DNA from: Pseudidiomarina halophila
GTDB taxonomy: Bacteria; Pseudomonadota; Gammaproteobacteria; Enterobacterales; Alteromonadaceae
Direction: 5' to 3'
NCBI RefSeq assembly: GCF_003987215.1
Contig: NZ_PIPW01000003.1
Span: forward strand, 186,001 to 250,000
DNA: 64,000 bases
Shown: positions 1-64,000 of the stretch, piece by piece
Layout of the letters: each line of letters opens with the position of its first letter
Position numbering within the stretch: position 1 is the stretch's first letter
Notes under the pieces: model-generated
What the model saw: only the letters and a program-made list of their open reading frames with translations
What the model was told of the DNA's origin: nothing
Databases searched by the model: none
Position numbers and translations under genes: made by a program

Positions 1-224
1 ACCACGGTGACCTTTTTACCTTGTAGCCGCTGCACTGTGACAGGGGTACCGTCCCAGCCTTTTATCTGATGTGGCTCCAAAGCAAAATCTTGCGTGGCTT
101 CGTAGGTAAGCAAGTTACCGAGTTCGTTGGCTAGTTCGCGGAAGCTTTTGGTGGAAATGCCGGCTTCGCGCATTAAACCGAGTTTATGTTGCACTAACGG
201 ATGTTCGATCACATGAAGAGGCAT
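1..224 (-). CDS. upp: uracil phosphoribosyltransferase, 5' part only
   Basis: The reverse strand encodes the first 74 residues of a protein that runs off the left edge of the window. It begins [20 protein letters not shown] and contains [20 protein letters not shown], which I recognise as the N-terminus of Upp. Upp converts uracil and PRPP to UMP in pyrimidine salvage in the cytoplasm. The catalytic and PRPP-binding parts lie outside the window, so integrity cannot be judged. It is divergent from katG across a 242-base gap in which I identify no clear regulatory site. Confidence 0.93.
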
Positions 225-451
225 GGTTAATCCCCGCAGTCTGTTCGCTATGAATACCTAGAGTTTAGTTTAAGCCGATGCTGGTCAAGATTGAAGTGGA
301 GAATAAAAGCGCAAGGGTAATTATCGGCTACTCAGCAAATCCGATTGACCTAATCGCTTTTTCCTGTAGGGAATAGAGATCCCAATCTAAAGGAAAAGGT
401 CTATAGTATTTTTGCTGTACCTAAAGTACGTCAATCTTACCCGGTCAATAA

Positions 452-2686
<2,235 letters not shown>

Positions 2687-2706
2687 GCACTGCTTATTCT
2701 ACGCGG

Positions 2707-2730
2707 AGGCGGCCTATGGGCCGCCTTTTT
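2707..2730 (+). terminator. rho-independent terminator after katG
   Basis: Perfect 8-bp stem AGGCGGCC / GGCCGCCT around a TATG loop, followed by a run of T. It lies about 20 bases after the katG stop codon. Its reverse-strand side has no matching T tract, so it serves katG. Confidence 0.9.
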
Positions 2731-2763
2731 ATTGGCTGGCTATGCACGCCATTCAGTTTAATG

Positions 2764-3189
2764 TTATTCAGCCTTCATTAGCGTAAGTACCAATCCCCGG
2801 CTCGCCGCACGATTCCGATGCTCACATAAATAAATACCTTGCCAGGTGCCTATATTCATCCGGCCGTTGGTGATCGGAACGGATACACTGCTACCTAGCA
2901 AGCTTGCTTTAAGGTGAGCGGGCATATCGTCCGGGCCTTCATAAGTGTGACGATAATAGGGAGCATCCTCAGGCACCATTTCATTAAAATGACTCTCAAA
3001 ATCCTCTCGCACCGTGGGGTCGGCATCTTCGTTGATGGTTAATGATGCAGAGGTGTGCTTGATAAAAATATGCAACAGCCCAGTGGTCACTGGTGTGAGC
3101 GTATGAAGCGCCTGTTCGATTTCGTCAGTAATTGAATGGAACCCGCGCGGCCGCGGCTGCAGGGTCAGTTCTGTTTGGTAAGTTGCCAT
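2764..3189 (-). CDS. YjbQ/UPF0047 family protein
   Basis: A 141-residue single-domain cytoplasmic protein of normal length for the YjbQ (UPF0047) family. Visible family motifs are HIFIKHTSASLTINED near residues 41-56, the acidic-histidine segment ESHFNEMVPED, and GTWQGIYLCEHR near the C-terminus. Members have been linked to a weak secondary thiamine-phosphate synthase activity, but the physiological role is not settled. It converges on katG and is separated from it by the katG terminator. It starts at the ATG at 3189, with the divergent methyltransferase 79 bases away. Confidence 0.88.
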   Translation of the reverse strand: MATYQTELTLQPRPRGFHSITDEIEQALHTLTPVTTGLLHIFIKHTSASLTINEDADPTVREDFESHFNEMVPEDAPYYRHTYEGPDDMPAHLKASLLGSSVSVPITNGRMNIGTWQGIYLCEHRNRAASRGLVLTLMKAE

Positions 3190-3268
3190 GGGACCAGTCG
3201 CTCTGATGTTTACCTATGAAATAAGGGCAACTATGCTATAAAAAAGGACACAAAAAAAGGACGGAATC

Positions 3269-3859
3269 ATGGACAGCAACATCCGCTTTTACTCAGACAA
3301 CGCCGCTGAATTCAGCGACCAGTACGATAGTCTGACGTTTGAGCAGGTGCACGGTGACTGGATACACCTGCTCGACAACCTTCCGCAAGGAACCGGGGTG
3401 CTTGATATTGGTGCAGGCTCAGGGCGTGATGCGCGGGCGCTCGCGGGGCATGGTTTCAAAGTAACCGCGGTCGAACCTGCGGCCGCGTTGCGCACCCTTG
3501 CCAGGCAAAAGTCACCGGGCATTCACTGGGTGGATGACCGGCTACCTGATCTCGAAAAAATTGACACGACCTATGCGCTGGTTTTAGTCAGTGCCGTATG
3601 GATGCATCTCAACCTGTACGGTCAAATCGAATCGCTCAAGCGCGTATCACAACTGCTCGCCCCCCACGGCTACCTGATACTAACCTTGCGGCACGGTGCA
3701 TTCCATGACCAGCGTAGCGGCCACGACTTAAGCGAAAAGCACATCATTGAAAGCGCCGGGCAACTCGGCCTCCATCTGGCTCTGTCAGCAGAAAAAACTG
3801 ATCAACTGGAACGGCCCGATGTCCGTTGGCAAACACTGGTATTCAAGAAGAACGATTAA
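3269..3859 (+). CDS. class I SAM-dependent methyltransferase
   Basis: A 196-residue protein with the Rossmann methyltransferase fold. Motif I is VLDIGAGSGRDARAL near residues 45-59, followed by an acidic post-I strand (VTAVEPAA) and a motif-IV-like LVLVSAVWMHL. The substrate cannot be told from sequence; it resembles small-molecule or Tellurite-resistance/UbiE-like methyltransferases in general form only. An AAAGGACGGA ribosome site precedes the ATG. Its last four bases overlap the convergent diguanylate cyclase gene. Confidence 0.82.
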   Translation: MDSNIRFYSDNAAEFSDQYDSLTFEQVHGDWIHLLDNLPQGTGVLDIGAGSGRDARALAGHGFKVTAVEPAAALRTLARQKSPGIHWVDDRLPDLEKIDTTYALVLVSAVWMHLNLYGQIESLKRVSQLLAPHGYLILTLRHGAFHDQRSGHDLSEKHIIESAGQLGLHLALSAEKTDQLERPDVRWQTLVFKKND

Positions 3860-4917
3860 AGACTTGTCTCTGTATTAAGCTTGGTGACCCTGTTGCGACC
3901 GCTGGATTTGCTGATATAAAGCGCTTTGTCGGCGCGACTGATAATGCGATTAAGTGTTTCGTTAGGGCCGAGCTCGCTGACGCCGATGCTAAGGGTAACT
4001 GAGAGATCTTTTTTGAGGTTATCGCGCCAGTTGTAGCCATTGATGGCAACTCGCATTCGTTCAGCGACCTGTTCAGCGGTGAGAATGTCTGTTTCTGGCA
4101 ATACGATCAGGAATTCTTCGCCACCCCAGCGACCGACTAAATCATGCTGGCGCAGTTCCAGCCGAATCAACTTGGCCAGATGCTGCAATACCTGGTCGCC
4201 TTTTGGGTGTCCGAAAATATCATTAATGAGCTTAAAGTGATCGATATCGATGAGCAGAACGGACAACGGTTTGTTGTAACGTTCGGCACGGGTAATTTCG
4301 GCTTCAGCCAATTCAGTTAAGTGGCGGCGATTATGTAACAGCGTCAGCGAGTCGGTACTGGCCAGACGATTGAGTTCGCGGCTGGCGGAGCTCACGGTGC
4401 GGACATAAAAGAAGCCGAGGTAGCTGAACATGGCGAAAACAATGCTGAGGTTGAAGATATTCACGCCGATCAGCGCTTCGGCAGAAATTGGCTGGACTGG
4501 CGGAAAATAAAGTCCAGCAGCATAAAGGCCGACGTAATAAAGCCATAACAGGCTGAGAGCTACGATCGCGTAGCGCGCTGACATGGTGACCGCGAGTGCG
4601 GGGATAAACATCAATAAATAGTAATGGAAGCCGCTGTCCCAACCGATCAGAATACTACCCAAGGCAGCATGAACCACTACTTCGGTCCAAACCAGCCAGG
4701 TGCCGAGGGCATTTTGTCGGCGACCGAAGGCGTAAAACGCCCAGGCATACATGGCAACGCTCACCACATTGACCCAGGCCAGGATGGGGGAGCCCAAGGC
4801 CAGGAAAATCCCAAAGAAAGCAATATCAACGGTTGCCGCTATTTGACAACAGCGTCTTGCGACGCGCCAAAACTGCGGACGTTGGCGATTCAAAGTGGTG
4901 CGTTCCATGCTGCTCAT
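3856..4917 (-). CDS. membrane-bound diguanylate cyclase (GGDEF)
   Basis: Makes cyclic di-GMP from two GTP. Roughly residues 25-175 hold about five to six hydrophobic segments forming a membrane sensor region of no named family that I can assign. The GGDEF domain follows from about residue 185, with DSLTLLHNRRHL, LLIDIDHFKLINDIFGH and the active-site loop GGEEF. RQHD five residues before the loop is a complete RxxD product-inhibition site, so the enzyme looks catalytically competent and feedback-controlled. It is divergent from the arsenic operon, and its 3' end overlaps the methyltransferase stop. Confidence 0.92.
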   Translation of the reverse strand: MSSMERTTLNRQRPQFWRVARRCCQIAATVDIAFFGIFLALGSPILAWVNVVSVAMYAWAFYAFGRRQNALGTWLVWTEVVVHAALGSILIGWDSGFHYYLLMFIPALAVTMSARYAIVALSLLWLYYVGLYAAGLYFPPVQPISAEALIGVNIFNLSIVFAMFSYLGFFYVRTVSSASRELNRLASTDSLTLLHNRRHLTELAEAEITRAERYNKPLSVLLIDIDHFKLINDIFGHPKGDQVLQHLAKLIRLELRQHDLVGRWGGEEFLIVLPETDILTAEQVAERMRVAINGYNWRDNLKKDLSVTLSIGVSELGPNETLNRIISRADKALYISKSSGRNRVTKLNTETSL

Positions 4918-5000
4918 TGAAGCCCTTATGAATAGTGTTGCGAAACGTTAAGTTTAGGTGAAAAGGACATAAGTATAAAGCGATCCTTGCTTAGCATCTC

Positions 5001-5020
5001 ATATATGTTTTACCATATAT
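5001..5020. promoter_or_regulatory. candidate ArsR operator
   Basis: Perfect 7-6-7 inverted repeat, ATATATG then six bases then CATATAT, placed 20-40 bases before the ars operon start. AT-rich inverted repeats of this form are typical of ArsR/SmtB binding sites. The operon encodes its own ArsR domain, so autorepression relieved by arsenite is the natural inference. Confidence 0.6.
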
Positions 5021-5039
5021 TTCAGTTCATATCGTTAAT

Positions 5040-5777
5040 GTGGGTAAAGGCATGAAAGTTCTGTTTTTATGCAGCGCAAATTCAGCGCGATCGCTTATGG
5101 CGGAGGCCATATTCAGACAACTCGCTGGCTCCGACTTTGAGGTGATGAGCGCTGGAACTGAACCGACACAACCACAAGCTGAGGCATTAGACGTTTTGCA
5201 AGCCATGGGAGTGAGCACGACCGGGTTGAAATCAAAGGCGATTGATGAACTCGAAGATACTGAATTCGACTACGTGATCAGTTTGTGTGATCGCGCTCGG
5301 GTCGAATGTCAGGCGGACTTTACCGAGCAAAATTTTGTCGCGTGGGACTTCCCCGACCCTGTGGAGAGTCGTGACAGCGAAGCGTTCAAGAAAACCGCAC
5401 ATGAACTAAGCGAACGGATCCGTATGTTTCTGTTTATTTTGCGGAAACAATCAGACACTCCGCACCTTTATAATTCGCCTCAGGATTTTTTTAAGGTGAT
5501 GGCTGACCCGTTGCGCTTACAGTTGATAGTACAAACAGCCGGTACTGATGAAATCTGTGTTTGTGACTTTGTTAGCGCTACCGGCATGTCACAACCTAAA
5601 GTTTCGCGCCATTTAGCACAGTTGCGCGAATATGGCTTGCTGCTCGATCGTAAAGAGGGACGGTGGGTATATTACCGACTGAACCCCGCGCTTCCCGATT
5701 GGATGCGTGAGGTCATTACGACCACGCGCAGCCACAATCCTCAACTCGTTAAGGATCAACAGAATGAGTGTGTTTGA
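5040..5777 (+). CDS. arsenate reductase (LMW-PTP type) fused to ArsR repressor
   Basis: Two arsenic functions in one 245-residue chain. Residues about 5-140 are a low-molecular-weight phosphatase-type arsenate reductase. C11 and R17 form the C-x5-R loop (CSANSAR), C83 and C90 match the seven-residue-spaced cysteine relay of thioredoxin-coupled ArsC, and WDFPDP supplies the catalytic Asp. Residues about 150-225 are an ArsR winged helix: EICVCDF carries the C173-x-C175 arsenite-sensing pair, and [18 protein letters not shown] is the recognition helix region. The start is uncertain: GTG at 5040 or ATG at 5052. It is the first gene of the ars operon and overlaps acr3 by 14 bases. Confidence 0.9.
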
Positions 5778-6789
5778 GCGTTGGCTGTCGCTGTGGGTAG
5801 CGCTGGCGATTGTTGTTGGTACTTTTTTAGGTAATCAATTCCCCGATGCATTTTCCTGGTTGTCGCGTATTGAATTTGCCAATGTGAATCTGGTCATCGC
5901 GGTGTTGATTTGGTTGATGATTTATCCGGTTATGGTGCAGGTCAACTTTACTGCGGTAAAACAAGTCGCCAAAGAGCCACGTGGACTGGTGCTTACCCTG
6001 ATCATTAACTGGTTGATCAAACCCTTTACCATGGCGGCGATCGGCTGGTTGTTCTTTAAGGGCATTTTTGCGGACTTCATTTCACCTGAAACAGCTAATG
6101 AATACCTTGCTGGGGTTATCCTCCTGGGCATCGCGCCCTGTACTGCTATGGTGTTTATCTGGAGCCAACTTACCAAAGGCGATGCCAACTATACCTTGGT
6201 TCAGGTATCGGTAAATGATGTGGTAATGATTTTCGCTTTTGCTCCCATTGCGGCGCTGTTGCTTGGCGTAGCTGAAATAGAAGTGCCTTGGGAAACTTTG
6301 GTTATAAGCGTAGGTTTGTACGTGATTGCGCCATTGTTAGCCGGCGTCCTGACGCGGCGACAACTAACGCGGGCTGTTTTGGTGGCCAACGAGAAGCTAG
6401 CTAACTTTGACCGCACCATGAAACCCTGGTCTATCATTGGTTTATTAATGACCGTAGTGTTGCTCTTTGCGTTTCAAGCCGAGGTGCTACTCACCCGGCC
6501 TTTAGATATTGCGATGATCGCAACACCGTTACTGATTCAAACCTACGGCATATTTGCCATAGCCTTTGTGCTGGCGCTATTCCTTAAGCTGCCGCATCGT
6601 ATTGCCGCGCCGGCATGCTTAATTGGTACCTCAAACTTTTTTGAACTAGCGGTGGCAGTAGCAATTTCGCTATTTGGATTGCAGTCAGGCGCAGCATTGG
6701 CGACCGTTGTCGGGGTGTTGGTCGAGGTGCCGGTGATGTTATCACTGGTGTGGTTTGCGAATAGAACCAAACATTGGTTTAGCGTTTAA
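5764..6789 (+). CDS. acr3: Acr3-family arsenite efflux permease
   Basis: Inner-membrane carrier of about ten transmembrane segments that exports arsenite produced by the reductase encoded just upstream. The 341-residue length is normal for bacterial Acr3. Conserved features include [19 protein letters not shown], the cysteine motif [13 protein letters not shown] and the [14 protein letters not shown] segment. I place the start at the ATG at 5764, which overlaps the end of the ArsC-ArsR gene, because the family begins [15 protein letters not shown]; a longer reading frame upstream is not needed. Translational coupling with the upstream gene is likely. Confidence 0.95.
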
Positions 6790-6800
6790 AAGGAACAGTT

Positions 6801-7802
6801 ATGACAATTAAAGTAGGTATTAATGGATTAGGTCGGATTGGTCGTTTGGCATTGCGCATTGCTACCGAGCGTGACGACCTGGAAGTAGTGAAAGTGAATG
6901 ATCCGGGTGGCGCTGCGGAAACCTTTGCGCATTTGCTGAAGTTTGATTCGGTACACGGTACCTGGGCGCACGATGCGGCTGCCGAGGGCGGCGACTTGGT
7001 GATCAATGGCCAGACGATTGCCTTTTCCCAGTACAAAACCATCGAAGAAAATGACTGGAGTGACTGCGATATTGTGCTTGAGGCATCCGGTAAGATGAAA
7101 AGCGTTGAGGTGCTCAATGCTTATCTCGAGCAGGGCGTAAAACGCGTGGTGGTGTCTGCACCAGTTAAAGAAAAAGGTGCGCTGAACCTTGTGGTGGGGG
7201 TGAATGACCACCTGTTTGACCCGGCAGAACACCGGATCATTACTGCGGCTTCATGCACCACCAACTGCCTGGCGCCTGTTGTGAAAGTATTGCATGAGAA
7301 AATTGGTATCAAACATGGTTCACTGACCACCATTCACTCCATTACCAATACCCAAACCATACTTGATGCGCCGCACAAAGACTTGCGGCGCGGACGTGCC
7401 TGCGGTGAGAGTTTGATTCCAACGTCAACCGGCTCAGCGACTGCGATTATTGAAATCTTCCCTGAGCTTAAAGGCCGGCTTGATGGTCACGCGGTGCGGG
7501 TGCCTTTGGCGAATGCGTCACTTACCGATTGCGTATTTGAGATGGAACGGCCAACCAGCGTTGAAGAGATCAATGGCTTGTTTGAGGAAGCGGCTAAGGG
7601 CGAGTTAAAAGATATTCTGGGCTACGAAGAACGGCCGTTAGTATCCATTGATTACCGCACCGACCCGCGTTCAAGTATTGTCGATGCTTTGTCTACCCGG
7701 GTAATCAACGGCACCCACGTTAAAGTTTATGCCTGGTACGACAATGAGTGGGGTTATGCGAACCGCGCGGTCGAATTGGTGGCGAAGGTCGGCGCATGCT
7801 AA
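6801..7802 (+). CDS. gap: ars-operon type I glyceraldehyde-3-phosphate dehydrogenase
   Basis: NAD-dependent GAPDH, 333 residues, with the nucleotide-binding start [16 protein letters not shown] and the active site ASCTTNC (catalytic C152). The position between acr3 and arsJ marks it as the arsenic-resistance paralogue rather than the main glycolytic enzyme. In the known ArsJ system GAPDH uses arsenate in place of phosphate to form unstable 1-arseno-3-phosphoglycerate, which ArsJ exports. A good AAAAGGA ribosome site lies 11 bases after the acr3 stop. Its last seven bases overlap arsJ. Confidence 0.95.
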
Positions 7803-9004
7803 GTCAGTTCTCCCCTGAGGTGCGCCAGTACTTTCTGGTTACCGGAAATTATTGGGCGTTTACCCTGACCGACGGGGCGTTGCGGATGCTGGTGGTGTTA
7901 CATTTTCACCAGCTCGGCTACAGCGCTATCGAAGTGGCGATGCTGTTCCTGTTTTATGAGTTCTTTGGCATCGTGACCAACTTATTCGGTGGCTGGATTG
8001 GCGCCCGCTGGGGGCTTAACCGCAGCATGAATATCGGCCTTGGTCTGCAGGTTGTTGCGTTAGCTATGCTGCTGGTGCCATCGGCCATGCTGACGGTGCT
8101 CTGGGTTATGGCGGCACAGGCACTGTCGGGTATAGCTAAAGACCTGAATAAAATGAGTGCGAAAAGCACCATTAAGTTATTGATACCCGATAGTGAACAA
8201 GGTCGGCTGTACAAATGGGTAGCGTTTCTCACTGGTTCGAAAAACACCCTGAAAGGAGTCGGTTTTTTCCTCGGCGGATTGTTGCTTACCCTGATGGGTT
8301 TTCAGGGCGCTATTCTGGCGATGGCGGTGATGCTGATCCTCGTTTGGGTAGGAAGCCTGATTTACCTTAAACATGGTGCAGGGAAAGCCGAACATAAGCC
8401 GAAGTTTAAAGAGCTATTCTCAAAAAGCCGGTCGATTAACATTCTGGCAATGGCGCGCTTCCTGCTCTTTGGGGCCCGTGATGTCTGGTTCGTGGTTGCT
8501 TTACCCGTGTTCCTCGCCAGCGAGCTGGATTGGGGCCATTGGCAGGTCGGCAGCTTTCTTGCCAGCTGGGTTATTATTTACGGTGTGGTGCAGGGTAGCG
8601 CACCAAAGTTCACCCGTAATGCCGATATCAGCCCGCGCAAACAGGCTAGGTTTTGGGGCGCATTGTTGACCCTTTGCCCATTGGCATTAAGTTTAGCTCT
8701 GTGGCAGAACGCTCCGGCTGCAGCAAGTATTATGCTGGGTCTCAGTTTATTTGGCGTTTTGTTCGCCGTTAATTCATCGTTACACAGTTATCTGATTGTG
8801 TCCTATTCGCGGACGGACGGCGTTTCTCTGGATGTTGGTTTTTACTACATGGCCAATGCCGCCGGGCGGCTGCTGGGTACTGTCCTGTCAGGCTGGATCT
8901 ATCAGGTGTACGGACTAGTTGCCTGTTTAATTATTTCGACGCTGTTGCTGTTGCTTTCCACCATCACCATCAGTGTGCTGCCACAGCGGGTTGCTGGAAA
9001 ATAA
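7796..9004 (+). CDS. arsJ: ArsJ organoarsenical efflux MFS transporter
   Basis: A 402-residue major-facilitator protein with roughly 10-12 transmembrane segments, expected to export 1-arseno-3-phosphoglycerate made by the adjacent GAPDH, which gives arsenate resistance without reduction. The N-terminus ([20 protein letters not shown]) is typical of ArsJ. The start is the ATG at 7796, inside the last codons of the GAPDH gene; the frame is open further upstream but that stretch lies within gap. The gap-arsJ pairing is the diagnostic context. It is the last gene of the ars operon. Confidence 0.93.
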
Positions 9005-9009
9005 CCGGG

Positions 9010-9063
9010 TTGTCTCCTAATGTTGTGTTACGGCAACACAAATGCAACGCAAATTAGGGACAA
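9010..9063 (+). other. nested inverted repeat covering a ribosome binding site
   Basis: The inner stem is TTGTGTT (9023-9029) with AACACAA (9035-9041) around a 5-base loop. Outer arms at 9010-9021 (TTGTCTCCTAAT) and 9053-9063 (ATTAGGGACAA) pair except for one extra base. The right outer arm contains AGGGA, the likely ribosome site of the gene at 9070. There is no T tract, so it does not look like an intrinsic terminator for arsJ. A structure that hides the ribosome site is possible but unproven. Confidence 0.5.
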
Positions 9064-9069
9064 CTCCAC

Positions 9070-9732
9070 ATGTTGATGAAAAAACTTATTCTCTCAGCGC
9101 TAGCTCTTTGCTGTTCGAATCTTGCATGGGCAGATGGCAGTGCGACGATTATGTCTGGTGGTACGACGTCGAAGGTCGAATTCGCCGAAGGTAAGTATCT
9201 GCGCATGGAAGCGCCGGAAAGCGGCGGCTACATGCTCATGCGCGACGACAAGCTCTATTCGGTAGTAAGCGAAGGTGGCGCTGTCATGGTGGTTGATATT
9301 GCTGCCGCGATGCGTGCTATGGGGAGTGCAGGCCAGCAAGAAAGCTTCTGGGATGACGATATTGCCGAAGTAAAAAGTTTTTACAAGACAGGTGAAAGTG
9401 AAACTGTCGCGGGTATTACGGGCGAAGTTTACAAGTTAGAGACGCTTAATCAAAATGGCAACGCACAGACCTCCATCCTGGTATTAACCGAGCACGAAAC
9501 CGTGGTGGAACTCTCGGAAGCCATGTATCACATGAGTCAGACACTGGTCTCCGCCGCGGGTGAAGAAACCCCACAGTCACTTGCTGCCATGTATAACAAT
9601 GTGATTGCTCATGGTATGGGAATTTTACGTCAAGGTGATGAATTTGAACTTGTGTCTGTTACCGACACAGCCCCGGAAGCGGACCGGTTTCGATTACCAG
9701 CTGAACCCATGCAGATACCTGTCAATCGCTAG
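9070..9732 (+). CDS. exported protein of unknown function
   Basis: I do not recognise this 220-residue protein. Residues 1-21 form a Sec signal peptide (KKLILSALALCCSNLAWA followed by DG). The mature part is acidic, has no cysteine, and alternates short beta-like stretches such as GGYMLMRDDKLYSVV and SILVLTEHETVVELS. This resembles the general pattern of periplasmic or outer-membrane-associated beta proteins reading out a compound in a domain, but no family can be named. The start is ATG at 9070, with AGGGA nine bases upstream; ATG at 9076 is possible. It converges on the phosphodiesterase gene with no gap. Confidence 0.72.
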   Translation: MLMKKLILSALALCCSNLAWADGSATIMSGGTTSKVEFAEGKYLRMEAPESGGYMLMRDDKLYSVVSEGGAVMVVDIAAAMRAMGSAGQQESFWDDDIAEVKSFYKTGESETVAGITGEVYKLETLNQNGNAQTSILVLTEHETVVELSEAMYHMSQTLVSAAGEETPQSLAAMYNNVIAHGMGILRQGDEFELVSVTDTAPEADRFRLPAEPMQIPVNR

Positions 9733-11433
9733 CTAGGACGACGAGGCATCAAAGCTCGCGCTAGGGCGTCCAAACAGGTAGCCCTGAAAAAACTCGCAGC
9801 CGAGATCCTGCAGCCGCTCGAATTGAGCCTGGGTTTCGACCCCTTCAGCAATGACCGCAAGGTTCATGCTGCGGCCAAGGCTAATGATGGTTTCCGCCAG
9901 CAAGGCGCCTTTGCTCTGGGGTTGTAAATCATTGACAAAGGCGCGATCGATTTTCAGCTCATCAAGGGGCAACTGCGTCAGATAAGCCAATGACGCGTAA
10001 CCTGTGCCAAAGTCATCGAGCGAGAGCGAAATACCGAGCTTCCGCAGTTTTTTCATCTGTTCAATGATGAAGCCAAGGTCATGTGCCATCAGACTTTCGG
10101 TCAGTTCGAAACGCATTTTTTTCGGATCGGCACCGGTGCGGGTAATAATATCCTGCACCCGATCGACGAAATCCGCTTGGCGAAACTGCAGTGAACTGAC
10201 GTTTATCGACAACGATAAGTGTTCGAACTCCGGTCGCTTCGACCACTCCACTAATTTTTCGCCGCAGCTTTGCAAGACCCACTCACCTATTTCAATGATG
10301 CTGCCGTTGGCTTCGGCGATAGGAATAAATTCGGCCGGTGAAATCGCGCCGTACTCCGGATGCTGCCAGCGAAGCAGTGCTTCGCAACTGATTAATTTCT
10401 GGTAGCGGTTCACCTGAGGTTGATAAGCGATCTGGAATTGCTGGTTTCCAACGGCGTGATGCAGAGCTTGTGACAGGTGCAGGCGTTGATGAAGCGACGC
10501 CTCCATTTGTTTATCAAAAAAACTAATGGGCGAGTCAAGCCGCCGCTTGGCGGATTTAAGCGCAATATCCGCCTGAGTTAAAATCGTATTCCCGTCCAGG
10601 TTATGGTTTCGATCAAATAAAGTGATCCCGACGCGAGCATAAAGTTTGTGGGTCTTATTATTGAGTGTCAGTGGTTGCTGTATCTCGTCCAGCACACATT
10701 GCGCTAGCTGCTCTGCTTGTGTCGCCGCCTTAGCAACATCATTTCCCAGATCGGGAAGTAATAATGTGAATTCGTCTTTGCCAAGACGTGCCAGGCCGTC
10801 ACTGGTTTTGGCAAAATTCATTAGACATTTGGCGCAGTGAATAAGCGCCTGATCACCACTTTCATAACCGAGGCTATCATTAATGCTGTGAAAATTATCA
10901 ATATCGATCAGCAACAATGCGCTCATGGTTTTTTCAAAGGGACTGACACCATTGATGGTATTCAACCGCTCGAGGAATAAACGCCGATTCGGTAAATCCG
11001 TCAGGGGGTCAAAATAGGACAGGCGCTGCACTTCTGCCTCGGCGGAGTCGAGTGCGCGTAGGTCAGCGTCCATACAAAACATGATGGGTTCATCGTTGGG
11101 TAAATCGACGACGGTGTGGCTTGAAAAAACCGGGACAGTGGCGCCGGATTTATGTTTTAAGTTCAGCCGTGCCGGTGGAATGCCCCGACGATTTGCGAAC
11201 ATCCAGTCGACATCATGCCGCACCAGGTCGGTCATCCCTTCAGGAATAATGAGCTCAAACAGACTGCCGCCTAAAGCTTCTTCGGCGGAGTAGCCGTAGA
11301 TTTTCTCTGACGCTGCATTCCAGTAAACAACTGTACCATCGGCTCGGTAGCCTTGAATCGACATTGCCTGAGTGTCATCACACAGCTTGCGGAACCTGGC
11401 TTCGCTGATATTTTGCGTGCTTCGTTTGGGCAT
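9733..11433 (-). CDS. PAS-GGDEF(degenerate)-EAL c-di-GMP phosphodiesterase
   Basis: A soluble 566-residue protein. Residues about 10-120 are a PAS sensor (ADGTVVYWNAASEKIYGYS). Residues about 140-300 are a GGDEF domain whose signature reads GKDEF (context RLGKDEFTLLL) with no RxxD site, so cyclase activity is doubtful and a GTP-sensing role is more likely. Residues about 315-560 are an EAL domain with the key motifs intact: EALLRWQHP, INVSSLQF, FELTES, DDFGTGYASLAYL, LKIDRAF and AEGVET. Degradation of c-di-GMP is therefore expected. It is divergent from the monooxygenase operon. Confidence 0.93.
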   Translation of the reverse strand: MPKRSTQNISEARFRKLCDDTQAMSIQGYRADGTVVYWNAASEKIYGYSAEEALGGSLFELIIPEGMTDLVRHDVDWMFANRRGIPPARLNLKHKSGATVPVFSSHTVVDLPNDEPIMFCMDADLRALDSAEAEVQRLSYFDPLTDLPNRRLFLERLNTINGVSPFEKTMSALLLIDIDNFHSINDSLGYESGDQALIHCAKCLMNFAKTSDGLARLGKDEFTLLLPDLGNDVAKAATQAEQLAQCVLDEIQQPLTLNNKTHKLYARVGITLFDRNHNLDGNTILTQADIALKSAKRRLDSPISFFDKQMEASLHQRLHLSQALHHAVGNQQFQIAYQPQVNRYQKLISCEALLRWQHPEYGAISPAEFIPIAEANGSIIEIGEWVLQSCGEKLVEWSKRPEFEHLSLSINVSSLQFRQADFVDRVQDIITRTGADPKKMRFELTESLMAHDLGFIIEQMKKLRKLGISLSLDDFGTGYASLAYLTQLPLDELKIDRAFVNDLQPQSKGALLAETIISLGRSMNLAVIAEGVETQAQFERLQDLGCEFFQGYLFGRPSASFDASSS

Positions 11434-11464
11434 AAACCTGCAACTAGTGGAGAATTTTAAAACT

Positions 11465-11480
11465 TTCTACAAGTGTAGAA
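11465..11480. promoter_or_regulatory. palindrome next to the monooxygenase promoter region
   Basis: Perfect 7-2-7 palindrome TTCTACA-AG-TGTAGAA in the gap between the divergent phosphodiesterase and monooxygenase genes. TATGAT, a good -10 box on the forward strand, follows directly at 11481. A bound protein would block that promoter. The TACA-NN-TGTA core has the form used by BlaI/CopY-type repressors, but no regulator is encoded nearby. Confidence 0.45.
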
Positions 11481-11542
11481 TATGATTGATAAAACCGTTA
11501 ATTTAGCTACTGTACTTTCAAATCTGAAATAGGCATTACTGC

Positions 11543-13021
11543 GTGGCAACGAAACAGCATTATGAAGTCATCATCATTGGCACGGGCTTCGGTGGACAGT
11601 CTGCCGCATTGCGCTTGAAAAAGCTCGGTATTGATGACTTTATTATGCTTGAACGGCGTGACTTTATGGGCGGTACCTGGTGCCAGAATTCCTATCCAGG
11701 CGCCCAGGTGGATGTGCAGTCCCCATTGTACTCGCTGGCAAGTGAGCCTTACCCCTGGTCGCAGATGTTTGCTGAACAACCCGAGCTTGAGGCCTACACC
11801 CACCATGTTTTATCGAAACACCAGCTCGCAAATAAGGTGCGGTTGCGCTGCAACGTTACAGAATTACGCTGGTTGCCCGATCGGCTCTGCTGGCAAGTGA
11901 CAACTAATCAGGAAACCTACTTTGCCCGTTCAGTTATCAGCGCGCAAGGGCCACTAAGTAATCCTCTTATTCCGGAATTCCCCGGCCGCGAAACCTATCA
12001 GGGCAAGAGTTTTCATACCAATCAGTGGGACCATAGCTTTGATTACAGCGGTAAACGCGTGGCAATTATTGGCAGCGGCGCCAGTGCCGCTCAGGTGATT
12101 CCCGCGATTGCCGATAAGGTTGCCGAGTTGCATGTGTTTCAACGCACCCCACACTGGGTGATGCCGCGTCCGGATCGGAAATTCGCCCCTTGGTTTCAGC
12201 GCTTACTGGGGGTTAATGTTTTCTACCAGATGTTGCGTAAATCAATTTATTGGGCCCTAGAATGGCGCGTATTGGCATTTAAATACTCAAAAACATTAAT
12301 GAAGCTGTTCGCCGAGCGCGAAGCACGCAATCATCTGCGCAAACAGATCCCGGATCCGGAACTGCGCCGGCAGTTGACGCCAGATTACATGATCGGTTGT
12401 AAACGCATTATTGTCTCGAATACACTTTACCCTGCGCTGGCGCGGGATAACGTGACCCTGCATGACAAAACGGATGGTATCGCCAGCTTCACTGAGCAGG
12501 GCCTGAGAACCGCACAAGGCACTGAGCTCGAATTGGATTTAGTTATTTACTCAACCGGATTTAAAGCGACCGATGGCGCTTTAGGCTTCAATGTTGTCGG
12601 TCGCGATGAGCTGCGTCTTGATGAAGTCTGGGAGGATTATCCGCGCGCTTACCTGGGTACCACGATGCCCGGTTTTCCCAACCTGTTTTTGGTGACCGGA
12701 CCGAATACCGGCATTGGCCATACCTCGGCAATTTTTGTCATTGAGTCACAGATGTATTACATCATGCGAGCGCTTACCGAACTGCGGCGCCGCAATAAAG
12801 CTGCTATTGAAGTGACCGCCGAGGCGGAACAAGCTTATACCGATATGATTCACCATGAGATGGCGAAAACCGTGTGGCAAAGCGGTGGCTGCGAAAGTTG
12901 GTACAAGAGTAAAAGTGGTAAGGTTACGGCGATGTTTCCGGGCTTTAGTTTTGTCTACCGATTGCTGGCGCAGCGTTTCAAGCCGGCCCACCACCGCTTT
13001 AGTGACGGAGAGCAAGCATGA
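11543..13021 (+). CDS. FAD/NADPH Baeyer-Villiger-type monooxygenase
   Basis: A 492-residue flavoprotein. The FAD-binding GxGxxG is IGTGFGGQSAA near residue 12, and the NADPH-binding motif is IIGSGASAAQ near residue 178. Between them the segment YQGKSFHTNQW fits the Baeyer-Villiger fingerprint F-x-G-x3-H-x3-W, with Y for F, so ketone-to-ester oxidation is more likely than amine oxidation. The start is GTG at 11543, because the FAD strand begins at once (QHYEVIIIG). It is the first of three genes overlapping by four bases each; the second encodes a hydrolase, which fits an oxidise-then-hydrolyse pathway. Confidence 0.88.
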   Translation: MATKQHYEVIIIGTGFGGQSAALRLKKLGIDDFIMLERRDFMGGTWCQNSYPGAQVDVQSPLYSLASEPYPWSQMFAEQPELEAYTHHVLSKHQLANKVRLRCNVTELRWLPDRLCWQVTTNQETYFARSVISAQGPLSNPLIPEFPGRETYQGKSFHTNQWDHSFDYSGKRVAIIGSGASAAQVIPAIADKVAELHVFQRTPHWVMPRPDRKFAPWFQRLLGVNVFYQMLRKSIYWALEWRVLAFKYSKTLMKLFAEREARNHLRKQIPDPELRRQLTPDYMIGCKRIIVSNTLYPALARDNVTLHDKTDGIASFTEQGLRTAQGTELELDLVIYSTGFKATDGALGFNVVGRDELRLDEVWEDYPRAYLGTTMPGFPNLFLVTGPNTGIGHTSAIFVIESQMYYIMRALTELRRRNKAAIEVTAEAEQAYTDMIHHEMAKTVWQSGGCESWYKSKSGKVTAMFPGFSFVYRLLAQRFKPAHHRFSDGEQA

Positions 13022-13956
13022 AGAAGTTTCTGATCTCAGTAGCACTGATTGTGCTTCTGCTTTGGGCTGCGACCTGGCACCCGGCCACGGGCCAGTGGGT
13101 GTATCAAGCTACGACTCGCGCCGAAGCTATGCTCTATGGCTTTGAAAAAAAATCTGTGGCCTTAGCCGATATCACGTTCTCAGTTTATCAGCGACCAGGC
13201 ACTGAAGCAGCGGCGCCCACCCTAGTCTTATTGCACGGCTATACCGCCTCGAAAGAGCTGTGGTTACGTTTTGCGAATCAACTTGATGATCGCTATCACG
13301 TGCTGATCCCTGATCTTGCAGGGCACGGAGACACCGGTTTTGATCCGCAATGGAGTTACCGTCCGCGGGCTCAGGCGGCACGAATTGAGCGCCTTATGAG
13401 TGCTCTGGATGTAAAACACGCGGTGCTGATAGGGAACTCAATGGGCGGTTTAATTGCTGCCAACTTCGCTTTGGATTTTCCGCAACGGACGCAGGCACTG
13501 GTAGTGATTGATCCGGCGGGAGTGATTGCACCTCAGCCGAGTCGGGCGGATTTGCTTTTTAAACAAGGACAATCGCCATTTGAAATCGAGTCCTGGCAAG
13601 ATTTTCAGGAATTTTACGCCATGACCATGGCAGAGCCGCCTTATGTCCCGGAGTTTGTACTGCGCGGCATGGCAGCACGTTACCAGAAGCGCAAAGCACA
13701 GTACGTGCAGATTGCTGAAGATTTTCGCAATTTTGATCAACTAGATGGGCGACTTGAACAGCTGACCACGCCGACTCTGGTTATCTGGGGCAGTGCTGAT
13801 CAACTGTTAGACGTCAGTAGTGCCGCGGTTTGGCAACGCCAGTTACCGAACAGCGAACTGGAAATTTTCGAGGGCATCGGTCACATGCCGATGGTTGAGC
13901 GCCCAGCACAAACCGCAACGCGTGTTCAGGAATTTCTGCAGGGGATAGAGCAATGA
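13018..13956 (+). CDS. membrane-anchored alpha/beta hydrolase
   Basis: A 312-residue alpha/beta-fold hydrolase with an N-terminal hydrophobic segment (residues 4-19), so probably anchored or exported. The oxyanion motif is LLHGYTAS, the nucleophile elbow is GNSMGG, the acid is in IWGSADQLLD, and the histidine is in GIGHMPMVE. An ester or lactone substrate is plausible given the Baeyer-Villiger-type enzyme upstream, but the sequence does not fix it. The ATG overlaps the upstream stop (ATGA), which indicates translational coupling. Confidence 0.87.
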   Translation: MKKFLISVALIVLLLWAATWHPATGQWVYQATTRAEAMLYGFEKKSVALADITFSVYQRPGTEAAAPTLVLLHGYTASKELWLRFANQLDDRYHVLIPDLAGHGDTGFDPQWSYRPRAQAARIERLMSALDVKHAVLIGNSMGGLIAANFALDFPQRTQALVVIDPAGVIAPQPSRADLLFKQGQSPFEIESWQDFQEFYAMTMAEPPYVPEFVLRGMAARYQKRKAQYVQIAEDFRNFDQLDGRLEQLTTPTLVIWGSADQLLDVSSAAVWQRQLPNSELEIFEGIGHMPMVERPAQTATRVQEFLQGIEQ

Positions 13957-15047
13957 GCAAAAGACCTGGTGTTAATCCAGTGTTACGGCAATCGTTAGGC
14001 TTCGTTGTTCTGGTCCTGCTGGCTTACTTGTTATTGTGGCCGGTAAGCATTGATCCCCGTGCCTGGAATGCGCCCCGCGACCGTGGTTACGTTGGAGCTT
14101 ATACGGTAAATACCGAACTGCAAGAGGTTCAGGAGGTGGCGCTTCCGGATTCTGTCGGGCCGGAAGATATTGCCATTGACCCCAGCGGCCGTCCTGTTTT
14201 TGGGGTGTTAAGCGGCGACATCCTGCGGCTTGAGAGCGATGGTAGTTTTACCACTCTGACCACTACCGGGGGACGTCCCCTTGGTCTGGAGTTCGATGAT
14301 CAGGGTGGTCTCTGGATTGCAGATGCCTATCAGGGTTTAATGCATTGGTCACCTGCGACAGGCTTAGAATTACTGGTCACCGAAGTTGACGGGGTAGCGG
14401 TTCGCTATGCCGATGATGTTGATATTGCCGCCGACGGCACGGTGTATTTTTCGGACGCATCGACCCGATTTCCCGCCGGCAGTGTCGGAATCTATGACGC
14501 GAGCTTACTTGATATCATGGAACACTCCGGGAATGGGCGACTTTTAGCATTCGAGCCGGGCAGCGGCCGCACTTATACGGTTCAGGGTGGACTGCATTTC
14601 GCCAATGGTGTCGCTGTCAGTCATGATCAACAGTGGGTATTAGTCGCTGAGACAGGCAGCTACCGAATTTTAAAAATAGGCATTGGTCAGCATAATAACG
14701 GTGAAGTTTATACCTTGCTGGAGAATCTGCCGGGCTTTCCGGATAACATCAATGATGCTCCTGACGGCAAGTTCTGGATTGGCCTGGTGAGCCCTCGCAG
14801 CGCACTACTTGATGAGCTATCGGGTTACCCGTTCCTGCGTAAAATGGTACAACGTCTGCCGGCCTTTATGCGCCCCAGTGCCCAACGCTATGGACATCTC
14901 ATCGCTATTGATATCAACGGCAATGTGCATCAGAACCTGCAAGACCCAGAAGGCGGCTTTGCCCAGGTGACCGGCGCTGCTGAGTCAGCGGATAAGCTTT
15001 ATCTCAGCAGCTTGCACGAAGATGCGATTGCTATTCTCGAACGCTAG
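13953..15047 (+). CDS. SMP-30/strictosidine-synthase-like beta-propeller protein
   Basis: A 364-residue protein with an N-terminal membrane anchor (residues about 15-31) and a six-bladed propeller made of repeats such as [43 protein letters not shown] and [22 protein letters not shown] and FPDNIN are typical of the strictosidine synthase/APMAP/gluconolactonase group. Members with a metal site hydrolyse lactones or esters, so a second hydrolytic step in this operon is reasonable. It overlaps the upstream hydrolase by four bases and the convergent mscL by four bases. Confidence 0.82.
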
Positions 15048-15505
15048 TCACTCTTGCTGGGACTGAGATCTGAAGTACAGCTGGGACAACGGGTTGCCTT
15101 TAATGGAATGGTAGAGAAGCAATAGTCGCATGCCTTGGTGTTGACTGCTGCGGGTTCTTCTTTAGCTTTCAGATTATTCATCCCTTTAACCAGTAAAAAT
15201 ACCGCGAAAGCGACAATGATAAAACTAATGGTATTGGTGATAAACAAGCCGTAATTCATGGTTACCGCGCCGGCCGCTTCCGCGTCAGCAAGAGCGATAT
15301 AAGGGCCCGGGGTTTCGGCGCCCGCTTTTAACACCCAAAACATATTATTGAAATCAACACCGCCGAGTAACAGACCTATGGGCGGCATAATAATATCCGC
15401 GACCAGGCTTTTGACGATGGTACTGAACGCGCCCCCGATGATGATCCCCACCGCCATATCAACCACGTTGCCTCGCAACGCAAACTTCTTGAATTCGTTC
15501 AACAT
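15044..15505 (-). CDS. mscL: large-conductance mechanosensitive channel with zinc-ribbon tail
   Basis: Pressure-release channel of the inner membrane. The start is placed at the ATG at 15505 because [21 protein letters not shown] is the canonical N-terminus and GAGAGG precedes it; the frame extends nine codons further upstream. TM1 ([19 protein letters not shown]) and TM2 ([18 protein letters not shown]) are clear. At 153 residues it is longer than the common form of about 136. The extra C-terminus has paired cysteines C126/C129 and C140/C143 (CDYC and CPSC), a probable zinc ribbon. Confidence 0.95.
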
Positions 15506-15639
15506 AATTAGCCTCTCATAAAAACTCCGCAAGCCGATTGTTTGCGGACACGTATTTTTTATAGCGTATCTGCGAGGGAAGATAAACCTAACGGCTAAAT
15601 TCGCACCGGTACTTGTCGGTTTAGCTTAGCTCTTTCATA

Positions 15640-16800
15640 ATGAGTACCACGCACTCTGAACAAGGCGCTAAACTGATGATGAATCTGGCCGACTTGACGA
15701 CCCCTTACCTGTTACTCGATCCGGATAAAATGCGAGCCAATATTGCCCGCTTGCAATCCCATATGGCTGACTTAAACGTACCCCTGCGGCCGCATGTAAA
15801 AACCGCCAAGTCGGTCGATATCGTCCGCCGGCTATTTCCGACCGGCAGCGGACCTATTACCGTATCGACTTTAAAAGAAGCTGAGTACTTTGGCGCCCAT
15901 GGTTTTGATGATATGACCTACGCGGTTGGTATCAGTCCGGATAAGCTGCCGCGGGTGGCACGGCTGATTCGCAGTGGTGTGCGATTAAGTGTTTTGCTCG
16001 ATAGTAAAGCACAAGCCGAGGCAGTAGTAGCGTTCGCCAAGCGTGACAACCTCGCGCTGCCCGTGTTAATTGAAATTGATTGTGATGGCGAACGGGCAGG
16101 GTTACGGCAAGGGGACGGAAAGATCGTCGAAATAGCACGCATTTTGCACGAAAATAAACAGTTTATGGGTATTTTGATGCACGCTGGCGGCTCTTACCAC
16201 TGTCCGGATAAAGCAGCCAAGGAAGCCGCTGCGGAACATGAGCGTGAAACAGCAGTAGCCGTCCGTGACGAATTATTGGCCGCAGGTTTACCTTGTGATG
16301 TGGTGAGTGTCGGCTCCACCCCAACCGCGCATTTTGCCAAGGATTTGACCGGTGTCACCGAAGTGCGTGCCGGGGTGTATGTGTTTCACGATTTGGTCAT
16401 GGCCGGTATCCATGTATGCAAGTTAGAGGATATTGCGATTAGCGTTGTTGCGACGGTGATCGGACACCGGCCTGACAAAGGCTGGATTATGACCGACGCC
16501 GGTTGGATGGCGCTTTCGCGCGACCGCGGCACCGCCAAACAAGAGGTCGATCAAGGCTACGGATTGGTGTGCGCGATGGACGGCACACCTTACACCGACC
16601 TGATCGTCACCAACACCAGTCAGGAGCATGGCGTCTTAAGCATACGCAAAGGCAGTAAGGCTAAGCTGCCGAAGCTTGAGGTAGGCAGCAAGGTCCGGAT
16701 TTTACCGAACCATGCCTGTGCGACAGCGAGCCAGTTCGATGGCTATGTGGTGCCTGATGGTGATGATCTGGTTTACTGGCCACGCATCAACGGTTGGTAA
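15640..16800 (+). CDS. D-threonine aldolase / D-serine dehydratase-like PLP enzyme
   Basis: A 386-residue fold-type III PLP enzyme of the alanine-racemase N-terminal domain class. RPHVKTAKS near residue 50 supplies the PLP lysine; the barrel continues with EIDCDGERAGL and SVGSTPTAHF. NHAC near the C-terminus matches the His-x-Cys zinc site of eukaryotic-type D-serine dehydratase and D-threonine aldolase. It probably breaks down D-amino acids. The family usually starts near LADLTTPYLLLD, and AAGG precedes the ATG at 15676, so that later start is quite possible. Confidence 0.88.
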   Translation: MSTTHSEQGAKLMMNLADLTTPYLLLDPDKMRANIARLQSHMADLNVPLRPHVKTAKSVDIVRRLFPTGSGPITVSTLKEAEYFGAHGFDDMTYAVGISPDKLPRVARLIRSGVRLSVLLDSKAQAEAVVAFAKRDNLALPVLIEIDCDGERAGLRQGDGKIVEIARILHENKQFMGILMHAGGSYHCPDKAAKEAAAEHERETAVAVRDELLAAGLPCDVVSVGSTPTAHFAKDLTGVTEVRAGVYVFHDLVMAGIHVCKLEDIAISVVATVIGHRPDKGWIMTDAGWMALSRDRGTAKQEVDQGYGLVCAMDGTPYTDLIVTNTSQEHGVLSIRKGSKAKLPKLEVGSKVRILPNHACATASQFDGYVVPDGDDLVYWPRINGW

Positions 16801-16820
16801 TCGCCGGGATTGCGTTTGCA

Positions 16821-17285
16821 TTACTCGGCCGCCGGCGCGGCGCGGGTAGCATTCCAGTTCACGGCTTGCCAGCCATCGCGGCGGTTGACCAGTACCCCGG
16901 TATTAAGGAAGGTTTCACGAGTTTGATCCGCAAGCTGCGTTGAAACCAAGGTGAAGTTGACAATAATGGCCTCGCCGAACGATTTGAGTTCAACATCTTC
17001 TGCGGTATACCAAGCCGTTACTTCACCTTCCTCAAGCCGCTGCGCCTCGGTTAGGCCTTGCATCAGTTCGGCTTTGCCGTAGCGGGTCCCGCGTGAGCTG
17101 GTATAGGTCAGTTCCGGAGCCCAAAATTTATCATGGGCCTGCACATCGTTAATCGACGCACCATAGAGGAAGGCATCGATTGCTGCTACAACCTGCTGTG
17201 CTTCCTTGGCGCTAATGGGACGCGCCTCCTGCGCAATACTGGAACTACTGAGAAAAAGTAAAAAACCAAGCAAAAAGGTACGCAT
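16821..17285 (-). CDS. exported SnoaL/NTF2-like protein
   Basis: A 154-residue protein with a signal peptide (MRTFLLGFLLFLSSSSIAQE). The mature part is an NTF2-like cone with the pattern AAIDAFLYGASINDVQAHDKFW, YGKAELMQGL, and a C-terminal WQAVNWNAT strand, typical of DUF4440/SnoaL-like proteins. Such domains can be enzymes or binding proteins; no catalytic residue is assigned here. The start is ATG at 17285, with AGGAG eight bases upstream. It lies 11 bases downstream of the LOG gene on the same strand, probably cotranscribed. Confidence 0.78.
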   Translation of the reverse strand: MRTFLLGFLLFLSSSSIAQEARPISAKEAQQVVAAIDAFLYGASINDVQAHDKFWAPELTYTSSRGTRYGKAELMQGLTEAQRLEEGEVTAWYTAEDVELKSFGEAIIVNFTLVSTQLADQTRETFLNTGVLVNRRDGWQAVNWNATRAAPAAE

Positions 17286-17296
17286 GATAAATTCTC

Positions 17297-17890
17297 CTAG
17301 GTTTCGTTGGCAGAAATCCATTTGGGTTGCTGCGGTGCTTTGTGATCTTCCATTAACGCGAGAAGCTGCTTCGGTTCATCATGGCTAATGAGCAGGTGGC
17401 GGTGTTCGGCGCGAATAAAGCCTTGTGAGGTAGCGTTCTCAAGAAAGTTGAGCAAGCTGTTGTAATAACCATCGACGTTGAGTACCGCGCAGCTTTTCTG
17501 ATGCAAGCCAAGTTGCGCCCACGTCAGCATTTCAAACAGTTCTTCTAGTGTTCCCATACCGCCGGGCATAGCAATAAAGCCGTCGGCGAGTTCAGCCATT
17601 TTGGCTTTGCGGGCATGCATGGAAGACACCACATGTAATTCTGTCAGACCATGGTGCGCCAGTTCTTTATCAACCAGCGCTTGCGGGATGACGCCAATCG
17701 CCTGGCCACCCAGGGTTAACATGCGATCAGCAATAGTACCCATCAGGCCCACGCTGGAACCGCCATAAACTAAGGTAATGCCTGCGGCGGCCAGGGTGTC
17801 TGCCAAAGCTATCGCGGCGTCTTTAAAGACCGGGCTAAAGCCCGGATTTGCGCCACAATAAACACAAATTGTGGATAATTTTTGCGCCAT
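17297..17890 (-). CDS. LOG family protein (TIGR00730 type)
   Basis: A 197-residue Rossmann-like protein with the LOG signature PGGMGTLEE and the preceding SMHARKAKM arginine motif. Plant and some bacterial members cleave cytokinin ribotides; others act as nucleotide 5'-monophosphate phosphoribohydrolases, so nucleotide turnover is the likely role. The start is the ATG at 17890, preceded by GGAGTG; a TTG one codon earlier is less likely. It lies between the M24 peptidase and the SnoaL-like gene on the same strand. Confidence 0.9.
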   Translation of the reverse strand: MAQKLSTICVYCGANPGFSPVFKDAAIALADTLAAAGITLVYGGSSVGLMGTIADRMLTLGGQAIGVIPQALVDKELAHHGLTELHVVSSMHARKAKMAELADGFIAMPGGMGTLEELFEMLTWAQLGLHQKSCAVLNVDGYYNSLLNFLENATSQGFIRAEHRHLLISHDEPKQLLALMEDHKAPQQPKWISANET

Positions 17891-17903
17891 CAATACACTC
17901 CGT

Positions 17904-19271
17904 TTAGCGAATCACATGCCACTGGGTTTGCCGCCCTGCCAGATAAGTCACCTGCTCACCGTCAAAAAGCGCACTTTGCTCGAGCATGATTTGCACGTTC
18001 TGGCCGTCCCACATGCCTAACGGCACTTTCACATTTCCTTCCAGAGCATAGGCGGTATTAGCGTAGATGGGCCAGTCTCCGCGCACCGGGGTCGGTCCTT
18101 GGTTGTCCCACATGCCGATCGTAGGACCTGGCGCATGACCATAGAATCCCAGTGGATGCGTGTAGGTACTGGACATCAGACTGGCTTCGGAGCTTTTGGC
18201 GATAACGGCTTCCAGAACTTCATTGCCGGTGCGACCGGTTTTAAAGGCGGCAGCGAGATGATCCTGCCATTGGTTGCCGTGCGCCAGCGCATTCTGCAGT
18301 TCTGCGGGCACCTGATCCTCGCCAAATGGCAACACATAAGCCATTTCCTGAGTGTCGGTGCAGAGTTTCAGATAGCAGATACCAACATCCGTATGGATCA
18401 CGTCGCCCCGTTGAATCGTTTGCCCGCTCTGACCACAAAAAGCTTGCTCATCGGTGCAGCCGTTACCTGCCCGTTGCAGAGTGACATAAGGCATAAACCA
18501 GATGGGCAATTGCAATTCTGCAAAGCGATCGCGAATGAACCAGGCGACATCTTCGGTGGTGGTGACCCCGGGCGTAATGACTTTGTTACTGAAAGCTTCA
18601 GCGATGACCCCGCGTGCCAGGCCGACTACCTGGGGATAAACTTCGATTTCTTTTGCGCTGCGGGTTTCGACCCAGCGCACCACCAGTTGCTCAGCTGAGA
18701 CCAGGCGTTGCTGAAACTCCGCGGGCAGAACCTCACGTAAGCGCTGCTGTAAGCCATGGGTCAGACCGTCGGCGACCGGCCAGTCACGTGACACATTGAT
18801 GCCGATACGCGCAGGATCTTTTTCCGCAATGAGGTCCGCTAACGCCTGCCATTGGTCATCAAGATTGCCGCCAGACCAGACTGACTCATAAGGTTCACCT
18901 AAGGGGTAGCGGTTCACCGACAGGCGTTCAACCGAGCCATTTTCTGTCCGGTAGAATACCAGCATGGTGGTGCGCCGGGCAGCAAATGTGGGCTGTGGCA
19001 CCAGGGTATAGTAAACCGGGTCTTCCGCGTACTCGCGATTGATCACCAGCCACATGTCGAGTTCCGTCTCTGCCATCAGTGCCGGTAGCAGGGCCTCCAT
19101 ACGCTCGTTGAGCATGGCGTTCTCTGGTGCAATACGCGCTTTATGGCTGAGCACAGAGAATTCATCAGCGCCGCTGATGACGCGGCCTTGCTGAAACTCT
19201 TCAGCGTTAATCTGAGTCGTACAGACACCTGCTAAAGCAATGGCTATAAAGGTTTTAACGATCGAATGCAT
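17904..19271 (-). CDS. exported M24 (Xaa-Pro aminopeptidase-like) metallopeptidase
   Basis: A 455-residue protein with a signal peptide (residues 1-22, ending TQINAEE), so probably periplasmic. The N-terminal creatinase-like domain is followed by a pita-bread M24 domain from about residue 215. Candidate metal-site segments are GDVIHTDVGICYLKLCTD, HPLGFYGHAPGP and AYALEGNVKVP, where the last position carries Glu as expected. DVGICYLKLCTD fits the two-aspartate motif. Proline dipeptide cleavage is the family activity, but substrate is not proven. The start is ATG at 19271 after GGGGAA. Confidence 0.88.
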   Translation of the reverse strand: MHSIVKTFIAIALAGVCTTQINAEEFQQGRVISGADEFSVLSHKARIAPENAMLNERMEALLPALMAETELDMWLVINREYAEDPVYYTLVPQPTFAARRTTMLVFYRTENGSVERLSVNRYPLGEPYESVWSGGNLDDQWQALADLIAEKDPARIGINVSRDWPVADGLTHGLQQRLREVLPAEFQQRLVSAEQLVVRWVETRSAKEIEVYPQVVGLARGVIAEAFSNKVITPGVTTTEDVAWFIRDRFAELQLPIWFMPYVTLQRAGNGCTDEQAFCGQSGQTIQRGDVIHTDVGICYLKLCTDTQEMAYVLPFGEDQVPAELQNALAHGNQWQDHLAAAFKTGRTGNEVLEAVIAKSSEASLMSSTYTHPLGFYGHAPGPTIGMWDNQGPTPVRGDWPIYANTAYALEGNVKVPLGMWDGQNVQIMLEQSALFDGEQVTYLAGRQTQWHVIR

Positions 19272-19456
19272 AGCTAGTTCCCCGGTCATGGGTTGGCAAT
19301 GTAGTGGCCAACAAAGCGTAATTTATGCATCGATAGTAGCCAGCTTTACCGGCTTTACGCAACGAACAATTTGTATTCTTCGTTTGCTCACAGATCGATG
19401 ACAGCGCATCAGACCTTGCGTACACTAGCCTTATTGACTCAAGGAAAGTCTGGACT

Positions 19457-20020
19457 ATGAACGATCTGTTATCAGCACTGCGCCACGCCACCCGTGACGC
19501 GCACAGTCAACTGGATCATCATCCGGTATTGGCGCAATTGCTCGCGTCTGAGCTATCGCTTGAGCGTTACGCGGAGGTTTTACTGCTGCTTTACCCTGCC
19601 CACGCTGGTATGGAAGATGTGCTTACCGAGTATTGGTGTAAGGCTCCGGTCAGTTACGATTTACATCGGCGCGAAGCCTTATTGAGAAGTGACTTAAAGC
19701 AGCTTGGACACCATCCTGCCGAGCCATCCCGCTGGCCAGCGCCACAGAGTTTTTCGGCAGCGGTTGGTATGACCTATGTTATCGAAGGCTCGCGGCTCGG
19801 CGGCACTATGCTGGCGCGGCGTATCATGCGCCAGCTTCCGGACGCACCCTGCCGTTTTTTTGCGGAGGATGGCAGCCAACAGTGGTCGGCTTTTCAAAAA
19901 TTTGTTTTACAACATCAGCAGCTTATCGATCACAATGAAGCCATAACCGCTGCCCTGAAAGGCTTCGACTGTTACCGGACTGTCATAAACCTGGGTTACC
20001 CTGAACAGACTGAAAGCTGA
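19457..20020 (+). CDS. heme oxygenase (biliverdin-producing type)
   Basis: A 187-residue all-helical heme oxygenase. The N-terminus LLSALRHATRDAHSQLD carries the proximal histidine at H16, and TYVIEGSRLGG matches the conserved distal-helix Y-x-x-EGS-x-LG element. The enzyme opens heme to biliverdin, iron and CO. A bacteriophytochrome 15 kb away needs biliverdin, which makes a chromophore-supply role attractive; iron recovery is the alternative. AAGGAAAG precedes the ATG. It lies 22 bases upstream of an amino-acid permease, probably in one transcript. Confidence 0.9.
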   Translation: MNDLLSALRHATRDAHSQLDHHPVLAQLLASELSLERYAEVLLLLYPAHAGMEDVLTEYWCKAPVSYDLHRREALLRSDLKQLGHHPAEPSRWPAPQSFSAAVGMTYVIEGSRLGGTMLARRIMRQLPDAPCRFFAEDGSQQWSAFQKFVLQHQQLIDHNEAITAALKGFDCYRTVINLGYPEQTES

Positions 20021-20042
20021 TTATTGCAGAGGGAGAAAACCA

Positions 20043-21296
20043 TTGAGTTCATCTCGTCTTTTACGGTCTACATCATTACCTGGCGCCATCGTGTTAGGGC
20101 TCGGTTCAATTATCGGTACTGGTGCTTTTGTCAGCCTCGGCTTTGGTTACGCATTGGCCGGGGATATGTTACTTGGCGCAATCCTGCTGGCGGCTTTTGT
20201 CGCTTTATGTAATGGACTTTCCAGCGCGCAACTGGCTGCGGTGCATCCGGTAAGTGGCGGCACTTATGAGTACGGTTATCAATTTCTCAATCATGATTTA
20301 GGCTTCGTTGCCGGTTGGTTTTTTATCTGCGCCAAGAGCGCCTCAGCAGCAGCTGCTGCACTCGCCAGTGCCTGGCTGTTGAATCACTATCTTAACTGGC
20401 CGGAGTCTGCTGTAGTGGGCTTAGCCGTAGCTTTGTTGGTTGCTATAACCGCGCTAGTTCTTGGTGGATTAAAACGCTCGAACCAGGTGAATGGGGTATT
20501 GGTGACCTTGGCGATACTGAGTTTAGTTTTGTTTGTCATCTGGTCATGGCAACAGCCGCAGGCAGCTTTATCGGGTCTGATGAATAACAAAGCGGATGCG
20601 GGTTCAGCGAGCCGGGATGTACTGGCTGCTGCTGCGCTCCTTTTCGTTGCTTACACCGGCTATGGCCGCATTGCCACCATGGGTGAGGAAGTGCTGAACC
20701 CCCGGCATACCATCCCACGAGCGATCGTCGCAACGATGTTTGTGGTGACCGTACTTTATTGCGCAGTGGGGATGGCTATCGTCCATTTAGCGCCAGTCAC
20801 TATTGGTGATGACTTTATCCTCACCCAGCTGCTACCTGCGGGCTGGGTACATAACCTGATTTTCATCGGGGCAATTCTGGCCATGCTTGGGGTGGCGCTG
20901 AATCTGGTGCTCGGAGTTTCACGCGTGGTGCTGGCTATGGCGCGTCGTCGCGACCTGCCGTTGGGCTGGGCGAAACTGAATCTGGGCAATACCTCCGCAC
21001 CGGCGGCCACCTTGGTTACTGCAGCAATTATGATCGTTATTGCCTTGTTTGGCGGTATAAAGTTAGCTTGGACATTTAGCGCATTTACTGTTCTTATCTA
21101 CTATAGCATCACCAACCTGGCCGCTTTACAGGTAGCTACAGAGCAACGGTTTATCGCTAAGTTTTGGTCTGTGCTGGGGTTAGTCGGTTGTTTGAGTTTA
21201 GCCCTTATGGTGGATGTCCAGGTGATAACCGTAGGCGTGCTGCTTCTCGTTGTCGGCCTTATCTGGCATCGCTACCGTTTTGCGAAAACCTATTGA
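20043..21296 (+). CDS. APC-superfamily amino acid permease
   Basis: A 417-residue inner-membrane transporter with about 12 hydrophobic segments. TM1 carries the APC consensus GAIVLGLGSIIGTGAFVSLG, and TM6 reads AAALLFVAYTGYGRIATMGEE. The substrate is not determinable. The start is TTG at 20043, supported by GAGGGAG eight bases upstream and by the lack of an earlier ATG. It directly follows the heme oxygenase gene; I see no functional link between them. Confidence 0.86.
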   Translation: MSSSRLLRSTSLPGAIVLGLGSIIGTGAFVSLGFGYALAGDMLLGAILLAAFVALCNGLSSAQLAAVHPVSGGTYEYGYQFLNHDLGFVAGWFFICAKSASAAAAALASAWLLNHYLNWPESAVVGLAVALLVAITALVLGGLKRSNQVNGVLVTLAILSLVLFVIWSWQQPQAALSGLMNNKADAGSASRDVLAAAALLFVAYTGYGRIATMGEEVLNPRHTIPRAIVATMFVVTVLYCAVGMAIVHLAPVTIGDDFILTQLLPAGWVHNLIFIGAILAMLGVALNLVLGVSRVVLAMARRRDLPLGWAKLNLGNTSAPAATLVTAAIMIVIALFGGIKLAWTFSAFTVLIYYSITNLAALQVATEQRFIAKFWSVLGLVGCLSLALMVDVQVITVGVLLLVVGLIWHRYRFAKTY

Positions 21297-21368
21297 TAGA
21301 CAAGTAATCTTTAGCAATACTCGTTCTGTGGGTAGTATTTACCCGAAGCGCAATTGAAAGGATGGTCT

Positions 21369-24041
21369 GTGACGATTGGACAACTTGAGTGGCAGCACCA
21401 GTTTCTGGTTTACGGGCTGCTGCTTGCACTTTTTTGCATCGCGATTGGCTGGTGGATCGGCCATCGTGAGCGTGTGCGTCTGTCTCGTCTGGTTGATGCC
21501 AAATTCCGTACCTTAGCTTCACTTGCCCAAAACAAACCCCTTGAAGAAAAATTGACCGATATTTGTACCTTGATCGAAGGGCAAATTAGCGATGCGATGT
21601 GTTCAGTCATGTTGGTCGATCCTGTTAAAGGTGTACTTAATGCCGCAGGTACCCTAAGTCTGCCCAAGGCTTTTACCGACGCGCTACAAGGATTGCCTAT
21701 AGCTGATGGTGCGGGGGGTTGTGGCACCGCGGCCTATCGTCGCGTTCCTGTGGTGGTCGAGGATATGACTAAAGATGCGCGCTTCGACAGCTACGCAAAA
21801 CTTATTGAGGACTATAAGTTGCGCGCTTGCTGGTCATATCCGGTCATGTCGCCAACCCATAAAAACGTCATTGGTACCTTTGCTGTTTACTTTACTAAAC
21901 CGCGTAAACCCTGCCTGAGAGAACTGGATCTGATTCAGCGCAGCCGTGACCTGGTTGCGCTGGTGATCGATCAACATAATGATCGGATACAGCGTGAGCG
22001 CAGCGAGCAGCATAATCGTTCACTGTTTAGTTACAATCCAGAGGCTGTCTTTACTCTCGATCGGGACGGTAACTTTATGAGTCTGAACCGCGCTGGCTCA
22101 GATCTTATTGGTTATGAAGAGTTAGAAGTACTGGGTCAGCATTATGAACTGGTGATACCTGAGTTTGATCGGGCGCGGACGAAAAACCACTTCGAAGTAG
22201 CCTTGTCAGGTAAACCGCAGCGTTATGAGATAAAAATATATGACCGTAGCGGTAAACTGCACGATCTTGATGTCACCAATATGCCTATTGTCATTAATGG
22301 GGAAATCACCGGTGTGCATGGGATCGCCAAAGATGTAACTTCCGCGCGTCGTAATGAATCTCAATTGGCGTTGCTTGAGCGAAGTGTTGAATCCAGTACC
22401 AACGGTTTGATTATTTGCGAAGCCAATAAATCAAATTTCCCGATCATTTATGTCAATCCAGCATTCAAAGAAATCACAGGTTTTCTCGATGATGAAGAAA
22501 TTATCGGGCGCAACTGCAGGTTTTTACAGGGGCCTGATACTGATCCGGCAACCGTACAAAAAATTCGTGATGGTCTTAGTACCCGCAGTGAAGTCCGCGT
22601 TACCATTCTTAACTACCGCAAAGACGGCACCCCGTTCTGGAATGATTTAATCATTTCGCCGGTGCGCGATAGTGGTGAGAAGGTCACCCACTTTATTGGA
22701 TTGCAGAGCGATATTACCGAGCGTGTAGAACGCGAAGAGCAACTGAAATTTCTCGCTAAACATGATGTCTTGACCCGGTTACCTAATCGCAATGCCTTAG
22801 AAGAGCGTTTGGCTGAATGTCTGGAAGAAGCCTCGGCGGATGATGAAGGATTAATTGCAGTTTTATTTATCGATCTGGACGGTTTCAAACCGATAAATGA
22901 CAGTCTCGGCCATGCTGTTGGCGATCGCATCCTGGATGAAACCGCTCAGCGCTTACTGGGACAAATGGGTTCGAACGATTTATTGGCACGCTTTGGCGGT
23001 GATGAATTTGTCGCGGTGGTGTGTACGACACATGACCGCGACGCAGTAAGTGAGCTCGCGGGTAGTTTGTTAGACCAATTTCATCAACCGTATCGTTTTA
23101 ATGAGTTGGAAGTATCGCTGTCAGCGACCATAGGTATCGCCGACAACAGTACCCTGTTTACCAATCCGCTTGAGTTAATTCAACGGGCCGATGTTGCCAT
23201 GTATGAAGCCAAACGCCGTGGCGGCAGCTCGTATCATTGGTACAGTGCTGATCTGGATGCCGGTATGCAGCACCAGATTGAATTACGCACACAGCTGCAA
23301 GAGGCAATTCAGGCCGAGCAGTTTGAACTCTTTTACCAACCCATCGTTGATGTTAACGGGCAACCGCGTGCGGTCGAAGCTTTGGTTCGTTGGCGGCATC
23401 CGGAAAAGGGTTACATTTCACCTGGCGAGTTTATCCCGTTAGCTGAGGCTACGGGTCAAATTATCGCAATTGCAGACTGGGTGTTCAGGCAAGCCTGTAG
23501 TGATGCAGAGACACTACTTGGAACCGGCCTGGAAACTATTAGTATAAACTTCTCGCCGCTACAGTTTTATCGTGACGACTTCATCGAAAATGTTAATGAC
23601 ATCCTGACCGAATTTGCGATACAGCCGGGACAGCTGACCATCGAGATTACTGAGAATGTATTTATGCGCGACAGCAACAATATGATCGCGTTGTTACATA
23701 AGCTGCGCGAGCTTGGTCTGGGGATTTCAATCGACGATTTTGGTACCGGTTTTGCCAGTTTAAGTTATTTGAATCAGTTGCCGGTCGATGGTTTGAAAAT
23801 CGATCAGTCCTTTATTCACAATGTCGATAGCACCCGGCGTAATTCTGCGATCACGCGTGGGGTCCTGGCTATCGCCAGCGAACTAGATATTAGAACGGTT
23901 GCGGAAGGCGTGGAAACCGAGGCAGAACGTGCTTATGTGCTTGAGCATGGTTGTGACTTGATGCAGGGGTACTTGTTCTGTCATCCGCAGCCACTTGCCG
24001 AGGTGCTGGACTGGATAAAAAAACAGCAAGCGCAATCCTGA
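21369..24041 (+). CDS. GAF-PAS-LOV-GGDEF-EAL signalling protein
   Basis: An 890-residue c-di-GMP enzyme. A single N-terminal membrane helix (FLVYGLLLALFCIAIGWWIG) is followed by GAF (about 35-210), PAS (about 215-325), a LOV-type PAS (about 335-445), GGDEF (about 460-620) and EAL (about 635-885). The LOV motif GRNCRFLQG contains C383, the cysteine that forms the flavin adduct in blue-light receptors. GGDEF is intact but has no RxxD site. EAL motifs are intact (EALVRW, INFSPLQF, IEITEN, DDFGTGFASL, AEGVET). I choose GTG at 21369, preceded by AAAGGA, over a TTG at 21354. Confidence 0.93.
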   Translation: MTIGQLEWQHQFLVYGLLLALFCIAIGWWIGHRERVRLSRLVDAKFRTLASLAQNKPLEEKLTDICTLIEGQISDAMCSVMLVDPVKGVLNAAGTLSLPKAFTDALQGLPIADGAGGCGTAAYRRVPVVVEDMTKDARFDSYAKLIEDYKLRACWSYPVMSPTHKNVIGTFAVYFTKPRKPCLRELDLIQRSRDLVALVIDQHNDRIQRERSEQHNRSLFSYNPEAVFTLDRDGNFMSLNRAGSDLIGYEELEVLGQHYELVIPEFDRARTKNHFEVALSGKPQRYEIKIYDRSGKLHDLDVTNMPIVINGEITGVHGIAKDVTSARRNESQLALLERSVESSTNGLIICEANKSNFPIIYVNPAFKEITGFLDDEEIIGRNCRFLQGPDTDPATVQKIRDGLSTRSEVRVTILNYRKDGTPFWNDLIISPVRDSGEKVTHFIGLQSDITERVEREEQLKFLAKHDVLTRLPNRNALEERLAECLEEASADDEGLIAVLFIDLDGFKPINDSLGHAVGDRILDETAQRLLGQMGSNDLLARFGGDEFVAVVCTTHDRDAVSELAGSLLDQFHQPYRFNELEVSLSATIGIADNSTLFTNPLELIQRADVAMYEAKRRGGSSYHWYSADLDAGMQHQIELRTQLQEAIQAEQFELFYQPIVDVNGQPRAVEALVRWRHPEKGYISPGEFIPLAEATGQIIAIADWVFRQACSDAETLLGTGLETISINFSPLQFYRDDFIENVNDILTEFAIQPGQLTIEITENVFMRDSNNMIALLHKLRELGLGISIDDFGTGFASLSYLNQLPVDGLKIDQSFIHNVDSTRRNSAITRGVLAIASELDIRTVAEGVETEAERAYVLEHGCDLMQGYLFCHPQPLAEVLDWIKKQQAQS

Positions 24042-24053
24042 TTGCGCTTGCTG
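24017..24053 (-). terminator. terminator for the FecA-like receptor gene
   Basis: On the reverse strand a perfect 13-bp stem (CAGCAAGCGCAAT / ATTGCGCTTGCTG, 4-base loop) is followed by seven T. It ends the transcript of the receptor gene that stops at 24079. The hairpin overlaps the last codons and stop of the forward GGDEF-EAL gene; on the forward strand it has no T tract. Confidence 0.85.
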
Positions 24054-24078
24054 TGGGTTATTGCATTAACAGCGAAGC

Positions 24079-26214
24079 TTAGAAACGATAATCAAAGCCT
24101 ACTGAAACGGTTTGCGGCTTGTTTGGCCGTGCACCATAAGGTAGTCGTGAAATAATAACTTGCTCATCAAATACGTTGTCGACCTTCAAAAATACAGTGG
24201 TTTGCTCAGACAACGGATAACGACTTACCCAGTCCATGGTCAGTAGCGCTTCAGTCACCTGCAGCGGGTCGTTTTCACGCTGACAGCCTACGCTGACACA
24301 GGTTTCATCCATGTATTTAATGATGAAATGGTTGTCCCAGCCGTTGTCGTGCAAGAAACCAAAGCGGGCACTGAAAATATGCTCCGGAATGTCAGCTAAG
24401 GTATCGCCATCTTGTACGCCGCTGACGCTATTATCTTCACTGATTTCGGCACTGGTATAGGTATAGTTGAAGCTTGCAGGAATGGTTACAGCGCCTTGAC
24501 GCCAGGTTTGTCCCAGTTGAACTTCCAAGCCCTGAACCAAAGCTTCACCGGTAACAAAACTTCCCGAAGTTGCGCCATTGCTACATGGGCTGGCAACCGA
24601 GCAGCTTTCTGCCTGATTGTTAAAGTCGCTGCGGAACATGATAGCTTCGGCAAAAAAGTCGGCCTGATTGTAACGTGCGCCAAATTCGAAGTTGGTGCTT
24701 GTCTCAGGTTCGTCAGTTTCTTTCGCACCGCCGCCTAACGGGGCAAAACCACGGTGAACACCGGCTAATAGCTGTACTTGCTCATTGAGGTCATAAGTGA
24801 AAGAGACGCCCGGCAATACTTCTTGTGCATTGCTGCTGCGGAAGCTTGGCTCGTCGCTACGGTCTGTGTTGCTAAACTGTTTGCGATAGGTTTCAACGTC
24901 TTCATAGCGCACTGTTGCCTGAACTTTCAACGCGGCTGTTGCCTGCCAGGTATCCGCGAGCCAGAACGCATTGGCGTCAGCACCTTCCAGGCGATTGTTA
25001 CTGCCGGTAGGCTGAATGGTTTCCTGATAGACCAGGCTGCCATTGATTTGGTCGTAAACTTCGACTGGCTGGAACCGATCCATACGGTCGCTGTGGTCAC
25101 GTGCGCCAAACTCAAGCTCATGCTCGCCGAGCAGTGCGGTCAAACGCAGTTCAAGACCATAAGATTCGTAGGCACGATTGTTGTGTTTATAATCCAATCC
25201 CGCGTAATCCTGTTCACCATGCAATACGGCGATTGCGTCAGCATCGCCGGCGTTAGCTGCATCAATAAGACCGCCAGGACTGCCTTTGAACCAGTCGCGC
25301 TTATAGTCATTGCGGTAGGCGATAGCGGTAAAGTCCACGGTATCTGTTAACGAAGCATCGTAAGTTAAAGTGAAACCAGAATGCTGATTATCCATCTGAT
25401 CAATTGCGGTCAGACCATAACGGCGATTTGGATTTTCCGCGAAATCTGCTTCGGTAAGCCCGGCGTAGGTCTCGTTAGAAATTTGCTCAGAGTATTGTAA
25501 CTTAGCGGTCAAACTTTGATTGATCCCAGACCAGCGCAACTTCACCAGATAATCTTCGATATCGTAACCTGCATCACGGTTGCTGCGGTCGATGTCTTTA
25601 AAACCATTCGAATCACGCTGCACAGTGTCGATTAGCCAGCCAAAGGAGCCTGCTGTGCCGCCATAGTAGGCATGGATATCGCGACTGTTATTCTCGCCCA
25701 TACGCAGGGTGACCTGCCCCTGAGGTTCCTGTGGAATAGGCGTGGTCAGCAGGTTGATGACACCGCCTGTCGTCTGCGGACCGTAACGCAGTAAAGGCGC
25801 GCCTTTCAGTACTTCAATACTGTGCATACGGTAAGCTTCAGGGAAGTAATAAGCAGCGGGATTGGAGTAGGGAGCAGGTGCAATCAGCACGCCGTCTTCA
25901 AGCAGAGTGACTTTGCTTGAGCGACCACCAGCTGCAGCGCGGATACCGATATTAGGACGTAAGCCCTGGCCATCTTCTTCACGAATGTAAACGCCTGGAA
26001 CTGTTTTTAACAGCTGGTTAATGTCAGCGTTAACTTCCACGTCGAGTTGTTCAGGTGCAATGACGGCTCCTGATCCTGCGACGGTTTTTGCATCAGCTTT
26101 TGAGCCGATAATCTGGATAACTTCCGTGCCATCTGGCGCGCTTGTTTCTGCTGCAACGCCGGTTGTGCTTGTTAACGCCACCGCAAGGGCGCTAGCAATC
26201 ATCGAATAACGCAT
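24079..26214 (-). CDS. TonB-dependent outer-membrane receptor, FecA-like
   Basis: A 711-residue receptor with a signal peptide, a TonB-box-like EVIQIIG, a plug domain and a 22-strand barrel ending in VGFDYRF with the C-terminal Phe. The plug segments LLKTVPGVYIREEDGQG, LRPNIGIR and GVLIAPAPYSNPAAYYFPE resemble ferric-dicitrate receptors, but the N-terminal signalling domain of FecA itself is missing. The substrate is probably a ferric chelate. The start is ATG at 26214 after GGGGGAAA. An AT-rich inverted repeat about 60 bases upstream could be a Fur site. A strong terminator follows. Confidence 0.9.
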   Translation of the reverse strand: MRYSMIASALAVALTSTTGVAAETSAPDGTEVIQIIGSKADAKTVAGSGAVIAPEQLDVEVNADINQLLKTVPGVYIREEDGQGLRPNIGIRAAAGGRSSKVTLLEDGVLIAPAPYSNPAAYYFPEAYRMHSIEVLKGAPLLRYGPQTTGGVINLLTTPIPQEPQGQVTLRMGENNSRDIHAYYGGTAGSFGWLIDTVQRDSNGFKDIDRSNRDAGYDIEDYLVKLRWSGINQSLTAKLQYSEQISNETYAGLTEADFAENPNRRYGLTAIDQMDNQHSGFTLTYDASLTDTVDFTAIAYRNDYKRDWFKGSPGGLIDAANAGDADAIAVLHGEQDYAGLDYKHNNRAYESYGLELRLTALLGEHELEFGARDHSDRMDRFQPVEVYDQINGSLVYQETIQPTGSNNRLEGADANAFWLADTWQATAALKVQATVRYEDVETYRKQFSNTDRSDEPSFRSSNAQEVLPGVSFTYDLNEQVQLLAGVHRGFAPLGGGAKETDEPETSTNFEFGARYNQADFFAEAIMFRSDFNNQAESCSVASPCSNGATSGSFVTGEALVQGLEVQLGQTWRQGAVTIPASFNYTYTSAEISEDNSVSGVQDGDTLADIPEHIFSARFGFLHDNGWDNHFIIKYMDETCVSVGCQRENDPLQVTEALLTMDWVSRYPLSEQTTVFLKVDNVFDEQVIISRLPYGARPNKPQTVSVGFDYRF

Positions 26215-26274
26215 ATTTTCCCCCAATGAAATCAAGTTATTATTAGACGGGGGAGAGTATAAATAAAAACTATT

Positions 26275-26296
26275 CGCATTTGCAATAGCAAATGCG
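26275..26296. promoter_or_regulatory. candidate Fur-type operator
   Basis: Perfect 9-4-9 inverted repeat CGCATTTGC-AATA-GCAAATGCG, about 60 bases upstream of the FecA-like receptor. Read on the receptor strand it continues GCAAATGCGAATAGTT, which resembles the right half of Fur boxes. Iron control of the receptor is inferred from this and the gene's type. The site could also serve another repressor. Confidence 0.5.
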
Positions 26297-26338
26297 AGTT
26301 ATTCCTATTTAGGTAGTCGGGATTTAGCTCAAAACTGT

Positions 26339-27628
26339 TTAAATCACAAACAAGTTACGATACATGCGTTCCGCGTAATCGTCGGTCATGCCAGCGATGT
26401 AGTCACATAAAATCCGGTCAGCTGCAGCTTGCCCGGCCTGTGTAAAAGCTGCCTGCCAGCGCGCTCGCGTGTTTTGCGGCAGCAATCGCATGGGTTCGGC
26501 ATGGAAGGCGCTAAACAGGTTTAGCAGCATATTTTGACTGCGATAACGTAGTTGCTGAATGGCTGGCTGATTGATGACGTGCTCGAACACCACAGCCTTC
26601 AAACTATCGAGTAAATAACGTTCAGGTTGCGGTAAACATGCATTAAAACGTACCAGTGGCTCTTCAGCCTCAGCTAAGACCTCGGTCAGATGTACCTTGG
26701 TGACAAAAATATTCACCAGTGCACCAATAGCGTCTTTGCGCACACTGTGTTCCTGAGAGAATAACTGACGGCCGAGTTGCTGCATCAGCTTAGCCAGGTC
26801 ACTGTCAAGATTAGCAACCACGCCGTCGAGGTGGGCATGCCACTGGCTTTCGGACAGAGTACCGGTAACCACTGCGTCTTCCAGGTCGTGAACACCATAA
26901 GCAATGTCGTCAGCCAGCTCCATTAAGGAAGCGTCGAGACTTTTGTGTCTGGACCGCTGCCAGGGGCTTTCTGGTAAAGTATCCACCGCCTGAAACAGCC
27001 CCCGGTCTGCCGTTGACAGAGGTTCGAGAACCCAATCCAGCAGGTCTGAATCACAGGCGAACAGTGCCTTTGCCGGACGCCATTGAGCTAGACTACCGGG
27101 ATTCTCCGCAGCTGATGGTTGCGGCAGTTCGGGCATCAACACCGGGTATTTAAGCAACCCCAACAGTGTCCGGCGGGTAAGGTCCATACCATGTTCAGGG
27201 TGATAGGCCTCCAGTTTGCCGACAATACGAAAGGTCTGGCCGTTGCCTTCAAATCCACCGGAGCCGAGCATTTTGAAATTAAGTGCTGTTTCACCACCGT
27301 GTCCAAAAGGTGGATGGCCAATATCGTGGGCAAGACAGAGGGTTTCCATGAGATTGAGATCCGGCAGCATCGCGACTTCGTCTTCAGTTCCGACATGGGC
27401 CAGTTGATTAATTAGAGATGCCCCTATTTGCGCAGCTTCTAATGAATGGGTCAGGCGGGTTCGATAGAAATCGTTTTCACCTACGTTCATAATTTGAGTT
27501 TTTGACTGCAAGCGCCGAAAAGCAGCGGAATGTAATACCCGGGCCCGATCACGCTGCCAGGCGGTACGGCGGTCACCAGGGCGTTGAGTGGAAGGACCTG
27601 AGCGGCGTGCTTGCCAATGTGCAGTCAT
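26339..27628 (-). CDS. dGTPase-like HD-domain triphosphohydrolase
   Basis: A 429-residue cytoplasmic protein of the Dgt-like group, which splits dNTPs to nucleoside and triphosphate. The HD metal site reads LCLAHDIGHPPFGHGGE near residue 110. The upstream arginine-rich DRARVLHSAAFRRLQSKTQ and the RTRLTHSLEAAQIG segment carry the first histidine of the site. A second Asp is in ELADDIAYGVHDLED. The family includes both true dGTPases and less specific paralogues, and length fits the type 2 subgroup. AAGGA precedes the ATG by about seven bases. It lies 130 bases downstream of the methyltransferase on the same strand. Confidence 0.91.
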   Translation of the reverse strand: MTAHWQARRSGPSTQRPGDRRTAWQRDRARVLHSAAFRRLQSKTQIMNVGENDFYRTRLTHSLEAAQIGASLINQLAHVGTEDEVAMLPDLNLMETLCLAHDIGHPPFGHGGETALNFKMLGSGGFEGNGQTFRIVGKLEAYHPEHGMDLTRRTLLGLLKYPVLMPELPQPSAAENPGSLAQWRPAKALFACDSDLLDWVLEPLSTADRGLFQAVDTLPESPWQRSRHKSLDASLMELADDIAYGVHDLEDAVVTGTLSESQWHAHLDGVVANLDSDLAKLMQQLGRQLFSQEHSVRKDAIGALVNIFVTKVHLTEVLAEAEEPLVRFNACLPQPERYLLDSLKAVVFEHVINQPAIQQLRYRSQNMLLNLFSAFHAEPMRLLPQNTRARWQAAFTQAGQAAADRILCDYIAGMTDDYAERMYRNLFVI

Positions 27629-27758
27629 GTTAAATCCTTGCGAACTAGGGTGTTAAAGGTAATGGCTCTAGTATGCTATGTTTGGTCGAAGATACCAACT
27701 AAGGACCTGCTGAATGACAAACTTTGTGCAGGGCCGGGAGGGTGCTGCTTAAGGTTGC

Positions 27759-28427
27759 TTAATCGGGTAGGCGGAAAATCATCGCATCGTCACTGGTGTA
27801 AACGTTGTCGAGCTGCCAGTGGTGGGCGAGCCACGCGAAGCTGTTGATATGAAAAAAGCTGATGTGGGTCGGGTCATTGCGGTAAGACCAACCTTTGAAC
27901 TGTTCGAGATCGCGCCGGCGTTTGGTCATAAATGCCAGGTGGCCCCCCGGGACTAAACAGTCGACAAGCTGTTGAATCACCTGTGCTGGCTGTCCCAGAT
28001 GTTCGATGACTTCGGTGCAGGTAATGTAGTCATAACTTTCCCGCAGGCGTTCCGGATGAGGGGCGTAATAAATATCGTAGACGCTGCAGGGAAAGCCGGC
28101 TTCAGTCATCATTAACGGTAACGTAGGGCCGGGTCCGCAGCCGTAATCAAGACCCCGGGCTTCCGGTGCTAACTGTTGCTGAAGAGGTATCGCGATCCGT
28201 GCCAGGAAATCGCGATAACGCTGATCATCGGGCGAATTCTCGTGAAAATCGTAAATGGCTTTTTCTTCGTCGGGAGTTAACCGCTGTTGCTCAGGCACCT
28301 GAATAAGTTCACAGCTACAACAGCGCCAGTACTCACGACCGCGTAAACGGCCGCGTCGCTGGGTATAAAACAACTCGTGATTTTGTTGATTGCATAATCC
28401 ACAGTTCACATCAGGGCCCTGGAACAA
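27759..28427 (-). CDS. zinc-ribbon class I SAM methyltransferase
   Basis: A 222-residue protein. An N-terminal zinc ribbon has C9/C12 and C36/C39, followed by a Rossmann domain with motif I GLDYGCGPGPTLPLM and the typical CTEVIEHLG. This layout is common in methyltransferases acting on nucleotide sugars or lipids, but the substrate is not clear. The reading frame starts with TTG at 28427 directly after the stop codon of the upstream diguanylate cyclase, so translation by re-initiation is likely; GTG at 28409 is the alternative. Confidence 0.82.
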   Translation of the reverse strand: MFQGPDVNCGLCNQQNHELFYTQRRGRLRGREYWRCCSCELIQVPEQQRLTPDEEKAIYDFHENSPDDQRYRDFLARIAIPLQQQLAPEARGLDYGCGPGPTLPLMMTEAGFPCSVYDIYYAPHPERLRESYDYITCTEVIEHLGQPAQVIQQLVDCLVPGGHLAFMTKRRRDLEQFKGWSYRNDPTHISFFHINSFAWLAHHWQLDNVYTSDDAMIFRLPD

Positions 28428-29714
28428 CTAATCATTTTTGCAAGTGGCGATGCGTACACAGTTGCGACCGTCGATCTTGGCCTGGTACATGGCGCGGTCA
28501 GCACAACGGAGAATATCACCGGCCTGACGGGCATGAGCAGGGTAGATTGCGATACCTACACTTGCTGAAATTGTCAGCGTCAGCTGTTCGATAGAAAACG
28601 GTTTTGCCAACTCTTCGCGCAACCGATCGGCAATATTACGTGCCACACGTTGGGCTGCTTCGACGTCGGCCAAATCGTTGGCCAGGATCAAAAACTCATC
28701 GCCACCGGTGCGACAAGCAACATCCGTATCCCGCAAACAGGACTTAATACGACGGGCAACATGAATTAACAGTTGGTCACCGACACTGTGCCCGTAGGTA
28801 TCGTTCACGGGTTTAAATTTATCGAGATCGACAAATAGCACCGCCAGTGCCCGCTGTTGCTGGGTGCAGAGTAGTAAGCTACGTTCAAACAGCTCATCAA
28901 AATACGCCCGGTTGGGTAGATTGGTGAGCATATCCTGGCGTGCCATGCGCGCCATTTTCTCACGCTGCTGACGCTGTTCAGTTATTTCGCGGGCAATGCC
29001 CAGCAAGTGCGGATGCTCGTCCTGGTTATCGTGAATGCACGAGGCGCGACAGGTGAACCACAACCATTCGCCGTTAGCATGACGGATACGGAATTCGATA
29101 TCCTTTACCGGCGGGCCGCCGTTAATTGTCGAATGAATAAACGCATTGCACGATGGGACATCATCCGGATGAACGATTTCCTCAAAAGACTGATCTATGG
29201 ATTCGTCAATCTCATAACCGACATGTTGTTTCCAGTTCGGCGATAAATAGCCAATGATGCCGTTAATATTTACCGTGAAGATAATATCATTAGCTTCTTC
29301 GATGAGGGTGCGAAAGCGGTGCTCGCTGGCAATCAGCTCGTTCTCGAGGCGCTTGCGCTCGGTAGCTTCAACCAGGTAACCGGTCCAGATCAGGGTGCCA
29401 TCTTTCTGCTGCTCGCCGCGCTCATGGGCATCGAGCCAGAGTACCTGGCCACTTTTATGGATAAAGCGAAACGGGTGGTGCCAGTCGCGATGCTGCTCTG
29501 CAGAAAGCTGCTTACCGTTCATGACCTCAGCGTAGTCGTCCGGGTGGATGGCTGTGAGAAAGTCGTTCGCATCGTTTAACAGATCTTCAACTTGCAAACC
29601 CAGCAGCGCCTCAACAGATGCACTGATATAAGTAAAACGAAAACACCCCGCTGGATCACGAATGAGTTGATAGGTGATACCGGGCATTCGCTTAAGGAGA
29701 CTGTATCCTTTCAT
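28428..29714 (-). CDS. PAS-PAS-GGDEF diguanylate cyclase
   Basis: A soluble 428-residue protein with no membrane segment. Two PAS domains with PAC motifs lie at about 10-120 (FTYISASVEALLGL) and about 125-250 (SPNWKQHVGYEIDES), followed by GGDEF at about 260-425. LFVDLDKFKPVNDTYGHSVG and GGDEF are intact. RDTD five residues before the loop is a complete RxxD inhibition site, so an active, product-inhibited cyclase is expected. YajQ lies just upstream on the same strand and the methyltransferase follows at once, suggesting one transcript. Confidence 0.93.
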   Translation of the reverse strand: MKGYSLLKRMPGITYQLIRDPAGCFRFTYISASVEALLGLQVEDLLNDANDFLTAIHPDDYAEVMNGKQLSAEQHRDWHHPFRFIHKSGQVLWLDAHERGEQQKDGTLIWTGYLVEATERKRLENELIASEHRFRTLIEEANDIIFTVNINGIIGYLSPNWKQHVGYEIDESIDQSFEEIVHPDDVPSCNAFIHSTINGGPPVKDIEFRIRHANGEWLWFTCRASCIHDNQDEHPHLLGIAREITEQRQQREKMARMARQDMLTNLPNRAYFDELFERSLLLCTQQQRALAVLFVDLDKFKPVNDTYGHSVGDQLLIHVARRIKSCLRDTDVACRTGGDEFLILANDLADVEAAQRVARNIADRLREELAKPFSIEQLTLTISASVGIAIYPAHARQAGDILRCADRAMYQAKIDGRNCVRIATCKND

Positions 29715-29753
29715 TCTCGGCTCATTGCTGCGGGGCTTAATTAAGTAATAGTC

Positions 29754-30239
29754 TTAATCGCGAAAGTTCTCAAATTGTAGCGGCAATTCGATGTCAGCTT
29801 CACGCAGCATTGCCATGGTCTGCTGCAGGTCATCGCGCTTCTTGCCGGTGACCCGTACTTTATCGCCCTGAATTGAAGCCTGGACCTTGAGCTTACTATC
29901 TTTGATCAGCTTCACTATCTTTTTGGCTAAAACTTGATCAATACCTTGTTTTAAAGCGACTGTGGTACTATAGGTCTTGCCGCTGTGGGTTAATTGATCG
30001 GGTGATTCACTCCCCGCCAGACTAACGTTGCGTTTGGCGCAGTGGTTAGCAAAGATGTCGTGCAATTGCTGGACCTGAAAGTCAGACTCTGAAGCAAGCG
30101 TCACGACCAATTCTTTAAGTTCTATACGCGCGTCGACACCACGAAAATCAAACCGTGTTGCTAATTCGCGATTGGCATTATCTACGGCATTTTTAAGTTC
30201 GACCGTGTCAATCTCAGAAACAATGTCAAAAGAAGGCAT
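29754..30239 (-). CDS. yajQ: YajQ family nucleotide/c-di-GMP-binding protein
   Basis: A 161-residue cytoplasmic protein with the family N-terminus [20 protein letters not shown] and the segments RFDFRG and [21 protein letters not shown]. The length is normal. In some gammaproteobacteria YajQ proteins bind cyclic di-GMP and alter transcription factor activity; in E. coli nucleic-acid binding has been reported. Its place directly upstream of a diguanylate cyclase supports the c-di-GMP effector reading here. It is divergent from the CheB-CheR-GGDEF-EAL gene. Confidence 0.94.
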
Positions 30240-30318
30240 AGTTTTTACCTTTCTAATCAGTTTTACGTAAAATTATGTTTTATTATCTTTAATAAGTGCG
30301 CGTATAACAAGGAAATGT

Positions 30319-33300
30319 ATGCAAAATAATCAGCTTACCGCATTAAATGTTATTGGCATCGGTGCCTCAGCAGGCGGGCTTGAGGCTGTCTCAAAGCTAC
30401 TCCAACATCTGCCGGAATCGATTCCGGCAGCATTAGTTATTTTGCAACATTTGTCACCTGACTATGAAAGCGTGATGGCAGAGATTCTTGGGCGCGAAAG
30501 TAAACGTAAGGTGATTGAACTGACCTCAGATACGCTGCTCGAAGCTGGCGGTATCTATCTGGTACCCCCGGGCTATCACGCCAGCTATGCCGACGGTAAG
30601 GCCGTACTGCAAAAGGCAAAAGCAGAGGTTTCGGTAAAACCCTCGGTAAACACTTTCTTTGCTTCGCTGGCAGCGCAACTACGAGAACGTGCCATAGGCA
30701 TTGTGCTTTCGGGGACCGGCTCGGACGGTACCTCAGGTTTGCGTGCCATTCAGGCTGCAGGCGGTATTGCCATTGTCCAGGAGCCGGCTGAGGCGAAATA
30801 CGATGGCATGCCACGTTCGGCAATCTTAGCCGACGCCGCTGACTTTATTCTTCCGGTGGCCGAAATCGCAGAAAGAATGAATGAGTTTTGTAAACTGGCT
30901 GATGTCCATGAGATGCAGGAAACAGCCCAGTTAAAACGTCTGATTAAATTAGTAAAAGCGTCCATCGGTCATGATTTTTCTGGTTATAAGCAGGCAACGC
31001 TGTTACGTCGTATTAAACGGCGAATGGCGGCTACGGAAAATGCATCCATGGATGACTATCTCACTTATCTGGAGACACATAAAAAGGAAGTGTCTTTGCT
31101 GGGGCGTGACTTGCTGATTTCGGTGACGACGTTCTTTCGTGATCCAGCATCCTTTGCCCGTTTCAGCCAGGTGTTGACTGACTACTATCAGAGCAACACT
31201 GAGCTCGCCGAGTGGCGCGTATGGATTGCCGGTTGTGCTACCGGCGAGGAAGCTTACTCGGTGGCGATTCTAATGGCAGAGTTGATGCTCGCAGAAGGCA
31301 TTGACAAGCAAGTGCAGTTATTTGCCACAGATATTGACGAACAGGCGCTGAAGATTGCCCGACGCGGCCGTTACAGTAAAGGTGCATTGACTGAAGTCGA
31401 TGAGCAGTTTATTTCCCGTTATTTCGTGGAAGACGGCGACTACTATGAAGTAGGAAAGAAATTACGCGATATGGTGGTGTTCGCCAAGCATAACCTGGTC
31501 AGTGATCCGCCCTTTATGCGGGTAGATTTTATCACTTGTAGAAACGTATTGATCTACTTCGATGCGGAGTTGCAACAGCGAGTACTCAAACGCTTTCATT
31601 TTGCTCTCAACAGCAATGGTTGCATGTTTCTGGGCCGATCAGAGAGCGTCGGCACAGAAGATGACCTATTCACCGTGCTTGATCGCAATCAGCGCCTGTT
31701 TTGTAAGTCAGCGCAGTTAACACAAGCAAAATCAGCGTCGTCGACCCGCCCGCTTACATCAACACAGAGGAAGAGCAATGTTGCTCATGACCACAAGCTG
31801 TTAAGTGCGATTACTAAAGAGCTTGGTTGGATTATCGTCGAGTTAAATAGCAAGCACAGAATCAAGCGCAGCTGGGGTAATGTCGGCCAGTTCTTTGAGC
31901 TTCCCGAGGATCAAGCTGAAAGCCCGGTGCAGGACGCTATAACAACAGCGTTTCGATCAGAGCTTATTACCCTGTTACATCGGTTCCAGCGCCAACCTCA
32001 GTTGCTTGAAGGACAACGCCAGGAGCTCGACGGCGAAGGCTGGCAGTTGCTGATTCTGCCGCTAAAAACCGCAGTGCAATCGTTACCGGTCGTGGTATTA
32101 CGACCCTTTGGTATGCACAGCGTCATGCACAGCAAAGACAGTTCGATAACAACCGATGATGAACAAACTAACTGGTTACAGGAAGAACTTGTAGCGACCA
32201 AGGAGTACTTGCAAAGAGTGTTGGAAGAGCTGGCAAGCTCAAACGAAGAAATGCAGTCGCTTAATGAAGAGTCGCAAGTATCCAATGAACAGTTGCAAGC
32301 GAGTAATGAAGAGCTTGAAGCTGCAAATGAAGAGCTTCAGACCAGCAACCAAGAGTTACTGAGTCTGAATCAGGAACTGAATAGCCGCACACATCAGCTG
32401 GCTAAACTCAACGAAGAATACACGCACGTTTACGATGCTCTCGATTTCCCTATTCTGGTGTTTAACCGCGAGGCACGACTGCAACGTTTCAATGCTGCTG
32501 CCCAGCGCATGTTCGGTCTGCGCCAGAACATGCAGCAACGTTTACTCAGCAAACTGAAGTTCCCGAGTTATTTGCAGGACACAGTGAAAACACTGGCTCA
32601 AGCTGCGCTGGCGACCAGTGATGTGCAACAGCACTGGTGCCGCGACCGTGACCAGGTAATGCAAGTCACGGTAGCGCCGGGGTTGGGGTCGAAAGAAACG
32701 ATTGAAACCCTGTTGCTTACCTTCATCGATGTCACTGATATTGCGCAGGCGCATGAACAGCTGCGAGCCTCACAAGAACAACTGAATAAAATTTTGACCA
32801 ACACTACAATTTTGCTGGCGATGAAGGATCTGAGCGGGCACTACTCACTGGTCAATCCGCAGTTTTGTGAGAGTTTCTCAGTTGCCGAAGAACAAGCGAT
32901 AAAACACACTGATTTTGATCTGTTTCCGCATGCATTCGCCAGCGCTGTATGGGAGCATGATTTACGCGCATTACGCGAACTCGAACCCGTTGTTGCTGAA
33001 CACACCTATCAGTTAAACGACGGTAGTAAACGTATTTTCCGCATTGTCCACCAGGCGCTAACCGATACTAGCGGTAAGGCTTATGCGATCCTTAACGAAG
33101 CCGAAGACATCACAATCAAAAAGAACGCCGAACAGCAGTTGCAGATCGCTGCCCGGGTTTACGAACAAGCCGGAGAAGCGATCGTGGTGTTGGATGCAGA
33201 GGGTCAGGTGCAAACGGTAAACACAGCGTTCTTAAAGCTGACTCATGAAACCGAAGAGAAAATCGTGCTGCGCTCGTTCTGGCAGTTGTTGGGGAGTTCA

Positions 33301-34830
33301 GATGAGCGGCATATGGTAGCCGAACGGATTCAGCAGGAAGTCACAGAGGTGGGCTTCTGGCAGGGTGAAACCGCGATTATAGCCGCTGGTGATCATGTCT
33401 TACCCATCTGGCTTACAATCAATCGTATTCAGGCTGCAAACGACGCAGAAGCGAACTACGTTGCGGTATTCGCGGATATTTCCAATCTCAAGGAATCGCA
33501 ACGTAAAGTCGAATATCTGGCAACGCACGATAGTCTGACTGGGTTGCCAAACCGGACGTTATTTCACGACCGGTTAGATCACGCACTGGAACTTGCAAAA
33601 CGCAAAAAGACCGAAGTTGGCTTGCTGTTTATCGATTTAGATAACTTCAAAAATCTTAACGATACTCTTGGTCACGATGCCGGTGATGAACTGCTAAGAC
33701 AAGCCGCTGAACGTTTGCAGGATGTGGCGCGCGATATGGATACAGTAGCGCGTCTAGGCGGTGATGAGTTTACGATCATTATCGTAGATTCGACGATGGC
33801 GGCGGTTGAACGCGTTGCGCGCAGTGTTATCGAGGTGCTGAGTAAAGCATTTTACATTCAACGTGAACGCCATTATCTGGGCGCCAGTGTTGGTATTGCT
33901 ATTTTCCCCGACGATGGCATGAGCGTTGCGGCGCTGTTGAAGGCTGCTGATACCGCTATGTACCGCGCGAAAGAAAACGGTCGCGGGCGCTATGAACTCT
34001 ATAAAGAAGAGCTGCAGTCACAAATGTTGCGGCAAACGCGGCTGGAGAATGACCTGCGGCTTGCGCTACAGAAAGATGAACTTAGCTTGGTCTATCAGCC
34101 GAAATATGCATTGCTGGATACGCCTGAGTTTGTTGGTGCTGAAGCTTTGTTGCGCTGGAAACACCCGACGCATGGCTTCATTTCACCGGCGGAATTTATT
34201 CCCGCAGCGGAGATATCAAATTTGATCGTCGATATCGACTGCTTTGTGGCTCGCAAACTCATTCGGCAAATCGCGAAGTGGCATGAACAAGGTCTGAAAT
34301 TCCCGATTATGGCACTTAACGCGTCGCCGAAGAGCTTCCAGAATGAGTCCTATGTCGATTTATTATTGCGCCTTTTAAAACAGTACAAAGTAAGTTCGTT
34401 GATGATCCAGATCGAGTTGACTGAACGCACACTGGTGACCCAGCAGAATACCGAGTTAGGGAACATTGAGCGACTCCGAAATGCAGGTATCCAGCTTAGC
34501 ATTGATGATTTTGGCACAGGTTATTCTTCCCTAAGTTATTTAAAACGTTTACCTTTAGCTGAATTGAAAATAGATAAATCCTTCGTTGACGGGGTTGTGT
34601 CGAACACCAACGATGAAGCTATCGCCCGGGCGATATTGGCAATGGCTAAAGCCTTGAATATTCGTACTGTCGCTGAAGGTGTTGAGACCCGGGAACAAGC
34701 GGAGTGGCTGCGCAAAGAGGGCTGTGATTACGCACAAGGCTACTATTTTTCCAAACCCATGGCGTTAGCCAAATTTGAGCAACTGATACAGGCAAAAAAG
34801 GACGAGCAGGATGGCGACATCGACAAGTGA
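30319..34830 (+). CDS. CheB-CheR-PAS-GGDEF-EAL hybrid signalling protein
   Basis: A 1503-residue soluble protein. Residues about 8-190 are a CheB methylesterase with its triad visible: Ser in GASAGG, His in LQHLSPD, Asp in GSDGTSG. Residues about 205-470 are CheR with SAM-binding WIAGCATGEEAYS. About 620-700 is a Glu/Asn/Gln-rich coiled coil (NEELEAANEELQTSNQEL). Three PAS domains follow (about 705-1060), then GGDEF (about 1065-1225; GGDEF with RxxD as RDMD) and EAL (about 1240-1495; EALLRW, DDFGTGYSS, AEGVET). All enzymatic sites look intact. AAGGAAA precedes the ATG. The last 20 bases overlap the phytochrome gene. Confidence 0.95.
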   Translation: MQNNQLTALNVIGIGASAGGLEAVSKLLQHLPESIPAALVILQHLSPDYESVMAEILGRESKRKVIELTSDTLLEAGGIYLVPPGYHASYADGKAVLQKAKAEVSVKPSVNTFFASLAAQLRERAIGIVLSGTGSDGTSGLRAIQAAGGIAIVQEPAEAKYDGMPRSAILADAADFILPVAEIAERMNEFCKLADVHEMQETAQLKRLIKLVKASIGHDFSGYKQATLLRRIKRRMAATENASMDDYLTYLETHKKEVSLLGRDLLISVTTFFRDPASFARFSQVLTDYYQSNTELAEWRVWIAGCATGEEAYSVAILMAELMLAEGIDKQVQLFATDIDEQALKIARRGRYSKGALTEVDEQFISRYFVEDGDYYEVGKKLRDMVVFAKHNLVSDPPFMRVDFITCRNVLIYFDAELQQRVLKRFHFALNSNGCMFLGRSESVGTEDDLFTVLDRNQRLFCKSAQLTQAKSASSTRPLTSTQRKSNVAHDHKLLSAITKELGWIIVELNSKHRIKRSWGNVGQFFELPEDQAESPVQDAITTAFRSELITLLHRFQRQPQLLEGQRQELDGEGWQLLILPLKTAVQSLPVVVLRPFGMHSVMHSKDSSITTDDEQTNWLQEELVATKEYLQRVLEELASSNEEMQSLNEESQVSNEQLQASNEELEAANEELQTSNQELLSLNQELNSRTHQLAKLNEEYTHVYDALDFPILVFNREARLQRFNAAAQRMFGLRQNMQQRLLSKLKFPSYLQDTVKTLAQAALATSDVQQHWCRDRDQVMQVTVAPGLGSKETIETLLLTFIDVTDIAQAHEQLRASQEQLNKILTNTTILLAMKDLSGHYSLVNPQFCESFSVAEEQAIKHTDFDLFPHAFASAVWEHDLRALRELEPVVAEHTYQLNDGSKRIFRIVHQALTDTSGKAYAILNEAEDITIKKNAEQQLQIAARVYEQAGEAIVVLDAEGQVQTVNTAFLKLTHETEEKIVLRSFWQLLGSSDERHMVAERIQQEVTEVGFWQGETAIIAAGDHVLPIWLTINRIQAANDAEANYVAVFADISNLKESQRKVEYLATHDSLTGLPNRTLFHDRLDHALELAKRKKTEVGLLFIDLDNFKNLNDTLGHDAGDELLRQAAERLQDVARDMDTVARLGGDEFTIIIVDSTMAAVERVARSVIEVLSKAFYIQRERHYLGASVGIAIFPDDGMSVAALLKAADTAMYRAKENGRGRYELYKEELQSQMLRQTRLENDLRLALQKDELSLVYQPKYALLDTPEFVGAEALLRWKHPTHGFISPAEFIPAAEISNLIVDIDCFVARKLIRQIAKWHEQGLKFPIMALNASPKSFQNESYVDLLLRLLKQYKVSSLMIQIELTERTLVTQQNTELGNIERLRNAGIQLSIDDFGTGYSSLSYLKRLPLAELKIDKSFVDGVVSNTNDEAIARAILAMAKALNIRTVAEGVETREQAEWLRKEGCDYAQGYYFSKPMALAKFEQLIQAKKDEQDGDIDK

Positions 34831-36262
34831 GTTCATCACCCAATGTGAACAGGAAGAGCTGCATTTAACCGGTGCGATTCAGCCTCATGGCGCCGTGTTT
34901 GTGCTTGACCATGACTATCAGGTGACTCATGTGTCCGTTAATATGGCCGCCGTCTGGCGCGGTGATGCGCGGTCCTACCTGGGACGCCAGATACCTCCGC
35001 AAATGCGTGGTTTACTTAAGCAATATACCGGCGAGCGGATTTATTTCGCCGCTGAGCTTGAGCGCGAAAATGATTATTTAGATGTGATATTCAGCCCGGT
35101 ACCTGGTGGCGGCATAGTCGTTGAGCTTATGCCCACCCAACGGGAAAGGCGTATTCCCTCGGCTATGAGCCGATTTCCTGATGCAATTCATTCGCATGAC
35201 GAGATGCGAGATTATCAGCAATTACTGATCAGCTATATTGCAGAGGTGACGAAGGCGACTCGGGTCATGTACTACGAGTTTCTTGGCACCGGCGACGGTG
35301 AAGTCACCGCAGAAGCCAAGCACGAAAGAGCAAACGGCAGCTACTTGCAGCTGCGATTTCCAGCTAGCGACATTCCGCAAATCGCCCGTCATTTGTATCT
35401 GCAAAATCCATGGCGCGCAATCTATGACACCCAGGCAACCGCTGTGCCCTTGGTTAGCGCCGAAGACTTGCCAGTACCAGATCTGACCCACGCCGAGTTG
35501 CGCAGCGTATCACCTGTACACCTGCATTACTTATGCAATATGAAGGTCAGTGCATCAGTGTCTTGGCCGATTGCGGGTAAAAATGAGCTGCTGGCGTTGA
35601 TTGCATTGCACCACGATGAACCCCGCGCTTTTGATTACAGCATACTCAGTCATATCAGCGAACTGGTAAAGGATTACAATTTTGCACTGCGTGATTTCCG
35701 TACTCAGCAGCGTATTGAAATGCATGAACGGATGCAGCATCAGTTTAATTATTTCCATCAGCAACTAATCAATCGCGAGGATTATGAGCTGTACTGGCAG
35801 GAAATGTCTGAGTGGCTAATGCAGGAATTTGCCTGCGACGGCGTGATGATTTCCACCCCCCGACAAATCCTCAAAGCTGGCCTGGAAATTGAGCCTGAAA
35901 CGCGGGAAGTAATCATTGAACACCTTGCACAAGAGGGCGAGATGTCGTGGTTTTCTGATAACCTTTTAAAGGACTTACCGCAGATTGACTTAACCGCGAT
36001 AGCTGGTGTGGCAGTGCTGACTAATGTACTGGCACCTGATCATGAGGTCGAGTTTTTTGCCCTTAGGCAAGCTCATATGCACGAGGTCATGTGGGGAGGA
36101 CGTCCGGATAAACCAGAAGAAAGTTATGATCCTGATGTGCCGATTTCACCGCGGCGTTCCTTTGAAAAGTGGATCGAGACGCGATATTCCAACAGCAAGC
36201 CCTGGGATCGGAACACCCGGATTAAGCTGATGAAGCTACGGTTACTGCTAAACGAAATTTAG
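34811..36262 (+). CDS. bacteriophytochrome photosensory core without output domain
   Basis: A 483-residue protein consisting of PAS (about 1-110), GAF (about 125-300) and PHY (about 310-480) and nothing after. C12 in ITQCEQEELHLTGAIQPHG is the biliverdin-attachment cysteine. The GAF domain keeps the pyrrole-water motif ASDIP (D187) plus the histidines of SPVHLHYLCNM and IALHH. The PHY tongue is present as WGGRPDKP and PRRSFEKW. No kinase, GGDEF or other output follows, and the C-terminus is a helix. The start lies inside the 3' end of the CheB-CheR-GGDEF-EAL gene (20-base overlap), so the two are translationally coupled and probably partners. Confidence 0.94.
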   Translation: MATSTSEFITQCEQEELHLTGAIQPHGAVFVLDHDYQVTHVSVNMAAVWRGDARSYLGRQIPPQMRGLLKQYTGERIYFAAELERENDYLDVIFSPVPGGGIVVELMPTQRERRIPSAMSRFPDAIHSHDEMRDYQQLLISYIAEVTKATRVMYYEFLGTGDGEVTAEAKHERANGSYLQLRFPASDIPQIARHLYLQNPWRAIYDTQATAVPLVSAEDLPVPDLTHAELRSVSPVHLHYLCNMKVSASVSWPIAGKNELLALIALHHDEPRAFDYSILSHISELVKDYNFALRDFRTQQRIEMHERMQHQFNYFHQQLINREDYELYWQEMSEWLMQEFACDGVMISTPRQILKAGLEIEPETREVIIEHLAQEGEMSWFSDNLLKDLPQIDLTAIAGVAVLTNVLAPDHEVEFFALRQAHMHEVMWGGRPDKPEESYDPDVPISPRRSFEKWIETRYSNSKPWDRNTRIKLMKLRLLLNEI

Positions 36263-36265
36263 TTT

Positions 36266-36281
36266 GGCAGTCTAGAAGTCT
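36266..36281 (+). promoter_or_regulatory. candidate MetJ operator upstream of the metX-like gene
   Basis: Two adjacent 8-base units, GGCAGTCT and AGAAGTCT, match the met box AGACGTCT at 5 and 7 of 8 positions. They lie about 70 bases before the metX-like start. MetJ with S-adenosylmethionine binds such tandem boxes to repress methionine genes. No metJ is in the window. Confidence 0.6.
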
Positions 36282-36348
36282 ATATTGACATAACCAACCT
36301 ACACCATTAAAGTCGCTTTAACACCTGAGTGACGAGACCCACCTTTGC

Positions 36349-37248
36349 ATGAGCTACCGCCAGTCCGACCATCTGATAACCATTCCACAAGGGCAACTTG
36401 CGCTGCGCCAACAGGGCGCCGAGGGCGCGCCTGACGTACTGGTGTTGGGCGGCATATCAGGCGGTCGTGAAATTTATACGGCTGCTGGCAAGGGGTGGTG
36501 GCAAGGCTTAATTGATAATGCTGGACTGCTCGGCTATAACCTGTGGAGCCTGGATTACCTTGGCGGAATGGGGGCAAGCACCTGTCAGGTCACGCCAACG
36601 ACCGTCGAAACACAGGCGCAAGCCATCCAAACTGCGCTAATGAGCCTTGGTGTCGAGCAACTGCATGCAATTATTGGTGGTTCTTATGGTGGCTGTGTCG
36701 GCATGGCCATGGCAGCTGCTGGTGATTTGCAGATTGACCGTCTGGTGGTGCTCGGAGCTGCGCATCGCCCTGCGGCGCAAGCGATCATGCTGCGTAGCTT
36801 ACAGCGCGACTTTGTGGGGTTAGCGGAGGAGCTTGGCGATGCTGAGCGTGGCGTTGCGCTGGCACGGGCTTTGGCGATGGTGAGCTATCGTGGTAGCAGT
36901 GGTCTTGATGCGCGGTTCCCCAATGGGGTAGATGCGATTGACTTCATGCACCAAAGGGCGCTCCGTCTGGTGCAACAGGATCCTGTGCGCGCGCGACAGT
37001 TGTTTACAGTGTTTGGTCCCGCATTGGACGTTTTTCGGGTCGCGCCGCAACAAATCAAGGTTCCTACTTTACTGATTGGCTTTAAAGACGATCTGCTGGT
37101 GCCGGAACATTTGCTGACCGAATTAGCCGGGTTACTGCCTGACTGTTACAGCTATGAAGCAGTTGACACCGCCCACGGCCATGATGGGTTTATCCTCAAC
37201 ACAGCAGCATTTGGTCCTGGCATTAAACACTTCCTGGAGGAACTATGA
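36349..37248 (+). CDS. MetX-like homoserine O-acyltransferase (alpha/beta hydrolase fold)
   Basis: A 299-residue protein of the alpha/beta-hydrolase acyltransferase group. The nucleophile elbow is GGSYGG with S112, the acid is in GFKDDLLVP, and the histidine is in TAHGHDGF, the form seen in MetX (GHD-x-F/FL). LVLGGISGGREIY is the oxyanion region. It is shorter than typical MetX (about 350-380), so the transferase call rests partly on context: homoserine dehydrogenase follows with a four-base overlap, and an O-acetylhomoserine sulfhydrylase is next. It is probably part of homoserine activation for methionine synthesis. Confidence 0.75.
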   Translation: MSYRQSDHLITIPQGQLALRQQGAEGAPDVLVLGGISGGREIYTAAGKGWWQGLIDNAGLLGYNLWSLDYLGGMGASTCQVTPTTVETQAQAIQTALMSLGVEQLHAIIGGSYGGCVGMAMAAAGDLQIDRLVVLGAAHRPAAQAIMLRSLQRDFVGLAEELGDAERGVALARALAMVSYRGSSGLDARFPNGVDAIDFMHQRALRLVQQDPVRARQLFTVFGPALDVFRVAPQQIKVPTLLIGFKDDLLVPEHLLTELAGLLPDCYSYEAVDTAHGHDGFILNTAAFGPGIKHFLEEL

Positions 37249-38330
37249 GTCAGGCAGAAATTGCTATCGGCGTGGTCGGTGTCGGTACCATTGGCGGTTA
37301 TTGGCTTGACCACTTTGCAGATCAGTTGACGCTCGCGTCTCAGGCCAGAGTCACTGCATTGTTCCGCAGCACCTGTTGGCTTGATGTACCGCGCGGTGTG
37401 GATTTAAGTGCCTGGCGAAACAGTCTGAATGACGAGGCTGAACCGGGCTCGGCAATGACAGTAGAAACCTGGCTCCAGCGTACCCGTGAACGCGATCAGC
37501 AGGCCATTGTCATCGATTTGACTGCCGCAAAAGCGGTGAGCCGGTGTTATCCAGCCTGGGTTGCTGCTGGCGCGCACATTATATCCGCCAACAAATACGC
37601 TGGCTCAAGTGCCCTTAGCTGGTACCAGGAACTACGCCGGGTACAGCAACAATATCAACGCCAGTGGTATTACAACACGACCGTCGGGGCAGGACTGCCA
37701 ATTTTGACCGCTTTGCGTGAACGCTGCCTGTGTGGTGATAAAGTGCTACGCATAGAGGGCAACCTCTCAGGTTCACTGTCGTGGATTTTTCAAAATTACC
37801 GCAGCGGTGAGAAACTCTCAGACTGGCTGCAACAGGCACAGCAGCAGGGGCTGACTGAACCGGATCCGCGACTTGATCTTGGCGGTATGGACGTGGCACG
37901 CAAACTGATAATTCTCGCGCGGGAAGCGGGTTGGCCCCTGCAATTAGAGGATCTCGCTATTCACAACCTGGTGCCTGCGGAGTTACGCGAGTGCAGCACG
38001 GCAGAATTTGTCGCACAAGGGGACGCCTTTGATACAGCCTTCGATCAGTGGCGTCAGACAGAGCATCCAGACGCGCAGCAGTGGGTGTATCTTGGCTACA
38101 TTACTCAGGATGATGATGGCAATTACCACGGCGGCACTGAGCTGGTACCCATCAATCAATCATCGGTCTATGCCAACTTGCCAGCCGGCAATGCTAATTT
38201 CACCGTCCGCACTAAACAGTATGATGCCAATCCGCTGGTTATTCAGGGACCTGGTGCTGGGCCAGAGGTGACTGCAGCGGGTGTTCATAGCGATGTATTG
38301 CAACTGATTGCACAACTTAAAAAACATTAA
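37245..38330 (+). CDS. hom: homoserine dehydrogenase without aspartokinase domain
   Basis: A 361-residue NAD(P)-dependent enzyme reducing aspartate semialdehyde to homoserine. It begins with a Rossmann motif GVVGVGTIGGYW. ISANKYAGS, NTTVGAGLPIL, EGNLSGSLSWIF and EPDPRLDLGGMDVARK match the dehydrogenase half of ThrA/MetL. No kinase or ACT domain is present, so feedback by threonine through those domains is not expected. The gene overlaps the MetX-like gene by four bases and lies in the MetJ-type operon, which makes it a methionine-dedicated homoserine supply. Confidence 0.9.
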   Translation: MSQAEIAIGVVGVGTIGGYWLDHFADQLTLASQARVTALFRSTCWLDVPRGVDLSAWRNSLNDEAEPGSAMTVETWLQRTRERDQQAIVIDLTAAKAVSRCYPAWVAAGAHIISANKYAGSSALSWYQELRRVQQQYQRQWYYNTTVGAGLPILTALRERCLCGDKVLRIEGNLSGSLSWIFQNYRSGEKLSDWLQQAQQQGLTEPDPRLDLGGMDVARKLIILAREAGWPLQLEDLAIHNLVPAELRECSTAEFVAQGDAFDTAFDQWRQTEHPDAQQWVYLGYITQDDDGNYHGGTELVPINQSSVYANLPAGNANFTVRTKQYDANPLVIQGPGAGPEVTAAGVHSDVLQLIAQLKKH

Positions 38331-38367
38331 AGGTAGGGCTTGCAGGACGGCGAAATTTAGCTAATAT

Positions 38368-38391
38368 GGACGTCTAAACGTATAAACATCT
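38368..38391 (+). promoter_or_regulatory. candidate MetJ operator upstream of metY
   Basis: Three contiguous 8-base units GGACGTCT, AAACGTAT and AAACATCT match the met box AGACGTCT at 7, 6 and 6 of 8 positions. The array sits 15 bases before the metY ATG, in the gap after the homoserine dehydrogenase gene. metY therefore has its own MetJ control besides any read-through. Confidence 0.75.
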
Positions 38392-38405
38392 ATATTGAGG
38401 CTGTT

Positions 38406-39713
38406 ATGACACACAACTATCGCGCCGCGACCTTAGCGATTCATCATGGTTATGAAACGGACCCTACCACCAAGTCCGTTGCCACTCCTATTTATCAGAC
38501 TGCGGCTTTTGCCTTTGACGATGCCCAGCATGGTGCAGATTTATTTGATCTGGCGGTACCGGGAAATATCTACAGCCGCATCATGAACCCGACCAATGAT
38601 GTGCTTGAGCAACGCGTTGCCGCGCTTGAGGGAGGTATTGCAGGCTTGGCTGTCGCGTCCGGTATGGCGGCAATTCAATATGCCCTGATAACCCTCGCCA
38701 AAAATGGCGATAACATTGTCACCACACCGCAGCTATATGGTGGCACCTACACATTGTTTGCGCACATGCTGCCGTCACTGGGTATCGACGTGCGTTTTGC
38801 CAAGTCAGAGAAAGCAGAGGATATCGCAAGCTGCATCGATGACAAGACGAAAGCGATCTATTGCGAAACCATCGGTAACCCAGCCGGAACTATCGCTGAT
38901 CTTGAAGCTTACGCTGAGGTCGCTGAACGCAACGGTGTACCGCTGGTCGTCGATAACACAGTGGCGAGCCCAAGCCTGTGCAAACCCATCGACTGGGGTG
39001 CTCATATAGTCGTGCATTCGTTGACCAAATATATCGGTGGTCACGGCACCACTATTGGTGGTTTGATTGTCGATAGCGGTAAATTTGACTGGGTCAAACA
39101 TGCGGATAAATTTCCCCAGTTCTCGCAACCGGAGCCAGCGTACCACGGTATCGTTTACACTGAAGCCTTTGCCGAGGCAGCTTTTATTGCGCGGGCGCGG
39201 ACTGTGGCGCTGCGTAACACGGGTGCAGCACTATCACCGTTCAATGCGTTTTTAATTCTGCAAGGTCTGGAAACACTGGAGCTAAGAATTGAGCGGCACT
39301 GCCAGAATACCTTACGGGTGCTGCATTTTCTGCAAAACCACCCCGACGTCGCCTGGGTGAACTATGCCGGACTCGAGGGGCACGCGGACTATGCTCTTGC
39401 GCAAAAGTATATCCGCGGTGGCTTACCCGCATCGTTGCTGACCTTTGGTCTTAAGGGCGGTTACGAGGCCGGCGTCGCTTTCTACGACAAGCTTAAGCTG
39501 TTTAAGCGTCTGGTAAATATTGGTGATGCCAAATCTTTAGCCTGTCATCCGGCCTCGACCACACACCGGCAGTTAACCACTGAAGAGCAGGAAAAGGTGG
39601 GTGTAAGCCCTGAAGCGATCCGTTTGTGTGTAGGAATTGAGCATCCTGATGACATTATCGCCGATTTAGAGCAAGCGCTGGTGGTAACCTCTGAAGAAGT
39701 AGCTCTGAGTTAA
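38406..39713 (+). CDS. metY: O-acetylhomoserine sulfhydrylase (MetY)
   Basis: A 435-residue PLP enzyme of the Cys/Met metabolism family. It joins sulfide (or methanethiol) to O-acetylhomoserine to give homocysteine (or methionine). The PLP lysine is in HSLTKYIGGHG, the Asp in VDNTVASP, and the N-terminal substrate loop in NIYSRIMNPTND. Length about 430 and the C-terminal SLACHPASTTHRQL are typical of MetY rather than MetB/MetC (about 390). With the MetX-like and homoserine dehydrogenase genes it forms a direct sulfhydrylation route. It has its own met-box array. Confidence 0.95.
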   Translation: MTHNYRAATLAIHHGYETDPTTKSVATPIYQTAAFAFDDAQHGADLFDLAVPGNIYSRIMNPTNDVLEQRVAALEGGIAGLAVASGMAAIQYALITLAKNGDNIVTTPQLYGGTYTLFAHMLPSLGIDVRFAKSEKAEDIASCIDDKTKAIYCETIGNPAGTIADLEAYAEVAERNGVPLVVDNTVASPSLCKPIDWGAHIVVHSLTKYIGGHGTTIGGLIVDSGKFDWVKHADKFPQFSQPEPAYHGIVYTEAFAEAAFIARARTVALRNTGAALSPFNAFLILQGLETLELRIERHCQNTLRVLHFLQNHPDVAWVNYAGLEGHADYALAQKYIRGGLPASLLTFGLKGGYEAGVAFYDKLKLFKRLVNIGDAKSLACHPASTTHRQLTTEEQEKVGVSPEAIRLCVGIEHPDDIIADLEQALVVTSEEVALS

Positions 39714-39770
39714 CAGTTTGGTTATAGTGTCGGCCTTTCTTTCGACGTTTTAAAGCAGTAGGAACAGGCC

Positions 39771-40772
39771 ATGATACGAGCGAGTTACTGGGGCATGTTG
39801 TTGATTGGCAGCATGCTCTTGTCTGGTTGTGCAAGCTATATCGAGCATGAACTTTCACAACGACCACAAGGTGTAAACTGGGAAGACAAATCCGAAGCGG
39901 GCATGCGCACTTTGCAGCTCAACAAGCGCGAATTTTGCTTACCTCACCTGGGTGGATGCACTGGCTATTATTTTGGCAAACCCTACCATTTACTCCACAC
40001 TGAAACCGACGACACAGCGTTCCAGAAGCTAACCCTGGACGTTGATCTGGAAGTGAATGGGCAGGTGGATAATTCATTGCTGGAACTGAATCGGGACGCG
40101 ATAGCACCGCATAATGGTACGGTCGTGCTGTTACACGGTTACGGCGGTGATAAATCGACCATGGGCTTTCTTGCCGCGTATTACATGTTCCTGGGTTATC
40201 ACGTTGTCGTTCCTGATTTGCTTGGCCACGGCGGTTCGAGCGCGCAACATGTCGGGTTTGGGGTGCTTGACGCACCATTGATCAATGCTCTTATCGACAG
40301 TTTACCGAACCGCGAGGTGCCGCGGCCGCTTTATTTAGCAGGCGTTTCCATGGGGGCGGTGGCCGCCACCCACGTCGCGAAGCAACGTCAGGATGTTAGC
40401 GGACTGATGTTATTTGCGCCGATGCGACCTATGGATCAGGCAACCAGCGCCATGATCCAGCTTATGTACCCTAATCTGAGTAAAGTCATGCCGGCGGATT
40501 CGATTCAGGATGGCGTCGTCGCGGCGATGCGAAAACAAGGCGTGCCGATGGCAGCGACGGATCTGCTCAGGTTATTGCCGGAGCTGGAGATACCGACACT
40601 GATCGTTGCCAGTGATAAGGACGAAATTGCACCCTATGATTATTATTTACCTTTAGAGTCGGAGCAGGTCCGGGTAATCATGGCTCCCGGCCTGCACCAC
40701 ATGAGTCTTGGCGTTATGGACAACGCACGGCATGAGTACGTCAAGGCCTGGCTGGACGAACGTGCAGACTAA
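39771..40772 (+). CDS. alpha/beta hydrolase lipoprotein
   Basis: A 333-residue protein with a lipoprotein signal: hydrophobic segment then lipobox LLSGC with C23 as the modified cysteine. The hydrolase fold shows LLHGYGGDKSTMG, the nucleophile elbow GVSMGA, acid in VASDKDEIAP, and histidine in GLHHMSLG. It is expected at the outer membrane facing the periplasm, or at the inner membrane. The substrate is unknown; carboxyl esters are the default guess. It is convergent with the M48 peptidase gene with no gap. Confidence 0.85.
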   Translation: MIRASYWGMLLIGSMLLSGCASYIEHELSQRPQGVNWEDKSEAGMRTLQLNKREFCLPHLGGCTGYYFGKPYHLLHTETDDTAFQKLTLDVDLEVNGQVDNSLLELNRDAIAPHNGTVVLLHGYGGDKSTMGFLAAYYMFLGYHVVVPDLLGHGGSSAQHVGFGVLDAPLINALIDSLPNREVPRPLYLAGVSMGAVAATHVAKQRQDVSGLMLFAPMRPMDQATSAMIQLMYPNLSKVMPADSIQDGVVAAMRKQGVPMAATDLLRLLPELEIPTLIVASDKDEIAPYDYYLPLESEQVRVIMAPGLHHMSLGVMDNARHEYVKAWLDERAD

Positions 40773-42404
40773 TTACTGCAACATTTCGTCCGGCAATGGC
40801 ACCTCGATACAGGCACAGAGAATCGCCAGTAACTGACGTTCAGCTGGCGATATCACAGCGTCAGCCCGAACTGTATTCAGCCAATTATCCACCAGGGTCG
40901 CTTTTGCTTTTGGTGCCCAGCCGCGACAGGTATTGAGAGCAAGACACAGGGCCTGGCGATCGACCTGTTTACCCGCATCGGTGCGTTTCAAAGAATCGAC
41001 CGTTACTTGTAATGCCTCAGCATTATCGATGGTCTCTTTGAAGCGTGATTTAGGCAGCAGCTGGCGCGCCAGAAGTTGATACAACCCCCAGTGAAACAGG
41101 TCCTGGCTGTTCGCCATCGCTTCCAGGTCTTTAAGCAGGTTCAAGCGATCTCCTTCACTTGCTTGCCGCAACGCAGGTATCGCGACCTCAACCAAGGCCA
41201 ACTGTTGTGCGGGTTTCAGGCCTTGCAGTGCTTTATTGGGTTCGTCAAGCAACTGACTAAGTACCAGATCATGTACCAGCTTGGGCGCCTGCTGCGGGCT
41301 ATGCGCCTGCTCCATCAGCACCGCCGGTAGTGCCAGTAACGCCAGCTTGTTCAGTGCGGAAGGCTTAGGTTGCGCGGCAACATGCTCCTGCTCGGAGCGA
41401 CTGCGGGCGGTACGTGGTTCCGGAAAGTGACCATTCCAACGCGGCTCGATACGCTTGATGCGTTTATCCAGTGGTGGATGGGTCGCCATCATGCTAAACC
41501 AATGATTCAGTGCCTCACCAAAAAATAAATGGGCCGCTTCGTCAGCGTTTTTATGTTTAACCTGACTGCCATTGTCCCGCGCACCAATTTGCTTCAAAGC
41601 ACCAGACAGCCCATCAGGGTTGCGGGTGAACTGCACGGCTGCGGCGTCGGCTAAGTATTCACGTTGCCGACTTACGGCAGATTTAATCAGATTGCCAAAT
41701 AAAATGCCGATACCACCAAGGATAATCAAACCTAAACCAAATAACGGCAACGCGTTTTTATTACGGCCCCGGCCACCGCGGCCTGAGTAAAGCAATATCC
41801 GGCCGAGGTGAGCCACAGCCAGGATACCGGCTAAGGCTGCAATCAAACGGATATTCAAGCGCATATCGCCGTTCAGTATATGACTGAATTCATGGGCTAC
41901 GACGCCCTGCAGCTGTTCGCGCGAGAAGGTATCCACTGCGCCGCGGGTCAGGCCAATCACCGCATCGCGGGTATCGTATCCTGCCGCAAAGGCATTGATG
42001 GCAGCTTCGTTTGGTAAAATGTACACCGCTGGCACCGGCATATTGGCGGCAATTGCCATTTCTTCAACGACGTTCAGAACACGCCGTTCAACGGCATCCT
42101 GAGTATCCGGACTTACCAGTGTGCCACCAAGGTGCTCAGCAATGACTTTACCGCCTGCCTTAAGCTGCAACCACTTAAACAGCATTACGGCGAGGATGCC
42201 GCCGCCAACGCTTAAACTAACCCAGATAAAAGGTTCCCAGCTCAGCTGGTACTCGCCCTGGCCATTGGTGCCTACAGCACCAATAATAAATGCGGCGACC
42301 AGGGTCACCGCACCAATAATCAACGCGAACGCGAGGAAGAACAGAACCACCAGCAGGCCGGTATTACGCCGCGCCTGCTGTTGATGTTCAAAGAAGTTGA
42401 CCAT
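40773..42404 (-). CDS. membrane M48 metallopeptidase with long C-terminal region
   Basis: A 543-residue HtpX-related protease. Two N-terminal membrane segments (about 15-45 and 58-80) precede the peptidase domain, whose zinc site is VVAHEFSHILNGD (HExxH) with the downstream glutamate in REYLADAAA. A membrane hairpin (LIAALAGILAVAHLG, LFGLGLIILGGIGILFG) splits the domain. Residues about 345-543 form a helical extension absent from E. coli HtpX (293 residues), containing a DnaJ/TerB-like helical pattern near AVISPAERQLLAILC. It lies 16 bases after lemA; the LemA-M48 pair is common and suggests envelope protein quality control. Confidence 0.9.
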   Translation of the reverse strand: MVNFFEHQQQARRNTGLLVVLFFLAFALIIGAVTLVAAFIIGAVGTNGQGEYQLSWEPFIWVSLSVGGGILAVMLFKWLQLKAGGKVIAEHLGGTLVSPDTQDAVERRVLNVVEEMAIAANMPVPAVYILPNEAAINAFAAGYDTRDAVIGLTRGAVDTFSREQLQGVVAHEFSHILNGDMRLNIRLIAALAGILAVAHLGRILLYSGRGGRGRNKNALPLFGLGLIILGGIGILFGNLIKSAVSRQREYLADAAAVQFTRNPDGLSGALKQIGARDNGSQVKHKNADEAAHLFFGEALNHWFSMMATHPPLDKRIKRIEPRWNGHFPEPRTARSRSEQEHVAAQPKPSALNKLALLALPAVLMEQAHSPQQAPKLVHDLVLSQLLDEPNKALQGLKPAQQLALVEVAIPALRQASEGDRLNLLKDLEAMANSQDLFHWGLYQLLARQLLPKSRFKETIDNAEALQVTVDSLKRTDAGKQVDRQALCLALNTCRGWAPKAKATLVDNWLNTVRADAVISPAERQLLAILCACIEVPLPDEMLQ

Positions 42405-42420
42405 AATGCCGCCGGATTAA

Positions 42421-43014
42421 TTAAAACGAAACTTTCGGCGCAGCCTGGATCTCTGCACTATCGGCAAATTCCAGTAAGCTGGCATCTTTGCCATGACCGA
42501 AGAAACTGGCAAAAACGACCGGCGGAAATGACTGACGGTAGGTGTTATAACTCATTACCGCATCGTTAAACGCCTGCCGGGCAAAGGCAACACGGTTCTC
42601 GGTGCTGGTGAGCTCTTCCGAAACCTGCATCATATTCTCGTTGGCTTTGAGTTCGGGGTAGGCTTCCATCACCACATTTAAGCGGCCTAAAGCACTACCA
42701 AGTGCAGTTTCTGCGCCACCTAATTCCTGCATGGCACTTGAGTTGCGGGGGTCTTGCGCGGCTTTAGGTAACGCCGCGGCCGCCTGATTGCGCGCCTGAG
42801 TCACCGCTTCGAGCGTCTCACGTTCGTGACTCAAATACGCCTTGGCGGTCTCAACTAAATTAGGGATTAAGTCATAGCGCCGTTTGAGTTGCACTTCGAT
42901 CTGCGCAAAAGCGTTTTCAAATTGATTTTTCAAGCGCACTAATTTGTTGTAGATACTGATTAGGTAAATAAACAAAGCAATGGCAATGATAATGATGATC
43001 CAACTGGTACTCAT
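42421..43014 (-). CDS. lemA: LemA family protein
   Basis: A 197-residue protein with an N-terminal membrane anchor (WIIIIIAIALFIYLISIYNK) and a long helical domain. Conserved motifs are KNQFENAFAQIEVQLKRR followed by YDLIPNLVETAKAYL, and the C-terminal NDAVMSYNTYRQSFPP. The function of LemA is not firmly known; it is often found next to M48 peptidases, as here. It is transcribed with the peptidase gene and divergent from gmk. Confidence 0.94.
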   Translation of the reverse strand: MSTSWIIIIIAIALFIYLISIYNKLVRLKNQFENAFAQIEVQLKRRYDLIPNLVETAKAYLSHERETLEAVTQARNQAAAALPKAAQDPRNSSAMQELGGAETALGSALGRLNVVMEAYPELKANENMMQVSEELTSTENRVAFARQAFNDAVMSYNTYRQSFPPVVFASFFGHGKDASLLEFADSAEIQAAPKVSF

Positions 43015-43107
43015 GGACAGCTTCCTCGTTGTTAAGATGTCGCACCGAAAGATGCAACATGCTATGCTTTGCCGTCAATCGCAAGTGAATAATGTGACCA
43101 CCAAACC

Positions 43108-43755
43108 ATGACCACTACATCTGCCGCTGCTGACGGAAATCTATTTATTGTTGCCGCACCAAGTGGTGCCGGTAAATCCAGTTTAATCCGCGCATTACTG
43201 GAACGCCACAATGACGGCAGCATGCAAGTCTCGGTTTCGTGTACCACGCGCGCGCCGCGACCCGGAGAAATCGACGGAGAGCATTACCACTTCCTCGATG
43301 TTGCCACGTTTCAGCGTAAAATCGAAGCGAATGAGTTCTATGAGTGGGCAAAAGTCTTCGATAATTACTACGGTACCTCACGAAAGGTCATCGAAGATAC
43401 CCTCAAAAGGGGCATTGATGTGTTTCTTGACATCGATTGGCAGGGAGCACGACAGGTTCGCGAAGCTTATCCGCAAGCCCAGTCCATTTTTATTATGCCG
43501 CCGAGTCTGGCGGTTTTAGAACAACGCTTGCGCAGTCGCGGACAAGATAGCGACGACGTAATTCGCGGGCGTATGGCGAAAGCGCAGGCGGAAATGTCGC
43601 ATTATCATGAGTTTGATTACTTACTGGTAAATGACGACTTTAATGAAACGCTGACAAATTTTGAACATATCGTGCTGGCGCGTCGCCATCGAATGGCGTT
43701 GCAGCAATCACGGCATGCGACTAAACTGAAAGATCTCTTGGCGAACGACGGGTAA
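43108..43755 (+). CDS. gmk: guanylate kinase
   Basis: Phosphorylates GMP to GDP. It has 215 residues with the P-loop [10 protein letters not shown] near residue 17, the GMP-binding [11 protein letters not shown] and DGEHYHFLD, and the lid region around [13 protein letters not shown]. The length is normal (E. coli 207). It stands first in the conserved gmk-rpoZ-spoT cluster, which links guanine nucleotide supply to ppGpp metabolism. Confidence 0.97.
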
Positions 43756-43814
43756 ATCCGTATAATTCGTGACCCATTTTGCAATTGCAATCTAATTATT
43801 GAGTTGGAGTAACT

Positions 43815-44090
43815 ATGGCGCGCGTAACTGTAGAAGAAGCTGTTGATCGTATTGGCAACCGATTTGACCTGGTATTGGTCGCATCGCGTCGCGCTCGTCA
43901 ACTGGCGATCCAGGGCAAAGACGCTTTGGTGCCGTGGAAAAATAACGAGAAGGCAACTGTTATTGCCTTGCGTGAAATCGAAGAAGGCTTGATTGATGCT
44001 GCACGCCTGGACGTTGAAGAGCGTTCGCAGATGATGCAACAAGAATCAGACGAACAGGCAGAGTTTGAAGCGATTCGTGGTGGTGAGTAA
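43815..44090 (+). CDS. rpoZ: RNA polymerase omega subunit
   Basis: A 91-residue omega subunit with the canonical N-terminus [20 protein letters not shown] and [14 protein letters not shown]. It stabilises the beta-prime subunit and forms part of ppGpp site 1. TTGGAG precedes the ATG. It ends five bases before spoT. Confidence 0.97.
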
Positions 44091-44095
44091 CGCGG

Positions 44096-46210
44096 GTGTA
44101 TCTATTTGAAGGGCTTCGGCAGCAATTAGCCGAGTACTTACCACCTGATCAGGTGCAGCGTTCGGCTGCGGCCTTTAAACTGGCCGCAGAAGCGCATAAA
44201 ACGCAAAAACGCCATAGTGGCGAACCTTATATTACCCATCCCGTGGCCGTTGCCGGCCTGCTTGCAGATATGCGTCTGGACCATGAGACCATCATGGCGG
44301 CGTTGCTGCACGATGTAATTGAAGATACCGAATTTACCCGTGAAGACCTCGCTGAGCAGTTTGGCTCGACGGTTGCTGAGCTGGTTGAAGGCGTATCGAA
44401 GCTCGATAAGCTGACCTTTAATTCCAAAGAAGAATTACAGACCGAAAACTATCGCAAAATGATTATGGCGATGGTGAGCGATATTCGGGTGATATTGATT
44501 AAACTTGCCGATCGTACCCACAACATGCGCACGATCGGTCACTTGCGCCCTGATAAACGCCGTCGCATCGCCCGCGAAACTCTCGAAATCTATGCGCCGC
44601 TGGCGCACCGATTAGGTATCCACGACATTAAAAACGAGCTTGAACTGCTTGGTTTTTATGCCCTTTATCCGTGGCGCGCAAAGTTACTTGAGTCGCAGGT
44701 TAAACAGGCGCGTGGTAATCGTCGCGAGCTGGTCGAACGGGTGCGTAAAGAAATTGAAACCCGGTTGCTGGATCATGGCATTCAGGCACGTGTGATTGGT
44801 CGCGAAAAGCACCTGTACAGTATCTATCAGAAGATGTTGCACAAAGAATTGCACTTCGAACAAGTCATGGATATCTATGCATTTCGCGTCATTGTTGATG
44901 AAGTGGACACCTGCTACCGCGTGTTGGGTGCTTTGCACAACCTGTACAAGCCAATCGAAACCCGCTTCAAAGATTACATTGCGATACCAAAGTCGAATGG
45001 TTATCAGTCGCTGCATTCGTCCTTGAAGGGGCCACATGGTATTCCGGTTGAAGTGCAAATTCGTACCGAAGAAATGAATTTAATGGCGGATCGCGGTGTT
45101 GCCGCGCACTGGCTGTATAAGACGGAAGAAAACAGTGGTACCACGGCGCAGGTGCGTGCTCGCCGCTGGATGCAAAGCTTGCTTGAGTTGCAGCAAAGCA
45201 CCGGTAACGCATTTGAGTTCATTGAAAATGTGAAGTCAGAGCTTTTCCCGGAAGAAATCTATGTATTCACTCCTGAGGGGCGCATCATTGAATTACCCCA
45301 GGGCGCGACGCCAGTAGATTTTGCTTATGCAGTGCACACCGACATCGGCAATACCTGTATCGGTGCGCGAGTGAATCACAAAGTGTACTCACTGAGTAAA
45401 CCGTTGGAAACCGGGCAAACCGTAGAAATAAAAACGGCATCGGGCTCACGCCCCAATATTGCGTGGCTGAACTTTGCCGTAACCGGCAAAGCTCGGGCGA
45501 AGATCCGCCAATACCTCAAAGGTCAGGAAACCCGCGAAGCTGAACAGCTTGGGGAGCGTCTGCTGCGGGCAGCGCTCGGGCCGGTTAGCTATAATGATAT
45601 TAAAGAAGAAGATTTTGCGCGGGTGTGTGGTGAAGTAAAAATCGAATCGAAGGCACAATTGCTGCGTGAGATTGGCTTAGGCAATATGATGTCGGTAGCC
45701 ATTGCCAAGCGTCTGCTTGGTGAAATGCAGCAGGCCAGAGATGAGCAAGTCGTCACCAATAATTACCGTAGTCTCGCCATTAAAGGTGCAGACGGGCTAT
45801 TGGTCAGCTTTGCTAAATGCTGTCGGCCGATACCCGGCGACGACATCATTGCTCATGTTAGTCCAGGTAAAGGTCTGGTGATTCACCGTAGCGAATGTAA
45901 AAACGTGCGTGGCCATGAAGAAGAGCCCGGCCGTTACTTCCCGGTGCAATGGGATAATAAACCCGACGATGAGTTTATTACTGAAGTGCGCGTTGAGGTA
46001 GTCAATCACCAGGGCGCATTGGCGAAATTAACATCAAATATTTCCGCCACGGGCTGTAATATTCACGGCCTGAAAACAGAGGAAGTTGATGCCAACATTT
46101 ACTATATCGATGTGGCGTTGACGGTTCATGATAGGAAGCAACTTGCGGATGTAATTCGTTATATTCGTAAAATGCCTGATGTGCAACGCGTAGCGCGTTT
46201 GAGGAAATAA
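44096..46210 (+). CDS. spoT: bifunctional (p)ppGpp synthase/hydrolase SpoT
   Basis: A 704-residue protein in the order HD hydrolase (LLHDVIEDT near residue 65), synthetase-like domain ([32 protein letters not shown]), TGS ([20 protein letters not shown]), helical region with [10 protein letters not shown], and a C-terminal ACT domain. It closely tracks E. coli SpoT in length and motifs. The start is GTG at 44096, giving [11 protein letters not shown], the family N-terminus. It is followed by ridA with one base between; in E. coli trmH and recG come next, but here they are 10 kb away. Confidence 0.97.
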
Positions 46211-46211
46211 C

Positions 46212-46604
46212 ATGTCAAAAGTCATTATTAGTACTGAAAATGCGCCGGCGGCAATCGGCACCTATTCACAAGCGGTGAAAATCGGCACGACAGTTTATTT
46301 ATCCGGCCAGATCCCACTTGAACCTGAAACCATGGAGTTCGTTAGTGAGGATTTCCGTGCCCAGGCGGTGCAAGTATTTAAAAACCTCGCGGCTGTTTGT
46401 GAAGCTGCAGGTGGTGAATTGCAGGATATGGTTAAATTACAGATCTACCTTATCGATCTTGGCCAGTTCGCGATCGTCAATGAGGTGATGGCTGAATTTT
46501 TCAACACGCCATACCCTGCTCGCGCAGCCATCGGCGTCAAAGCTCTGCCGAAGGGTGCGCAAATTGAAATTGACGGCGTTATGGAATTACCGAGCACCGA
46601 TTAA
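46212..46604 (+). CDS. ridA: RidA enamine/imine deaminase
   Basis: A 130-residue YjgF/YER057c/UK114 protein that hydrolyses reactive 2-aminoacrylate formed by PLP enzymes. Family marks are [33 protein letters not shown] and [20 protein letters not shown], which includes the active-site arginine. It is one base after spoT, which is a common arrangement. Its stop overlaps the convergent transporter gene by four bases. Confidence 0.96.
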
Positions 46605-47932
46605 GTGGTGCTCGGTTCGAGTTTCTCGCGGCCTTCTAACGGCTTACGCCAGATAATCATCGCAATAGCTACGGCTCCCAGGATAAAGCAATAACCGGTG
46701 TGCACGCTGACTTGAATTGGCGTTAGCCCAAAGCTGGCGCCCATAAAGAGTGCTTGTGCACCATAAGGCAGTGCACCCTGTACCACACAAGCAAAAATAT
46801 CGAGCAGGCTGGCACTTTGGCGCGGCGCAAGATTACCTTCCTCAGCTAGTTTCTTACTAACTTCACCGGACAGCAAAATCGTCACGGTGTTGTTTGCCAC
46901 CGCGAAGTTGGTCAGACCGGTGAGTCCGGCAACACCAAATGCGGCGCGCTGCTGTGGCTGCTTGAACAAACGCTTGGTTAGGTTACCGACGGTGCTGGCC
47001 AAAAACTTCAGGCCACCTTGCTGGCGAATCAATGCTGACAGGCCGCCAATCAGCAAGCTAAGCAGGAAAATTTCCTGCATGCTGACGAAGCCTTTGTAGA
47101 TGTCCTGACTAAACGCTACCCATTGGTAATCGACAGTCACCATACCAAAGGCTGCGGCGAGGATGATACCGAGCGTCAATACAGCAAAGACATTAAGCCC
47201 CATGACCGCGAGTACGATGATAAAGAAGTAGGGTAGGCTCAACCATAAGTTAGCATCCGGAATTTGTGGTGGTGTTGCGCCAGTGTCGTAACTAACCAAC
47301 CACAGTATGGTGATGATGGCGGCCGGAATGGAGATTTTCAAATTAGCTTTGAACTTGTCGCTCATGTTGCAGCCCTGAGTGCGCGTTGCTGCAATCGTGG
47401 TATCCGAGATAATGGACAGGTTATCGCCAAACATCGCACCACTGACCAGTACCCCTGCCAAGAGCGGGAGGTCGATACCCGATGCCTGACCCAGCCCCAG
47501 TGCTACAGGCGCTAGTGCACCCAAGGTACCCATTGATGTGCCCATCGCGGTGGATACTACGGCGGCAATAATAAACAGGCCAGGTAACAGGAAGCTGGCT
47601 GGAATAACATGCAGACCAAGGGCGACCATGGCATCAACGCCACCAGTTGCAGCGGCCACTGTAGAAAACGCGCCCGCCAACAGGTAGATCATACACATGG
47701 TGACAATGTTGCGGTCGCCAACACCGGCTACGAAGGTGTTAATTCGCTCTTCAAAGGCTTGTTTACTCAGCAGGACGCCAAGAATAATCGCCGGGAGGAT
47801 GGCGACCGGGCTGGCAAGCTGGTAAAACGCCATCTCTACGCCAGCGAGCTGGAAGTAAATACCTGCGCCAAGAAAGAGTGTAAGAAAAAGTCCAAGGGGA
47901 AGTAGCGCACGTGCACTGGCAGATTCTGTCAT
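46601..47932 (-). CDS. NhaC-family transporter, probable methionine transporter (MetT-like)
   Basis: A 443-residue inner-membrane protein with about 11-12 hydrophobic segments of the NhaC ion-transporter superfamily. [19 protein letters not shown] and [23 protein letters not shown] are typical of that superfamily, where most annotations say Na+/H+ antiporter. Three tandem met boxes lie 41-64 bases upstream. NhaC-like MetT proteins have been predicted as methionine transporters from MetJ or SAM-riboswitch control, so methionine uptake is the better call here, though it is inference. It is convergent with ridA. Confidence 0.8.
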
Positions 47933-47972
47933 GGTACAGCCAACCTTTATTATTAGAGTTAGTTTCGATTTT

Positions 47973-47996
47973 AGACGTCCAGAAGTTTATATGTCT
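47973..47996 (-). promoter_or_regulatory. candidate MetJ operator upstream of the metT-like gene
   Basis: Three contiguous 8-base units, AGACGTCC, AGAAGTTT and ATATGTCT on the forward strand, match the near-palindromic met box AGACGTCT at 7, 6 and 6 of 8 positions. The array lies in the divergent gap, 41 bases from the transporter start and about 95 bases from the GNAT-nitrilase start, so the transporter is the likelier target. Confidence 0.7.
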
Positions 47997-48090
47997 TAAC
48001 TTTTGGATGCAATAGCGAAAGCCTATTGGTTGTTGCCAATTACTACGACTTCGTCATACTAGTTATATGTTGTACTAAGGATTACAAAGG

Positions 48091-49620
48091 ATGTCTATGA
48101 GTCCCGATGAACTGCACTTGCAATTACGCAATCTGCGCAAAGAAGATTACCCGCAATTAAAAGCATTGATGGATAAGGTGTATACGGATATCGGCGGAAG
48201 CTGGGGTGAACACACCATACAAAAGCTGGTGAAAGAATTTCCTGAAGGCCAGATTCTGTTAGAAGATAACGGTCAACTGGTTGGCGTGGCGCTTACCGTG
48301 CGGGTGAAGTATGCACGTTTCAGTAACCCGCATACCTACGAAGACTTGATGGATGCACGAGAGAATATTCTCAATGATCGCAAAGGCGACGCGCTGTATG
48401 GATTAGACGTACTAATTCATCCTGATTATCGTGGTTTCCGGCTGGGCAGGCGCTTGTATGATGCGCGTAAAGAGCTTTGCCGCCAACTGAACTTAAAAGC
48501 CATTTTAGCCGGTGGCCGGATCGTCAACTTCCATAAATACGCAGACGAACTGACCCCCGGGCAATACATTGAAAGTGTTCATCGCCGTGAAATTTACGAT
48601 CCGATCTTAACCTTTCAGCTGGCCAATGACTTTACTGTGAAGCGCTTACTCGGCAAATATTTGCCTGAAGATAAGCGCTCCGAAGGTTTTGCTACACTGC
48701 TTGAGTGGAATAACTTTTTATACGAGCCGTCGGATAATATTTTAGGTAGCCGGATCCGTAACGTGCGTATCGGTGCGGTGCAATGGCAGATGCGTGAAAT
48801 CGATTCGGTGGAAGAAATGCTCAAGCAGGTGGAGTACTTTGTCGATGCAATGTCGAACTACCAAAGTGACTTTGCCGTCTTCCCTGAATTCTTTAATGCG
48901 CCGCTTATGGGGCTAACGGATCAGAGCCAGCAAAAAGATGCGATTCGCTTTCTGGCCGGTTACACGGAACGCTTTAAGCGCGAAATGTCGCAAATGGCGG
49001 TCAGTTACAACGTCAATATCATCACTGGCTCGATGCCACTCGACGAAGACGACGTTATCTATAACGTATCCTACTTATGTCGCCGTGATGGCACCGTGGA
49101 AGAACAGCGCAAAATACATGTCACCCCGCACGAGAAGCGCGACTGGGTTATCGAAGGTGGCAATCGGGTGCAAGTTTTCGATACTGATGCGGGCAAAATC
49201 GGCATCCTTATCTGTTATGACGTCGAATTTCCTGAGCTGGGACGGATCATGGCAACCGAAGGCTTAGAGATTCTGTTCGTACCTTTCTGGACCGATACCC
49301 GTAATGCGTATCTGCGAGTGCGGCATTGTGCTCAAGCGCGCGCCGTAGAAAATGAATGTTATGTGGTCACTTGTGGTAGCGTCGGTAATCTGCCGCAGGT
49401 GGAAAGTCTGGACGTGCAGTACGCGCAGTCCGCCGTATTCTCACCGTCGGACTTTGCTTTCCCTTATGATGCGATTCTGGCGGAAACGACGCCAAATACC
49501 GAGCAGCTGATCTTCTCTGATCTAAACTTAGATGAATTGCGGTATTTACATCACGAGGGGTCAGTGACGAATTTGAAAGACAGAAGAACAGACATCTACG
49601 AAGTCACCAGGAAATGGTAA
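48091..49620 (+). CDS. GNAT acetyltransferase-carbon-nitrogen hydrolase fusion
   Basis: A 509-residue two-domain protein. Residues about 5-200 form a GNAT domain (LDVLIHPDYRGFRLGRRLYDARKEL is the acetyl-CoA loop). Residues about 225-500 form a nitrilase-superfamily amidase with the Glu-Lys-Cys triad visible in FPEFFNAP, RKIHVTPHEK and LICYDVEFPE. This domain pair recurs in bacteria, but I know of no firmly established substrate. Either ATG at 48091 or 48097 could start it; AAAGG lies six bases before the second. The gene is single and divergent from the metT-like gene. Confidence 0.9.
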   Translation: MSMSPDELHLQLRNLRKEDYPQLKALMDKVYTDIGGSWGEHTIQKLVKEFPEGQILLEDNGQLVGVALTVRVKYARFSNPHTYEDLMDARENILNDRKGDALYGLDVLIHPDYRGFRLGRRLYDARKELCRQLNLKAILAGGRIVNFHKYADELTPGQYIESVHRREIYDPILTFQLANDFTVKRLLGKYLPEDKRSEGFATLLEWNNFLYEPSDNILGSRIRNVRIGAVQWQMREIDSVEEMLKQVEYFVDAMSNYQSDFAVFPEFFNAPLMGLTDQSQQKDAIRFLAGYTERFKREMSQMAVSYNVNIITGSMPLDEDDVIYNVSYLCRRDGTVEEQRKIHVTPHEKRDWVIEGGNRVQVFDTDAGKIGILICYDVEFPELGRIMATEGLEILFVPFWTDTRNAYLRVRHCAQARAVENECYVVTCGSVGNLPQVESLDVQYAQSAVFSPSDFAFPYDAILAETTPNTEQLIFSDLNLDELRYLHHEGSVTNLKDRRTDIYEVTRKW

Positions 49621-49630
49621 AAAAACAAGA

Positions 49631-49699
49631 GCGTTATTGGTTCACAGATATTAGTTAGTGGTTGAAACCTAATAACTGATATCTAATAACTAATAACGC
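49631..49699. repeat. 69-base imperfect palindromic repeat element
   Basis: Left arm begins GCGTTATTGGTT, right arm ends CTAATAACTAATAACGC. The two arms of about 33 bases pair with a few mismatches around a GAA loop. It lies between the GNAT-nitrilase stop and the acyl-CoA synthetase, 23 bases before the latter's ATG. The same sequence family forms the larger array at 56185-56442. It has no coding potential and no flanking transposase. Confidence 0.85.
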
Positions 49700-49721
49700 A
49701 GTTGCATTTTAAGGAGCTATT

Positions 49722-51371
49722 ATGGCTGTGAAACTGATACCACCAGCGGATGAAGCTTACAACTACCCGCTACTTATCAAGCAGTTGCTGTTGTCCGCGG
49801 AACGTTATGGCGGCGATAACGAAATTGTTGGCGGCAATAACGGTAAACGTTACAGCTATAGTGAATTCATTGAGCGGGTGCACCGTTTAGCTAACGTGCT
49901 GACCGAGGCCGGCGTTAAAGAAGGCGATACCGTTGCCGTGCTGGACTGGGATACTCCACGCTACTTAGAGTGTTTTTTTGCTGTTCCCATGATTGGTGCA
50001 GTGCTGCATACGGTAAACGTGCGTCTGGCGCCTGAACAGGTTGTATACACCATGAATCATGCCAAAGATGATCTGGTGTTGGCGCATGACGATTTCCTGC
50101 CGTTACTTGCAAAGGTGCAGGGCGAACTGACGACAGTGAAAGGCTATATTCAGCTGAGCGATGAAGCGCAGGCTGCTCCCGCGGGTCTGGAAACTCTGGG
50201 TGAGTACGAGGATTTACTTGCCGGCGCCTTAACCGAGTTCGACTTTCCTGATTTTGATGAAAACGCAATTGCCACCACGTTTTACACCACAGGCACTACG
50301 GGCAATCCCAAAGGCGTATTTTTCTCCCATCGTCAGCTTGTGCTGCATACCCTGGCGTTAGCGGCGACCACCAGTATGAATGACAACATGCAGCTGATGC
50401 AGTCGTCGAGTGTGTACATGCCGATTACGCCAATGTTTCACGTACACGCCTGGGGTGTGCCTTATGTGGCAACCATGATGGGGCTGAAACAGGTTTATCC
50501 GGGGCGTTATGAGCCGGCGACACTGCTGAAACTCTTCATGACCGAGAAAGTGACCTTCTCGCACTGTGTGCCAACTATTTTGCAAATGGTGCTGAGTAGT
50601 GAGAAAGCGAAAGCCATCGACTTCAGCGGTTGGCAGGTGCTGATTGGTGGCAGCGCGTTGACTGAAGGTTTAGCTAAGGCGGCACTCGAGCGCGGTATTC
50701 AGATTTATACGGGTTATGGCATGTCGGAAACCTGTCCACTGCTAAGTACCACCTGGTTACCGCTTGGTGCAGAAGACTTTGATCTTGAACAACAGGTACG
50801 TACCCGCGTGAAGACCGGCAAACCTGTGCCCTTGGTGAATATGCGTATTATTGACAGTAATGGTCGCTTCCTGCCCCACGATGGCGAAGCTATGGGTGAA
50901 GTAGTCGTACGCACCCCCTGGTTGACCCAGGGGTACTTGCATGAGCCTGAGAAAAGCGCTGAGCTGTGGGAGAATGGCTGGATGCACACCGGCGATGTAG
51001 GCAGTATCGATAGCAGCTACACGCTGCAAATTCGTGACCGCATTAAAGATGTCATTAAAACCGGTGGCGAATGGGTGTCGTCGCTGGATATTGAAAACCT
51101 GATTAGCCAACACCCTGACATTGAATTATCTGCTGTGGTCGGGTTGCCTGACGATGAATGGGGTGAGCGTCCCCACGCGGTGATCACCGCCCGTGCTGGT
51201 GCTGAGGTCGATCATGCGGCAGTGGTTCAACACATGCAGAGCTTTGTTGACGAGGGCTTAATCGAGAAATGGGCAATTCCTGATACCATCAAAGTGGTGG
51301 ACGAAATTCCGCGAACCAGCGTTGGCAAAGTGGATAAAAAACTGATCCGCAGCCAGTTGCAGGACGACTAA
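49722..51371 (+). CDS. AMP-forming acyl-CoA synthetase
   Basis: A 549-residue member of the ANL superfamily that activates a carboxylic acid via an acyl-AMP to acyl-CoA. The P-loop is YTTGTTGNPKGVFFSHRQ near residues 184-201, followed by YTGYGMSETCPLL and WMHTGDVGSID. The hinge IKDVIKTGGEWVSS precedes the C-terminal catalytic lysine K536 in PRTSVGKVDKK. Medium- or long-chain fatty acids are plausible by similarity to the dimethylmenaquinone/medium-chain ligase group. AAGGAG precedes the ATG. An HDAC-like gene converges on it with four bases overlap. Confidence 0.92.
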   Translation: MAVKLIPPADEAYNYPLLIKQLLLSAERYGGDNEIVGGNNGKRYSYSEFIERVHRLANVLTEAGVKEGDTVAVLDWDTPRYLECFFAVPMIGAVLHTVNVRLAPEQVVYTMNHAKDDLVLAHDDFLPLLAKVQGELTTVKGYIQLSDEAQAAPAGLETLGEYEDLLAGALTEFDFPDFDENAIATTFYTTGTTGNPKGVFFSHRQLVLHTLALAATTSMNDNMQLMQSSSVYMPITPMFHVHAWGVPYVATMMGLKQVYPGRYEPATLLKLFMTEKVTFSHCVPTILQMVLSSEKAKAIDFSGWQVLIGGSALTEGLAKAALERGIQIYTGYGMSETCPLLSTTWLPLGAEDFDLEQQVRTRVKTGKPVPLVNMRIIDSNGRFLPHDGEAMGEVVVRTPWLTQGYLHEPEKSAELWENGWMHTGDVGSIDSSYTLQIRDRIKDVIKTGGEWVSSLDIENLISQHPDIELSAVVGLPDDEWGERPHAVITARAGAEVDHAAVVQHMQSFVDEGLIEKWAIPDTIKVVDEIPRTSVGKVDKKLIRSQLQDD

Positions 51372-52285
51372 ATCAAGCCTTTGATAAATGCGACCACACT
51401 TCTGCCCAGGGAGCTGTGGTCGTAACCACCTTCTAGCATAGCAAGCACCCGGCCGCCGCAGTGTCGTTCAGCCATTTCCTTTAGTCTTTTTGCGATCCAG
51501 AGATAATCTTCTTCGCGCAGATTAAAATTACCCATGTCATCTTCCGCATGGCCATCGAATCCTGCGGAAACCAGAATGAGTTCAGGTTTGAAATGGTCGA
51601 TGGCGGGCAACCAGCGGTTTTTAACCTCGGTGCGCCATTCGCTACCACCGGTGCCGGCCGGCATGGGACTATTAATAATATGCGGGCTGATGGTGTCGGC
51701 CCCAGTGTCAGGATAGAAAGGGTGCTGAAAGGAAGAGCAAAGCAAAACGCGCTCGTCACCCATGAAAATATCTTCAGTGCCGTTGCCATGGTGTACGTCA
51801 AAATCAATGATAGCGACTCGCTCAAGGTCATAATTTGCCATGGCATAGGTTGCCGCCACAGCTATATTGTTAAAAATGCAGAAGCCCATAGCTTGATCAT
51901 GGGTAGCATGGTGACCCGGCGGGCGTACCACACAAAACGCGCGGGCATTCTCCCCCTGCATGACTTCATCCACGGCATTGATGCCACAGCCCGCAGCATA
52001 AAGCGCAGCTTGCAGGGAGCCCGGTGTCATTAAGGTGTCCGGGTCGAGCCAGACGTGGCCTTCGGTCGGTGCTTTGTTGAAGATCTCATTGACGTAATTG
52101 ACGTCATGGGCGTGATACAACTGCTCTTGCGTTGCGGGGGTACCATCGCGTTGGCTGATAGCCAGTTCCAGTCCGGAGCGAATAATCTGATCATTAATAG
52201 CGCTTAACCGCGCCGGTTCCTCAGGATGAATTTCGGTAACCTGGTGTTGCATACAAGCAGGATGACTAAATACAGTGATCGACAT
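51368..52285 (-). CDS. histone-deacetylase-family hydrolase
   Basis: A 305-residue zinc hydrolase of the HDAC/AcuC/acetylpolyamine amidohydrolase superfamily. Catalytic elements are RPPGHHATHDQAMGFC (two histidines), DFDVHHGNGTED (metal-binding Asp and His), SAGFDGHAEDDMG (second metal Asp) and EGGYDHSSL. It removes acyl groups from lysine side chains or small amines. The convergent acyl-CoA synthetase overlaps it by four bases, and a CoA-transferase-GNAT gene lies two bases upstream on the same strand. Confidence 0.92.
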   Translation of the reverse strand: MSITVFSHPACMQHQVTEIHPEEPARLSAINDQIIRSGLELAISQRDGTPATQEQLYHAHDVNYVNEIFNKAPTEGHVWLDPDTLMTPGSLQAALYAAGCGINAVDEVMQGENARAFCVVRPPGHHATHDQAMGFCIFNNIAVAATYAMANYDLERVAIIDFDVHHGNGTEDIFMGDERVLLCSSFQHPFYPDTGADTISPHIINSPMPAGTGGSEWRTEVKNRWLPAIDHFKPELILVSAGFDGHAEDDMGNFNLREEDYLWIAKRLKEMAERHCGGRVLAMLEGGYDHSSLGRSVVAFIKGLI

Positions 52286-52286
52286 A

Positions 52287-54146
52287 TTACGACTCGTCGG
52301 TTAAGGCTAGTTTCAGATGAACCTCGCCGGGCTCTTCACTGGGCAGACGCTTAAAGCCTGCCCGCTCAAATACCGTTAACATTTTATTATTTTCCGCGCG
52401 GACGTAGGCCACCATATGCGCTAAACCTCGCAACCTGGCGATACGGATCATTTCATCTAACAAGCGGCTGGCCATGCCCTTGCCCTGGTGGATTTCACGG
52501 GTGACAAAAGCGACTTCACAACTGTTATCCGCAGGCACGTAGTAGTAACGACCTACGGCTTGTATTTCTGCCGCAGAACCTTTCTGCCGCACGATACACA
52601 AGGCTAAATCGGTGGCTTGATCAACACTTACCAGAGTACAGGATTTCTCCCGACTCATTTGCGTAGGCACAGTGTTGTAACGCATTTGCAGGGTTTCTTT
52701 CGTATGCGAGTAAAAAAACTCCTGTAACCGGCGCTCGTCACTTGGATTAAGTGGACGTAAATCGTAGAACTCACCTGCGATATTCAGTTCTTTGAAACCA
52801 ACATCACCTAATTCGGGTACCTCGACGGACTTGATCGTCTGATAGTTGGGTACATGATAGTGCTGGCGTACTTCGTCGAGTAACTGCTGACGAAATTTGG
52901 GGTGGGCAACACGGATCAATTCCAGCGCGCGTTCACGGATACTTTTGCCGCGTAGCGACGCGACACCAAATTCGGTGACCACATAATAGACATGGGCACG
53001 GGAGGTGGCCACACCCACGCCTTCGGTCAAATGCGGGACGATACGCGAAATGGTACCGTCTTTCGCGGTCGACGGCAGGGCAATCACGGGTTTACCGCCC
53101 TTACTCATCGATGCTCCGCGGCTGAAATCGACATGACCGCCGATACCACTGTAGAACTGATGGCCTATGGAATCAGAAACCACCTGACCGGTGAGGTCGA
53201 CTTCGATGGCACTATTGATGGAAATCATAGTGTCATTGCGGGCAATATTGGCGGGCGAATTGACATATTCACTGGGGTAGAAGCCGATATGAGGATTGCC
53301 GTCCACGAAGTCATATAAAGCTTTGCTGCCGATACAAAAGCTGGTCACGGTTTTGTGTTGATGGTACGTCTTCCGGCGGTTATTGATGACACCATTTTGC
53401 ATAAGTTCCATGATGCCATCGGTAATCATTTCGCTGTGCACGCCAAGGTCTTTATGGTTCCCAAGATAGCGCAACACCGCGTCGCATATATTGCCAAAGC
53501 CAATTTGTATGGTAGCGCCATCTTCAACCAGTAAGGACACATACTGACCGATGCGCTCGGTAACCGCATCCAGTTCCGTCGTTGCAATTTCAGGTAAGTC
53601 AGCTTCAGCATCGAAGAACGCATCAATTTGGCCTTTGTGAATAAAAGCCTGACCAAAGGTAACCGGCATTTTGGGATTGACCTGAGCGATCACTTTTTTC
53701 GCTGAACGTAGTGCTGCCGAAACAATATCGACGGAGACCCCCAGCGAGTGGTAGCCGTATTCATCTGCCGGACTGACCATGATCAGTGCGGCATCCAACG
53801 GGAGTATGCCGTCCTGAAACAATGAGGGAATGTCTGACATAAAACAGGGGGTGTAATCGGCACGTCCTTCCGCGACAGCGCGGCGCACTTGCGGCCCGCC
53901 TATGAACAGCGTATTCACCTTGAATTGTTGCGTGTATTCGGGTTCTGCCCAGGTGTTATCGCCAAGCGCATACACTTGCACGATTTCAATATCGTGCAAG
54001 TGCTGGCTATGGGCACTGAGGTCAGCAATGAGCGCATGTGGCACGGCAGCATGAGAACCAATGAAGATTCGACTGCCTGATTTCAGCAACTGCGGCCAGT
54101 GAATGGTTTTGCCTTCACTGCGCAGGCTTCCGTGTTGCGCGCTCAT
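52287..54146 (-). CDS. acetyl-CoA hydrolase/transferase-GNAT fusion
   Basis: A 619-residue two-domain protein. Residues about 5-430 are a class I acetyl-CoA hydrolase/CoA-transferase (IGFGNICDAVLRYLG, YSGIGGHVDFSRGA, EFGVASLRGKS). Residues about 455-615 are a GNAT acetyltransferase (GKGMASRLLDEMIR is the acetyl-CoA-binding loop). The start is taken as ATG at 54146 because AAGAGGA lies seven bases upstream; an ATG two codons earlier is too close to it. It sits directly before the HDAC-like gene, so acyl transfer and deacylation functions are encoded together. Confidence 0.9.
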   Translation of the reverse strand: MSAQHGSLRSEGKTIHWPQLLKSGSRIFIGSHAAVPHALIADLSAHSQHLHDIEIVQVYALGDNTWAEPEYTQQFKVNTLFIGGPQVRRAVAEGRADYTPCFMSDIPSLFQDGILPLDAALIMVSPADEYGYHSLGVSVDIVSAALRSAKKVIAQVNPKMPVTFGQAFIHKGQIDAFFDAEADLPEIATTELDAVTERIGQYVSLLVEDGATIQIGFGNICDAVLRYLGNHKDLGVHSEMITDGIMELMQNGVINNRRKTYHQHKTVTSFCIGSKALYDFVDGNPHIGFYPSEYVNSPANIARNDTMISINSAIEVDLTGQVVSDSIGHQFYSGIGGHVDFSRGASMSKGGKPVIALPSTAKDGTISRIVPHLTEGVGVATSRAHVYYVVTEFGVASLRGKSIRERALELIRVAHPKFRQQLLDEVRQHYHVPNYQTIKSVEVPELGDVGFKELNIAGEFYDLRPLNPSDERRLQEFFYSHTKETLQMRYNTVPTQMSREKSCTLVSVDQATDLALCIVRQKGSAAEIQAVGRYYYVPADNSCEVAFVTREIHQGKGMASRLLDEMIRIARLRGLAHMVAYVRAENNKMLTVFERAGFKRLPSEEPGEVHLKLALTDES

Positions 54147-54172
54147 CAGCATATCCTCTTTAGTTGCGGAGT

Positions 54173-55459
54173 TTATTTTGAGTAGTCAAACACCCAGTTG
54201 ACGTACATTTCAGTACCAACTTTCAGCGCTGCTTCGTCAGCGTAAAAATAAGGTGAGTGATTACTTGGCGCGGTTGCCGGGTCCTGACCTTCCGGCGTGA
54301 CGCCCAAGAAAACGAACAATCCAGGCACTTCCAGCGCATAGAACGAGAAGTCCTCAGCGCCAGTGATTAGCGGACTGACAACCACTTTATCGGCACCGGC
54401 AACCCGCTTCATAGTAGGCAACATCTGTTCGGTCAGCTCGGCGTCATTCACGGTCACCGGATAGCCTTCGTCGATGTGGACATGCGCTTCTGCACCTGAG
54501 CTCTTCGCGGTGTGTTCAGCAGTGGTTTTCAGGTCCTCAAAAATTTGCGCGCGATTATCCATATCGAAGTTACGAATCGTCCCTTCAAGATAAACCTCAT
54601 CAGGGATAATGTTGTTGCGCACACCGCCATCAACGATACCAAAACTGACAACGGCCGGGCCGTTGGTAATGTTGGTTTGACGACTGATAATAGTTTGCGT
54701 GTTATTGATAATTTGCGCTGCTGCAACAATAGGATCTACACCACCCCATGGACGTGAACCGTGGGTCTGCACGCCTTGCACATTGATTTCAAAGCGATCG
54801 GCAGACGCCATTAATGGTCCGCTGCGGTAGGCAATATAACCCGTTGGGGCAGAGGAACCGACGTGAATTCCGAATACAGCGTCCGGCTTAAGGTCAGCGA
54901 AAAGCCCTTCTTCGAGCATTAACTCAGCGCCGCCTTCTTCACCCTTTGGTGCGCCCTCTTCAGCGGGCTGGAAGATAAACATCACAGTGCCGGCGATGTC
55001 TTCGCGCATAGCGGTTAATTTCTCTGCTGCGCCCATCAACATGGCAATGTGCATATCGTGGCCGCAAGCATGCATAACGCCGACTTCTTCACCGCGATAT
55101 TCAGTGGTTACTCTGGACTTAAAAGGTACATCCGTGCGTTCGGTGACCGGCAGGGCATCCATGTCGGCGCGCAAAGCAACCACAGGACCCGGCTTACCAC
55201 CTTTTAAAATACCTACCACGCCGGTATGTGCGATGCCTGTTTGCACGTCCATGCCAAGCTCGCGTAAATGTTCGGCAACGATTTTCGACGTGCGGAACTC
55301 GCGATTACTCAATTCAGGGTTTTGGTGAAAGTCACGTCGCCATTCGATGACTTGTGACTCAAGGTCCGCAGAAATACGCACGGGATCTTGGGCGAAGCTG
55401 GCATGACTTGCCAGCAAACTTGTAACACAGGCTAGCGCCAGAGCGGTAGGTTTCAACAT
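54173..55459 (-). CDS. exported M20 amidohydrolase/peptidase
   Basis: A 428-residue metalloenzyme with a signal peptide (ALACVTSLLASHASFAQ), so probably periplasmic. The metal-binding HACGHDMHIAMLMGAAEKL and the catalytic FQPAEEGAPKGEEGG are clear, and SPLITGAEDFSFYA near the C-terminus gives the remaining metal ligand context. A dimerisation domain lies between about 205 and 320. Family members cleave N-acyl amino acids, hippurate or related amides. It lies 27 bases upstream of the CoA-transferase-GNAT gene on the same strand. Confidence 0.9.
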   Translation of the reverse strand: MLKPTALALACVTSLLASHASFAQDPVRISADLESQVIEWRRDFHQNPELSNREFRTSKIVAEHLRELGMDVQTGIAHTGVVGILKGGKPGPVVALRADMDALPVTERTDVPFKSRVTTEYRGEEVGVMHACGHDMHIAMLMGAAEKLTAMREDIAGTVMFIFQPAEEGAPKGEEGGAELMLEEGLFADLKPDAVFGIHVGSSAPTGYIAYRSGPLMASADRFEINVQGVQTHGSRPWGGVDPIVAAAQIINNTQTIISRQTNITNGPAVVSFGIVDGGVRNNIIPDEVYLEGTIRNFDMDNRAQIFEDLKTTAEHTAKSSGAEAHVHIDEGYPVTVNDAELTEQMLPTMKRVAGADKVVVSPLITGAEDFSFYALEVPGLFVFLGVTPEGQDPATAPSNHSPYFYADEAALKVGTEMYVNWVFDYSK

Positions 55460-55517
55460 GACAATGTACCTTGCAGGTTTGGGTTAAGAACGTGTCTTGA
55501 GTATGCCCTGAACCTTG

Positions 55518-56159
55518 TTAATTTGCCAATGCGTCTTTGGTCGCAAGTTCAACAAATAATCCGTACTCAGGTAATGGTGCGGTGGCGTGTATTTGCGCGC
55601 CCTGATAACTGAAGGCCAGTTGCCAGGCGTGCAGATGCAGATAGGCATGGGGTTCACCGCCATAGCGGTGATCACCAACGATAGGGACACCGAGACTTTT
55701 TAGCGCGACCCGTAGTTGATGGGTTTTGCCAGTGCCTGGCTCTAGGCGGTAATAGCGATAGCCGGGACAGAGTGATTCACTGCTAAAATAGGTACGTGCC
55801 GGATTCTTTTTACTGTGCAATAAACGCCATCCGCCACGCCGGGATTTTGCCATATCACCGATCACCCAACCTTGCTTTTTCTTTGGTTTTCCAGCGGCAA
55901 TGGCCAGATAGGTTTTGTTCATTTGTCTATCGGCAAACAGTTGGCTTAACTCTGCCGCTGCGGCTGCATTACGTGCTACCAGCAGCGCGCCGGAAGTAGG
56001 CGTGTCGAGCCGGTGGACCGGCCACAGTTCTTCCTGCAATTGGTGGGCCAGCTGATGAACTACGCTTAACTCTTCGGTATTGGCATGCATAGGTGCCCCT
56101 GCTGGCTTATTCAACACATAAAAATCAGTATGTTGAAATACTAGGGTTAGCTCGCGCAT
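55518..56159 (-). CDS. RluA-family pseudouridine synthase
   Basis: A 213-residue RNA-modifying enzyme without an S4 domain. The catalytic motif is VHRLDTPTSGALLVAR, which has the essential Asp, preceded by VLNKPAGAPMH and followed by EPGTGKTHQLRVALKSLGVP and GDHRYGG. Size and motif place it with short single-domain members such as TruC/RluA. The exact RNA target is open. The long repeat array starts just upstream. Confidence 0.88.
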   Translation of the reverse strand: MRELTLVFQHTDFYVLNKPAGAPMHANTEELSVVHQLAHQLQEELWPVHRLDTPTSGALLVARNAAAAAELSQLFADRQMNKTYLAIAAGKPKKKQGWVIGDMAKSRRGGWRLLHSKKNPARTYFSSESLCPGYRYYRLEPGTGKTHQLRVALKSLGVPIVGDHRYGGEPHAYLHLHAWQLAFSYQGAQIHATAPLPEYGLFVELATKDALAN

Positions 56160-56184
56160 ACCGTTATACTCCTGAACAACAAAA

Positions 56185-56297
56185 GCGTTATTGGATACTA
56201 GATATTAGTTATTAGAAGAACAAAAGCGTTATTGGATACTAGATATTAGTTATTAGAAGAACAAAAGCGTTATTGGATACTAGATATTAGTTATTAG
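56185..56297 (+). repeat. three 41-base direct repeats (left half of array)
   Basis: Three copies beginning GCGTTATTGGATACTAGATA at 56185, 56226 and 56267, so the period is exactly 41 bases; the first two are identical and the third changes after its shared 31 bases. The unit is the left-arm type of the 69-base palindrome at 49631. With the right half at 56312-56442 it fills most of the 298 bases between the RluA-type gene and trmH. Confidence 0.92.
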
Positions 56298-56311
56298 TTG
56301 AAACAAAACAC

Positions 56312-56442
56312 CCAATAACTGATATCTAATAACGCTCTAGGATTTTAATATCCAATAACCGATATCTAATAACGCTCTAAGGTTTTAACATCCAATAACT
56401 GATATCTAATATCTAATAACTAATATCTAATAACTAATAACG
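56312..56442 (+). repeat. inverted half of the array (three copies, period 40)
   Basis: Copies starting CCAATAAC[CT]GATATCTAATA at 56312, 56352 and 56392, spaced exactly 40 bases, are the reverse complement type of the units at 56185-56297. The last copy degenerates into short TAATATCTAATAACTAATAA runs that end 15 bases before the trmH ATG. The whole array can fold into one long hairpin or several nested ones. Confidence 0.9.
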
Positions 56443-56457
56443 AACTTGGTTTTCTCT

Positions 56458-57138
56458 ATGTCGCCGGAACGATTTGCTCGAATTAATGCACTGCTTGATC
56501 GCCGACAGGCCGATCTTACCCTTTGCCTTGAGAGTGTCCATAAAAATCACAATCTGTCTGCACTGATTCGTACCGCCGACGCAGTTGGCCTGCATGAAGT
56601 TCATGCCGTCTGGTTTGATCGCCGCGGAAAAGTAAAAGGTGGCACTGCTATGGGCTCACAGCAGTGGGTTAAGGTGCATCATCACCCATCTACTGAGGCT
56701 GCCATTGCGCAGCTCAAAGCTGAGGGGAAGCAGGTTCTGGTCACCCAGTTATCTGGTACTGCCATTGATTTTCGTGAGGTTGATTACACTAAGCCAACGG
56801 CGATTTTACTGGGTCAGGAAAAGCAGGGGGTATCGGCCGATGCCCTGCGTCTGGCTGACCAGCATATAGTGATCCCCATGGTCGGTATGGCGGAGTCGTT
56901 GAACGTATCGGTCGCCGCCGCGGTGATCTTATACGAAGCGCAGCGCCAGCGTGAAGCTGCGGGCTGTTACCAGAGGTCAAATCTGGATCCGGCGGAACGC
57001 CATCGGGTATTGTTTGAGGGCGGGCATCCAATTTTTGCCAAGATCTGCCGGCGTAAAAACTTGCCGTATCCTGAGTTGGATGAGCGTGGCCAGATTGTTG
57101 CTGACGACGCCTGGTGGCAGGCGGTGAGGTCCAGTTAA
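56458..57138 (+). CDS. trmH: tRNA (guanosine-18-2'-O)-methyltransferase
   Basis: A 226-residue SPOUT-fold enzyme methylating G18 in the tRNA D-loop. Family elements are ESVHKNHNLSALIRTADAVG, ILLGQEKQGVS, and MVGMAESLNVSVAAAVILYEA, which together form the SAM-binding knot; the C-terminal extension reads YPELDERGQIVADDAWW as in E. coli TrmH. I start at the ATG at 56458 (MSPERFARI, matching the family) rather than a TTG at 56446. The gene begins right after the repeat array and ends two bases before recG. Confidence 0.95.
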   Translation: MSPERFARINALLDRRQADLTLCLESVHKNHNLSALIRTADAVGLHEVHAVWFDRRGKVKGGTAMGSQQWVKVHHHPSTEAAIAQLKAEGKQVLVTQLSGTAIDFREVDYTKPTAILLGQEKQGVSADALRLADQHIVIPMVGMAESLNVSVAAAVILYEAQRQREAAGCYQRSNLDPAERHRVLFEGGHPIFAKICRRKNLPYPELDERGQIVADDAWWQAVRSS

Positions 57139-57140
57139 CT

Positions 57141-59237
57141 ATGGCAACAGAAAGAATGGCGAACCAAGGCTTACATCGTATTCCGCTGTCGGTACTCAAG
57201 GGTGTTGGACCCAAGTTGCAGGAGCGGATGGCGAAACTCGGCCTGGCAACCATACAGGATGTGTTGTTGCATTTGCCTTTGCGTTACGAAGATCGCTCAC
57301 GTATTTATCCTATAGCAGCACTGCAACCGGGAACCACGGCAACGGTTATTGCAGCAGTGGTGAAAGCTGAAGTGGTTTATGGCCGCCGGCGGATGCTCAA
57401 AGTAAGAGTTCAGGATGCCAGTGGCGGGCTAAACCTTGTGTTTTTCCAGTTTAGTGCAGCCCAATTAAAGCAGTTTGAGCAAGGTACCCGGTTACAGTTA
57501 TTTGGCGAAGCCCGGCGCGGTCTGCAGGGCCCCGATATGATTCACCCGGAATACAAAATAATCACCGGAGCGGCGCCGGAACTTGCCGAAAGTTCGCTGA
57601 CACCTGTGTACCCAACCACTGAGGGAGTGCAGCAGGCCACCTTAAGAAAGATAAGTGAGCAAGCACTAACTTACCTGACCGATAAAGCATTGCCGGAGCT
57701 AATGCCTGAGCAACTGCAACCCAACGGCATGGGGTTGGCGGCGGCGATCCGGTTATTACACCGCCCGCCACTGGACGTCAGTTTGGGTGAACTGCAGGAT
57801 GGGACGCACCCAGCGCAAGAGCGTCTGGCGATGGAAGAGTTGGTTGCGCATCAGTTGAGCCTACTAAAATTGCGCGCCATCAAACAACAGCATCAGGCGC
57901 GATCACTGCAACCCCACTCGCAGTTGCAACAAGAGTTTTTGAGTCGCCTGCCCTTTAAGCCAACTGCCGCTCAGCAACGTGTGGTGAATGAAATTCAGCA
58001 GGATTTATCTGAACCGATTCCGATGATGCGACTGGTGCAGGGCGATGTCGGATCGGGCAAAACTCTGGTCGCTGCGTTAGCGGCTCTGACCGCAATCGGG
58101 CAGGGGTATCAGGTGGCATTAATGGCGCCGACTGAAATACTTGCTGAGCAACACGCGCTGACCTTCCAGCAATGGTTTGCGCCACTCGGCATTCAGGTGG
58201 GCTTTTTAATGGGTAAGCAAAATGCCAGACAGCGCAAAGGGAATCTTGCTGCGCTGGCCAGTGGCGAACTTAATATGGTGGTCGGTACCCATGCATTATT
58301 TCAGGCTGATGTTGCGTATCACAATCTGGTGCTGGTGATCATTGATGAACAACACCGCTTTGGCGTTCACCAACGTCTTGGCTTGCGTGAAAAAGGTGTG
58401 CAACAGGGGTATCAGCCGCACCAGCTGATCATGACGGCAACACCTATACCGCGTACCTTAGCTATGACCGCTTATGCCGATTTAGCCACCTCAATAATTG
58501 ATGAGTTGCCTCCCGGGCGGACTCCGGTCACCACGGTGGCCGTGCCGGATACCCGGCGTGACCAGGTGATTACCCGGGTGCACGATGTCTGCGTCAAAGA
58601 AAAACGCCAGGCCTATTGGGTCTGTACCCTGATAGAAGAATCGGAAGCATTACAGTGCCAGGCTGCTGAAGATAGTGCGAACCAACTTGCTGAAGCGCTG
58701 CCGGATCTGCGAATTGGTCTGGTCCATGGTCGCCTGAAAAGCGCCGAGAAAGAAGCTGTGATGCAGGCGTTTAAGGCGCACGAGTTGGATCTGCTGGTAG
58801 CGACGACCGTGATTGAGGTCGGTGTTGATGTGCCCAATGCCAGTTTGATGATCATCGAAAACCCGGAGCGGCTGGGGCTGGCGCAATTGCATCAGTTACG
58901 CGGCCGGGTGGGGCGTGGCGCCGTAGCCAGTCATTGTGTGTTGCTTTATCATGCGCCGTTATCGAAAACTGCAACCCAGCGATTGGGTGTGCTGCGTGAC
59001 AGCAACGATGGCTTTGTTATTGCCCAACGCGATCTCGAATTACGCGGACCGGGGGAGTTACTTGGCCAGCGGCAAACCGGGGTGACCGAAATGAAGGTTG
59101 CTGACGTAATGAAACATAACTACCTGCTGGATGATGCACAACAGTTAGCGCAACAATTATGGCAGCAGTATCCAGAGACTTCGGAAGCGTTAATTCAACG
59201 CTGGTTACCCCGTCGTGACCACTACGCCCAGGCGTAA
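57141..59237 (+). CDS. recG: ATP-dependent DNA helicase RecG
   Basis: A 698-residue helicase that remodels stalled forks and branched DNA. The wedge/OB domain occupies about 1-270. Walker A is GDVGSGKTLVAALAAL, the DExH box is IIDEQHRFGV, motif III is MTATPIPRTL, and the C-terminal helicase half has VATTVIEVGVDVPNA and QLRGRVGRG. The start is the ATG at 57141, two bases after the trmH stop. The trmH-recG pair is conserved, although it is separated here from spoT. Confidence 0.96.
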   Translation: MATERMANQGLHRIPLSVLKGVGPKLQERMAKLGLATIQDVLLHLPLRYEDRSRIYPIAALQPGTTATVIAAVVKAEVVYGRRRMLKVRVQDASGGLNLVFFQFSAAQLKQFEQGTRLQLFGEARRGLQGPDMIHPEYKIITGAAPELAESSLTPVYPTTEGVQQATLRKISEQALTYLTDKALPELMPEQLQPNGMGLAAAIRLLHRPPLDVSLGELQDGTHPAQERLAMEELVAHQLSLLKLRAIKQQHQARSLQPHSQLQQEFLSRLPFKPTAAQQRVVNEIQQDLSEPIPMMRLVQGDVGSGKTLVAALAALTAIGQGYQVALMAPTEILAEQHALTFQQWFAPLGIQVGFLMGKQNARQRKGNLAALASGELNMVVGTHALFQADVAYHNLVLVIIDEQHRFGVHQRLGLREKGVQQGYQPHQLIMTATPIPRTLAMTAYADLATSIIDELPPGRTPVTTVAVPDTRRDQVITRVHDVCVKEKRQAYWVCTLIEESEALQCQAAEDSANQLAEALPDLRIGLVHGRLKSAEKEAVMQAFKAHELDLLVATTVIEVGVDVPNASLMIIENPERLGLAQLHQLRGRVGRGAVASHCVLLYHAPLSKTATQRLGVLRDSNDGFVIAQRDLELRGPGELLGQRQTGVTEMKVADVMKHNYLLDDAQQLAQQLWQQYPETSEALIQRWLPRRDHYAQA

Positions 59238-59276
59238 ATTCGTAGTACACTAGGCGTCCATTAATGAAAAGGCAGC

Positions 59277-60035
59277 ATGATGAAAGATTCAAAGTCTGAC
59301 ACCATTGATTTTGGCTACAAGCAAGTTGCTAAAGATGAAAAGCAAGGTCTTGTCGCTAATGTATTTAATTCAGTGGCGCAAAAATACGACATCATGAACG
59401 ACGTCATGTCGTTTGGTATTCACCGTATCTGGAAACGCTACACCATCGATTGTAGTGGCGTTCGCGCGGGCATGAAGGTGCTGGACATCGCTGGTGGCAC
59501 CGGTGATTTGACCGCACAATTCTCGCGGCGGGTTGGTCCCAAAGGTGAGGTCGTACTGGCAGATATCAATCAGGCCATGCTCGATGTTGGCCGCGATAAA
59601 TTGCGCAATAAGGGCATCGTTGGCAATGTCGATTACGTGCAGGCCAATGCCGAAGATTTACCTTTTGCTGATGACACTTTCGATATTATTACCATCGCTT
59701 TTGGTTTGCGTAATGTAACTGATAAACAAAAAGCACTGGAATCAATGTTCCGGGTGCTAAAACCAGGTGGCCGCTTGCTGGTACTTGAGTTTTCCAAACC
59801 GGTACCGCCAATGTTGTCTCAGGCCTACGATTTCTACTCCTTCAATGTGTTGCCTAAAATGGGTCAACTGGTTGCTGGTGATGCCGAAAGTTATCAGTAT
59901 TTAGCTGAGTCGATTCGTATGCACCCTGATCAGGAAACCCTGAAAGGAATGATGGAGCAAGCCGGCTATGAACGCGTGACCTACGACAATCTCACTGGCG
60001 GCATCGTCGCCTTGCACCGCGGGTTTAAATTTTGA
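59277..60035 (+). CDS. ubiE: ubiquinone/menaquinone C-methyltransferase
   Basis: A 252-residue SAM methyltransferase. Motif I is [18 protein letters not shown], with [12 protein letters not shown] and the UbiE signature [26 protein letters not shown]... at the N-terminus and the C-terminal [12 protein letters not shown] are typical. It adds the ring methyl in ubiquinone (and menaquinone) synthesis. AAAGGCAGC precedes the ATG. It begins the conserved ubiE-ubiJ-ubiB-tat cluster and overlaps ubiJ by one base. Confidence 0.97.
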
Positions 60036-60637
60036 TGTTGTGGACTGTGCTACCAACACAATTGGTTGAGAGCTTCGCCAACCATATTCTCCATCTTGAT
60101 GGACAAACGCCACAGCGTCTGCAAAAGCTTGAGGGGCGCCGTTTACGGCTGTCGTTAAAAGAGCTGGGTAAGCCACTTACCCTAGGGGTAACAGCACAGG
60201 GTGTGATGCTCAGCTGGGTCGACGACAGTATCGTTGACTGCCATATCGTAACGGAAATTGCAGTACTGCCGGAGTTACGCGACAGCGCCAATATTACGCG
60301 ATTGATCAAAGCAGATAAGCTTGATATTGAGGGTGACCCGATGTTGGCGCAGCAGTTAAGCAAATTGTTAACTGATCTTGATATCGATTGGCCGGAGCAG
60401 CTGTCGCAACGGCTGGGCGATGTACCTGCACAACTGCTGGTAAATGCGTTTCGTCGCGGCCGTAAGCGCGCAGAGCGATTCCAGGCAGATTCACAGCAGT
60501 GGGTCAGGGATGCCTTGGTAGAAGAGCAACACCTGCTGCCGGCGCGCGAGAGATTTATTCAGTTTCAACAGGACATGCAGGCACTGCGTGCCCAGGTCGA
60601 TAAGCTGGAACGGCACCTCAAAGAGCAGCAAGGTTAA
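60035..60637 (+). CDS. ubiJ: ubiquinone biosynthesis accessory factor UbiJ (SCP2 domain)
   Basis: A 200-residue lipid-binding protein. Residues about 10-110 form an SCP2-like domain ([37 protein letters not shown]), followed by helical residues that end in a basic-acidic coiled coil ([19 protein letters not shown]). UbiJ helps assemble the aerobic Ubi complex. The start ATG overlaps the ubiE stop (TGATG). The position between ubiE and ubiB is the main support for the name. Confidence 0.93.
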
Positions 60638-60639
60638 CC

Positions 60640-62283
60640 ATGCGAACGAAACGACTGTATCAGATCACCCGTACCTTTTTGCACTATGGCCTCAACGAGC
60701 TGATTCCAGCCCGTTGGATGCCATGGTCAGTGCGGCTGGCGCGCTACAGCTTATTCTGGTTACCAAACCGCCATAAAGATAAGCCTGCGGGCATGAGGTT
60801 GCGGCTGGCGCTTGAATCGCTGGGGCCGGTTTGGGTTAAATTCGGGCAGATGCTCTCTACCCGGCGTGACCTGCTGCCGCCAGACATTGCACTGGAGCTG
60901 GCAAAGCTGCAGGACAAGGTAAAACCATTTCCCGGTGAACAGGCACAACAGCTCATTGAAAAAGCACTGGGACTACGCAGCATTAACGATGCCTTTATCG
61001 ACTTTTCGGTAACGCCGCTCGCTTCGGCATCCATTGCCCAGGTACACACCGCGACCCTTAGAAATGGCGATGACACAGGCGCTGATGTGGTCATTAAGGT
61101 TATTCGTCCCGATATCCGCGGCGTGATCGCTGCCGATTTGCGGTTGATGGAAACCCTGGCCGGCGTGTTGGCTAAACACTTGCCGGATGGGCGCCGGCTA
61201 AAACCAAAAGAAGTGGTAAAAGAGTACCGTAAAACGCTACTCGACGAATTAGACTTAGCGCGCGAAGCGGCCAATGCCATACAACTGCGGCGCAACTTTG
61301 AAGATTCGAAGTTACTCTATATTCCAAAGGTTTATAGTGATTTCAGTCGCCCGAATATTATGGTGATGGAGCGGATTGACGGCATACCTATCAGCGATGT
61401 TGATGCGTTACTCGCTATCGGCGTGGATATGAAAAAGCTTGCTGAGCGCGGGGTGGAAGTGTTCTTTACGCAAGTATTCCGCGATAGTTTCTTTCACGCT
61501 GACATGCATCCGGGAAATATTTTTGTTTCGCGCGAGAATCCGCAGGATCCCCAATATCTGGGCATTGATTTCGGCATTGTCGGTACGCTCAATCGTGAAG
61601 ATAAACGTTATCTTGCGGAGAACTTTTTAGCCTTTTTTAATCGCGACTACCGGAAAGTTGCCGAGCTTCACGTTGACTCGGGCTGGGTGCCTGCACATAT
61701 TAATGTTGAAGACTTCGAGTCGGCGATTCGGACCGTCTGCGAGCCAATTTTCAATAAGCCGTTGGCAGAGATTTCGTTTGGCCATGTATTAGTGAATTTG
61801 TTCAATACCGCGCGACGTTTTGAAATGGAAGTTCAGCCGCAACTGGTGTTGCTGCAAAAAACATTACTTTACGTTGAGGGGCTCGGCCGCACCCTCTATC
61901 CTCAGCTCGATCTTTGGCAGACAGCGAAGCCATTTCTTGAGCGCTGGATGAAAGAGCAGTTGGGCTGGCGTGCAGTGTTACGCTCAGTAAAAGAACAAGC
62001 GCCATATTGGGCAGAAAAAATGCCCGAGATGCCGAACTTGCTGCACGAATATTTAAGCACGCAAAAGCATCAAATCGAACACCAACAAGCGGCGACACAG
62101 GCTCTGCTACGAAGCCAGCGGCAATTCGCCTGGCGCCTTTGGTGGGGAATGACAGGGGCGGCATTGCTGGTAAGCACAACCCTGTTGTGGACCAGTAATC
62201 AACCGCTATGGCTGACGTCCGTGAGTGGCGTATTAACAGTCCTGAGTATTGCAATGAGTTGGCGCAAAGCCAGCCACAATTAA
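60640..62283 (+). CDS. ubiB: ubiquinone biosynthesis atypical kinase/ATPase UbiB
   Basis: A 547-residue ADCK/ABC1-type kinase-like protein. The KxGQ motif is in [14 protein letters not shown], the Ala-rich loop region is [10 protein letters not shown], the catalytic-type segment is [11 protein letters not shown] and the DFG-like motif is IDFGIVG. Two C-terminal membrane segments (about 495-515 and 520-540) anchor it in the inner membrane. It acts in ubiquinone assembly, probably as an ATPase on lipid intermediates. It is two bases after ubiJ. Confidence 0.97.
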
Positions 62284-62294
62284 ATGAGGGTGTT

Positions 62295-62501
62295 ATGGGT
62301 ATTAGTATTTGGCAACTGCTGATCCTGCTGGTCATTATCGTGCTGTTGTTTGGCACGAAGCGACTGCGGTCGCTGGGTGGTGACTTAGGTTCAGCAATTA
62401 AAGGTTTCAAAAAATCAGTCAGTGATGACGAAACCACAAGCAACAATGAACATAAAAAAGTCGACACTAAGTCTGAGCATGACAAGGACAAGGACGCTTA
62501 A
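62295..62501 (+). CDS. tatA: twin-arginine translocase subunit TatA
   Basis: A 68-residue protein with one N-terminal membrane helix ([16 protein letters not shown]), the conserved FGTKRL hinge and an amphipathic helix, then a charged tail with many Lys and Asp. It forms the translocation pore assembly. The frame is open upstream into ubiB, but MGISIWQLL at 62295 is the canonical start, preceded by GAGGG. Confidence 0.96.
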
Positions 62502-62506
62502 GCGGT

Positions 62507-62866
62507 ATGTTTGATATCGGCTTCTGGGAGCTGCTATTTGTTGCGCTCATTGGATTGTTAGTTCTTGGACCAGAGCGTCTTCCCGTCGCCCTGCGCGGTT
62601 TGCAGCGTGGCATACAGAAGATGAAAAGCTTTGGCACATCGGTGCAGGCTGAATTGAATCATGAGCTGCGCATAAAAGAACTCCACGATCATCTGAAAAA
62701 AGCGGAACAAATGGACGTTGAAAAACTCTCGCCAGAGTTGCAACGTTCTATGGCCGAGTTGCGGGAAGCCGCAGCTGGCGTGCAGCGACCCTACGCGAAA
62801 AAGCCGAACGCGCAAGATGACGAAAGCGAACCTCCCGCAACCGATGAGTCAAAACCGTCCTCATGA
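62507..62866 (+). CDS. tatB: twin-arginine translocase subunit TatB
   Basis: A 119-residue TatB with N-terminal [20 protein letters not shown], the LGPERLP hinge and long amphipathic helices (residues 25-95). It partners TatC in binding twin-arginine signal peptides. It lies five bases after tatA and overlaps tatC by four bases. Confidence 0.96.
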
Positions 62867-63600
62867 GCCAATCGCCGCTAATTGATCACTTGCTCGAGTT
62901 ACGGCGCCGGTTGCTTTGGTGCGTCATTGTAGTACTGCTGATTTTCTCGGTTTTTGCAGTTTTTGCCGATGAGCTTTATCGCTACGTAGCAGCGCCGATG
63001 CTCGCCAGTTTGCCACAAGGCAGTACGTTAATAGCTACCGACGTCGCAACGCCCTTTTTTACTCCGTTTAAACTTGCGTTGGTCAGTGCTATCGCAGTTG
63101 CTGTGCCGATGTTGTTATGGCAGGTTTGGGGGTTTATTGCGCCGGGGCTGTATAAGCGCGAAAAACGTTTAGTGGTACCGCTCATGGTATCGAGCAGTTT
63201 ATTGTTTTATGCTGGCGTTGCATTCGCTTATTGGGTTGTTTTGCCGCTGGCATTGAACTTTTTGGCAAATTCAGCACCTGAAGGTGTTACGGTCGCGACG
63301 GATATCGCCCGGTACCTCGACTTTGTGCTGGCAATTTTTATGGCTTTTGGGATTGCGTTTGAAACTCCCGTAGCGATAATTTTACTGTGCTGGACCGGTG
63401 TGACTAACGTCAAGTCGTTGCGCGCCAAACGTCCCTATGTCATTGTCGGTGCGTTTGTGGTGGGGATGATACTGACTCCACCGGATGTTATTTCGCAAAC
63501 ATTATTGGCTATTCCAATGTGGTTGTTGTTTGAACTTGGACTAGTGATTGCTAGTCTATATCAACGCAAGCCACGTGATGCAGATGCAGAGCATGAATAA
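62863..63600 (+). CDS. tatC: twin-arginine translocase subunit TatC
   Basis: A 245-residue inner-membrane protein with six membrane segments. N-terminal [15 protein letters not shown] and the cytoplasmic loop [13 protein letters not shown] are the main conserved elements that recognise the signal peptide; [19 protein letters not shown] is the conserved TM4 region. No tatD follows in the remaining 400 bases, unlike E. coli. Confidence 0.97.
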
Positions 63601-63625
63601 ACTATTGAAGTGGGAATCATTTAAA

Positions 63626-64000
63626 ATGATGAAATTGTTTGGTTTGGGGAGTGTTGTCGGTTGTATCTCGTTGGCAGCTTTAGCAGCTCCAAACGCTATC
63701 GCACAAGATGTGTCGCAACAGCAATTGCGCAATTGTGCAAGTATCGAAAATCCGCTACAGCGACTGGTTTGTTTCGATAAACTTGCCGCTGGTGAGGCGC
63801 CGGCGCCAGCACAAGAAACTACTGCTGCGCCACAGAACCGTAGTACCATGGAAGATGAATTCGGACGCGAGCACCTTGACGATCCAACCAGCGATCGGCC
63901 CGACAAAATTTATGTAAAAATTGCTGATGCACAACGCAATTTTTATGGTAAATGGGAGATAGTGCTCACCAACGGACAGCGTTGGGAGCAGATTGATTCT
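63626..64000 (+). CDS. exported protein, truncated by window edge
   Basis: 125 codons of an open frame that runs off the right edge. The start ATGATG at 63626 follows a weak ribosome site. Residues 1-30 form a signal peptide (ISLAALAAPNAIAQD). The mature part has the frequent exported-protein motif CASIENPLQRLVCFDKLA with two cysteines, then an Ala/Pro-rich linker and a C-terminal strand pattern WEIVLTNGQRWEQID. The same layout occurs in proteins loosely labelled type VI secretion-associated, but I do not assign a function. Confidence 0.75.
   Translation, partial: MMKLFGLGSVVGCISLAALAAPNAIAQDVSQQQLRNCASIENPLQRLVCFDKLAAGEAPAPAQETTAAPQNRSTMEDEFGREHLDDPTSDRPDKIYVKIADAQRNFYGKWEIVLTNGQRWEQIDS

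Follow-up and report, generated by a model that had tools for sequence, protein, structure and literature searches.

A heptad-based inverted repeat of Pseudidiomarina with shared places, genome-specific arm sequence and a multiplied copy upstream of trmH

Introduction

The closest described counterparts of the element reported here are short repeats with a 7-bp unit. In Xanthomonas, heptamers of the type GGGAATC/GGGANTN occur preferentially as four units, are over-represented between genes and also within 50 bp of stop codons, and share their gene context across two species in 83% of cases; two genomes contain 70 and 75 pairs of repeats that face each other. According to the excerpted text, no other gammaproteobacteria were found to carry such G-rich repeats (Rehm et al. 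2015, PMC4692102). Excerpts on marine Beggiatoaceae describe the AT-rich and mostly intergenic 7-mer TAACTGA as repeating in direct arrays; one case is inverted, and most arrays point to a start codon and end near it (MacGregor 2015, PMC4679880). In REP sequences, each unit is defined by a palindrome preceded on its 5′ side by the tetranucleotide GT(A/G)G (excerpts of PMC3686654). REPINs are intergenic pairs of facing units, and different REP classes flank orthologous RAYT genes in related strains (excerpts of PMC3686654 and PMC3116915). For the DNA uptake sequences of the Neisseriaceae, excerpts report dialects, in which the genome-wide spelling differs between related species (PMC3630211).

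We analyzed a 64,000-nt stretch of the Pseudidiomarina halophila genome (hereafter the window), which carries an array of facing repeats upstream of trmH, and followed this repeat through its own genome and through congeners. Its nearest known relative is the Xanthomonas GGGAATC family, with which it has in common, as far as that family is described in the excerpts, the four units, the facing pairs, the places common to species and the proximity to stop codons. It differs from this family in its AT-rich steps without four G tracts, in the presence of a GCG cap and a leader, and in a spelling that differs between congeners at shared places. Since the Pseudidiomarina steps are AT-rich and lack four G tracts, G-quadruplexes cannot be the shared basis. 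The TAACTGA repeats resemble the element as an AT-rich 7-mer of similar letters found mostly between genes, but cap, leader and facing halves are not described for them in the excerpted text (PMC4679880). Like REPINs, the element consists of intergenic facing pairs; unlike REPINs, its units lack GTAG, are not self-palindromic and show no link to the RAYT of the genome. A genome-wide spelling differing between related species also likens it to the Neisseriaceae dialects as excerpted. DNA uptake sequences, however, are about 10-12 bp long and number in the thousands, whereas the Pseudidiomarina element has a 41-bp unit and tens of places. No description of this family was found in the open-access literature searched.

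Results

Architecture of the array upstream of trmH

A repeat block occupies most of the gap between a divergent gene for an RluA-like pseudouridine synthase (55518..56159, minus strand; TIGR01621, 232.4 bits with a cutoff of 222.3) and trmH (56458..57138, plus strand; NF008295, 372 bits with a cutoff of 227), which encodes tRNA (guanosine(18)-2′-O)-methyltransferase. The original prediction of an array filling this gap holds for most of it, not for all. A repeat search of the window returned three direct copies with spacings of 41 and 41 at 56174-56307 and a second unit at 56307-56426 with spacings of 40 and 40, whose copies are 88% and 73% identical to its first; the right side also has a fourth copy, 28 out of step. 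Tandem Repeats Finder (TRF) reported a period of 41 with 3.0 copies (score 241) and a period of 40 with 2.6 copies (score 175). The block upstream of trmH is real, and its predicted layout of three direct units followed by three inverted ones was confirmed, with 41-bp units followed by units of about 40 bp. The left and right sides are inverted repeats of each other (best arms 44 nt, 82% complementary), and an inner 7-bp period runs through the arms. With one mismatch allowed, TAATAACTAATAT occurs seven times in the window, five of these within the array, compared with 0.05 in dinucleotide shuffles.

The array resolves into three left half-elements on the plus strand (56175..56215, 56216..56256 and 56257..56297) and three right half-elements on the minus strand (56305..56345, 56345..56385 and 56392..56453). 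The first on the left, direct repeat D1 (arm profile score 48.6), consists of a 10-bp leader, GCG and four 7-bp steps, and its arm recurs in the second and third, which were each found by repeat search, TRF and arm profile. Identity of the first two units, as noted before, extends to the 31-nt arm of the third left unit. The right units are diverged: the first (repeat search, arm profile) has the lowest arm score of the array (29.6), the second, also found by the repeat search, scores 36.6, and the third, whose leader is at 56444-56453, carries additional 7-bp steps and is matched twice by the arm profile, in overlap, at 56392 (score 45.1) and at 56413 (score 49.6). Since the 41-bp period matches a single half-element, the locus upstream of trmH represents one element whose halves were multiplied, and the earlier idea of a palindromic element expanded in tandem on both arms proved right.

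Anatomy of the half-element

Starting from a typed 31-nt consensus as seed, an iterated profile gathered 89 arms in an ungapped alignment; locus L129 is a duplicate of a window copy, and its two arms were dropped, leaving 87 arms in later counts. The half-element spans 41 bp and comprises the leader AAnnnCAARA, GCG and four 7-bp steps, each opening with G-H-T (step consensus about GHTANYR); two halves face each other across a short spacer. Among the nine G/T positions of the steps, eight are kept in 86 or 87 of the 87 arms and the last G in 78. Conservation sets in about 10 bp before GCG, where information at the leader edge is 0.8-1.4 bits at -10/-9 and below 0.3 bits further out, and fades past arm position 30 at the inner edge (1.4 bits at position 30, below 0.5 beyond).

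Four is the commonest number of steps in capped arms. It is found in 48 of 79 arms of the own genome, a figure aided by the arm-finding route, in which both the four-step seed and the starting search with the window array favor this form, and in 66 of 156 arms in the gaps of other genomes, a figure without such aid. Base use differs among steps 1-4 at the second base (chi-square 175, p 4e-35) and at the seventh base (chi-square 56, p 3e-10), indicating that the arms copy a common model and not one heptamer repeated. One capped arm has 15 steps.

The own genome has 62 outer edges, and 28 of them have an upstream same-strand frame of at least 100 codons with its stop within 200 nt; gene calls for these stop distances, as well as for the orientation and gap counts below, are longest-frame heuristics. 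The stop ends 8-16 nt before GCG at 15 of the 28 edges, 22-43 nt before it at five and more than 60 nt at eight. At a distance of 8-16 nt the conserved AA of the leader often falls within the stop codon.

Copies in the own genome

The proposed search of the whole genome turned out to be informative: with the array as query, at least 66 matches were found, and the copies gathered from them make up 32 element segments, including the two of the window. Scoring covered 40 of the 47 candidates, and we therefore claim no clustering of copies along the chromosome. The second of these (49621..49709; unit search, arm profile, stop-codon distances) represents the simple form, with arms at 49631-49661 on the plus and 49669-49699 on the minus strand. 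It starts directly after the stop codon of the upstream gene, which ends at 49620, and its neighbors are a gene whose product combines a carbon-nitrogen hydrolase with an acetyltransferase domain and a gene for an AMP-binding enzyme. The 41-bp step behind the tandem expansion recurs at two further loci, L110 (1350/1391) and L112 (1061/1102), which makes three with the window, and L128 has tandem halves with a longer step of 50 bp. The four-step pattern matches the own genome 45 times and its backward control 0 times. Elsewhere in the window, at 32263-32337, a 21-bp tandem repeat is present in 3.5 copies.

A heptad cluster lies on contig C1 at 1269328-1269540 of 1270043, about 500 bp before the contig end, and another on contig C6 at 111-335, about 110 bp after the contig start, with similar flanks. 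Because C1 ends and C6 starts beside such clusters, heptad arrays may break assemblies. An orientation preference was rejected: a first count seemed to give only ++ among co-directional pairs, but compared with the gaps on contig C3 this excess is not striking, because the C3 stretch mostly contains + genes (184 of 255). No similar DNA was found in plasmid and phage collections at E 1e-5, and carriage by a plasmid or phage was rejected on this ground.

Gene context and the trmH promoter

Downstream of trmH lies recG (NF008163), and the closest relatives of trmH include those of P. terrestris (88%) and P. homiensis (85%). Upstream of the array, at 56165..56170 on the plus strand, we found the motif TATACT, the likely -10 box of trmH. 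All 22 related loci inspected have it within 300 bp upstream of trmH. Its position is -32 to -47 in the 16 loci that lack a full element, among which P. terrestris retains a remnant, -112 to -135 in the five that carry one, and -85 in P. sediminum, where the gap sequence is unclear. Since a consensus promoter scan does not report TATACT, its assignment to the trmH promoter is based on this conservation. There is no stop codon at the edge of the trmH array, and the block is located downstream of TATACT; it probably lies between the -10 box and the start codon and lengthens the trmH mRNA leader. Promoter or terminator function of the element itself was rejected, as consensus scans stayed at background level, and no terminator-like site is present in 56050-56600. 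Comparison of the filled and empty trmH gaps of the close relatives P. homiensis and CB1 revealed no target duplication by eye.

Folding and pairing of facing arms

The array had been suggested to form a long hairpin. It does fold strongly: the array strand reaches -87.5 kcal/mol, with a z of -10.8 relative to 100 dinucleotide shuffles. The hairpin as the point of the structure was weakened by the comparison of facing arms, since in 29 facing pairs 22.8 of 31 positions are identical within a locus compared with 22.9 between loci (permutation p 0.73). Among transition mismatches, 49 are G.U-compatible versus 41 A.C, with loci taken as + strand transcribed that were picked by hand from neighboring gene calls. 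Taken together, the lack of within-locus coupling and the small G.U bias indicate that hairpin pairing is probably not what is conserved or selected, and an RNA function via paired arms was rejected. A known RNA family was rejected as well, as the covariance models of Rfam 15 gave 0 matches at E up to 1 in the window region 49000-57500.

Comparison with known repeat classes

The arm profile, AAnnnCAARAGCG followed by the steps, contains no GT(A/G)G tetranucleotide as found in REPs. The own genome has a single Y1_Tnp match (C3:610033-610371), which sits among GTAGCCCGTAGTTCTACTACGGG-type REPs, not among heptad arms, and heptad units do not flank the RAYT. We rejected a REP of the tyrosine transposase/RAYT type, as the REPs of this genome are GTAG-tagged and unrelated to heptad arms. 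Ordinary dispersed REP sequence, which the original prediction had named as speaking against it, applies in so far as the element is dispersed; the REPs of the tyrosine transposase form a different, GTAG-tagged family. Unlike in REP-RAYT systems, three copy-rich Pseudidiomarina genomes (G006, G012 and G017, with at least 23, 46 and 56 element matches) have no Y1_Tnp match, G017 being 88% complete. The search for Y1_Tnp yielded no mobilizing gene for the heptad element.

Two inverted units, as in REPINs, are present in the 29 facing pairs, and the facing arms with their leaders form terminal inverted repeats as in MITEs. In a simple heptanucleotide repeat the same 7-mer recurs head to tail any number of times, whereas the steps are position-specific with a mode of four per arm, even though some arms of other genomes are pure runs. 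The arm consensus contains no run of three G and hence lacks the four G tracts that could form a G-quadruplex in repeats of the Xanthomonas type. RptR direct repeats, as described in excerpts of PMC12255303, are unrelated. Integron attC sites and Xer sites were weighed as further alternatives and put aside.

As a separate observation, the region C3:609338-610746 of the own genome (G000; L164 9338-9444 and about 10464-10746) holds GTAGCCCGTAGTTCTACTACGGG-type REPs around the Y1 transposase, some of them as near-identical tandem segments.

Places shared between congeners

Up to 20 congeners, with one genome per species, were examined at seven places where the own genome carries the element, namely T and A within the window and S1 to S5 on contig C3. 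Site sharing is gauged only from such places, and S1-S5 are unreadable in some genomes. As a rule we used three G-H-T steps plus G, which gave 382 matches in 26,233 bp of orthologous gaps; in 50 single-base shuffles the matches averaged 1.1 and never exceeded 4. Counted over readable places, the element is present at 7/7 in P. insulisalsae and P. aquimaris, 6/7 in P. piscicola, 5/7 in P. homiensis, P. marina and P. aestuarii, 4/5 in P. atlantica, 4/7 in P. tainanensis, 3/7 in P. gelatinasegens and G023, 3/6 in P. donghaiensis, 2/7 in CB1, 2/5 in P. sediminum and P. woesei, and 2/4 in P03. With the same rule, no element was found in P. terrestris (0/7), SN11 (0/6), P. planktonica (0/6), P. salinarum (0/5) and the P. 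indica MAG (0/1).

Three syntenic blocks contain 68 element loci in other genomes. Of these, 56 coincide with the seven places; the remaining 12 lie elsewhere, five of them in block B of genomes in which S2 is unreadable (P. atlantica, P. donghaiensis, P. sediminum, P. woesei, SN11). In the blocks of the own genome, these places represent seven of 39 gaps of at least 25 bp according to crude gene calls. The shared places adjoin conserved operons, whose genes are presumably rpoB, rplK, rplU and obg.

Several loci deserve separate mention. At place S2 of P. piscicola (L195), six tandem right half-elements of one spelling form the longest run of halves. Very long runs of the heptamers CCAATAA or CGAATAA are found in G023 at S4 (L228) and S3 (L208), as if slippage had taken over. 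GTAG REPs of relatives occupy heptad gaps at A (L173, L174) and S4/S5 (L216, L213, L224, L226, L227); some of them adjoin heptad remnants, and several supply the TAG stop of the upstream gene, in agreement with excerpts in which the ends of such REPs are frequently the source of a stop codon (PMC3733652). Across the order, the four-step pattern occurs in 78 of 247 sampled genomes, but in many of them so does the backward control, as in plain heptamer repeats. One genome of another family (G145, f6) has 40 four-step matches versus one in the backward control and possibly carries an element of this kind.

Arm sequence follows the genome

Spellings were compared in 94 arms, drawn from those found with the three-step rule, that satisfy the rule with all four steps; each genome contributes one arm per place and strand. 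Arms from the same genome but different places are identical at 24.5 of 31 positions, compared with 21.4 for the same place in different genomes and 21.3 if both differ. When arms were shuffled among genomes within places, 0 of 500 rounds reached the genome effect. The place effect amounts to 0.1 of 31, with p 0.012 for shuffling among genomes within places and p 0.48 for shuffling among places within genomes. Arm sequence follows the genome, not the place.

Whole-genome searches of 26 genomes detected the spelling of the window in at least 14 and that of P. homiensis in at least seven. In the nine genomes with at least 20 window-spelling matches, at most three P. homiensis-spelling matches are found among the matches listed; in the four genomes with at least 15 P. 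homiensis-spelling matches, no window spelling is found among the matches listed. Two spellings occur in some genomes, such as that of P. marina; the own genome has GCTGTTC- and TTATTCG-like copies and holds a few copies outside its main spelling. A tree of seven concatenated proteins places P. terrestris as sister to the window genome, with P. piscicola next, and groups P. insulisalsae with P. aquimaris, CB1 and P. homiensis. The spelling of the window is common to P. insulisalsae, not to the sister P. terrestris, while that of the homiensis group is common to P. piscicola. Since the spellings are incongruent with the tree and minor spellings occur in the own genome, spellings either coexist and rise and fall, or move between lineages.

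Elements interrupted by REPs provide a hint that spellings are replaced in uninterrupted elements. At places A and S5 of P. homiensis and CB1, GTAG REPs are flanked by TTATTCG- or TTGTTCG-like remnants, and at S4 of P. donghaiensis a REP leaves a TTATTCG arm, with P. woesei and P03 being spelled differently there. At S4 of P. homiensis and CB1, the REP-adjacent arm is in the current homiensis spelling. In sum, three REP-interruption events speak for replacement and one against it. A further point against it is the TTATTCG-like arm at S1 of P. donghaiensis.

Discussion

We consider it rather probable that the element is a REPIN-like dispersed intergenic repeat of Pseudidiomarina that is homogenized by some machinery and that was multiplied on both sides at trmH. 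We infer a trans-acting machinery that would read the half-element by its G and T at 7-bp spacing and copy it. New copies would take over already occupied places, by which a genome would drift to one main spelling while its places persist. The 3 + 3 form probably arose by head-to-tail duplication in steps of one half-element, separately on each side, because the left arms are identical and the right arms differ. At trmH, the block would give the trmH-recG mRNA a leader with a long folded stretch, probably as a by-product.

The 7-bp period within the arms would also be expected of a simple heptanucleotide repeat grown by polymerase slippage, with the inversion arising by chance or by template switching. 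In most genomes with an abundance of long simple repeats, heptanucleotides outnumber the other unit lengths (Mrazek 2007, as cited in excerpts of PMC4679880), and the many genomes of the order that match both the four-step pattern and its backward control, as well as the long pure runs in G023, are in line with this explanation. Slippage acts on these elements as well, as seen from the long runs of one 7-mer in G023 and the capped arm with 15 steps. As the origin of the family it is decidedly unlikely, given the GCG cap and leader, the four-step mode, the step-specific base use and the 45 pattern matches against 0 backward matches in the own genome; template switching in particular is at odds with facing arms that are not locally coupled. 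If the near-invariant G-H-T positions among otherwise variable ones were instead contacted by a chromosome-organizing or regulatory protein that touches G and T every 7 bp, selection would keep the sites and they would be respelled when the protein changes, which would also fit shared places beside conserved operons. This we regard as unlikely, because many sites would need to change jointly between near relatives and because P. terrestris, SN11, P. planktonica and P. salinarum have, by the three-step rule, no element at their readable places, indicating that the sites are dispensable.

Selection could likewise act on RNA structure, with a hairpin that stabilizes or regulates mRNA, for example in trmH translation, and pairing kept for this purpose. 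The strong fold, the location of the array between the likely -10 box and the trmH start codon, and the stop codons 8-16 nt before GCG at 15 of 28 edges, the usual place for 3′ stabilizers, are consistent with such a role; the uncoupled facing arms, the near balance of G.U and A.C mismatches, the absence of Rfam matches at E up to 1 and of terminator-like sites in 56050-56600 make it quite unlikely. A homogenized, REPIN-like repeat is the reading that we favor over these three.

A broader version of this reading is possible, though we hold it to be doubtful. It would be a "dialect" system, in which an enzyme or recombination recognizes G-N-T every 7 bp and rewrites or replaces arms chromosome-wide, so that places stay occupied and switch to one main spelling; the facing four-unit heptamers of Xanthomonas would then be another dialect. 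If this were true, G-quadruplex formation would be irrelevant to the origin of the Xanthomonas repeats. By analogy, the Xanthomonas parallel is close enough to suggest one architecture with different spellings, for which G-quadruplexes would not be needed.

Dispersed bacterial repeats are usually ascribed to transposition (REP, MITE) or to slippage (simple repeats). The Pseudidiomarina element has places that are shared like an old insertion and a sequence that is genome-specific like a fresh spread, and neither transposition nor slippage explains both. The four-unit heptamers of Xanthomonas, which have been discussed as G-quadruplexes, may be part of a wider architecture that exists without G runs. 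With its tens of defined places, this small genus of marine bacteria allows the question to be tested.
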